Shown here: piece by piece, positions 1 to 39,799 of the stretch | Layout of the letters: the number at the start of each line of letters is the position of its first letter | Position numbering within the stretch: the first letter of the stretch is position 1 | Assembly: GCA_016929595.1 (NCBI GenBank) | Contig: JAFGIN010000224.1 | Location: 1 to 39,799, forward strand | DNA length: 39,799 nt | Reading direction: 5' to 3' | Source of the DNA: Chitinispirillaceae bacterium | GTDB lineage: Bacteria; Fibrobacterota; Chitinivibrionia; Chitinivibrionales; Chitinispirillaceae | Made by a program: the position numbers and the translations under genes | Notes under the pieces: generated by a model | Told to the model about the DNA's origin: nothing | What the model saw: the letters and a program-made list of their open reading frames with translations, nothing else | Database searches by the model: none

Positions 1-74
1 CGAGGGAAGGGAGACATTCGCGAGTTTACTCATCTCCCTCCACCGTTATCGGGGGAGGGATCAAGGGTAGGGGT
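1..74. repeat. GC-rich dispersed repeat, copy 1 (cut by window edge)
   Basis: This stretch matches 168-241 almost base for base at an offset of 167 bp. Differences are a few bases, such as CGCGAG versus CACGAG and TCAAGGG versus TTATGGG. It contains the hairpin-forming pair CTCCCTCC / GGGGGAGGGA and ends in GGGTAGGGGT. No coding function is apparent; open frames across it simply follow the repeat. It is probably the right part of an element whose left end lies outside the window. Confidence 0.85.
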
Positions 75-80
75 TGGAGG

Positions 81-112
81 GAGTTGTGGAGTTGTGGAGT
101 TGTGGAGTTGTG
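81..112. repeat. Four tandem copies of the 8-mer GAGTTGTG
   Basis: Four perfect head-to-tail copies of GAGTTGTG lie between the two copies of the larger GC-rich repeat. An 8-bp unit is not a multiple of three and no gene covers it, so it is a non-coding short tandem repeat. Confidence 0.9.
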
Positions 113-138
113 GATTCGCGGGTTCACTATCGACGCAC

Positions 139-241
139 ACCCCTATCCCCGACCCTTCCCCCGGTTACGAGGGAAGGGAGACATTCACGAGTTTACTCAT
201 CTCCCTCCACCGTTATCGGGGGAGGGATTATGGGTAGGGGT
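139..241. repeat. GC-rich dispersed repeat, copy 2 (complete, about 103 bp)
   Basis: The element is bounded by inverted ends ACCCCTATCCC (139-149) and GGGTAGGGGT (232-241). Inside are two further pairings: CCCTTCCC with GGGAAGGG, and CTCCCTCC with GGGGGAGGG. The right 74 bp repeat positions 1-74. A fragment of the left part (ACCCCTATCCC followed by a CCTTCCCC block) recurs at 18609. The architecture is that of a small structured, non-coding dispersed repeat. It sits directly upstream of the pilin genes. Confidence 0.75.
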
Positions 242-309
242 AAATGTAGAGGGGGCGTGCGATTAAGTGAAATTTGCAAGTAACAAACAAATTTCCGTAT
301 GGTAATACT

Positions 310-669
310 ATGAAACATCTACAATTTTTTATTATATCCAAAAGCGGCTACTCACTCCTTGAAGTCACCATTGCGCTTGCTTTACTTTTCTTTACACTCG
401 CTCCATTGTCGGTTATGATACATCGCAATAATGCTCTAATACATGCACGGCAGGAAATTATTGCAATGTGCCTGCTTGAGCAGGAGATTGCCCGTGCGAA
501 ATGCAGGTCACTCAATATTCTTCCGGTTCAACGCAGAGTAATTAATAACGCAGAGTGGATAATTACATCAGAGGTCAGCGGGGATAAACTTAAGACCGTT
601 ACCATGGTTGCATCATTATTTGGTAAGGAGCGGGGACGATCCGTTTTTTATGAATTTACCGATCAATAA
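310..669 (+). CDS. Type II secretion/type IV pilus minor pseudopilin (GspI/PilV-like)
   Basis: A protein of about 119 aa with a class III prepilin signal. A short basic leader ends in Gly, followed by YSLLEV with the conserved Glu at +5, then a hydrophobic helix (ALALLFFTLAPLSVM). A prepilin peptidase would cut after the Gly, and the helix would pack into a pilus or pseudopilus core. An in-frame TTG at 274 would add 12 residues before the leader, so I chose the ATG at 310. The body is short and has no recognisable C-terminal motif. The next gene starts inside its end (20-bp overlap), so translation is probably coupled. GspI/PilV is the best match by size and order, but GspH-like is not excluded. 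Confidence 0.75.
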   Translation: MKHLQFFIISKSGYSLLEVTIALALLFFTLAPLSVMIHRNNALIHARQEIIAMCLLEQEIARAKCRSLNILPVQRRVINNAEWIITSEVSGDKLKTVTMVASLFGKERGRSVFYEFTDQ

Positions 670-1099
670 ACAGTCCGGAATATCAGCCGGGTTTACCCTT
701 ATCGAGGTTATTGTCGCAATTGTTGTCAGTACGCCTGTTCTTCTGCTCACATTTTTCTATTTTACCGATATTGAAAAGGGGCATCTCTTTCAAACTAAAC
801 AGGCAAAAGATATTGAAACAATGGTACTTTTCAAAAAGCGGATTGATACTGCTGTTAATTCTCTTATTACCATTGAAACAGTCTCGGAGATTGAAGTACG
901 CGGGACTGATAACCATGATTCGCTTCTCTCATTGCGCTATGTCAACAAATTATTGTACCGCAACAGCACCATTCTTTGTGATCATATAAAAAGTTTTAAA
1001 GTCGTGAAGGATCAGAATTGTGATCATAAAACGGTACTTTTATGGGAATGTACCCTTGAAAACGGTGCATGGATCAGCGGAGGGAAGCTTTTTAAATGA
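650..1099 (+). CDS. Minor pseudopilin (GspJ/PilW-like)
   Basis: The protein of about 149 aa carries a textbook prepilin motif near residue 15 (AGFTLIEVIVAIVVS). It has G|F at the cleavage site, Glu at +5 and a hydrophobic N-terminal helix. The ATG at 650 is preferred over an upstream TTG at 608. An AAGGAG lies 20 bp upstream, which is rather far, so translation may depend on the overlapping upstream gene. The remainder is a small mixed domain with a Cys pair near the C-terminus (LCDHIKSFKV...NCDHK), which could form a disulphide. The gene is the second of three overlapping pilin-like genes, the usual order of minor pseudopilins I-J-K. The exact family is inferred from position and the N-terminal motif. 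Confidence 0.75.
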   Translation: MNLPINKQSGISAGFTLIEVIVAIVVSTPVLLLTFFYFTDIEKGHLFQTKQAKDIETMVLFKKRIDTAVNSLITIETVSEIEVRGTDNHDSLLSLRYVNKLLYRNSTILCDHIKSFKVVKDQNCDHKTVLLWECTLENGAWISGGKLFK

Positions 1100-2430
1100 A
1101 CAGGAACTCCTCCGGGTATATTCTCTATACGCTGTTAATTCTTTCATCAATCAGCTTTATTATCTTTCTTGTTACGCTTTACAGCATTCGCTCGGCACTC
1201 CGCACAACTTCCAGTGCATGTGGCATCGCACAGGCTCATCAACTCGCTCAATCGGGGATTGCACGGGCTGAGTTTTTTCTCAATGGAAATGATGGTCACT
1301 CAATTTCCTGGGAAACAGATAACTATGAAGAACACCCGGGTAATTTTGGCAGTATAAAGATCAGTATAAAAAAAATCGGCTTCTATTCCCGCATTCTTTC
1401 TATCGGACAACGCAAAATGTATTCCGATTCGTTAAGTGGTCTTGCCGGCAGAACTGTTCCGGAGGTTTTCAAGCATGCAATGGTACTAACCAGTGTAAGT
1501 GGCGGTTGTCTTTTCTTAGAAAACAGTGCAGTGCAGGGTACCGTCGTGCTTCACCATGGATATATCACCAACAAACCTCACGGGCGCAGACCGATTCCCG
1601 GCTATGAAAAGAAAACGTTTACATTTCCATCACCGGATGTCCCCTTCGATTCGTTAGCATATGCCAATACTATACAGTTGCTGTTAAAGGATAATCCACC
1701 TGAAGATAGTGCTCCGGATCACAAGCGGAGATCCACTACCACAAATGCACCGAAAGACAGCCTGGTTACATCAGAAAAAACCTTACTGATACATGGCGAT
1801 CTTATAATGAAAAATCCGGTTTCTCACAAGAAAATTATCGTGAATGGAAATGCACATATTCCTTCCGATATATCATGTGACGCACTCTGGCTTCATGCCA
1901 GAAGTATCAGTCTCAGCGGAGCGATTTCAAAGCACTCTCTTTTTGTCGCGGATAACGGCATCACAATTACCGGGGGTTATCACAACTCACAATTTATCGC
2001 AACTGATTCAATTATCATTTCGGAAGATCCGATTCTGGGAAGAGCGAATTGTATAGCGGTACTCAGAAAGCTCAGAAAAGACTCAACATTTACCGGTGGA
2101 ATCTATGTGAAATCCACCAGAGAACTTAAAGGTACGCTGATCAGCCTGATCGATCCACAATGTGTCGCATTAAAGCGGGTACCGTATGATGTATCAATTT
2201 CAATAACCCCTGGATTTTATCACAAAGGATATATCATCACCGATCACGATATTGACATACAAAAAGGAGTTATTGAAGGTGGAATCTGGGTGCGTTCGAT
2301 ACTTACAAGATATAATTCTGTTTCGTATACAAATGCACTTATAGGGGTTATCATAAAACCGCTCAAGGAGGAGATCAGCTTTCCACTGATTGGCGATCCG
2401 CCATTAAAAGTGATCATCGCGGGGCATTGA
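1096..2430 (+). CDS. GspK/PilX-like pilus assembly protein with large repetitive C-terminal domain
   Basis: A 444-aa protein. An N-terminal pilin-like hydrophobic helix (residues about 8-30, SGYILYTLLILSSISFIIFL) is followed by an AxxLAxSGIARAEFFL stretch typical of PilX/GspK N-termini. The classical FTLxE cleavage motif is absent, as in many PilX/GspK proteins. Residues about 130-440 are Gly/Ile/Val-rich with recurring short strands (HGDLIMKN, VNGNAHIP, SISLSGAI, NGITITGG), suggesting a beta-solenoid-like surface domain. The ATG at 1096 overlaps the preceding stop by 4 bp (ATGA), so the three genes form a coupled unit. It is the last gene before a convergent junction with lpxA. Its exact function, tip protein of a pilus or a secretion pseudopilus, cannot be told from sequence alone. 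Confidence 0.65.
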   Translation: MNRNSSGYILYTLLILSSISFIIFLVTLYSIRSALRTTSSACGIAQAHQLAQSGIARAEFFLNGNDGHSISWETDNYEEHPGNFGSIKISIKKIGFYSRILSIGQRKMYSDSLSGLAGRTVPEVFKHAMVLTSVSGGCLFLENSAVQGTVVLHHGYITNKPHGRRPIPGYEKKTFTFPSPDVPFDSLAYANTIQLLLKDNPPEDSAPDHKRRSTTTNAPKDSLVTSEKTLLIHGDLIMKNPVSHKKIIVNGNAHIPSDISCDALWLHARSISLSGAISKHSLFVADNGITITGGYHNSQFIATDSIIISEDPILGRANCIAVLRKLRKDSTFTGGIYVKSTRELKGTLISLIDPQCVALKRVPYDVSISITPGFYHKGYIITDHDIDIQKGVIEGGIWVRSILTRYNSVSYTNALIGVIIKPLKEEISFPLIGDPPLKVIIAGH

Positions 2431-2511
2431 TCCAGCCATATGGCAGGCGGGTCTTCCGGCCGACTGCAAATGCCCATTGCATGAAGCTTGACAGCTGTTT
2501 TTGAAGGTGAC

Positions 2512-2549
2512 TTCGAGAGCCTCAGTCCCCGTTGGTTGAGGCACTCGAA
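2512..2549. terminator. Inverted repeat between convergent genes, possible bidirectional terminator
   Basis: Arms TTCGAGAGCCTCA and TGAGGCACTCGAA can form a long stem with a 2-bp internal mismatch and a loop of about 12 nt. It lies in the 187-bp gap where the pilin operon (plus) and lpxA (minus) converge. That position suits termination from both sides, but there is no U-tract, so it may instead be a REP-like element. Confidence 0.45.
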
Positions 2550-2617
2550 ACCAACGATTATTGCAAAGAAAACAATGGGATTACCGGTCATCCGGTAGTC
2601 TGGCCGTCGTTCTTCAC

Positions 2618-3424
2618 TCAGTCAGCATCTCCGGTATCAACTTTCATCCGCATAATCCCCCGTGAACTCGACTTTACAAAATCAATTAACAGTTTCACAT
2701 CAGGATCTCCGGAAAATTTCTGTTCGAGTTTAACAAGCGCATCACTCTGAGAGAGGTTTTCTCTGAAAAGAATCTTGTAGGCGCGTTTAATATTCATCCG
2801 CTGCTCTGATGAAAATCCACGGCGCTCGAGGCCGACTTTGTTTATGCCGACAATCCTGCTCTCACCTTCACCACCACAGATCGCATAGGGGACAACATCA
2901 GAAAATGGTTTTGCCACCGCAGCGACCATCGCATAATCCCCGATTCTTGTAAATTGATGAACCGGAACAATACCACCTATGGTTACATAGTTGCCAACTT
3001 CCACATGACCCGCCATAGCAAGTCCGTTTGAGATGGTAACCTCATTACCAATGAGACAATCATGCGCGACATGACAGTATGCCATAATCCAGCAATTACT
3101 GCCGATTCTGGTTTCGCCACGGGCTGTCGTTCCACGATTGATAGTAACAAATTCACGAAGGAGGGTGTTATCTCCAATGAATGTAAAGGTCTTTTCGTTA
3201 TCGAATTTTTTATCCTGCGGGATAAGACCGACCGCTGCACTTTTGAATATTCTACACTTTGAACCGATACGTGTCCCCTCGCCTATCATGACATGGGGAC
3301 CGACAGATGTTCCATCACCGATCTGTACATCAGATTCGATGACAGTATAGGGTCCGATAGTAACATTTTCACCAATCTGAACATCGGTATCGATAATTGC
3401 AGTCGGATGTATTACAGTAGCCAT
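2618..3424 (-). CDS. lpxA: Acyl-ACP--UDP-N-acetylglucosamine O-acyltransferase LpxA
   Basis: The 268-aa protein catalyses the first step of lipid A synthesis, transfer of 3-hydroxyacyl from ACP to the 3-OH of UDP-GlcNAc in the cytoplasm. The N-terminal about 190 residues are hexapeptide repeats of a left-handed beta-helix (HPTAIIDTDVQIGENVTIGP and following). The catalytic His lies in CHVAHDCLIG, aligning with E. coli His125. The downstream GHVEVGNYVTIGG and VHQFTRIGDYAMV blocks are typical. A helical C-terminal domain follows (SSEQRMNIKRAYKILFRENL). Length matches the family (about 260-270). It starts 18 bp after the lpxC-fabZ stop and is the last gene of the minus-strand envelope block. The ribosome binding site is weak. 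Confidence 0.96.
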   Translation of the reverse strand: MATVIHPTAIIDTDVQIGENVTIGPYTVIESDVQIGDGTSVGPHVMIGEGTRIGSKCRIFKSAAVGLIPQDKKFDNEKTFTFIGDNTLLREFVTINRGTTARGETRIGSNCWIMAYCHVAHDCLIGNEVTISNGLAMAGHVEVGNYVTIGGIVPVHQFTRIGDYAMVAAVAKPFSDVVPYAICGGEGESRIVGINKVGLERRGFSSEQRMNIKRAYKILFRENLSQSDALVKLEQKFSGDPDVKLLIDFVKSSSRGIMRMKVDTGDAD

Positions 3425-3442
3425 ATATTTTATTTATTCCAA

Positions 3443-4816
3443 TCAGCCAAACATCGCGAGCCCTTCAGCTTCGCAAACAAGTTTATCTTCGACATAGCAC
3501 TTCCCGGCAAACTTACCGGTTCCTCTTCTGAACTGAAGCATCTTTACCTCAATTCGTAACGCATCACCGGGACGAACGATTCCCCTGAAACGCGCATTAT
3601 CAATTCCCATGAAAAGTACATTTGCTGCCGGTGCAGCCAGATCAGCATTTTCTTTATACAAGCCCATAATACCTGCAGCCTGAGCTATCGCCTCGATCAT
3701 AAGAACACCGGGCATCACAGGATTTCCAGGAAAATGTCCCTGGAAAAAGTTATCGTTAAAGGAGACATTCTTGTATGCTACAATGTTCTTTCCCGGATCG
3801 AGTTCCGAGACTTTATCGATAAGAAGAAATGGTTGACGATGTGGAAGTATTTTGAGAATATCTTCATAGGAAAGACTTACCGATGACACTTTCTTTTCTA
3901 CTTTTGACTTAAGATTAAGAGCTTCACGGATTTTATGCGCAACGGCAATATTGGCAGCGTGTCCTGTGCGTGCTCCGATAATATGGGCCTTTATTGGCTT
4001 GCCAAGAAGGTACAGGTCGCCAATGAGATCAATCGCCTTGTGCCTGCAGGGCTCATTATAAAAACGTAATTCGGTATTGTTAAGAAACCCGTTTTTACCC
4101 GGTCCGATCGGCCCCTGATATGCAAACAACCGGCGCATGTAATCGATATGTTCTTTAGTCAGTTCGACATCCTGAACAACAAGTGCGCTGTCAAGTGATC
4201 CGCCTTTAATGAGCCCCAGCTCCCTGAGTTTCATTATTTCGGAAAGGAAACAAAACGTTCGTGAAGGTGCGAAGTCCTTTACATAATCATCAAGCGTGAA
4301 CAGTGTGGTATACTGAGCGCCAAGTGCCGGATAGTTATAATCGATTTCGAGTGTCAATCTAAAATGATCCAGCGGAAAGACCGCAAGTGCAATGTCACCT
4401 TTTACATACATCACCGGCTCATCAATGGTGATATATTGTCGTTCCGCCTGCTGTTCAACGATTCCTGCCTGCTGAACCAGCTCTACATACGGCATCGCGC
4501 TGCCATCCATAAGCGGCAGTTCTTCAGCTTCGACCTCGACTTTACAGTTGTCAATTCCAAGACCGGCAAAACAGGACATGAGATGTTCGATTGAATAAAC
4601 GCGAATATCACCTTTTCCAAGAGTTGTACCCCGTGCAAGATCAACGACGTTGTCTATATCGGCAACAATCTCTGGTTTGTTTTCCAGATCGGTACGGATG
4701 AATCTGATCCCGTAGTTTTCTGGTGCAGGATTAAGAGTGACTGTGGCCGGAATACCTCTATGAAGCCCAACCCCCGTTAATGAAACGCTTTTTGCGATGG
4801 TCTGCTGCTGTGCCAT
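3443..4816 (-). CDS. lpxC-fabZ: Bifunctional LpxC deacetylase / FabZ 3-hydroxyacyl-ACP dehydratase
   Basis: The 457-aa protein fuses two enzymes. Residues about 1-300 are LpxC, the Zn-dependent deacetylase that commits UDP-3-O-acyl-GlcNAc to lipid A. Zinc ligands are visible in SIEHLMSCF and in CRHKAIDLIGD, with the conserved GHAANIAVAHK beyond. Residues about 310-457 are FabZ, a hot-dog dehydratase of fatty acid synthesis, with LPHRQPFLLIDKV and GHFPGNPVMPGVLMIEA carrying the catalytic His and Glu. Both domains look intact. This fusion is known from Bacteroidota and relatives, and it links use and supply of hydroxyacyl-ACP in one polypeptide. An AAGGAT lies upstream of the ATG. It is followed by lpxA after 18 bp and separated from lpxD by 371 bp of repeat-rich DNA. 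Confidence 0.96.
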   Translation of the reverse strand: MAQQQTIAKSVSLTGVGLHRGIPATVTLNPAPENYGIRFIRTDLENKPEIVADIDNVVDLARGTTLGKGDIRVYSIEHLMSCFAGLGIDNCKVEVEAEELPLMDGSAMPYVELVQQAGIVEQQAERQYITIDEPVMYVKGDIALAVFPLDHFRLTLEIDYNYPALGAQYTTLFTLDDYVKDFAPSRTFCFLSEIMKLRELGLIKGGSLDSALVVQDVELTKEHIDYMRRLFAYQGPIGPGKNGFLNNTELRFYNEPCRHKAIDLIGDLYLLGKPIKAHIIGARTGHAANIAVAHKIREALNLKSKVEKKVSSVSLSYEDILKILPHRQPFLLIDKVSELDPGKNIVAYKNVSFNDNFFQGHFPGNPVMPGVLMIEAIAQAAGIMGLYKENADLAAPAANVLFMGIDNARFRGIVRPGDALRIEVKMLQFRRGTGKFAGKCYVEDKLVCEAEGLAMFG

Positions 4817-5187
4817 AATGCACGGAAATCCTTTCGATTATTCTGTGCCGCCTGTTGCTTTCGACATCTCTGAACTGGTCCCACCATTGATCCGCTTAAA
4901 TCTCTCCGGAAACAACAGACAACAAACCAGACCTGATACGATTCCCCAAGCGAAACAGGAGGCCAATTTTAGTACTTAATATACAATTAACAAAATATAT
5001 AGCGGGAAGAGGGGAAATGGGAAATTTGAAGTGAGAAGTGAGAAGTAAAAAGCTATTTGCTGTTGGCTGTTAGCCTTTAACGGGAAAAAAAATCTTTAAA
5101 AAGCCAATAACCAAAAGCAAACAGCCTCATATCACCCAAAACAGGAAAAACATCATCGCCTTATTTTCATCCTTCATCCTTCATCCT
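4817..5187. other. 371-bp repeat-rich gap between lpxC-fabZ and lpxD
   Basis: No credible gene is present. From left to right it holds the lpxC upstream region, a short GAAGTGA direct repeat near 5030-5046, and an imperfect inverted pair (TTTGCTGTTGGCTGTTAGCC near 5057 against a GGCT/CAAAAGCAAACAGCC stretch near 5100-5127). The heptamer array described separately forms its right end. A promoter for lpxC-fabZ/lpxA may lie here because the gap breaks an otherwise tight gene series, but I could not assign -35/-10 boxes. Confidence 0.6.
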
Positions 5188-5208
5188 TCATCCTTCACCC
5201 TTCACCCT
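5167..5208. repeat. Six 7-bp tandem repeats running through the lpxD stop codon
   Basis: Four units of TCATCCT followed by two of TCACCCT, head to tail. On the minus strand these read as GGATGA-type units, and the lpxD stop codon (complement of 5188-5190) lies in unit four. The last residues of LpxD (RVKGEG) are therefore encoded by the array. A 7-bp unit changes frame with each gain or loss, so copy-number change would alter the C-terminal tail only. Confidence 0.9.
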
Positions 5209-6222
5209 TCCAAGCTCTTCTACTTCTTTCTTTAACTGCTTAATCTCTTTCAGCAATGAGGGCAAGGACGCTTGCGCAGCCTCTATTCGCCTCATTTTCA
5301 TCAGATCACGCGCCGGATACCCTGTAATTTTTGCTCCGGGCTCTACACTTTTTGAAACGCCGGCCTTTGCACCTACAAAGGCTCCATCACCAATTTCGAT
5401 ATGTCCGACAAAGCCAGCCTGACCTGCAAGAATAACTCTTTTGCCAATAACCGTACTGCCCGAAATACCAACCTGAGCAGCCATAGCTGTATCCTCGCCA
5501 ACCTTCACATTATGAGCGATATGCACAAGGTTATCGATTTTGACACCTCGTTCAATATAGGTCGGGTTAAAATTTCCGCGATCAACAGTTGTATTAGCAC
5601 CAATATCGACATCGTCCTCAAGGACAACTACTCCGAAAGCAGGTATGCGCACGAAGCGGGATCCATCCATGGCATTACCAAATCCATCACTGCCAATTAC
5701 CGCTCCGGATTGAATAATGACCCGATTTCCCAGTATGCACCCCCAGCGGATTATCGCGCCTGAATCGATACGGCAAGCGGAACCAATCCGGCAATCTTTT
5801 TCAATTACACAGTGCGCCTCGATCCTGGTCGCTTCACCAATTGTCACCCCCGCCCCAATTACTGAATGTGGCCCGACTGAAACATCGGGATGAATCGTCA
5901 CTGACGGATCTATAAAGGCTGTTGGATGAATGCCTCTGCCGAATGCCGGTGTGCAATCCTCAAACTGCTGCGCAATCTGAGCGTAACCAAGATAAGGATC
6001 TTTCACCCCAAGACAGATTTTATCTCCAAGGGAAACACCATTCTTTACAATGATAACTCTGGATTTGCATGTCTCGCAAGCCTGTGAATATTTTGCATCG
6101 GAGAGAAATGTGATATCCGATTCCTGAGCTTTCTCCGGTGTGCTGATACCGGTAATTTCCAGATCAGCAACACCATCAGGGCACTGCGCACCAATTATTT
6201 GAGCAACCCTTAAAAGCTTCAC
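5188..6222 (-). CDS. lpxD: UDP-3-O-(3-hydroxyacyl)glucosamine N-acyltransferase LpxD
   Basis: The 344-aa enzyme adds the N-linked hydroxyacyl chain in lipid A synthesis. An N-terminal uridine-binding domain (about residues 1-100, with ITGISTPEKAQESDITFLSD) precedes hexapeptide repeats (HPTAFIDPSVTIHPDVSVGP and following). The catalytic His is in NLVHIAHNVKVGE. A C-terminal helical, lysine/glutamate-rich tail follows GYPARD. The start is GTG at 6222, with GAGGAG supplied by the end of skp only 3 bp upstream, so translation is probably coupled. Length is normal (about 340). The extreme C-terminus runs into a heptamer repeat array, an unusual feature probably without effect on the active site. 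Confidence 0.96.
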   Translation of the reverse strand: MKLLRVAQIIGAQCPDGVADLEITGISTPEKAQESDITFLSDAKYSQACETCKSRVIIVKNGVSLGDKICLGVKDPYLGYAQIAQQFEDCTPAFGRGIHPTAFIDPSVTIHPDVSVGPHSVIGAGVTIGEATRIEAHCVIEKDCRIGSACRIDSGAIIRWGCILGNRVIIQSGAVIGSDGFGNAMDGSRFVRIPAFGVVVLEDDVDIGANTTVDRGNFNPTYIERGVKIDNLVHIAHNVKVGEDTAMAAQVGISGSTVIGKRVILAGQAGFVGHIEIGDGAFVGAKAGVSKSVEPGAKITGYPARDLMKMRRIEAAQASLPSLLKEIKQLKKEVEELGRVKGEG

Positions 6223-6225
6223 AAA

Positions 6226-6747
6226 TTACTTCTCCTCTTTAGCTAACGCCTGCAATACTCTTGAATTGAGATCATATGATTGTTTTGCGAAAATAATCCC
6301 GCCCGCTCTGGCATCAAAAATATAATCGTAGTTCTCATCTTTTGCTATTTTTTCGATGATTTTATTGATTTTCTCAATAATTGGCTTGGTTAACTCTTCG
6401 TTTTTGACCAGCGCTTCGCCCTTCTGACCAAATTTCTTCTGGAGAAACTCCTGATACACCGCTACCTTGTTATTCAAAGAGTCTTCCAGAGCTTTCTTTC
6501 TTTCGTTGCTGAGTAAAAGACTCTGCTTCTCGATCTGATCCTTAAGATCTTTAATCTCCTTCTGCTTCTTTGATGCTTCCTGCTCCCACTTTGCAACTTC
6601 CTTGTTGAACTTTTCCTGAGCTTCCTTTGTACCTTCATACTCAGTGAAAATCCACTCCGAATTGATAAAGCCGATTTTTAAATCGGCACAGTACGCCATG
6701 GAAACAACACTTGATACCGCAATCGCGGCCATAATTAATCTGCGCAT
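6226..6747 (-). CDS. skp: OmpH/Skp family periplasmic chaperone
   Basis: The 173-aa protein has a Sec signal peptide (MRRLIMAAIAVSSVVSMAYC then ADLKIGF). A long charged coiled-coil region follows, rich in E/K/Q (residues about 45-130), then a short C-terminal strand segment (YDYIFDARAGGIIFA). This is the Skp layout, a trimer with helical tentacles that carries unfolded outer-membrane proteins across the periplasm to BamA. A strong AGGAGG lies 6 bp before the ATG. It sits between bamA and lpxD, the order seen in many diderms. A palindrome separates it from bamA. Confidence 0.92.
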   Translation of the reverse strand: MRRLIMAAIAVSSVVSMAYCADLKIGFINSEWIFTEYEGTKEAQEKFNKEVAKWEQEASKKQKEIKDLKDQIEKQSLLLSNERKKALEDSLNNKVAVYQEFLQKKFGQKGEALVKNEELTKPIIEKINKIIEKIAKDENYDYIFDARAGGIIFAKQSYDLNSRVLQALAKEEK

Positions 6748-6764
6748 TAGAACCTCCTTTGTAT

Positions 6765-6808
6765 AGGACTGTATATGAAACGGTGCGCACCGTATAGAAT
6801 GCAGTCCT
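6765..6808. promoter_or_regulatory. 44-bp nested palindrome between bamA and skp
   Basis: Outer arms AGGACTG (6765-6771) and CAGTCCT (6802-6808) enclose the perfect 12-bp palindrome CGGTGCGCACCG (6781-6792). It begins directly after the bamA stop codon and ends before the skp ribosome binding site. It could be an mRNA processing or stabilising hairpin, an attenuator, or a protein-binding palindrome. There is no U-run, so simple intrinsic termination is unlikely. Confidence 0.5.
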
Positions 6809-9235
6809 TTAGAAACCTTTATTCATAAGAAAATGGAATTGAAATCCTTTTGGTTTTCTCTTTGTCCAGCCATTTTTCACATCATCAAGTCCCCAGCCTA
6901 AATCAAAGCCAAGGATACCAAGCATCGGCACATTGATACGAACTCCTGCACCGACACCTTTGTAAAGATCACCAAGATTCATCTCTGATACGCTGCCCCA
7001 GGTATTACCAACGTCAGCAAAAAGCCCCAGATACAACTGCTGATCCAGAAGCGGATAGCGTAACTCAAGCGTAGATGCAAACATGGTCAGACCACGTTGC
7101 GGCGTTGATGAATAACCGCCAAACTCTCCCTCCTCATATCCACGCAGTTCTGAATCAGATGTGTAAACACCACCAAGTCTGAAAAGATCCTGATGAGAGA
7201 TTTTTACTGTGCCACCAAGCCCCGAAATCACCCCGGCTGTCGTTCTGGAACCGAGCACAAATTTAAGAGGGAGAGGAAAATAGTGCTGATAGGAAGCGGT
7301 AGCTTTAAGATAATTAAACTGCATTCCCACTCCGAAACCTACATACTCACCATCAACAGAAAAAAGCGATCCTTCAGTCGGGAACAGAGGAACATCCAGA
7401 TCGTAACGCTTCACGCCAAGCTCAAAACTGCTTTTCCACCCTTTCTTCAGTATTTTCAGGTCATATTCAGGAAAATCTTCTCCCTGGATACTGGATTCGA
7501 AATAGCTGAATCCGTAACCACCGGTAACCCTGAATTTATCATCAGGCCATTTGAGCTCCTGACGGCCCACACCAACCCTGAAACCGTAATTTTCATACTC
7601 CTCATCGACATAAAGATACTCAGTATGAGCATAATACAGAAGCCCGGACAAACTTAACGGCCGATCAAAAGCCCATGGTTCTGTAAAGGAGAGGTTGTAG
7701 TTCTGAGTTCTTCCTCCGGCTTCAACACCTACCGCAAGCTCCTGCCCGGTGCCTCTGAAATTTGGTATTCTCGTGGAGAATGTACCTATAAAACCACCCT
7801 GCTGGCCGCTGTACGCCGCACCCAGTTGAAGCTGTCCGATGTTCTCTTTCTCGGTTATTGCAAAAACCAGATCTATGGTACCATCCTCATTAGGAACCAG
7901 ATCGGGTTTAACATCACTGAAAAAATTCAACGCCATTATATTCTGACGACTTCGCATCATCAATGACTGTTTATACTTTTTGCCCGGAAAAAGGTCGATT
8001 TCACGACGGATCACCTTATCCAGGGTTTTTGTATTCCCGCTAATATCAATCTTTCTGACTACCGCAGCTCTTCCCTCGGTGATCTGAAAAGTGACATCTA
8101 TCGTATCACCCCTGAAATTTCTCTTTTCGTCAACATACACCCAGAGATACCCTTCTTCACGATAAACATTTTCAACCAGATACTTCGACATTTCATAACG
8201 ACTTTTCTGAAATGGTTTCCCTTTTTTAAGAGAGATTCTTGAATTCAGAGAGTCTGTAGTGATCACTCTGTTACCAGTAAAGAAAAAATCACCCGCATAA
8301 TATTTTTTCCCTTCATCGATCTGTATATTGACAAAGAGATCGCTCTTTATTTCACCATGATAAACGCTGTCCTTAACAATTGATGCATCGAGGTATCCCA
8401 GTTCATTGTAAAAAAGTATCAGAGTATCTAAATGTTCCTTAAACAACTCCTTATCGAACTCACCACTGCGCCACCAACGATTCTCTTTGGTCTTGAGCTT
8501 TCGTTCAAGCCGTGAAGTCTTAACTTCCCTATTACCGCTGAATGTAATCTCCTTGATTCGAACTCTGGGCCCCTCTTTAATGGAAAATTGCAGAAAAGCA
8601 TTTCCGGGAATTTTTGTTGGAACAAGTTTATGAGAAATTTCTGCAAGATTATACCCTTTTTCGGCATACATCCTCTTCATTTTTACGACAAGATCGTAAA
8701 TAGCGGCATCACTGATAACCTGTCCCTTTTTTACTGCTACCTTTTCCTCAAAATCCTTGTCCTTCAATTTTCTATTTCCGGAGTATTCCACTCCCTCACA
8801 AATCGGAAACTCTTCCACCTTGAGCAGTAATCGAACAGATTTTTCCGACTCCGATTCGATAAAAAAATCCACGGATCTGAATGAGCCGGTAGCGTATAAC
8901 AATCGGATCGACTCAGCAACATCCTGAACACGAACCTCCTGCCCTTCACGAAAAAGTACTATATTCCTTACGACATGCTCCTGTGCTACATTCAAACCCT
9001 GAATGATCAACGTATCCAGTAATTTGACAGATCCTTTGGTTGAAGCCTGTTCCTGTTGTTGTTGCTGCTGCTGCACCTGTTTCTGCTGCATCTGCTCTTC
9101 AGTGAGTACATCGTAACTTGCTCCAGACGAGGTATCCTGCTGCTCTTCAGCGTACACTTCACCAGCCAGACACCAGAAGACAAGTGAAACAATAAACGTG
9201 AATGCACCAGAAAAAGATGGATACCATAATTTCAT
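6809..9235 (-). CDS. bamA: Outer membrane protein assembly factor BamA (Omp85)
   Basis: The 808-aa outer membrane insertase. The ATG at 9235 is chosen: it is preceded by AAAGGAA and begins a signal peptide ending ...LAGEVYA|EEQ, whereas the longer TTG frame from 9289 adds 18 basic residues. A Gln-rich linker (about residues 45-63) precedes several POTRA domains (LIIQGLNVAQEHVV, GVEYSGNRKLKDKDFEEKV, ITFSGNREVKTSRLERKL, FFTGNRVITTDSL, IDISGNTKTLDKVI). The last about 350 residues form the 16-stranded barrel, with the Omp85 motif LRGYEEGEFGG and a terminal Phe. It inserts beta-barrel proteins with Skp (next gene) as carrier. An inverted-repeat element lies immediately upstream. Confidence 0.96.
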   Translation of the reverse strand: MKLWYPSFSGAFTFIVSLVFWCLAGEVYAEEQQDTSSGASYDVLTEEQMQQKQVQQQQQQQEQASTKGSVKLLDTLIIQGLNVAQEHVVRNIVLFREGQEVRVQDVAESIRLLYATGSFRSVDFFIESESEKSVRLLLKVEEFPICEGVEYSGNRKLKDKDFEEKVAVKKGQVISDAAIYDLVVKMKRMYAEKGYNLAEISHKLVPTKIPGNAFLQFSIKEGPRVRIKEITFSGNREVKTSRLERKLKTKENRWWRSGEFDKELFKEHLDTLILFYNELGYLDASIVKDSVYHGEIKSDLFVNIQIDEGKKYYAGDFFFTGNRVITTDSLNSRISLKKGKPFQKSRYEMSKYLVENVYREEGYLWVYVDEKRNFRGDTIDVTFQITEGRAAVVRKIDISGNTKTLDKVIRREIDLFPGKKYKQSLMMRSRQNIMALNFFSDVKPDLVPNEDGTIDLVFAITEKENIGQLQLGAAYSGQQGGFIGTFSTRIPNFRGTGQELAVGVEAGGRTQNYNLSFTEPWAFDRPLSLSGLLYYAHTEYLYVDEEYENYGFRVGVGRQELKWPDDKFRVTGGYGFSYFESSIQGEDFPEYDLKILKKGWKSSFELGVKRYDLDVPLFPTEGSLFSVDGEYVGFGVGMQFNYLKATASYQHYFPLPLKFVLGSRTTAGVISGLGGTVKISHQDLFRLGGVYTSDSELRGYEEGEFGGYSSTPQRGLTMFASTLELRYPLLDQQLYLGLFADVGNTWGSVSEMNLGDLYKGVGAGVRINVPMLGILGFDLGWGLDDVKNGWTKRKPKGFQFHFLMNKGF

Positions 9236-9250
9236 AAATTTTTTCCTTTT

Positions 9251-9417
9251 GCCTGAACCCGGCGATAACTTGACTCGAATAACGCGCAATCTATATGTGC
9301 ATAAAGGTTTTCAGACTTTTCGTTCTTATCACCCGTCGATAAAACCTTCAAAATCTTCAATCCTTTCTGCTTCAATATATTGCGGTTCTTCATCGTCACT
9401 TATCGCCGAGTTCAGGC
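9251..9417. mobile_element. 167-bp MITE-like element with 20-bp terminal inverted repeats
   Basis: The left end GCCTGAACCCGGCGATAACT (9251-9270) is the inverted copy of ACTTATCGCCGAGTTCAGGC (9398-9417), with two mismatches in 20. The element fills nearly all of the tamB-bamA gap and ends 15 bp before the bamA ATG. The same terminal sequence and an internal block (TTGAAG...TTTATCGAC.GGTGATAAGA) recur in the 26848-27036 element. It has no transposase and is too short to encode one. A non-autonomous transposable element is the simplest reading. Confidence 0.7.
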
Positions 9418-9422
9418 TTTAA

Positions 9423-12400
9423 TTAAAACTTCAGTAACTTTCGAATTCTTGTCATAGGAAGTGTCAACTGCAACGTAACACGCGGATCGTGCTCCAGCCT
9501 CTCATCTCCCCTGTAAACACCATAGTTAAAGTCCATAATAAAATACCGGTTTGGCTGAAATTCCATCCCTAGGCTATATTCCGGTGTTAACAACACTGTA
9601 TCGATTGGAATGAGCTCCCCCCGGGCTTTGAGAAAAAGAAAATCGTGCAAAAAATAACGCCCGACAGTTATGCCCACGTTGGCCAGCGCCAGATAATCGT
9701 CCTGATCAACCAATCCTTCGAACTGACGACTATAAAGCTTACTAAAATAATTTGAAGTAATCGATGATTCAATGTTGATGACATCAACTCCAATTTTTTT
9801 CGCTAGTTTTCTCTCCAAGCGCTGCAACAGATAACGATGGAAAAAGGATTCCCCGAAATTGGATACCAGCTCACCGGCGCCCCCAAGCGATGAAAAGGAG
9901 AGACCTGCCTGTCTGAAAAACTCCCGCTCACTCTCACCTGGCTGCCCTTCAAAGTCGTTTGATAGCTGAAATGAAACATTCAGCGATTTCCCTTCAACAA
10001 GCCTCCCCTTCTCTGAAACAGCATTGGTAACGGGATCATGAACCATAGCGGTCACCTTGATTCGGCTGAGCCGGCTTGTGTCACTAAGTGCCTCTGCACT
10101 ACCCCAGAGTATGGGCATGTTGTCGTATCCACGGTTTGCATGATACCTCATCGGAACAAAATCAAGGCCTACTTCAAAATTCCTGTCAAAAGTCTTACCA
10201 TAATACAGAGCTCCCTTAAATGAGCGGATCTGCCCGTGAAGACAAAAAGTTTTTTCACAATCTCTTCCACGTACTTTAACAACTGATGTCGGGTCGAGAT
10301 ACCCTTCGAGAAAACGCATTATCCTGCGACGCTTTCCCCCAAGATCCCAGAAATACAACACCCTCCTGTTTCCCGCTTTGAGATCGAGATCCCAGGTGAT
10401 GTACGGAAAAAGATCAAGATCCCAGGTGAGCTCATTGGTGTTGAGAAACGGATAGGTAAAATCCAGATCACGCAAAACCCAGGTCCCTGATATTTTTAAT
10501 CTATCAAGAGGACCGGAGAGTGTAAAATGATCTAATGGACCTTTTCCTTTAAACTCAATATCACCAAGCTCACCAACAGGCATGAATCCCGGAAGATGAA
10601 GGTCGATTCCCTTGTTGGGTGTCTTCACCTCGAGTAAGCCAAAATTAAAGGGACCGATTTCAAAGGGCGAAAAACCATCGGGAGTCTTATGCGTTGAGGA
10701 GATGGTAATTTTGCGGCGTTTGACATACCCTGTTATGTGAGTATTAACATTAAGTAATGTATCAATCATCATCGAAAAACTGAACTTTTTTATATCGTCA
10801 AGGACAAATGGTCGGACGGTAAGTACCCCATCGGGAATCACCACTTTTCCCTCAGTAAATCTCATCGTACCGGGAGTACTTACAAATGATATTTTTATTA
10901 TTCCAGGTCCGTACCCTGCGATTGGAGATTGTACATTTTTTGCCAGGTATGCGAGAAGATCCCCCTGAGCATCTATCCGTGCGCGAATTGTATCAGTTTC
11001 GTGAAGATCGTTGTTTAAAAGACTCCATGGAACAAAACCCGAACCTGATGCACGCAGCAACGTATCATCCTGAGCTTTCAAACTCCTGACAAGAACTCCC
11101 TTCTGATCCATCGATGCCGCAATGTATACAGAATCAAAACTCCATTTATCAAACGTCACTGATGGCGAACTGCACTTTACAACAAGCGGCAATCCTTTTC
11201 CGGAAGTGGCTATGGTACCGGATATCCGTGAATCAATCCGGGTACCTTTGGGAAGTACATGCGCAATAAGGGACTGTATTTCCACATTGTCAAAGTCCCC
11301 TGACAGGGAAAATGTTGAATCGGCCTGCTTAATCGTATCAAAAGACGCAAGGATTCTGTTATTTTTTCTCAGAACCAACGGCAGAATACACAGTTCACCC
11401 GAACTCCAGGAAACAATCGCATCAGTTTCGATATTGTTAAACTTCCCGCTCCCCAGCTTCCTGACACGTACCTCAGAACGGATACGGGGATTATTAACAG
11501 TACCGGAAATTCTGGAGTGGCCGCTCACATTACCTGTTACATCCATTGATCTCCATCGGGGGTTCATTGCAAGAATTTTTTTCACAGGAAAAGAGACGGC
11601 ACAATCAATGTCCATTTCAAATGGACTGGTTGTAAAAAGAAGCGTCCCTGCACCATGTATCCCGCCAGCGACAGAAAGAGTATCAATCACCAGTGAATCT
11701 TTGCAAATAGAACCAGCTACTGCCATTTCGATATCGGTACCATTAACTTTGAAAACTTTACGATTACATTTCCAGTACACAAAATTTGTGTCCTGCTTGT
11801 ATTTTCGCACCATGCCGATAAAATCCCCTTCAACTGTTCCAGTCTTTACAGCCGCCGAGAACTCTGCTTCGAAATCATCCAGCCATCCCTGAATATGAGC
11901 ATCAAAAAATCCTGAATCGATTTCTGCGATACAATGGTTTCGCTTAAGAATTGATTTTATTGATGAAGAATGAGCATTTACATGCATTTTTGCGAAAGGA
12001 GCACCGGAAAACGGTTTCGAAACTTCAGCACTGATATCAATACCATCACGTGACCTGCAGCTCAAATTCAGTGAAGAGCTGTTTGTTCTAACCTCAAGTG
12101 TCTGATCTCCCAGAAAAATGTCGTTAACCCGAACATCCTGCCCCGAAAACACTGCATTGATTCTTGGATCTGCAGCTGTTCCCCATATTCTGCCATTGAG
12201 CCCGGCAGAAGTCGCACTGATCCCATTAATTTCCGGCAGTGAATCTGTATGACCGGCAATCGTACACTTGAATATATACGGTGAGTCCAGATTTGCATAT
12301 CCATTTAAATTTAAAACCATATGGTTATCTCTTATTGCCAGAGAATCAATTGTCACTCTTGCAGGTGTTTTATCAATTTTAAAGCCACCGCCAAAATGAA

Positions 12401-13544
12401 CATTTTTAAAATCGCCTATATCAAACCGCCCGGCGCGAATCACAACAGTTGCAGGTGTCAGACTATCGTTTATCTGTATCTTACCCGTAATCCACCCTTC
12501 CCCCCCGATCCGCGCAGCATCAACAAAGGGTGTCCCCTGCAGCAGTGAGTCCACTTTCACCCCGGAACAGATAAAATCAAACTGCAGCATTGGTTTATCA
12601 ATCATGTTCCATATACCACTGCCACTTATTTTCGATTGACGATAAGTAGCACTGAGTGTATCGATATTCCATGAATATCCCCGGGCGCTCAGATGTAACG
12701 ATACCGAGTCAAGCGGCACCGGAAGTTGTTCAACAATGAACGTACCATTACGAATCGAGAGATCACCTGAAGCACTTACTTTACCTATAGAAAGTGTATC
12801 AGAAAAAACGAAGGTACAATTTCCATGTAATGTGCCCGAGGTAATAATCCCATTTTTGAAAGCTACCGGTTTTTCAATCTTCGCTTTATTGATACCTACA
12901 GTAATTGTATGGACTCCGCTTTTCCACCCGATATTACCATCTGCATAAAAATTTTCTTTATCTGAACCAGAATGTCCTGTAAGAGTAACGTTTGTATAAG
13001 TACCATGGTCAGTCAATGCACCGCACAATCTGTGTCCGATAAGAATTGTGTCATTCTCCCGGTCAGCAAGTACTATTTTCGCATTTTTAATATTGACATA
13101 AGGAACCGGCAACTCATCAGGTACTCCGACAGGAGCAACTAATGAGACGGATGGCGGAACCGCGTCTCCATCATACATTGCTTTTCGAGATGCAATCGAG
13201 ACCAGTATTTCGGGATCGATGAATATGATTCTGTTAATCGATTTACCAAAGTCACCCCGGGAAACAAGCAGCTCGCGGAATGAAAAACCGACCTTGATAT
13301 GGTGTACCCTGACAAGAAACGATTCCAGTGGAACGGAAAGCGATACGTTATAGAGATGTGCAGAAAAAAAACCTATACGAATCCTGCCGACATCAATGGA
13401 CCCTTTTATAAAAGGCGAAATGCTCTGTATCAGGAGATTTTCAAGGTCCCGGTTTTTTTCCAGTCGCTTTTTCCCCAGATACAGAGCAGTAATTGATGTC
13501 AGACAGATTAAAAAAAGTGCCAGTACCCACTTACGGGGCCGCAT
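9423..13544 (-). CDS. tamB: TamB-like (DUF490/AsmA-like) inner-membrane translocation factor
   Basis: The 1373-aa protein has an N-terminal membrane anchor (residues about 7-23, VLALFLICLTSITALYL). A very long beta-rich body of repeating short strands follows, and a DUF490-type C-terminus ends in beta-strand segments (GKSLNVSFQLSNDFEGQPGE, then a barrel-associated tail). This architecture forms a periplasm-spanning hydrophobic groove, known to work in outer-membrane protein assembly and phospholipid transport. The length is normal for TamB. Its ATG overlaps the clpC end by 14 bp with AAGGAAGAG upstream. bamA follows, which stands in for tamA here, since TamB can partner BamA in organisms without TamA. 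Confidence 0.88.
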   Translation of the reverse strand: MRPRKWVLALFLICLTSITALYLGKKRLEKNRDLENLLIQSISPFIKGSIDVGRIRIGFFSAHLYNVSLSVPLESFLVRVHHIKVGFSFRELLVSRGDFGKSINRIIFIDPEILVSIASRKAMYDGDAVPPSVSLVAPVGVPDELPVPYVNIKNAKIVLADRENDTILIGHRLCGALTDHGTYTNVTLTGHSGSDKENFYADGNIGWKSGVHTITVGINKAKIEKPVAFKNGIITSGTLHGNCTFVFSDTLSIGKVSASGDLSIRNGTFIVEQLPVPLDSVSLHLSARGYSWNIDTLSATYRQSKISGSGIWNMIDKPMLQFDFICSGVKVDSLLQGTPFVDAARIGGEGWITGKIQINDSLTPATVVIRAGRFDIGDFKNVHFGGGFKIDKTPARVTIDSLAIRDNHMVLNLNGYANLDSPYIFKCTIAGHTDSLPEINGISATSAGLNGRIWGTAADPRINAVFSGQDVRVNDIFLGDQTLEVRTNSSSLNLSCRSRDGIDISAEVSKPFSGAPFAKMHVNAHSSSIKSILKRNHCIAEIDSGFFDAHIQGWLDDFEAEFSAAVKTGTVEGDFIGMVRKYKQDTNFVYWKCNRKVFKVNGTDIEMAVAGSICKDSLVIDTLSVAGGIHGAGTLLFTTSPFEMDIDCAVSFPVKKILAMNPRWRSMDVTGNVSGHSRISGTVNNPRIRSEVRVRKLGSGKFNNIETDAIVSWSSGELCILPLVLRKNNRILASFDTIKQADSTFSLSGDFDNVEIQSLIAHVLPKGTRIDSRISGTIATSGKGLPLVVKCSSPSVTFDKWSFDSVYIAASMDQKGVLVRSLKAQDDTLLRASGSGFVPWSLLNNDLHETDTIRARIDAQGDLLAYLAKNVQSPIAGYGPGIIKISFVSTPGTMRFTEGKVVIPDGVLTVRPFVLDDIKKFSFSMMIDTLLNVNTHITGYVKRRKITISSTHKTPDGFSPFEIGPFNFGLLEVKTPNKGIDLHLPGFMPVGELGDIEFKGKGPLDHFTLSGPLDRLKISGTWVLRDLDFTYPFLNTNELTWDLDLFPYITWDLDLKAGNRRVLYFWDLGGKRRRIMRFLEGYLDPTSVVKVRGRDCEKTFCLHGQIRSFKGALYYGKTFDRNFEVGLDFVPMRYHANRGYDNMPILWGSAEALSDTSRLSRIKVTAMVHDPVTNAVSEKGRLVEGKSLNVSFQLSNDFEGQPGESEREFFRQAGLSFSSLGGAGELVSNFGESFFHRYLLQRLERKLAKKIGVDVINIESSITSNYFSKLYSRQFEGLVDQDDYLALANVGITVGRYFLHDFLFLKARGELIPIDTVLLTPEYSLGMEFQPNRYFIMDFNYGVYRGDERLEHDPRVTLQLTLPMTRIRKLLKF

Positions 13545-15963
13545 TCTCTTCCTTTTTGAATTCTATACTACCATCATCAAGAGTAAGCGCAACAGTGTCA
13601 CCATCACGAAACTTATCCATCAGAAACTCCTCAGCAAGTCGATCTTCGACAAGACGCTGAATGGCTCTTCTCAAAGGCCGTGCACCAAGTAATGGATCAA
13701 ATCCCTGGTCAACAATGTACGTCTTCACCTCCTGATCAATCTTGAGGGTAATGTTTCTATCAACAAGCCGGCTCTGAACATCACGAAGCTGAATCTCAAC
13801 AATCTGTGATATCTCTTTCTTGGAAAGCGGATAGAAAACAATTGTATCATCAACCCGGTTCAAAAATTCGGGATTGAAAATTCTCTTCAATTCATCCATC
13901 ACCTTGGACTTCATCGCTTCGTAATCGGAATTTTCCGTAGTTTTCCCGAAGCCAACTGTCCCGGATTTTTTTACATCCCTGGTTCCGGCATTAGATGTCA
14001 TAATGATAATGGTATTTCTGAAATTGACATGACGTCCATAAGAATCAGTCAGTAAACCATCATCAAGAATCTGCAGAAGAATATTAAAAACATCAGGATG
14101 TGCTTTTTCAATTTCATCAAGTAAAATTACCGAATAAGGTTTCTTCCTTATTTTTTCGGTCAATTGTCCGCCTTCTTCATAGCCGACATATCCCGGAGGA
14201 GCACCTACCAGACGGGAAACTGCAAATTTTTCCATGTACTCTGACATGTCTATCCTCACCAGAGCATCCTCAGAATCGAACAGTGACTGCGCCAGAGTCT
14301 TTGCCAGCTCAGTCTTTCCAACACCGGTGGGTCCCAGGAAAATGAATGATGCAATCGGTCTGCGGATGTTATGAAGGCCAGCTCTGGAACGCCTGATACT
14401 CTTTGCAATTGCTTCAAGTGCAGGATCCTGACCAATAACACGTTTTCGCAGTTCAGCTTCAAGATTGAGAATTTTCTTGGATTCCTCTTCTGCAAGCCGT
14501 GAGAGCGGAATCCCGGTCATTGTCGAAACAACCTCAGCAATGGTCGATTCATCAACAAGCAGCCGTTCTTCAGCTTTTGACTTACGCCACAAAGCTTTTT
14601 TCTCAAGAAGTGTACCCTTCAATTTTTCCTGTTTGTCACGAAGTTTCGCAGCACGTTCAAATTCCTGCTGCTCGACCGCCTGTTCCTTTTCTTTTACGAC
14701 ATCCAAGATCTGTTTCTCCATCTCACGGATTTCGGTAGGAATTTCCATGCTGGAAAGTCTCTTACGCGCTCCCGCTTCATCGATGACATCAATCGCCTTA
14801 TCGGGCAGGAATCTGTCGCTTATGTAACGTTCTGAAAGTTTAACCGCCCCATCGATCGCCTTTTCGGTATAGGTGACCTTATGATGATCCTCGTAGCGAT
14901 GGCGCAATCCGGAAAGAATCTGAATCGTCTCATTGACATTTGGTGGATCGACCATTATCGTCTGAAAACGACGCGCAAGGGCGCCATCCTTTTCGATATA
15001 CTTGCGATATTCATCGAGCGTCGTCGCTCCAACGCACTGAATCTCTCCTCTTGATAATGCAGGTTTGAAAATATTTGATGCATCGAGACTTCCTTCAGAA
15101 CCGCCGGCACCGACAATCGTATGAAGCTCATCAATAAAAATGATAATATTCTCATTCTTCTGAAGCTCGACCATAAGCGCTTTCAACCGTTCTTCGAACT
15201 GACCCCGGTATTTTGTACCAGCCACCATCGATGCCATGTCAAGGTTAATAACACGCTTGTTTTCCAGCACCTGAGGAATATTTTTCTCGTATATTTTCTG
15301 AGCAAGCCCCTCTACAATTGCAGTCTTGCCAATACCCGGTTCACCAATAAGAACCGGATTGTTCTTTTTACGCCTGCTGAGAATCTGGACTACGCGTTCA
15401 ATCTCTTTTTCACGGCCAATGACCGGATCGAGTTTTCCCTCGCGGGCCATTGATGTCAGATCACGACCGAAATGATCGAGAAACGGCGTCTTGCTCTTTT
15501 CTTTCGCAGCTCCAACCGTCTCTCCGCCGCGTAACACTCTGTTAATCTCATCCTTGACACGTTCATACTCAAGACCGGCTGCAGCAAGCGCATTGGCCGC
15601 TGCCGACTCAGTATCCTTCATGAGCGCCAGAAGCAGATGTTCCGTTCCGATATATTTGTGTGACATGGATCTCGCTTCATTTGCAGCGATCTCCAACACT
15701 TTCTTTGCTCGTGGAGTAAACGGCAGCATCTGTCCGATAGTCATCATCCCGCCGGTTGAAGTAATAGTCTTCTCAATATTGGTGGTCAACTCCTCCATAT
15801 CTACACCCATGCTTCGCATAACCGCAACGGCAACGCCATCACCTTCCTTTATCAATCCAAGAAGAAGGTGCTCCGTTCCGACATAATCATTCCCGAGACG
15901 AACCGATTCCTCCCGGGCAATCTGCATTACCTTTTTGACTCGATCTGTAAACATACCATTCAT
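13531..15963 (-). CDS. clpC: ATP-dependent Clp protease ATP-binding subunit ClpC
   Basis: The 810-aa AAA+ unfoldase. Two N-terminal Clp repeats come first ([21 protein letters not shown] and [20 protein letters not shown]). D1 has Walker [10 protein letters not shown] and Walker [11 protein letters not shown] middle domain with a UVR-like coiled coil ([18 protein letters not shown]) is characteristic of ClpC as opposed to ClpA. D2 has GPTGVGKTE and [10 protein letters not shown]. ClpC feeds substrates to ClpP, and in Firmicutes it recognises arginine-phosphorylated proteins. Two starts 9 bp apart are possible (15963 or 15954), and AGGAAGAG favours the first. It is the third gene of an mcsA-mcsB-clpC run, and no clpP is present in the window. 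Confidence 0.96.
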
Positions 15964-15991
15964 TATTGTTCTCTTCCTTTTCGTTCAATAC

Positions 15992-17107
15992 TCAGGATTG
16001 AACGGTTCCTGTTTCAGAATGAAAATCTTTAATTTTCTTTTTCGGCTTTGACAGCATTTTTCTTACCAGTTCAGCCCTGGCACACTGTAACGAATGTTCA
16101 TCCGCTCCAGCCCCCTGCAAAATCTGTAAATGAGCCGGCATCGACAAAATCATTGCCTGATTAATCGTATTTATAGTAACTCCATCATATATTCCAACCA
16201 GTATCCCAAACCGCAACGCAGAAGAAAGATTGAGAAACTCCGTCATTGTCAACGTACGCGCATACAGCAGTATTCCAAGCGAACGGTAGACCTTGTCGGT
16301 AAGTTCATTTTTCGCATCTTTGAGAATCCGCTCCCTGGCATTACGCTCGTGATGTATTACTTCACGTATAACCCCGGCGGTCAACTTGACAAATTCCTGT
16401 TCGTGAGCACCCATGGTCGCCTGATTTGACAGCTGAAAGAAATTACCGACAATTTCGGAGTGCTCCCCGAAAAATCCCCTCGCGGAGATACCCATCTGCG
16501 ATGCGCCCAGAAGAACCGGATCGATCGCTTTTGTCAAAACCAACCCCGGTAGATGCAGCAGAAACGAAAGCCGCAGACCGGTGCCGGAATTTGTCGGACA
16601 GCAGGTAAGAAACCCGCGCCGTGAATCGAATGCGTAGCTGCACCTTTTCCCGAGAATATCATCAGTTGCATTGATCGCATCCCAGAGAACCTCCGGACAA
16701 AAACCCGAATCAAGACAGTGCATGCGAATATGATCCTCTTCATTGATCATAATTGAAGTACGCCGGTCCATATCAAAGATCGCACCCCGGTCACCCTCCA
16801 TATTAAGAAGCTCATTGCTGACAATTCTCTCCTCAACTAGAAACTGCTGCTCGAGTCGCTTCACTTCAGAAAAATTCATAATGCTGAAAGTCTTAAACGC
16901 TCTTTCTCCTGAAACAGCATCTGCAATTTCAGAAAAAACGCGCTTGCGATCATGCATTGAAGCGTGAAAAGGAAACTTGTAACGCGTTAAATTCCTTGCA
17001 AGACGTACCCTGGTTGAAGCAACAACATCGTTGTCTTCACCACTGTCCCTGAACCATGATGGCACCCTGCTTATCAATTGAGTCAAATTTGTAGCCACAC
17101 TCTTCAT
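15992..17107 (-). CDS. mcsB: Protein arginine kinase McsB
   Basis: The 371-aa phosphagen-kinase-fold enzyme phosphorylates arginine side chains to mark proteins for ClpC. Visible motifs are VVASTRVRLARNLTR (ATP contacts), SIMINEEDHIRM (catalytic NEEDH loop) and TCCPTNSGTGLRLS (catalytic Cys loop). A helical C-terminal domain follows, so the kinase appears intact. Where characterised McsB proteins carry the pArg-binding RDxxRA motif, this one reads LQCARA (residues 340-345): the R and D are replaced while RA is kept. The ATG overlaps the mcsA stop by 4 bp. clpC follows after a 28-bp gap. McsB is best known from Firmicutes, and its occurrence beside lipid A genes shows a diderm host. Confidence 0.93.
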   Translation of the reverse strand: MKSVATNLTQLISRVPSWFRDSGEDNDVVASTRVRLARNLTRYKFPFHASMHDRKRVFSEIADAVSGERAFKTFSIMNFSEVKRLEQQFLVEERIVSNELLNMEGDRGAIFDMDRRTSIMINEEDHIRMHCLDSGFCPEVLWDAINATDDILGKRCSYAFDSRRGFLTCCPTNSGTGLRLSFLLHLPGLVLTKAIDPVLLGASQMGISARGFFGEHSEIVGNFFQLSNQATMGAHEQEFVKLTAGVIREVIHHERNARERILKDAKNELTDKVYRSLGILLYARTLTMTEFLNLSSALRFGILVGIYDGVTINTINQAMILSMPAHLQILQGAGADEHSLQCARAELVRKMLSKPKKKIKDFHSETGTVQS

Positions 17108-17583
17108 CTGGACTCCATATCTGTAAGGCTATGAATCGTGTCCCTGATTATTGCAGCCTGCTCAAATTCCTCATTTTTAATGGCATTTGCAAGTTCATGC
17201 CGTAATCGTTTAATTTCACCCGCAGATACAGCGTGACCGCCTCCAATACCCTGATGCTTTTTCCCTTTATGAATTGAAGAACCATGCACCTGCACTAATA
17301 GTGTATCGATCTCAGTTTCAAAAGTATGATAGCATGACGGACACCCCAACCACCCGTTCCTTTTATACTCAGAAAGCTTCATACCACAATGAGCGCACTC
17401 TTTATCCTCAGTTTGCGAATCACCGTTTTCATCAGCAACAAAATTTTCATCCTGAACAGAAATACTGATCCCTTTTTTACGGGCACATTCATCGCACAGA
17501 TGATACACGTGTGTCTCATTCTGCATGATTTGTGTCAGATGAATATTCGCCGGGTTTATCCCACACTCGTCACATAGATCCAT
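17104..17583 (-). CDS. mcsA: McsA, zinc-finger/UVR activator of McsB
   Basis: The 159-aa protein has the McsA layout. The first CxxC pair set is at residues 4-7 and about 32-35 (CDEC...LCDECARKKG). The second zinc module is about residues 64-85 (CAHCGMKLSEY...GCPSC), and a C-terminal UVR helix pair follows (EIKRLRHELANAIKNEEFEQ). In Firmicutes McsA binds and activates McsB and acts as an adaptor for ClpC. GAGGT is placed 7 bp before the ATG. It leads an mcsA-mcsB-clpC run, and the usual Firmicutes first gene ctsR is absent. The upstream gene is lolD, 231 bp away, so a promoter in that gap is likely. Confidence 0.92.
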   Translation of the reverse strand: MDLCDECGINPANIHLTQIMQNETHVYHLCDECARKKGISISVQDENFVADENGDSQTEDKECAHCGMKLSEYKRNGWLGCPSCYHTFETEIDTLLVQVHGSSIHKGKKHQGIGGGHAVSAGEIKRLRHELANAIKNEEFEQAAIIRDTIHSLTDMESR

Positions 17584-17604
17584 GATCTTACCTCGAACTA
17601 AAAG

Positions 17605-17621
17605 CTGGTTCGAAAAACCAG
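17605..17621 (-). promoter_or_regulatory. Small hairpin in the mcsA leader
   Basis: CTGGTT and AACCAG pair around a 5-nt loop, 22-38 bp upstream of the mcsA start. A TATATAAT-like stretch lies just upstream (complement of about 17625-17640) and could be a -10 box with the hairpin near the transcript start. No CtsR or CIRCE operator was recognised. The promoter reading is an inference from position. Confidence 0.3.
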
Positions 17622-17814
17622 AACATAATTATATATACAAAAACCTGTCCGGTTCTACATAATTAACCACCGTCCAGATCACTCTAGAATCAGTCCTGAA
17701 GTATCTGTTCTTTTAAATACTATTTTTAAATATACTTTTTCGGCTACTGTTCCTGAAAATTCTTATTAACAACGAATTTCTAATACGATATTCACAGGAA
17801 CACCTTAAACGGAT

Positions 17815-18528
17815 TTATTTCAGGTGCTCTTCCGAAACAGATTCTGAAATAGTGCAATTTTCCAGCAATAATGTCCGATGCATTCTTGGAGACATCTGAG
17901 TGTTGTGTGTTGCGATGAAAAATGTCTGATTCAACTCTTTGTTGGTTTTCTCAAAAAGATTCAACAATAACTCACCATTACCGCGGTCGAGGTTCCCCGT
18001 GGGTTCATCAGCAAGAATCAACGCCGGATCATTGAGTAAAGCACGTGCAAGCGCAACCCGCTGCCGTTCTCCTCCTGAGAGCTCTGTTGGAAAGTGACTC
18101 TCCCGGGACTTGAGTCCCAGATATCCCAGAAGTTCCTTCGCTTTTTTTATACAGTCGTTTTTCGGTTTTTTTAAAAGCAACCCAGGTATGATCGTATTTT
18201 CGAGGGCGGTGAAATCGGGAAGCAGATGATGAAATTGAAAAACGAATCCAACATGTCTGTTACGAAACTCCGCAAGCTCATGCATTCTCATGGTACCAAG
18301 CTGCCTACCACATACTTTTACAGAACCGCCATTAAAGCTGTCCAATCCTCCAAGAATCTGCAACAGTGTGGTTTTTCCAGCACCGGAGATCCCAAGCAAT
18401 GCGATCATCTCACCCTTATGGATGGAAAAAGCAGTATTTTTCAAAACATCGAACCGTCCGGCATCATCAATAAACTCTTTGCGGAGTTCTTTTACTTCTA
18501 CAATTTTTTCTGCGATCGGTTCGTTCAT
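17815..18528 (-). CDS. lolD: Lipoprotein-releasing ABC transporter ATPase LolD
   Basis: The 237-aa ABC ATPase has Walker [11 protein letters not shown], a Q-loop ([13 protein letters not shown]), signature [15 protein letters not shown], Walker B LILADEP and an H-loop (ATHN). This is the MacB/LolD/FtsE class. The LolD assignment rests on the downstream-facing partner, a LolC/E-type permease, and on the surrounding outer-membrane genes. It would power extraction of lipoproteins from the inner membrane. AGGAAT lies before the ATG. The 299-bp gap to the permease gene, containing a repeat fragment, is unusual for this pair, which is normally adjacent. Confidence 0.87.
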
Positions 18529-18608
18529 TATTATTCCTGTTCTGAGAATCTTATGAAAAGCACGACAACATAAATAGTTGCGAATATTTACACTCTTACA
18601 TTTTTACT

Positions 18609-18665
18609 ACCCCTATCCCATCCTTCCCCAGTTAACGGGGTAAGGTGCCGAAGGCAAACGGGGTA
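18609..18665. repeat. Fragment of the GC-rich dispersed repeat
   Basis: ACCCCTATCCC at 18609-18619 followed by CCTTCCCC, GTTA and a GGGGTAAGG block aligns with 139-178 at the window's left end. The copy diverges after that, with CCCCAGTTAACGGGG forming its own hairpin. It lies in the 299-bp lolD-lolC/E gap. The rest of that gap (to 18827) shows no gene. Confidence 0.65.
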
Positions 18666-18827
18666 ACCGCGCATAACAAGTCAAAAAAACATACCTATTC
18701 GCAATTTATTATGTCGCTGGTGTTTAAATATCTGGTTACATTATCTTTCGACAGGTTGAGTGGTCTTTATCCAGCACTTACTTTTTGCGCCCATCTTCAG
18801 CCTTTCGAAGGATCATATCACAATCCC

Positions 18828-20054
18828 TTACTCAAATCGGATTGACTCTGCAGGAAGCATTTTTGATGCTTTCCAGGCCGGATATACAGTAGTCAACCAG
18901 GCAATTACGTTTGCAGCGATATATACCCCGAACACATCCAGCGGATTTAATAAAATCGGTACCGTATCGATAAAATAAATATCTCCGGGAAGCGGAATCA
19001 GCCTCCACGTATATTGAATGTAACAGAGCACTACTCCAAGCAGCACTCCGGCAGTCGATCCTACAAATCCAACCATGACCCCGTATTTCATAAAAATACT
19101 CATAATCGTCCTGGATGTCGCTCCCATACTCATGAGAATACCGATCTCCCGCCGCTTTTCAAATACAATTGTTATCAGTGAAGAGATTATGTTGAGCGCA
19201 GCAACAAACATAATCATCGAAATGACAATAAAAATAATCAGCTTCTCGAGCTTCATCCATTGAAACAGCGATCTGTTCTGCGTCTGCCAGTCGACCTCCC
19301 GGTAAGGATACCCACCCAGAAAATCCCGCACATCAGCCGCAATTTTATCAGCTTCAAAAAGGTTACTGGTTTTTATCTGGATCCCCTCGACCCCTTTCAT
19401 GTTGAAAAGGTTCTGTGCAGATTCAATCGAAACATATACAAGACTTAAATCATACTCGTACATACCTGTTTCGAATACACCCGAAACAGTAAAACGGGCC
19501 ATTTTAGGTACAGGATCCATCTCACCTTCAACCTTGGCAAGACACAGCAACACAACCTCCGCACCTGTACTGACCCCTATTTTATTGGCCAGTCCCATGC
19601 CAATACAGATACCCGGAAATGTTCTGCCACGTTCGGACATTACAGAATCGAGACTGAACGTTCCCCACACTACCTTTTTGTTAATATCAGTTACCGCAGC
19701 CTCAAGAGAATCATCAACACCAATGACCATGACCCCTTCCTGGGTCTGATCATGTTCCAGTCCTGCTTTACCATTAATGTAAGGTGATGCGGCCTTGACT
19801 TTTGGATGCTTCAGTATCTCACGACGAAGAGAATCGTAGTTTTCAACCGGTATCGAATGGTACTGTAGAATTTTTGCATGTGCAAGTGTCCCGACAACAC
19901 GGTCACGTACCTCTTTTTCAAAGCCATTCGCGATGGACAGGGCAATTATTAAAACAAAACTGCCGATAAAAATTCCCAGAGCTGTAACGTAGGTGCCGAT
20001 TTTGCGTTTACCCCTAAGGTAACGCATCGCCACCATATTTTCCACTACACTCAT
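18828..20054 (-). CDS. LolC/LolE-type lipoprotein-releasing permease (possibly homodimeric LolF-like)
   Basis: A 408-aa MacB/FtsX-fold permease. The N-terminal transmembrane segment (residues about 23-45, GTYVTALGIFIGSFVLIIALSI) is followed by a large periplasmic domain (about 50-265). Three C-terminal membrane helices lie near residues 272-295, 318-345 and 370-395 (IIFIVISMIMFVAALNII onward). A GAGGAG sits before the ATG. It follows lysS by 26 bp and is followed by lolD, supporting a lipoprotein-release role. Only one permease gene is present, where Proteobacteria have LolC plus LolE, so a homodimer is likely. A general MacB-like efflux permease is the main alternative. Confidence 0.8.
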   Translation of the reverse strand: MSVVENMVAMRYLRGKRKIGTYVTALGIFIGSFVLIIALSIANGFEKEVRDRVVGTLAHAKILQYHSIPVENYDSLRREILKHPKVKAASPYINGKAGLEHDQTQEGVMVIGVDDSLEAAVTDINKKVVWGTFSLDSVMSERGRTFPGICIGMGLANKIGVSTGAEVVLLCLAKVEGEMDPVPKMARFTVSGVFETGMYEYDLSLVYVSIESAQNLFNMKGVEGIQIKTSNLFEADKIAADVRDFLGGYPYREVDWQTQNRSLFQWMKLEKLIIFIVISMIMFVAALNIISSLITIVFEKRREIGILMSMGATSRTIMSIFMKYGVMVGFVGSTAGVLLGVVLCYIQYTWRLIPLPGDIYFIDTVPILLNPLDVFGVYIAANVIAWLTTVYPAWKASKMLPAESIRFE

Positions 20055-20080
20055 CAGACAGCTCCTCTCATAAGAGATAT

Positions 20081-21559
20081 TCAGTTTTCCGGCCGCATGA
20101 GCGGAAACAGTATCACATCCCGTAACGTTGATGCATTTGTCAGAAGCGCCACAATCCGGTCAACACCCATTCCCCATCCGGAGATCGGCGGCATGCCAAA
20201 TTCCATGCACTGAAGAAAATCGTTATCCACTTCCATGGTTTCTCTGTCACCATGAGCCCTCGCCTCAGCCTGCTGCTTAAACCGCTCGGTCTGATCAATC
20301 GGATCAACAAGTTCTGAATACGCATTGACAACTTCCCACCCGTTAACAACAAGCTGAAAACGGTCCACCACAAGCGGATTCTCGTCGTTTTTACGTGCAA
20401 GTGGTGAAAGATCCAATGGGTGGTGGGTTATAAACGTCGGATTGATCAACTGAGGACGTGAGACTTTTTTGTAAAGAAGATCGATAATCGTACCACGTCC
20501 GGCTTTGTCGATCTCGACATCGGTCTCGAACCGTATTCCATTTTTATCAATCTCTTTCATCAGCGTTTCACGGCTCCCGAACAGATTGATATCGATACCG
20601 CAATCCTTCAATATCAGATCTCTGAATGAATAACGGGGCCATTCTCCACCAAAAGCGATCTCCCGGCCTTCATAAGTAAGGTCAAGTCCGCCATTTATTG
20701 TGGTGAGAAGATGCTTGAAAAGTCTTTCGGTAAAATTCATATTGTCAACATAGTTCCAGTAGGAACAGTAATATTCAAGAAGTGTAAAATCGGGAAGATG
20801 CGACGCATCCATCCCTTCATTGCGAAACGATCGGGCGAACTCATATACTCTGTCAAATCCTCCGGCAATCGCACGTTTGAGATAGGTCTCAGGAGCGATC
20901 CTGAGATAGATATCGATATCAAGCGCATTGTGATGCGTCAAAAATGGACGTGCCAGTGCGCCTGTCGCTTTATTTGTAAGAACAGGAGTGTCAATTTCTG
21001 TAAACCCGTTTTCATCAAGAAAATCACGGATCGTTTTGATAATCCTTGTTCTCTTAAGAAATCGTTCCCTGCTCTCTTCCGACATTATAAGGTCCAGATA
21101 CCGTTTCCGTAACCGCAGCTCCGGATCAGTCAATCCATGAAACTTTTCGGGCAGAGAACGAAGCGACTTTGTCAGAAAGAAAATCTTCTGAGCATTGATG
21201 GTTTTCTCACCTGTTTTTGTTGTGATCATTTCACCTTCAATACCGATAAAATCTCCAATGTCTACAAGCCTTTTCAGATCATCAAACTGCTCATTGAGAA
21301 CAGTCTTCTGCGCAGCAAACTGTACCTTTCCGGAGACATCATAGAGATGACCAAACGCAAGCTTTCCAAAATAGCGTAGCGAAACAATCCTTCCGGCAAC
21401 CCTGACCCCCGTCATACCATCAGGCAATTTGTCAGCCTCACCGGGACGATGAGTCCGCTCAAATCTCTCAGCATAAGGATGATACCCGGCTTCTCTGATA
21501 GCAGGGATTTTATCCAGTCGTATTTTCATCTGTTCATTAAGGTCTAATTGCGTTTCCAA
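20081..21559 (-). CDS. lysS: Lysine--tRNA ligase, class II
   Basis: The 492-aa enzyme charges tRNA-Lys. An N-terminal OB-fold anticodon-binding domain (VRVAGRIVSLRYFGKLAFG) precedes the class II catalytic core. Motif 1 is around FLDENGFTEIDTPVL, motif 2 is FARSFRNEGMDASHLPDFTLL and motif 3 is GWGMGVDRIVALLT. The TTG at 21559 is preferred because LDLNEQMKIRLDKI is conserved at the family N-terminus and a GGAG lies about 9 bp upstream. An internal ATG at 21529 would lose that segment. The length is normal. lolC/E follows after 26 bp, so they may be co-transcribed. Confidence 0.95.
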   Translation of the reverse strand: METQLDLNEQMKIRLDKIPAIREAGYHPYAERFERTHRPGEADKLPDGMTGVRVAGRIVSLRYFGKLAFGHLYDVSGKVQFAAQKTVLNEQFDDLKRLVDIGDFIGIEGEMITTKTGEKTINAQKIFFLTKSLRSLPEKFHGLTDPELRLRKRYLDLIMSEESRERFLKRTRIIKTIRDFLDENGFTEIDTPVLTNKATGALARPFLTHHNALDIDIYLRIAPETYLKRAIAGGFDRVYEFARSFRNEGMDASHLPDFTLLEYYCSYWNYVDNMNFTERLFKHLLTTINGGLDLTYEGREIAFGGEWPRYSFRDLILKDCGIDINLFGSRETLMKEIDKNGIRFETDVEIDKAGRGTIIDLLYKKVSRPQLINPTFITHHPLDLSPLARKNDENPLVVDRFQLVVNGWEVVNAYSELVDPIDQTERFKQQAEARAHGDRETMEVDNDFLQCMEFGMPPISGWGMGVDRIVALLTNASTLRDVILFPLMRPEN

Positions 21560-21727
21560 TTTCCAGTCTCCATCGAAATAACTCTATAAAAGGATGTACA
21601 TTACGAACTAAACTCCAGCTGCGGTACTTCTGTAGCTTCGACAATCAAATAAAATCACACTTGCTGAAGCCAGCTAAAATAGTATCTCTTTGCTGGTTTT
21701 CCAAATTATGATTACACTCACCGATAA

Positions 21728-22060
21728 TTAACCCTCAGAGCTGTTCTGGCTCGAATACCTTTCAGATTCGTCGCGGGCATGAATATCGCTAAACAGAAGA
21801 TTTGCTTCCTCCTGTGTTGCCGGACGAAACTTGATTATTTTCTCCAGTTCTGAAGGATCAGTGTGAGTTTCTAAAGCCTTTTTGTACTCCTCGGTATAGA
21901 ACAACTCGATAGAATCATAAATAGGCTCATTGTTAAACCTCATGCCTAATAAAACAGAGATCTCTGTCATTTTGAGGGGTTCACTCATCACATTCTGCCG
22001 CTTTTTTTCCAGTTTTGATGTTAATGATGAGAAAAAGGTCCTTGCAACTGAATCTGCCAT
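21728..22060 (-). CDS. Small hypothetical protein (110 aa)
   Basis: I do not recognise a family. The protein is hydrophilic, with no signal peptide or membrane segment. It has a basic N-terminal helix (SLTSKLEKKRQNVMSEP), a middle with RFNNEPIYDSIELFYTEEYKKAL, and an acidic Ser/Glu-rich tail (ARDESERYSSQNSSEG). A GGAGG about 12 bp before the ATG supports translation. It lies 168 bp upstream of lysS on the same strand and diverges from ettA, so it could head the lysS transcript. Role unknown. Confidence 0.6.
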   Translation of the reverse strand: MADSVARTFFSSLTSKLEKKRQNVMSEPLKMTEISVLLGMRFNNEPIYDSIELFYTEEYKKALETHTDPSELEKIIKFRPATQEEANLLFSDIHARDESERYSSQNSSEG

Positions 22061-22270
22061 ATATACTATATCCTCCGGAAAAAAAATTGTATTTCGCTAA
22101 GAATTACGATCTGCGGTTTAACTGATTTTCTAAAATAACTTCTTGATGAAGCAAATGAACTAATTAATTATATTTCCAACACAAGAAAATTTGAAATTTT
22201 CCAGAACTGAAGTCTCGTATCCGGGGATTGCCCCCCTCTAAACTACAATTTTAAGGAAACAGGAAACCCT

Positions 22271-23947
22271 ATGGCAGAAAAGTTTGTCTACTACATGCAT
22301 CGCCTCACAAAGATATACCCGCCTAAAAAGGAGATTCTCAAAGAGATCTCTCTGTCGTTCTATTATGGGGCAAAAATAGGAATCATTGGCGTAAATGGTT
22401 CGGGAAAAAGTACACTGATGAAAATAATGGCAAATATCGATACCGAATTCCAGGGTGAAGCATGGCTCGAATCGGGCAGAACGGTCGGATACCTTCCGCA
22501 GGAACCACGATTGGATGAATCTCTTGACGTAAAAGGAAACGTTGAGCTTGCCGTAAAATCAACGCGGGATCTTCTCAATGAATTTGATGAAGTTTCCAAT
22601 AAATTCGGTGAAGAGATGTCTGATGAAGAGATGGACAAGCTACTCTCACGTCAGGCGGAACTTCAGGACAAAATCGACGCCTGTGATGCATGGGACCTTG
22701 ACCGCCACCTCGAAATCGCCATGGACGCTCTTCGCTGCCCGCCGGGTGATGCGAATGTAAAAACGCTTTCCGGTGGAGAAAAACGCCGGGTCGCTCTTTG
22801 CAAACTTCTTCTTGAGAAACCAGACCTCCTGCTCCTCGATGAACCGACAAACCACCTGGACGCAGAATCGGTCGCATGGCTGGAACACCACCTGCGTGAA
22901 TACAAAGGTTCGGTAATTCTTGTCACCCATGACCGCTATTTCCTTGACAATGTTGTGGAATGGATCCTTGAGCTTGACCGTGGTCATGGAATACCGTGGA
23001 AAGGAAACTACAGCTCCTGGCTCGACCAGAAAACATCCAGAATGGAACAGGAAGAGAAAGAGGAAAGTTCCCGTAGACGAAGACTTAAAGCTGAACTCGA
23101 GTGGGTTCGTCTCTCCCAGAAAGCGCGTCAGGCCAAGGGAAAGGCACGTCTTAACGCATACGAAGAGCTTATCAGCCAGTCAACTCCCGATAAAATCAAC
23201 ACGACACAGATTGTCATACCACATGGCCAGCGGCTTGGTAACACTGTGATCTGTGCAGAAAAACTCACGAAGGCTTACGGCGACAAGCTGCTTTTTGAAA
23301 ATCTCGAATTTACCCTTCCCCGCGCAGGAATCGTCGGAGTTATCGGCCCCAATGGTGCAGGTAAATCAACACTGCTCAGACTGATCACCGGACAGGAGAA
23401 ACCCGATGGCGGTTCCCTGACTATCGGTGAAACAGTACAGCTCAGCTATGTCAATCAATCCCGTGATGCACTGGATGCAAACAAGACGGTTTTCGAGGAG
23501 ATTGCCGGAGGAAGAGACACAATCCTGTTAGGTAAATCAGAGATCAACTCCCGGGCATATGTCGGAAAATTCAACTTCTCCGGCGGTGATCAGCAAAAAA
23601 TGATAGGCACCCTTTCAGGTGGAGAAAGAAACAGAGTCCATCTTGCGAAACTACTCCAGTCCGGAGGAAATGTATTACTTCTCGATGAACCAACGAACGA
23701 TCTCGATGTCGAAACACTTCAGGCATTGGAACAGGCTATCGCCGACTTCAGTGGCTGTGCCGTTGTTGTAAGCCATGACCGCTGGTTCCTCGATCGGCTT
23801 GCTACCCACATTCTTGCATTTGAAGGTGACAGCACGGTCATCTGGCATGAGGGTAACTATGCATCGTACGAAGAGGCCCGTCATGCACGTCTTGGCACTG
23901 ATGCCGACCAGCCGACCCGGATCAAATACCGCAAACTTCAGCGTTAA
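22271..23947 (+). CDS. ettA: ABC-F translational throttle ATPase EttA
   Basis: A 558-aa soluble protein with two ABC domains and no membrane segments. The first domain has GVNGSGKSTL, LSGGEKRRVALCKLLL and LLLLDEPTNHLD. A long charged linker follows (SSRRRRLKAELEWVRLSQKARQAKGKARL), the P-site tRNA-interaction motif region. The second domain has GPNGAGKSTLLRLI, LSGGERNRVHLAKLL and LLLDEPTNDLD. The length and the LEWVRxSxKARQAK linker match EttA, which binds the ribosomal E site and gates early elongation by energy state. AAGGAAACAGG precedes the ATG. It is transcribed away from the minus-strand block. Confidence 0.94.
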   Translation: MAEKFVYYMHRLTKIYPPKKEILKEISLSFYYGAKIGIIGVNGSGKSTLMKIMANIDTEFQGEAWLESGRTVGYLPQEPRLDESLDVKGNVELAVKSTRDLLNEFDEVSNKFGEEMSDEEMDKLLSRQAELQDKIDACDAWDLDRHLEIAMDALRCPPGDANVKTLSGGEKRRVALCKLLLEKPDLLLLDEPTNHLDAESVAWLEHHLREYKGSVILVTHDRYFLDNVVEWILELDRGHGIPWKGNYSSWLDQKTSRMEQEEKEESSRRRRLKAELEWVRLSQKARQAKGKARLNAYEELISQSTPDKINTTQIVIPHGQRLGNTVICAEKLTKAYGDKLLFENLEFTLPRAGIVGVIGPNGAGKSTLLRLITGQEKPDGGSLTIGETVQLSYVNQSRDALDANKTVFEEIAGGRDTILLGKSEINSRAYVGKFNFSGGDQQKMIGTLSGGERNRVHLAKLLQSGGNVLLLDEPTNDLDVETLQALEQAIADFSGCAVVVSHDRWFLDRLATHILAFEGDSTVIWHEGNYASYEEARHARLGTDADQPTRIKYRKLQR

Positions 23948-24006
23948 TAGATTATTTTTTATTGTTAAATGCATATAACCCGAATATATAATCATATAAA
24001 CTCTGC

Positions 24007-24030
24007 AGGGGTACGTTGCAACGTGCCCCT
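24007..24030. repeat. Palindromic repeat, copy 1 (AGGGGTACGTTG/CAACGTGCCCCT)
   Basis: A 24-bp near-perfect palindrome, with one mismatched pair, upstream of the DUF4404-like gene. Copy 2 lies at 24445-24472. It is a short structured repeat and may act as a weak terminator for ettA. Confidence 0.75.
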
Positions 24031-24099
24031 ACAACAGGTTGTAACGTACACATGCCGCGAATTAATTAATTTTACGCACTTCATTTCAGGAGATCTCAA

Positions 24100-24429
24100 A
24101 TGATCTACGAGACCATTAAACGCATAGAAAACGAAATTCAGAAAAATGTCACCGATGCCAATGAAAAAAAGGAACTTCTGAATCTGATTGACAACCTGAA
24201 GCTTGAACTTGAAACAATAAAAGAAAACGATCATGACAATGCCCGCAGCATCACTAAATTTACTGAGACAGGTGTTTTTGAAGGGACCCGTGAAGGGCGT
24301 GATGAGGAACTCTTTCAGCATGCGATTGATGGAATGAAACTATCAGTAAGAAAATTTGAGGTGTCGCATCCCGGCCTCATTAATGTTATCAATGCCATTG
24401 GGAACACTTTGAATAATATAGGCATCTGA
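24100..24429 (+). CDS. DUF4404-like small coiled-coil protein
   Basis: The 109-aa protein has an N-terminal coiled coil (residues about 1-47, IKRIENEIQKN...LIDNLKLELETI). Its C-terminus (VRKFEVSHPGLINVINAIGNTLNNIGI) matches what I recall of DUF4404 proteins, which end in a FExSHP...LxNMGI-type helix. There is no signal peptide, so it is probably cytoplasmic. AGGAG lies 7 bp before the ATG. It is a single-gene unit with one copy of the same palindrome on each side. Function unknown. Confidence 0.65.
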   Translation: MIYETIKRIENEIQKNVTDANEKKELLNLIDNLKLELETIKENDHDNARSITKFTETGVFEGTREGRDEELFQHAIDGMKLSVRKFEVSHPGLINVINAIGNTLNNIGI

Positions 24430-24444
24430 GGAATCCGGAATCAG

Positions 24445-24472
24445 GTAGGGGCACGTTGCGACGTACCCCTAC
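24445..24472. repeat. Palindromic repeat, copy 2, overlapping the radical SAM stop codon
   Basis: GTAGGGGCACGTTG followed by CGACGTACCCCTAC pairs along 14 bp per arm, with one or two mismatches. It is nearly the same as copy 1 at 24007-24030. The TAG stop of the minus-strand radical SAM gene (complement of 24469-24471) lies inside the right arm. It sits between the convergent DUF4404-like and radical SAM genes and may terminate both. Confidence 0.8.
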
Positions 24473-25557
24473 TGAATATCATTCGTTCGATACTCATTAA
24501 CCAGATCGTAATCAGCACTCGAAAATGCCCGTAAATCAAGGCAGCGGGTGCAGACAATTGATGCATCGCTGTTTTTTTTATCATGTTGCATCATGCGGGC
24601 AGCCCTGAACCGTTCATTACGCCATATCCCGGTAAACGAAGTTTCTTCCAGGTTGCCGAAATCGGTACTTTTATAAAAGACGTGACAACAGGGTGAAATG
24701 CCGCCATCGACGTTAATGACAGGATTGTTCCAGAGAAATCCACACCCTTTTTCGGGACGATCTTTCCGTTTTATCATCTTAACGTGGTCGTAGTGCGATT
24801 TAATCTCATCAAGGGGCAGCCAGCGGTTTCGTTGCGCTTCATCCTGTATATCGAAGGTGATCGGCTGGGGAAAGAATAGTGCACCGATTTTTGCCGCGTA
24901 AGCACCGACAGCATCATACTCATGAACATTGTGCGCATGCATGAGAAACTGAAGTACTAGGTGCGGGGTTTTCGAATTAAACCGTCTTTTCGCAGCGGCA
25001 ACGGACTCAATCGCGAGCTTGACTTTATCAACATCTCCACCAATCCGGTAGGACTGATAGGCTTCCTGAGTTAACCCATCAAACGAAGCAACCAGGGTGT
25101 CCAGACCACTCCCGACACACTCCTCTGCAAAACCTTCGTTCCAGACGTTTAGATTGCTATTGACCTGTACAGCGATGTTCGCTCTACTCGCAAAAGAGAT
25201 CATATCGAAAAGCTCGGGGTTAAGAAACGGTTCACCGTAGTTGAATAATTTAATTTTGTAAAGATATGGAGCGAGCGGACTGATATACTTTTTAAAGGAT
25301 TCGAGCGACATCATCATCTTCGTTCGGGGAACGAGCCGTCTTCCGGTGTTGCAGAGCGGACACCGCAGAGGGCAAATATTGACAGGATCGATAAACAGCT
25401 CCCACGGATACGAACGAACATCTATCTTCTGCTGCCGCGCTTCCCATTCACACCACATAAAGTTCTGCAACTTGCGAAGGGTGGTGCCACGGCCAAAAAC
25501 GAAGGCGTGCCGACGCCAGTACCGCACCAGGTATTTTCCATAATCAACAATGCGCAT
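24469..25557 (-). CDS. Radical SAM protein with SPASM-type C-terminal cluster
   Basis: About 362 aa. The ATG at 25557 (AGGAAAGAG upstream) is chosen over a longer frame from 25653 that lacks a good signal and overlaps the neighbour further. The radical SAM cluster motif CPLRCPLC follows NI near residue 60, and a TIM-barrel half follows with YGEPFLNP and VQVNSNL. The C-terminal region has GCGF...ISPCCHVFYKSTDFGN and a CTRCLDLR set, the layout of SPASM auxiliary Fe-S binding. Substrate is unknown. SPASM enzymes modify peptides or small molecules, and its pairing with a methyltransferase and a glycan locus suggests surface-glycan or lipid chemistry. It overlaps the methyltransferase gene by 14 bp. 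Confidence 0.82.
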   Translation of the reverse strand: MRIVDYGKYLVRYWRRHAFVFGRGTTLRKLQNFMWCEWEARQQKIDVRSYPWELFIDPVNICPLRCPLCNTGRRLVPRTKMMMSLESFKKYISPLAPYLYKIKLFNYGEPFLNPELFDMISFASRANIAVQVNSNLNVWNEGFAEECVGSGLDTLVASFDGLTQEAYQSYRIGGDVDKVKLAIESVAAAKRRFNSKTPHLVLQFLMHAHNVHEYDAVGAYAAKIGALFFPQPITFDIQDEAQRNRWLPLDEIKSHYDHVKMIKRKDRPEKGCGFLWNNPVINVDGGISPCCHVFYKSTDFGNLEETSFTGIWRNERFRAARMMQHDKKNSDASIVCTRCLDLRAFSSADYDLVNEYRTNDIQ

Positions 25558-26359
25558 CCGAAGCTCTTTCCTTTCCGACAACAAATAAAAGTGTACTTGT
25601 ATACCGCTGCCGCAGCAGTGGTATGACAGGAACGATCCGTTCGAGAACCACATTAAATAGAAACGGAAATCCGGTACGCAGACGATAGAGTAAGGAAAGA
25701 TGAAGAAAGTGGCTGCCCAGATAATGTCTCTCGATCACCCGTAAACCTGCAGACGAGATCACCCCTGCAAGTTCATCACCTGTAAACGTAAAGAGATGAT
25801 TGTCGCCATCGGGGCCGAACTGGTATTTTTCTATTGCCGAGCGGTCGGCAGCCACTTTGCCAAATGACTGTTCAATACCATGAAGATAGCGGTTGTTGGG
25901 AGTCGTAATGATTATTGTGCCGTCTCTGACGATCAGCATGCCTGCCTCAGCCAGTATTCGCTCAGGCCAGGCACAGTGTTCGAGCAGTTCCCCCAGGATA
26001 ATCGCATCGAAGCTTCCCGGTTTGAATGGAAGCGCATCAGCGCTTGCCTGCACCCAACTCAGAGCCCCTTTCTCGTATTTAAGTTTACTGTAGGTAAGAT
26101 AGTCGATGTTGATGTCAAGTGCCGTGCAACGGGCTCCAGATTCTGCACAACGCAAGGACATGTTTCCCTGAGCGGCGCCGATTTCAAGTATACGCCGGGC
26201 ATTTATACGTGCAAGGTGACTGCAGACAGCGTTGGTTCTTCTTCGGTAATGAAATGCATAATAGTCGACGGGTTTTTTCGAATATAGCTCACGCTCATCT
26301 TTTTGCTGGAGAATTATGTGTGCCGGATGGCTGAGAGTCACTGCAGGAATACGCTTCAT
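25544..26359 (-). CDS. Class I SAM-dependent methyltransferase
   Basis: About 271 aa from the ATG at 26359; an in-frame alternative at 26407 adds 16 hydrophobic residues. The SAM-binding motif I is RILEIGAAQGNMSLRC, motif II is CTALDIN, and the acidic/substrate strand is FDAIILGELLEHC, followed by GTIIITTPNN. This is the Methyltransf_11/25 type. The hydrophobic segment at the C-terminus (LHLSLLYRL...FPFLFNVVLE) could be a membrane association. The downstream radical SAM gene overlaps it by 14 bp, so the two are probably one functional unit. The methyl acceptor is unknown. Confidence 0.78.
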   Translation of the reverse strand: MKRIPAVTLSHPAHIILQQKDERELYSKKPVDYYAFHYRRRTNAVCSHLARINARRILEIGAAQGNMSLRCAESGARCTALDINIDYLTYSKLKYEKGALSWVQASADALPFKPGSFDAIILGELLEHCAWPERILAEAGMLIVRDGTIIITTPNNRYLHGIEQSFGKVAADRSAIEKYQFGPDGDNHLFTFTGDELAGVISSAGLRVIERHYLGSHFLHLSLLYRLRTGFPFLFNVVLERIVPVIPLLRQRYTSTLLFVVGKERASDAHC

Positions 26360-26385
26360 TATTATCACCAAATTGAGGACCATCA

Positions 26386-26577
26386 TCAATGAAAGTTGCA
26401 AAAACACTTTAAAACACTATCGGGCATCATTGTAAGCTCACTCCGTAGCTGATAAGAATCTGCTGAGCTGATAGAAATTTCATTAATTTTCTTTACGATA
26501 TTAAAATAAAACCATGATTTTGTCCAGTAAAACCATCTCCTCTGAATTCTGGTAAAGATAGCAGTGGGTGTCTTCAT
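26386..26577 (-). CDS. Candidate small ORF (63 aa), unrecognised
   Basis: A GAGGT lies 5 bp before an ATG at 26577. The predicted peptide has an aromatic, basic N-terminus (RRWFYWTKSWFYFNIV) and no recognisable domain. It ends just before the methyltransferase gene on the same strand. It may be a real small protein, a leader, or the remnant of a truncated gene. Only the ribosome binding site and position support it. Confidence 0.25.
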   Translation of the reverse strand: MKTPTAIFTRIQRRWFYWTKSWFYFNIVKKINEISISSADSYQLRSELTMMPDSVLKCFCNFH

Positions 26578-27359
26578 GGTACCTCAACCTTCAATTTAGT
26601 ATTGAAAATTCCCGATCGCCATATTGGTACTGAAATTGATTTGGATAATAGTATAATGGAGAAACAAACGTGATCAGGTTATTTCGTGTCCTAAGTATGA
26701 ATTCAAATTCGATGAGTTCCATATATCTCCATAACAGCAGTCCGAATAAATTTCATGATATTCTCTGATTATTTTCCTTTAATATTAATTGTATTATTCA
26801 ACATAGCCACTGATTTTTTGTACAATACAAGCTTTAATCAAATTTGTGCCTGAACTCGGCGACAGGTAACGATCCCGAATGAATGTATCGGGACTTACAG
26901 CCACAAGGCATCGCAGCAAAAAAGGCTCTAATTAAAATACAGAACAAAGCACCCTAAATCCTTGCACAGCAGTACATATTCACAACCTTTGAAGATTTTA
27001 TCGACTGGTGATAAGAGACCTGTCCCGAGTTCGATACAGAAATTCTTTATACGTCCATCCTTGCTGTCCCGGGAGAAAAAAAACACCGGGACTGAGTACG
27101 GTCAATAGACAGATCGTTATTCTTATCAAAGCTATCAGCCGAGTTCAAGTTGTAGTAATCAATAACAATTTTCTTCCGCCAATTAACATCGATTTTGTAA
27201 ATTGAGTCTCTCTAAAGAACTCAATTAAAAAGGAACTGATCGATATATTATCTATTATCTATTTTTTCAGACAAAAATGGCTCAACATCTTCTTTCTCAA
27301 ACTAGTATATGTTTTACAAAGACAAAGTGCAGACAATGATTGAAATGTAAGGGAAATAT
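26578..27359. other. Gene-poor AT-rich gap with decayed inverted-repeat elements
   Basis: No credible coding region lies between the methyltransferase side and the first glycosyltransferase. The right half holds a TIR-flanked element (26848-27036), a further isolated copy of the end sequence (GCCGAGTTCA, 27138-27147) and a GTCCCGG/CCGGGAC hairpin (27066-27092). The left part shows only AT-rich sequence. This gap marks the change from moderate-GC housekeeping genes to the AT-rich polysaccharide genes. Confidence 0.6.
26848..27036. mobile_element. Decayed MITE-like element, relative of 9251-9417
   Basis: The left end GCCTGAACTCGGCGACAGGT (26848-26867) faces ACCTGTCCCGAGTTCGA (27018-27034), an inverted repeat with small gaps. 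The first 15 bases match the 9417 end of the element upstream of bamA. The block around 26989-27016 (TTGAAGATTTTATCGAC.GGTGATAAGA) matches its interior. An internal TCCCGA/TCGGGA hairpin is at 26873-26893. It has no coding capacity. Confidence 0.55.
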
Positions 27360-28610
27360 ATGAGAACAAATAAAGTCTGTATTATTTCTAAGTACGTATA
27401 TCCAGATGACACCAGACTATGCCAGCAGATTAAAGTACTGAATAGATTCAATGTTTCTTGTGATGTTTTGTGTTTAAAAAGAATTGAACAGGAAAATTTT
27501 GAATCTCTCAGTAATATCAGAATTTTTCGTATTAACAGAATCAAATTAATTAAAAAAAACTTATTCAACTATTTAATAGATACATTAACTTTTATGATTA
27601 CTGCTTTTACCAAACTTTGTTTTTTATCAATTAAAAATTCTTACAGAATAATAGTAGTGCATACATTACCAGAATTCATTGTGCTTACAGCTTTTTTTCA
27701 CAAATTATCAGGTTCTGCGATTGTACTTGATGGCAGGGATCTTTCAGTCGATCTTATCGGATCAAGATGGCCAGGATATATCAATCGTATTCTTAAACAA
27801 ATAGCCATACTTGTCGAAAAGATAGTTGTAAAAACTTGTGATGAAATAATTACTGCCAGCAGTGGTTTTAAAAAATCTTTACTTTTAAGAGGCGTACCAG
27901 AGGAAAAATTAACTGTTCTTTTAAATACCGCAGATGAAGTGATATTCAAATACGTTGAAAATCATGAAAATGAAATTATCAGTGAAAAAGCCAGTTTAAT
28001 ATACCATGGGACAGTATCCGAACGTTTCGGAATAATAATTGCTGTAAAAGCAATGGATTTAATCCTTAGGCAAATTCCTTTTAGTGTACTGCACATTTAT
28101 GGCATGTATAATCTCAGATACAGAAATACCATTGAAAGGCTAATACAAAAGTTGAACCTGGAAAATAGTGTCATTCTTCATGAGGCAGTACCGCAGAAAA
28201 ACATATATGAGCACATAATTACAATGGATATTGGTGTAGTCCCCTATATGAATGACCATTTCATGAATATTGCTTTATCAACCAAAACTTTTGAGTACGT
28301 AGCCTCAGGATTACCAGTGGTTGCCTCAAGACTGAGATCAACAAAAGAACTATTTAATGATGATTGTATATGGTATACAGAACCTGAAAATCCAGCCGAT
28401 CTTGCTAAAAAAGTTATTGAAGTATGCCTGGATCCTGTAGCACGTGCATACAAAAGGACATGCGCTTTTAATATTTTTAAGAAATATTACACAAGTGAAA
28501 TACAACATAGAAATTATATGAACATTATAAATTATTATATGGATAATGAATATAACATTCCCGGAAATACTAAAAAGAAAGATTTGGTTGACTCGTATAC
28601 ACAACAGTGA
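27360..28610 (+). CDS. GT4-family glycosyltransferase
   Basis: A 416-aa GT-B fold enzyme. The N-terminal Rossmann half has CIISKYVYPDDTRLCQQIKVL and a DGRDLSVDLIGS segment. The C-terminal nucleotide-sugar half has SLIYHGTVSERFGIIIAVKAM and LHIYG, and the GT4-type end motif ALSTKTFEYVASGLPVVAS with the conserved Glu. It would transfer a sugar to a lipid-linked or growing glycan on the cytoplasmic face. AAGGGA lies before the ATG. It is the first gene of the plus-strand polysaccharide run and is much more AT-rich than genes left of 26.4 kb. Donor and acceptor cannot be inferred. Confidence 0.87.
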   Translation: MRTNKVCIISKYVYPDDTRLCQQIKVLNRFNVSCDVLCLKRIEQENFESLSNIRIFRINRIKLIKKNLFNYLIDTLTFMITAFTKLCFLSIKNSYRIIVVHTLPEFIVLTAFFHKLSGSAIVLDGRDLSVDLIGSRWPGYINRILKQIAILVEKIVVKTCDEIITASSGFKKSLLLRGVPEEKLTVLLNTADEVIFKYVENHENEIISEKASLIYHGTVSERFGIIIAVKAMDLILRQIPFSVLHIYGMYNLRYRNTIERLIQKLNLENSVILHEAVPQKNIYEHIITMDIGVVPYMNDHFMNIALSTKTFEYVASGLPVVASRLRSTKELFNDDCIWYTEPENPADLAKKVIEVCLDPVARAYKRTCAFNIFKKYYTSEIQHRNYMNIINYYMDNEYNIPGNTKKKDLVDSYTQQ

Positions 28611-28654
28611 AAGCGTTATATTGATGAGTCTTCTGCGGTCGTTTCCTGAATATA

Positions 28655-28687
28655 AACGGCCTCTTAATTATCGGCATAGTAGTTATC
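28655..28687. repeat. Operon-internal intergenic repeat, copy 1
   Basis: AACGG(C/T)CTC(T/A)TAATTATCGGCA followed by TAGTAGTTATC is shared with 29736-29778, where 11 bp separate the two parts. An inverted pair TCAGAATCGG (28704-28713) / CCGATTCTGA (28751-28760) follows in the same gap. It is non-coding and placed between GT4 and deacetylase genes. Confidence 0.7.
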
Positions 28688-28703
28688 TTGATCGCTGTCG
28701 GTA

Positions 28704-28760
28704 TCAGAATCGGGATCTGTCCTCAATTACAGTACTTTTCGATACCGATACCGATTCTGA
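28704..28760. repeat. Inverted repeat TCAGAATCGG/CCGATTCTGA
   Basis: Perfect 10-bp arms flank a 37-bp interior that also contains GATACC direct repeats able to pair with GGTATC in the left arm. It lies in the 206-bp gap after the GT4 stop. It may attenuate transcription, or it may be part of a dispersed repeat. Confidence 0.55.
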
Positions 28761-28816
28761 AATGAGTTTTATTAACCCTACAATAATATGTAAATTCTGA
28801 TTTTTGTGAAGAAATT

Positions 28817-29698
28817 ATGAATCCCAAAATTAGATTTGACAGGTTGATTACCCTGGTTTTAAATGTTTTAAAAACTCCGCAGAGAAATGATCACATACCT
28901 GTACTGATGTATCATTCTGTAACCAACCGTATAACAAATACCAGACCATATTATAGTACTGAAATATCAACTTTAAAATTTGAACGGCATCTGATTTTTC
29001 TTAACGATAATAATTATCGTGTTTATTTTTTAAAGGACATTAAAGATCTCTTGAATTTTACGCGTAACGATACACATAAAAAGTATGTCATCATTACCTT
29101 TGATGATGGTTATAAGAATTTTTATGATAATGCATTCCCTTTATTGGCAAAACACAATATACCTGCAACATTGTTCGTTCCATCAGGGTTAATACCAGAG
29201 TCCGGATATGGTCAATTTGAAGGAGCACACCTGATGAACTGGGTGCAAATAAAGGAATGTACTGTTCAACAATTAATTGACATAGGTTCACACAGTCTTA
29301 TGCACAATCGTCTGACAGAGCTCAATATCGACATGCTAAAACAGGAATTATCTCAATCGAAATCAATTATAGAGAACAACATACAGAAGGAAGTCACATC
29401 ATTTTCATACCCGTTTAGATTTCCTGATGAAAACCAATCTTTTATTTCCCTGTTGTGTGCCCTGTACAAAGAATCCGGATATACCATTTCGGTTACAACC
29501 CGTATTGGAACAGTTCGCAGAGGTGATAATTTGTATATTTTAAAAAGAATACCAGTTAACGAATATGATGATCTGAAATTATTTAAAGCTAAATTAGAGG
29601 GAAGTTATGACTGGCTATATTCATTGCAATACCTGTTTAAAATAATGAGATCATTACAGATAAATAAAAAAAAATCCCCAACTCTTGAGAATCAGTAA
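28817..29698 (+). CDS. Polysaccharide deacetylase (NodB/CE4 type)
   Basis: A 293-aa protein with the CE4 motifs in order. TFDDGYKNF carries the catalytic and metal-binding Asp pair (residues about 96-104). A HSLMH metal-binding HxxxH and a SYPFRFPDE segment follow. HIPVLMYHSV at the N-terminus is typical of the surface-glycan deacetylase/poly-GlcNAc deacetylase branch. There is no clear signal peptide, so the location is uncertain. It would remove N- or O-acetyl groups from a glycan or its precursor. The ribosome binding site is weak. It lies in the middle of the glycosyltransferase run. Confidence 0.88.
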   Translation: MNPKIRFDRLITLVLNVLKTPQRNDHIPVLMYHSVTNRITNTRPYYSTEISTLKFERHLIFLNDNNYRVYFLKDIKDLLNFTRNDTHKKYVIITFDDGYKNFYDNAFPLLAKHNIPATLFVPSGLIPESGYGQFEGAHLMNWVQIKECTVQQLIDIGSHSLMHNRLTELNIDMLKQELSQSKSIIENNIQKEVTSFSYPFRFPDENQSFISLLCALYKESGYTISVTTRIGTVRRGDNLYILKRIPVNEYDDLKLFKAKLEGSYDWLYSLQYLFKIMRSLQINKKKSPTLENQ

Positions 29699-29735
29699 TG
29701 AACACAAAAAACATGAATTTTTTTGTTCTGATATT

Positions 29736-29778
29736 AACGGTCTCATAATTATCGGCACTTTTTTCGATAGTAGTTATC
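29736..29778. repeat. Operon-internal intergenic repeat, copy 2
   Basis: Same sequence as 28655-28687 with an 11-bp insertion (CTTTTTTCGA region). It is enclosed by TCTCATAA (29741-29748) and TTATGAGA (29790-29797), and CGATAGTAGTTATCG inside forms a short hairpin. It occupies the gap between the deacetylase and the next glycosyltransferase. Confidence 0.7.
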
Positions 29779-29820
29779 GTGGCCTTTGTATTATGAGATA
29801 GTTAACAACAAGGAATTATC

Positions 29821-30699
29821 ATGAGAAAATATGTTTTGATAACTCCGGCAAAAAATGAATCCGTACATATCGGCAAAACGATTACTACTGTAGATAATCA
29901 GACAGAAAAACCACATAAATGGATAATCGTAAACGATCATTCACGTGATTCAACTGAAGATACCATCAAAAAATCCATAGGTGAAAAACCATATATAGTT
30001 TATGTAAATAACACCTTACCTCAGGAAATTGGTTTCGCTTCAAAAGTCCAATCATTCAACCTCGGATATACTTTAGTTAAGTATGAAGAGTTCGATTTTA
30101 TTGGAAATCTTGATGCAGATGTATCATTCGAAAAAAGTTATTTCAAGAACGTAATGGATTTGTTTGAGAGCAATAAAAAGTTGGGTATTGCCGGGGGTAG
30201 AGTTCATGAAATCAAAAATGAACGCTGGCTTCCACACCAATCAAGCACAAACAGCGTCGCGGGTGCAGTTCAATTTTTCCGCCGTTCCTGCTTTGAACAA
30301 ATAGGTGGTTTTATTCCAATGACAATAGGTGGTGAAGATTCAGCCGCTGAAATAGTTGCTCGTTCTCAGGGTTGGAAGGTGTTTACTGATAAGAGCCTCA
30401 ATGTTTTTCATCATAAAAAAATGTTAACAGGAAATTCAACTGTTTTTGCTGCAAGATTTAAACAGGGTATGAGTAATTACATTTTGGGGTATCATCCCCT
30501 TTTTCATTTTTTGAGTTGTATTTCAAGAGTTACTGAAAAACCTTATATAATAGCATCAACTGGATTAGCAATTGGATTTTTATCAGCATGGATAAGAAAA
30601 ATGGAAAGAAAATTATCTGATACTACCATTGAGCACCTCCGGAGAGAACAATTAAAGAGGATTAAACAAATTTTTTCATTTAAAACAGACACTGAATAA
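29821..30699 (+). CDS. GT2-family glycosyltransferase
   Basis: A 292-aa GT-A enzyme. It begins VLITPAKNESVHIGKTI, with WIIVNDHSRDST (nucleotide binding) and the DxD metal motif NLDADVSF. The acceptor/catalytic region FRRSCFEQIGGF...IGGEDSAAE carries the GGED-type Asp. A single hydrophobic stretch near the C-terminus (IIASTGLAIGFLSAWI) may attach it to the membrane. AAGGA lies 7 bp before the ATG. It is followed after 13 bp by another GT2 gene, so the two are probably co-translated. Confidence 0.88.
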   Translation: MRKYVLITPAKNESVHIGKTITTVDNQTEKPHKWIIVNDHSRDSTEDTIKKSIGEKPYIVYVNNTLPQEIGFASKVQSFNLGYTLVKYEEFDFIGNLDADVSFEKSYFKNVMDLFESNKKLGIAGGRVHEIKNERWLPHQSSTNSVAGAVQFFRRSCFEQIGGFIPMTIGGEDSAAEIVARSQGWKVFTDKSLNVFHHKKMLTGNSTVFAARFKQGMSNYILGYHPLFHFLSCISRVTEKPYIIASTGLAIGFLSAWIRKMERKLSDTTIEHLRREQLKRIKQIFSFKTDTE

Positions 30700-30712
30700 T
30701 CCTGGAACTGAT

Positions 30713-31693
30713 ATGCAACCGCCATTTGATGTATCAATAATTATAATAAATTGGCATTCAAAACACTATCTCCGTAAGTGTCTGGAAAGTATAAACAACA
30801 CATGCAGCTGTTTATGTGTTGAGATCATTATAGTTGACAATGCCTCCTATGATGGTTGCATCGAAATGTGCCGAAGCTGTATTTCAAATATCAAAACACT
30901 CCAGTTGTCTGCAAATCATGGATTTGCTGCGGCAAATAATGCCGCTGCTTTTTTAGCGACTGCACCACTACTTCTTTTTTTAAATCCCGATACAGTACTG
31001 AATAATAACGCTGTTAATGAATTAATCAATGCATTTAAAACGATCAAACATCTGGGTGTAGCCGGCCCCAGGCTTCTCAATGGTGACAAAACGCTGCAAA
31101 CATCCTGTGTACTGCCTTATCCAGGAATATTACGGCAAATACTGGAATTTGAATGGCTTATTCAGAAAACGCCAAAATGGAATTTCTGGGGTGTTAAAGG
31201 GTTGTATGAGAATTCCGGACCAGTACCTGTTGAGGCCGTTTCCGGTGCTTGCCTCATGATTAAAAAAGAAGATTTCGAATCAGTAAATGGATTCAGCTGT
31301 GATTACTTTATGTATTCTGAAGATATTGATTTATGTCACAAAATGAGAATGTATGGAAAAAAAATTTATCATATACCTGATTCAAATGTTATTCACTTTG
31401 GTGGCGGCTCAACAGAATCAACAAAAAACTCAAATTTTTCAATCATTTTAATGATATCTGCCAGTTACTTGTTCCAAAAAAAATTTTTTGGGATTTACAG
31501 AGCAATCTTGTTCAGAATGTCTATCTCAATTTCTTCTGTGATAAGGTTAAGTACCGGATATATCCTGAATTCAATATTAAAAATAGATAATTCAAATACT
31601 TTAAATAAATGGAAAGCGTTACTACGCTGGTCGATAGGATTTGAAAATTGGGCTGAAAAAACACATAAAGATTTAATTCAATATAAAGGATAA
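30713..31693 (+). CDS. GT2-family glycosyltransferase, rhamnosyltransferase-like
   Basis: A 326-aa GT-A enzyme. It starts VSIIIINWHSKHYLRKCLESI, then IIIVDNASYDG, an AANNAAAFLAT block and LFLNPDTVL, the NPD form of the DxD motif seen in rhamnosyl/galactofuranosyl-type enzymes. A later VSGACLMIKKEDF...YFMYSEDIDLCHKM segment carries the catalytic ED. No transmembrane segment is obvious. It sits between the first GT2 and the polymerase-like gene, 7 bp before the latter. The sugar specificity is a guess from motif style. Confidence 0.88.
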   Translation: MQPPFDVSIIIINWHSKHYLRKCLESINNTCSCLCVEIIIVDNASYDGCIEMCRSCISNIKTLQLSANHGFAAANNAAAFLATAPLLLFLNPDTVLNNNAVNELINAFKTIKHLGVAGPRLLNGDKTLQTSCVLPYPGILRQILEFEWLIQKTPKWNFWGVKGLYENSGPVPVEAVSGACLMIKKEDFESVNGFSCDYFMYSEDIDLCHKMRMYGKKIYHIPDSNVIHFGGGSTESTKNSNFSIILMISASYLFQKKFFGIYRAILFRMSISISSVIRLSTGYILNSILKIDNSNTLNKWKALLRWSIGFENWAEKTHKDLIQYKG

Positions 31694-31700
31694 AATTAAA

Positions 31701-33005
31701 ATGGATGAAACCGCAATTCTAAGTTTAAATCCATTTAGTATGTCATTGTTAATGCTTCTTTCTATTTGCATATTGTTTCTTAATGGAGTATGGGTAACAT
31801 TACCTTTGCTGATAAGTGCATTTTACATTACCTCCGCGCAAGGCGTGGAAATCGGATTCGCATCACTATATGTTAGCAGAATCCTGTGTTTACTCTATCT
31901 GGTAAGATTTTTTATACGAAATGATTTTAAGCGTATTAAAAAAATCAATACTATTGATAAATTAATGATTGTGTTTATAATGGTGTACAATACGATGGTT
32001 TACTTTCAAAAGAACAACGATGGTTTTTATATTAATAATATTGGTAGATCTATCGATATAGTAATGACTTATTTATGCTTCAGATTATTCATTCAAAAAA
32101 TTGAGGATCTGGAAAAGCTTATAATATCAATGTTAATAATGGCGATTCCTATTATGATTCTTATGGTTTACGAAAAAATAACCGGTTACAATGTTTTATC
32201 TTTTTTGGGAGGTGTGCCTGAATATTCCGCAATAAGAGAAAATGTTATACGGGCACAAGGACCTTTTCAGCATCCAATAACTGCAGGAACTACAGCCGGT
32301 ACATTAATTCCCCTATTTTTTTATTTTCTATATCCTGCACGCAAATATGTTCTTCTGTCTACTTTAGGTATAATTGGAACTATTGCCATAATCTATTCCA
32401 CAGGTTCCAGTGGTCCTATAATGACAGCTCTCTTTTCATGTATCGGACTGGCGGTCTGGACATTACGGGATAAAATGCGCCTTGTCAGGTATTCACTAGT
32501 TTCAGCTTGTATTCTATCTGAAATTTATATGAAAGCACATTTCTGGTACATTTTAGCGAAAATAGACCTTGTAGGTGGAAGTACGGGGTACCATAGAGCT
32601 GAGTTGATAACACAAGCTATTAATCATATAAATGAATGGTGGTTGGTGGGTACGAATTATACCCGGCATTGGATGCCGACAGGCGTTAGCTGGAGTGTTA
32701 ATCAAACTGATATTACAAATATGTATATCAGTATGGGGGTTTTAGGCGGATTGCCGCTTCTAATACTATTTATTCTCATAATTGTTATTGCATTTCAATA
32801 TGTAGGAAAAGCAATACAATCTTTTAATTCATATGAAATGAAAAGTAAGTTTTTATTCTGGGTTCTTGGAGTGACACTATTTTCCCATATTTTGACGTTC
32901 TTTACAATATCTTATTTTGATCAGATAGAGATTTTTTATTATATGCTTATAGCATCAATATCCTCACTTTTTACAAATGCTCGAAATTCGAAAAATTCTT
33001 TTTGA
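31701..33005 (+). CDS. O-antigen polymerase/ligase-like membrane protein (Wzy/WaaL family)
   Basis: A 434-aa protein with about ten to twelve predicted hydrophobic helices across its length, for example LLMLLSICILFLNGVWVTL and LGGLPLLILFILIIVIAFQY. A longer hydrophilic loop lies in the second half (HFWYILAKIDLVGGSTGYHRAEL...MPTGVSWSVNQTD). This is the layout of Wzy polymerases and O-antigen ligases, which join glycan repeat units or attach them to a carrier in the periplasm. AAAGGAT lies 9 bp before the ATG. It is the last plus-strand gene of the run. Ligase and polymerase cannot be separated from sequence alone. Confidence 0.75.
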   Translation: MDETAILSLNPFSMSLLMLLSICILFLNGVWVTLPLLISAFYITSAQGVEIGFASLYVSRILCLLYLVRFFIRNDFKRIKKINTIDKLMIVFIMVYNTMVYFQKNNDGFYINNIGRSIDIVMTYLCFRLFIQKIEDLEKLIISMLIMAIPIMILMVYEKITGYNVLSFLGGVPEYSAIRENVIRAQGPFQHPITAGTTAGTLIPLFFYFLYPARKYVLLSTLGIIGTIAIIYSTGSSGPIMTALFSCIGLAVWTLRDKMRLVRYSLVSACILSEIYMKAHFWYILAKIDLVGGSTGYHRAELITQAINHINEWWLVGTNYTRHWMPTGVSWSVNQTDITNMYISMGVLGGLPLLILFILIIVIAFQYVGKAIQSFNSYEMKSKFLFWVLGVTLFSHILTFFTISYFDQIEIFYYMLIASISSLFTNARNSKNSF

Positions 33006-33192
33006 GCAAACTTTTTTTGCACATCTAATGAAATATTTCAAACCGATCGGAATTAACGCCAGGATCCTGACGTACTTTATTTGACTGTTTTAAGTTGGTT
33101 AGCGGCGTATCTTGTCAAAATTGGATCTCTTCTTCTGGTACTCTTGCTTCAGATTTCTTATTTCTATGCGACATATTTTTGCGACAATGAAA

Positions 33193-34152
33193 TCATGTGA
33201 TTTTACGAAGATAAAATGAACCTGGATTCCTTTCAGGTTCAAGATATGGCGCAACACTTTTTAATCTTTCGTAATGATTATGATGTAAAAAATTAAGAGC
33301 ACCGATAATTTCCCAACTACTATTATGTGTAAGAAATGCTTCCAGTAAATATTGTTCATTCCAGAATCTCACATCCTCTTGTAACCATTTTTTCAGATAA
33401 TTCTTAGGTGAAAAAATATCATGTACATGTACTATTACTCCACTGTGAAGTGTTGGTAATATTTCAAGATATTCAAAGTTCACATCACCTTTTGGTCTAA
33501 TAACATGTGAAGAATCGATAAATAGTATATCACCTTCCTTTAGTTGAGAAAAAAATGATATCTCTATATCTTCAACTTTTTTTCTTATAACTGAAACACC
33601 TGTTTTTTCCAGCCATGCCATTTCGTATGGCTCGATACACAAGTGTTCACACGCGTAGTCTGGATCATCAATGCAATTTTTCTGAATAGCTTTTATTGCC
33701 ATTAACGTTGAGTTTCCACTCCCTATTTCAAAAATTCTTTTTGGCCTGACTGCACGAATAAGCTGATACCAGTATTCTGCATCTCCATAAGAAAACAAAT
33801 CATTATTCAAATAAAACTGTATACTTACTTGCTTCTCTTTTGAGAGTTCAATGAGTTCATGAGCGAAAATAAATTTCTCAAGCATTTTCAATTGCCCTTC
33901 CACATTCCAATTAATTCCAGTTAATTTCCGGTCTTGTTCGAAGTCTGCGCGTAGAAAGCGGTTATCGAATTGGGGCTCATAGTAATGCTTTCTGATCGGA
34001 AAAACTCCTATATTCAATAGTACATTTTTACATATAGGTAATTTTTGAAAACCCATTATCCTAATTATCTTTAGTAATATTGCAGCAGGAAACACAAATG
34101 GCAGAAATATGATATCTATAATTATGAAAGAAATCTCATCAAACTTTCTCAC
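33193..34152 (-). CDS. Class I SAM methyltransferase with N-terminal hydrophobic segment
   Basis: The 319-aa protein starts at GTG 34152 (AGGAG 6 bp upstream) and overlaps the Wzc-like gene end by 14 bp. An N-terminal hydrophobic stretch (FIIIDIIFLPFVFPAAILLKI) is followed by GVFPIRKHYYEPQFDNR. The SAM fold follows, with motif I RIFEIGSGNSTLMA, CIEPYEMA, GDILFIDSSHVI and a VHVHDIFSP block. This resembles the Methyltransf_24-type family found in surface polysaccharide loci, where sugar O-methylation may cap chain growth. Acceptor unknown. The 187-bp convergent gap to the polymerase-like gene shows no clear terminator. Confidence 0.78.
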   Translation of the reverse strand: MRKFDEISFIIIDIIFLPFVFPAAILLKIIRIMGFQKLPICKNVLLNIGVFPIRKHYYEPQFDNRFLRADFEQDRKLTGINWNVEGQLKMLEKFIFAHELIELSKEKQVSIQFYLNNDLFSYGDAEYWYQLIRAVRPKRIFEIGSGNSTLMAIKAIQKNCIDDPDYACEHLCIEPYEMAWLEKTGVSVIRKKVEDIEISFFSQLKEGDILFIDSSHVIRPKGDVNFEYLEILPTLHSGVIVHVHDIFSPKNYLKKWLQEDVRFWNEQYLLEAFLTHNSSWEIIGALNFLHHNHYERLKSVAPYLEPERNPGSFYLRKIT

Positions 34153-36541
34153 AAAGAACTCCTTTTAATTGTCTGTTTGCATGAAAACCAGTTGTATACC
34201 TCAAAAACGACTTACTTTTTGTAGCAGTATCAACCGAGTCAACCAGAATAATTCCAAGAATTTTCTCTTTTAAAAATGGGTATTCATTAATAAGCCTGTT
34301 GATCTTAGACGAGTCTATTTTACCAGCTTTAATAACAATAACGCAAGATTGCACTTCTCTGCTTAAAATATAGGAATCCGATACCATAGAAAGTGGTGGT
34401 GAATTAATTATTACCAATTTGTAATTTACTATTAGCATCTTCATGAGTTCGCTTAATTGTGTACTTAGTAAAATGTTAGTAGGATTTTTACAGGCGGTCC
34501 CAGAAGATAACAAATGTAAATTTTGTACATTTGTATACCTTATTGTCTCTTTTAAATTTGATTCAGACAGCGCCAACTCCTGGTGAAGAAGATCTGAAAA
34601 ACCAGGTATTTTAGTGCATTTAAAATGATCAAAAAGTTGTCCATGCCGAATGTCACTATCTATAAGGAGTGTTAATTTGTATTTTTGAGCAGCCACAACG
34701 GCAAGATTAGCTGCGATAACTGAACAGTTTTCATCATTATCATAACTTGTGATCAACAATGATTTTGAATTCCGAATTTCGAGATAACTATCTATTTTTG
34801 AATATATTTTATTGTATGTTTGATGTAAAAAAGACTCTTTTAATTGCTGAGTATTATCGATGATATGAACGTTTGAACTTTTTTTGTTACAACTTGAATT
34901 CTTACAGTCTTTTTGTAATGGTATTACATCCAAAATGGGGGCGGTACAAAATTTATAAAGATCATCTATTGTATGTAGTCTCTTATCAAAATAATCGTAA
35001 ATAATGGCTGGTCCTATCGATATTAGTAAACTTAGTAAAATACCTGATGTTAAATATATCATCAGCCGTTTGATATTAATTTCTGGAACAACCGGGATAG
35101 AATAATCCAGAATATACATATCTGACATGATGGACTTATCGGCCATTTTAGCCTGATTATAATTACTTAAGATTTGAGAATATAATTCTGAATTAATAAG
35201 CTGTTGACGCAATAAAGCAGCATATTGCATTTCTTTTTCCGGAAGGTGGTTCAAGTTTTTCAAAGCTGCATTTTTTTCAGTGCTGACATTGTGAATTTCT
35301 TTCTTCTTGTTTTCAATGAAGTTATTTAATAATAACATCGTTTTTGTATTTATCTGTTCTAACTTTTGATTATTTTTTTTGACAAGCCTATGTCCCGGTG
35401 CGTATTCGTTTGATTCTAATGCAAACTTTTGCTGCAAAAGGTAATTATAATATTGCTGCAATCCAATTGCACCTGAAACATCTTGACTTCCAAGAAAATA
35501 CAGAGCTTCAATTATTGCCTGTGATCTCGATTCAAAATTGTTTATTGTCAGCTTTTTTTCTAAATCAGATGCCTGTCGCAATTTTTTGTTTTTTTCAAAA
35601 ATGTCATTATCCAGAACTGGAAGTCCCGAAATAATTTCATGAATATTGTTATTTAAAGAAACATGGGGATTTTTAACTCTAAATTTTTTAATACTGTCTT
35701 CATTTTTTATAAGTTGATTTGTTGCTATTACCAATTGGTTCTCTAAAACACCAATGGTTTTCAACATTTTTTCTTTAAGAAAACGGATATTTTCCGAGAT
35801 ATAAAGATCAGCGATAAGATTAATCGTTTTTGATGATAGTTGAGGGTCTATTCCTGTCAATACAATTTCTATAATATTTTGATTCGAAGGGTCCCTTTCG
35901 GAAATATGCTTTATTTCGATATTTTTTCTTAATTCTTTGACTGCATCATCTTTTGTAACTATAGTAAATTTAAAATCAAATGGATTGTTCATATATTCAT
36001 TTGTTAACACCATTTCTACACCCGGTATAATCAGGGTATTCTTACCATTAAGCCTACAGCTTTCAATATATGTTACATCCCGTGATTTTGGTTTACATAA
36101 AGATACCGTATATAAATGTTCCGATGAGTTATCGACATTAATTGAATAAGTACCTTTTTGCGCAGAAGAATCCAGGTGTATATATGAAACAACATCTGAT
36201 CTGCATATATTCGATAAAACAAAATTTAATCTAAGCGAATCAATGACATTAATCAAAAAGTTTCTTGATTTAATAACAATTGATGAAACTGATTCGTTCT
36301 CAGAATATTCAGGAAAAAAAGAATAATCAATTTTTTGATACGTTCCAATAAGTACGTTGGAATCGATTTTCGGTTGTATCTTGTTATATTTTGATAAAAT
36401 TACAAACCATAAAATAAAAATTACTGGAACAGTGAGCAGAATGTACCTTTTCCATCTTGAAAAGCAGGTACTGAAATGCTTGATCCAATAAGAACAATCT
36501 TGTTTAATAATATGATCATTATCATTTACACTTCTTTCCAT
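34139..36541 (-). CDS. Wzc-like polysaccharide co-polymerase with degenerate tyrosine-kinase domain
   Basis: An 800-aa protein with two transmembrane segments (residues about 33-50 and 493-516). The long coiled-coil-rich periplasmic part includes the GNVR-type region and a PVVPEINIKR proline motif before the second helix. The cytoplasmic BY-kinase fold runs about residues 540-775. Its ATP site is broken. Walker A, normally GxGKST, reads DENCSV (Lys replaced by Cys606). Walker B, normally IIDTPP, reads IINSPP (Asp replaced by Asn713). Walker A' is kept (LLIDSDIR). The C-terminal Tyr cluster is reduced to one residue (Tyr782). It probably controls chain length or export without autophosphorylation. 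AGGA precedes the ATG. Confidence 0.88.
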   Translation of the reverse strand: MERSVNDNDHIIKQDCSYWIKHFSTCFSRWKRYILLTVPVIFILWFVILSKYNKIQPKIDSNVLIGTYQKIDYSFFPEYSENESVSSIVIKSRNFLINVIDSLRLNFVLSNICRSDVVSYIHLDSSAQKGTYSINVDNSSEHLYTVSLCKPKSRDVTYIESCRLNGKNTLIIPGVEMVLTNEYMNNPFDFKFTIVTKDDAVKELRKNIEIKHISERDPSNQNIIEIVLTGIDPQLSSKTINLIADLYISENIRFLKEKMLKTIGVLENQLVIATNQLIKNEDSIKKFRVKNPHVSLNNNIHEIISGLPVLDNDIFEKNKKLRQASDLEKKLTINNFESRSQAIIEALYFLGSQDVSGAIGLQQYYNYLLQQKFALESNEYAPGHRLVKKNNQKLEQINTKTMLLLNNFIENKKKEIHNVSTEKNAALKNLNHLPEKEMQYAALLRQQLINSELYSQILSNYNQAKMADKSIMSDMYILDYSIPVVPEINIKRLMIYLTSGILLSLLISIGPAIIYDYFDKRLHTIDDLYKFCTAPILDVIPLQKDCKNSSCNKKSSNVHIIDNTQQLKESFLHQTYNKIYSKIDSYLEIRNSKSLLITSYDNDENCSVIAANLAVVAAQKYKLTLLIDSDIRHGQLFDHFKCTKIPGFSDLLHQELALSESNLKETIRYTNVQNLHLLSSGTACKNPTNILLSTQLSELMKMLIVNYKLVIINSPPLSMVSDSYILSREVQSCVIVIKAGKIDSSKINRLINEYPFLKEKILGIILVDSVDTATKSKSFLRYTTGFHANRQLKGVLCEKV

Positions 36542-36955
36542 TTACAAATCCTTTAACATTGACTAAACAACTATGATTTATGGATAAATATCAACCATCG
36601 GCACTGTTATAATTAACTATTGAGGAAATGCACTTCAATGTTAAGATACATTTTTAAAAATTATGCAGCTGGATACAAAACCTTTAAAGTTTTTTTGATA
36701 CATCATTGAAAAGACATTGATTATTATTTAATGGAACAAAGACAATGCCAATTCAAAGTATTTTTAATACCAAATTGCATCTTATAGTCGGATACCATTT
36801 AAACCAGATATTGCAGACATTAGGGAATTATGTTATACTAATTCAAGGCAATCAAAATTTGATATTTTGTTAAATATAATGAACTGAAAAGGAGTGATTA
36901 TTTCTAAAACTAAATTACATTTTTGAGTATACAATTTTTTTATTTCTATTTATGA
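36542..36955. other. AT-rich upstream region between divergent genes
   Basis: This part of the 703-bp gap between the divergent Wzc-like and secreted-protein genes holds no open frame of note. It is AT-rich with several A/T tracts, as expected of promoters, but I could not assign boxes. The right part of the gap is occupied by the 158-bp element and the leader of the next gene. Confidence 0.5.
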
Positions 36956-37113
36956 GTCCACTCTAAAAAGCTGATAAATATGTTTCTCCCGCTTATCGCG
37001 GGATCAACATGATCGTTTTTTTAGCTAAATTAAGGCTCTTTCTGCTCATCCCGCCACTGCGGGATACCGCAAAAGGCGGGACGAAATGTTTTTTCTACCT
37101 TTTTAGAGTGGAC
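36956..37113. mobile_element. 158-bp MITE-like element with perfect 15-bp terminal inverted repeats
   Basis: GTCCACTCTAAAAAG (36956-36970) is exactly inverted at 37099-37113 (CTTTTTAGAGTGGAC). Inside are three GC-rich hairpins in otherwise AT-rich DNA: TCCCGC/GCGGGA around 36988, TCCCGC/GCGGGA around 37053, and CCGC/GCGG around 37066. It has no coding capacity. Size, perfect ends and internal structure fit a non-autonomous transposable element mobilised in trans. A clear target duplication was not seen; TTTAT occurs on both flanks. Confidence 0.8.
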
Positions 37114-37244
37114 CCATTTATAAATATCCAGTATTTGCTATCTGAAATTAACCGGGTGACTAATACAGTTATTTATACAGACCAAAAAGTTACTAAATTT
37201 TATGCGAATATGTTAATTGCATAGCTATTAAGGAGTTAAAATAT

Positions 37245-39416
37245 ATGACAAATTTTATAACAATATCTTTTATACTGGTCATTGTTCTTAGTTGTCCGTC
37301 AAGATGTAGTGTTTTGTCTCAAATTATTGTTTCACCTGGTACCGAAATTGAAGTTGGAGAAGAGGTACAGTTTAAGATCCCATTAAATATACCTTTCAAC
37401 GATACAGATGCCTCGCTGTATGAGTGGGATTTTGGTGATGGATATTTTATGAAAAAAGGATTTCCATCACCGTCTCATTCAAATTCCGGACCTACATGTA
37501 TCCATTTTTTTATGAAACCTGGAAAATTTACTGTAAAAGTATTTAAAACCACGAATACCGGGAGAGATTCAAGTACAACTGTAGTAAATGTAAAAGGGCA
37601 AAGTCCGATTCCTGGATTTGAACTATGGCATGCGCCTTTCCATGCAAGAATAAGTCAACACATTTATGTAAGAATACCATTAAATATTGCATTAAACAAG
37701 GCAAACAAACTTAAAATCACAATTAATGGTAGTAATGGATATTCAAAAATTCTTCTTAATAAACCATCTCTAAAAAGCGAAGAAAAATTTTTACTGAAGA
37801 ATAGTGAATTACCAAAAGATAGCTATACACTTAGAGCAGATCTTTATAATGCAGAGGATAAAATTATTTCTTATCTCAAGGAGAAATTTGATAAACCATA
37901 CGACGGAATACCTGCTGTTGGAATAAATGAGAACAATGCACTTTGCATAAATGGAAGACCCACTTTTTTAGTTACAGGTTTTTTGTTAAGTGACTATGAA
38001 TACACAGGATGGGCCGAAAATTGTGTTAATGCTGGAATTGGTGTAGGATATTATGAGAACCATTCTTTAAATACATGGAAAGACTATCTTTCCACATGTA
38101 AGAGTTATGATCGATTTGTCATCGGGCCAATTCACCGCTGGGAAGGTGGCGGCGGTTTTTGTAATGAAAGAAACTCAAATATCGAATCCATTGAACAATA
38201 TGTTAATTCTACTAAAGATGAATCTTCACTACTCATGTGGTCATGGAAAGATGAGCCAGATTTAGGTGGCCGTGATATAATGATACCCCCGCCGGTTTTA
38301 GCATCGTGGACCAGTTCTTGCCATAAAATCGATCCAAATCACCCTGTCTGGATTAATTTAACAGGAGGCGACTACTTAACTTATTGGAATGAAATGGGTG
38401 GTAATGGTACGGTTTTCGACTACATAGGGAGCGATTCGTTATATGGCGGGAAGAAACATTTTCCAGTAGATTTTATTGGTTTTGATATATATCCACTGGA
38501 ATCGAGCACCTGGGCCCGTTTGAAAAACAGAAGGGTTATGGAAGAATTTGCCTTATCATACGACAGATTAATTGAGAGGAATTACAATCTGATTCCAATT
38601 TCGGGTTTTGTTGAATGTCAAGAAATAGAGAATCTGGAAACTCCGGTACCAACACCAGATCAAATCTTGATGGAAGCATGGATTACTGTAATACATGGGG
38701 CAAAAATGGTATCATGGTTTCATTATTTTGGTAAGAGACCTCAGGCAAACATCGAAGCAATGAATCAGTTTTGTTCACAAATGAAAACTTATGGAAACAT
38801 TATCCTCTCTGCACCTTCAAACCGTATAATAACTGATGATGCCAACGTACCAGGGAAACGAGTGGATTTCATTTCAAGGGATACTATAGTTAATCATTAT
38901 GGTCAGTCAGATACATGTACCTATGTATTTGCTGTCAGAGTAACTGAACCAGAAGGTAGTGATATATTTGTACAAGTTAAAGAACCAGAAACAATCAATG
39001 TCACCTACCATGTAAGTGGAATAAGTGAAATGAAAATATATGATGTAAATAATAATCGTTGGATAACGCCGGATAAGAATTCATTTTCTGATACACTCGG
39101 AAAGTGTTCAAACCGTATCTATATTATTTCAAAAAATGGATTTAATGCTGATAAGGATAAAACATTTAAAGCCATAGAAAGTAAAAACCATAAAATAGAA
39201 AACACTGCTGTTATTAACTTACAACCATTTAAAAATACGATCGCGATACCAACAGATATTATACAAAATATAAGGATATACAATTTAAAAGGGACTGTCG
39301 TTGGAAAAATGATGAAAAATTCTTCATCTATTATTTGGAATGGCAAATTAAGTACCGGAACATATCTTATATCGGATAACCATCAATTTAATTTGAAATT
39401 ATCTTTGATCAATTAA
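37245..39416 (+). CDS. Secreted PKD-domain protein with TIM-barrel glycoside-hydrolase-like domain
   Basis: A 723-aa protein. It has a signal peptide (residues about 1-21, ISFILVIVLSCPSRC) and a PKD domain (about 25-117, YEWDFGDG and PGKFTVKVF). A beta-rich region (about 120-222) is followed by a TIM-barrel-like domain (about 225-510) opening ALCINGRPTFLVTG. WSWKDEPDL (Glu337) and SGFVECQE (Glu457 or Glu460) look like the acid/base and nucleophile of clan GH-A enzymes. The last about 70 residues (IRIYNLKGTVVGKM...SIIWNGKLSTGTYL) resemble a type IX-style sorting domain. AAGGAG lies before the ATG. I cannot name a GH family. A role in cleaving a glycan, perhaps the one made next door, is inferred. 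Confidence 0.7.
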   Translation: MTNFITISFILVIVLSCPSRCSVLSQIIVSPGTEIEVGEEVQFKIPLNIPFNDTDASLYEWDFGDGYFMKKGFPSPSHSNSGPTCIHFFMKPGKFTVKVFKTTNTGRDSSTTVVNVKGQSPIPGFELWHAPFHARISQHIYVRIPLNIALNKANKLKITINGSNGYSKILLNKPSLKSEEKFLLKNSELPKDSYTLRADLYNAEDKIISYLKEKFDKPYDGIPAVGINENNALCINGRPTFLVTGFLLSDYEYTGWAENCVNAGIGVGYYENHSLNTWKDYLSTCKSYDRFVIGPIHRWEGGGGFCNERNSNIESIEQYVNSTKDESSLLMWSWKDEPDLGGRDIMIPPPVLASWTSSCHKIDPNHPVWINLTGGDYLTYWNEMGGNGTVFDYIGSDSLYGGKKHFPVDFIGFDIYPLESSTWARLKNRRVMEEFALSYDRLIERNYNLIPISGFVECQEIENLETPVPTPDQILMEAWITVIHGAKMVSWFHYFGKRPQANIEAMNQFCSQMKTYGNIILSAPSNRIITDDANVPGKRVDFISRDTIVNHYGQSDTCTYVFAVRVTEPEGSDIFVQVKEPETINVTYHVSGISEMKIYDVNNNRWITPDKNSFSDTLGKCSNRIYIISKNGFNADKDKTFKAIESKNHKIENTAVINLQPFKNTIAIPTDIIQNIRIYNLKGTVVGKMMKNSSSIIWNGKLSTGTYLISDNHQFNLKLSLIN

Positions 39417-39538
39417 AATTGATGGTGTAATTTTTCGCACAGTAATGGTAATTTCGTAATAATCAAAAAATGTTTTCCTTCTTCTATCGCATAATTGGAT
39501 TAAAAACCATAAATGTGCAAAAAAGGAAGGATCGAAGA

Positions 39539-39799
39539 GAGTATACACAGATCTATCTCCAATTCATTTTTGCAGTTGAAAACAGGATATCTCTTATATG
39601 CCTGAATGGAGAAATGAATTGTACAAATATATTACCGGTATAATACATAATAACAAACATAAACTGATTGTAATAAACGGAATCGGCAATCATATCCACA
39701 TTTTGGCAGGGATAAACCCCATCAGTCGATATCGGATTTATTGCAGGACATCAAGGGGGATTCATCAAAATGGACTTGCCCTGAGCTTTCATTCCTGTC
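39539..39799 (+). pseudogene. IS200/IS605-family (Y1/HUH) transposase remnant, frameshifted and cut by window edge
   Basis: Three reading frames in sequence give one TnpA-like protein. Frame one (from 39539) reads EYTQIYLQFIFAVENRISLI. The second, from about 39598, reads PEWRNELYKYITGIIHNNKH then LIVINGIGNHIHILAGI, with the HxH (HUH) metal-binding motif. The third, from 39726, reads SISDLLQDIKGDSSKWTCPE. At least two frameshifts separate them and no start codon precedes the first block, though AAGGAAGG lies at the expected place. This order and these blocks are typical of small single-strand transposases that use a catalytic Tyr, which here would lie beyond the window. Confidence 0.85.

Follow-up and report, generated by a model that had tools for sequence, protein, structure and literature searches.

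The protein of 800 residues encoded on the reverse strand of a Fibrobacterota contig is confirmed as a full-length polysaccharide co-polymerase (PCP) of the Wzc/PCP-2a type. Its kinase-like half no longer has the catalytic set and is predicted from its sequence to be dead. It is a real BY-pseudokinase PCP of the single-chain type already known, and a new example of that type from another phylum. The window, that is, the whole stretch of DNA analysed, is 39799 bases long and corresponds to the entire contig C81 of a 6.6 Mb Fibrobacterota MAG. The gene and its parts are as follows:

34139 to 36541, reverse strand: coding sequence, 800 residues, PCP-2a/Wzc-type polysaccharide co-polymerase with a BY-pseudokinase domain
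34982 to 36541, reverse strand: residues 1-520, comprising TM1 (about 31-52), the periplasmic part and TM2 (about 490-518), from elements of the AlphaFold2 model and alignment to Wzc chains
34202 to 34864, reverse strand: residues 560-780, cytoplasmic BY-kinase-like domain with the fold kept, from TIGR01007, pLDDT and the structural match to 4jlv
34796 to 34825, reverse strand: position of the EX2RX2R (oligomerisation) motif, degenerate, HQTYNKIYSK
34721 to 34747, reverse strand: position of Walker A, residues 599-607, degenerate, SYDNDENCS (canonical SLxxGEGKS)
34646 to 34669, reverse strand: Walker A' motif, kept, LLIDSDIR
34394 to 34417, reverse strand: position of Walker B, degenerate, LVIINSPP (canonical VIIDxPP), with Asn713 for Asp
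34142 to 34246, reverse strand: C-terminal tail with one Tyr, the Tyr cluster lost, and a low-confidence predicted helix at 770-796

The open reading frame is real, as is its description in the earlier note as a full-length, 800-residue Wzc homologue. In profile searches, Wzc family models match the protein and TIGR01007 (BY-kinase) covers residues 575-779 above its cut-off (E 4.3e-35), while the GNVR profile gives a weak match to residues 443-513 that falls below its own cut-off. Sequence comparison with the PDB returns Wzc chains at 1e-22, and the alignment of the motif columns is secure given these matches and that of TIGR01007. The AlphaFold2 model and the Wzc chains agree on the PCP-2a architecture, in which two TM helices flank a large periplasmic domain and are fused to a cytoplasmic BY-kinase fold. 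Mean pLDDT of the model is 82, with values mostly of 83-93 in the kinase-like domain, and this domain superposes on CapA1B1 (4jlv; Z 31.9, rmsd 1.8 Å over 226 residues) and on the kinase domain of E. coli Wzc (Z 31.8). Structure comparison also aligns full-length Wzc octamer chains with residues 18-788, and the pTM of 0.45 makes the relative placement of the domains in the model uncertain. Sequence and predicted structure together describe a BY-kinase fold devoid of both the catalytic motifs and the Tyr tail, and hence a pseudokinase.

The earlier note had described a degenerate Walker A, an Asn in place of the Walker B Asp, and a tail with a single Tyr. Alignment upholds all three, and the motif coordinates given there agree with the aligned positions. 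Where the closest relative reads SLNSGEGKS, the protein has Cys606 in the column of the Walker A Lys, both loop glycines are replaced, and only Ser607 is kept; Asn713 occupies the column of the Walker B Asp, and Tyr782 is the sole Tyr in residues 766-800. Of the 25 aligned full-length homologues, 24-25 have the Gly and Lys of Walker A and the Asp of Walker B. Two further features had escaped mention, namely the loss of EX2RX2R (HELFRSLRAK in the nearest intact homologue, L006) and the retention of Walker A'. Frameshift or misalignment at Walker A was rejected, as the alignment to the nearest homologues is gap-free across the motif. Another lysine filling the P-loop role, which had been named as a possible refutation, was looked for; residues 594-619 contain no Lys, so that no substitute is available in the loop.

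The two nearest homologues share 37% and 36% identity with the protein, one of them coming from the same family as its genome, and the three form one group with 100% bootstrap. All motifs are intact in L006, and Walker A, A', B and EX2RX2R are intact in L007, whose tail is cut by a contig end. About 90 BY-kinase-like domains were surveyed, of which nearly all came from the order and a few from other parts of the phylum. The Walker A lysine is absent from four of them (the present protein, L040, L126 and L128), and the present protein is alone in having lost Walker A, Walker B, EX2RX2R and the tail together. Since the kinase is intact in the nearest two homologues and in nearly every other homologue of the order, its loss is specific to this lineage. 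A search for homologues with the same substitutions, as the earlier note had proposed, found none among the homologues from 40 genomes belonging to the order and 167 belonging to the phylum, nor in genome contig scans, and viral contigs that were searched held no relatives.

Other departures from the intact kinase were observed within the order. L040/L064 (G008:C476:18278-20581, reverse strand) is a second kinase-dead co-polymerase, from another genome of the family, with TNEGSTT at Walker A, IDANLRSG at Walker A' and one tail Tyr; the same genome also carries L006. The Walker A lysine is replaced within EGTDL in L126 (G005:C81) and QGTTS in L128 (G033:C401). L005 (G000:C134, in the same genome as the protein described here) and L125 (G003:C167) keep the Walker A lysine, their tail tyrosines are gone, and their Walker B Asp has become Tyr or Cys. 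PCP and kinase are encoded as separate adjacent open reading frames in L010, L013, L026, L027 and L028, and fused forms occur elsewhere in the order.

In a neutral simulation, more than 90% of runs had acquired at least one stop by 2% substitution. The seven lost motif residues require at least 12 nucleotide changes within 21 nt, and the probability of at least 12 changes at these seven codons within the span of neutral survival is about 4e-14. A single event replacing one motif would not account for losses in three motifs that lie apart. That 800 codons remain open despite at least 12 motif substitutions indicates that selection maintained the frame during or after the loss of the motifs. At the same time, constraint is weaker across the whole gene. 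Only 58 of 86 conserved PCP positions are kept (67%, with 28 lost) and 30 of 51 conserved cytoplasmic positions (59%, with 21 lost), compared with 79-96% and 69-98%, respectively, in other sequences. The branch leading to the protein is the longest in the tree and about five times those of its sisters in both halves. Faster evolution of the kinase half alone was rejected, as the ratio of cytoplasmic to PCP branch length (1.47) is like those of the sisters (1.64 and 1.26). With one in three conserved PCP positions lost and a long branch in both halves, PCP function may be altered too. The earlier proposal that the loss was selected, rather than due to gene decay, thus holds in part: the frame has outlived neutral expectation, but selection for losing catalysis does not follow, since the losses are spread over both halves and catalytic or motif sites are not significantly over-represented among them (Fisher p = 0.16).

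The gene lies among others for glycan synthesis and modification, with methyltransferases among the further genes nearby:

33193 to 34152, reverse strand: Methyltransf_24-type methyltransferase, downstream neighbour overlapping the PCP gene
31701 to 33005, forward strand: Wzy_C/O-antigen-ligase-like membrane protein and candidate polymerase partner, from a Pfam match that falls below cut-off
27360 to 31693, forward strand: glycan genes, namely a group 1 glycosyltransferase, a polysaccharide deacetylase and two GT2 genes

Third-position G+C is 0.25-0.30 in the seven measured cluster genes (27360-39416), and two housekeeping genes on the same contig have 0.41-0.44. As regards a Wzx/Wzy-type cluster, glycosyltransferases and a Wzy-like gene are nearby, while neither Wzx nor a phosphoglycosyltransferase was recognised among the scanned genes of the window, the contig ending at 39799. 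No gene for OPX, the usual partner of PCP-2a, is present in the 39799-base window, and OPX is encoded directly upstream in most homologous loci, including those of both nearest relatives. L017 and L039 are intact kinase co-polymerases with no OPX nearby, so loss of the adjacent OPX does not serve as a rule for the cause of kinase loss. Elsewhere in the genome, intact BY-kinase PCPs occur on contigs C9, C107 and C36, which answers the earlier question of a separate intact kinase, and the genome also carries four genes of the LMW-phosphatase family, none of them on C81. The C9 protein, L002, belongs to the same subfamily as the pseudokinase PCP, with 24% identity to it, and when the genome is compared with the nearest relative's OPX, only the OPX on C9 matches.

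The protein probably acts independently of phosphorylation as a structural scaffold of the co-polymerase. It would serve as the PCP-2a of a Wzx/Wzy-type polysaccharide pathway, in which productive ATP binding and tyrosine phosphorylation by the kinase-like domain would have been lost. Its TM and periplasmic helices would form a putative oligomer around the polymerase and determine the length of the chains, with this role and the choice of polymerase likewise putative, and the pseudokinase domain would form a cytoplasmic scaffold by analogy with what has been proposed for EcpK and HfsB. Counted in favour are the joint loss of Walker A, Walker B, EX2RX2R and the Tyr cluster with the fold kept, the survival of the frame beyond neutral expectation, the glycosyltransferase and Wzy-like neighbours, and the precedents of EcpK, HfsB and PssP2. 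Counted against are the long branch, the lost PCP positions, the lack of an OPX gene in the window and the failure to recognise Wzx or a phosphoglycosyltransferase among its scanned genes. Phosphorylation of Wzc is, moreover, reportedly essential for assembly of the group 1 capsule in E. coli, a result attributed to Wugeditsch in 2001, and this also counts against a scaffold.

The main rival, considered unlikely, is that the protein would be a regulatory partner in hetero-oligomers with a kinase-active PCP, for example L002, and would tune chain length, as has been suggested for PssP2 with PssP. PssP2 binds this second PCP in heterocomplexes, and the two may have opposite effects (PMC4182512). 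The genome does offer intact candidates on three contigs, one of them in the same subfamily and with the sole match to the nearest relative's OPX, but identity to L002 is low, EX2RX2R is lost, and the gene sits in a glycan cluster of its own with a Wzy-like gene. Relaxed selection, whereby the pathway would be redundant or its export partner lost, the gene heading for loss and the motif changes a product of weak overall constraint, is quite improbable. The exceptional branch length, the low retention of conserved positions in both halves and the missing OPX neighbour would all fit, yet the codons stay open although the gene has changed well beyond what neutral drift permits, and many of the PCP positions are retained together with Walker A' and the fold. 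It is highly improbable that the protein is a non-canonical ATPase or kinase in which the Asp residues of Walker A', Ser607 and a distant lysine would bind nucleotide, with Tyr782 or other residues phosphorylated. LLIDSDIR and Ser607 are indeed kept, but the loop has neither lysine nor its glycines, the Walker B Asp is gone, and in Wzc the K540 mutation by itself abolishes phosphorylation (PMC8285477). The same mutation gives stable octamers (PMC12881504).

Losses similar to those described here recur within the order in L040, L126 and L128. A broader but improbable reading is that kinase-dead single-chain PCPs originated independently several times in one Fibrobacterota order from close kinase-active homologues, here with loss of the neighbouring OPX. 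Wzc would then have changed repeatedly from an exporter cycled by phosphorylation into a static chain-length scaffold resembling Wzz. The protein adds an independent Fibrobacterota single-chain BY-pseudokinase PCP with intact homologues at 36-37% identity, and the related active and inactive PCP-2 proteins (the present one, L006 and L040) allow phosphorylation-free PCP-2 function to be compared.

Overall architecture and fold are those of the active BY-kinases E. coli Wzc (PCP-2a) and S. aureus CapAB (PCP-2b), whereas the catalytic motifs and Tyr cluster of these proteins are lost. The earlier note's kinase-dead Wzc stands as a prediction, but the unusual mechanism ascribed to it was overstated, as PCP-2 proteins linked to pseudokinases have already been described (PMC12004946; PMC4182512). 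EcpK and HfsB are BY-pseudokinases that act with PCP-2 proteins and have been proposed as scaffolds (PMC12004946). EcpK/EpsV of Myxococcus xanthus and HfsB/HfsA of Caulobacter resemble the present case in having a PCP-2-linked pseudokinase without catalytic motifs or Tyr tail, but in those systems it is a protein of its own rather than part of one chain, and EcpK is missing several elements of secondary structure (PMC12004946). The present protein, by contrast, is predicted to have the complete BY-kinase fold and retains Walker A'. The single-chain PCP-2/BY-pseudokinase variants of Cuthbertson et al., SMc01795, Mlr8439, VV1_2305 and BCETI_6000729, as cited in PMC12004946, share the arrangement of PCP and pseudokinase in one polypeptide, a likeness drawn from that citation rather than from their sequences. 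PssP2 of Rhizobium leguminosarum is likewise a single-chain PCP in a genome with a second PCP; its kinase-like domain has neither Walker motifs nor a Y cluster, and disruption of PssP2 shifts the size distribution of EPS (PMC4182512). It differs in its length of 586 residues, in the absence of Walker A' as well, and in its phylum (PMC4182512), and PssP2 is known from its mutant phenotype and interactions, whereas the Fibrobacterota protein is known from its sequence and a structural model.
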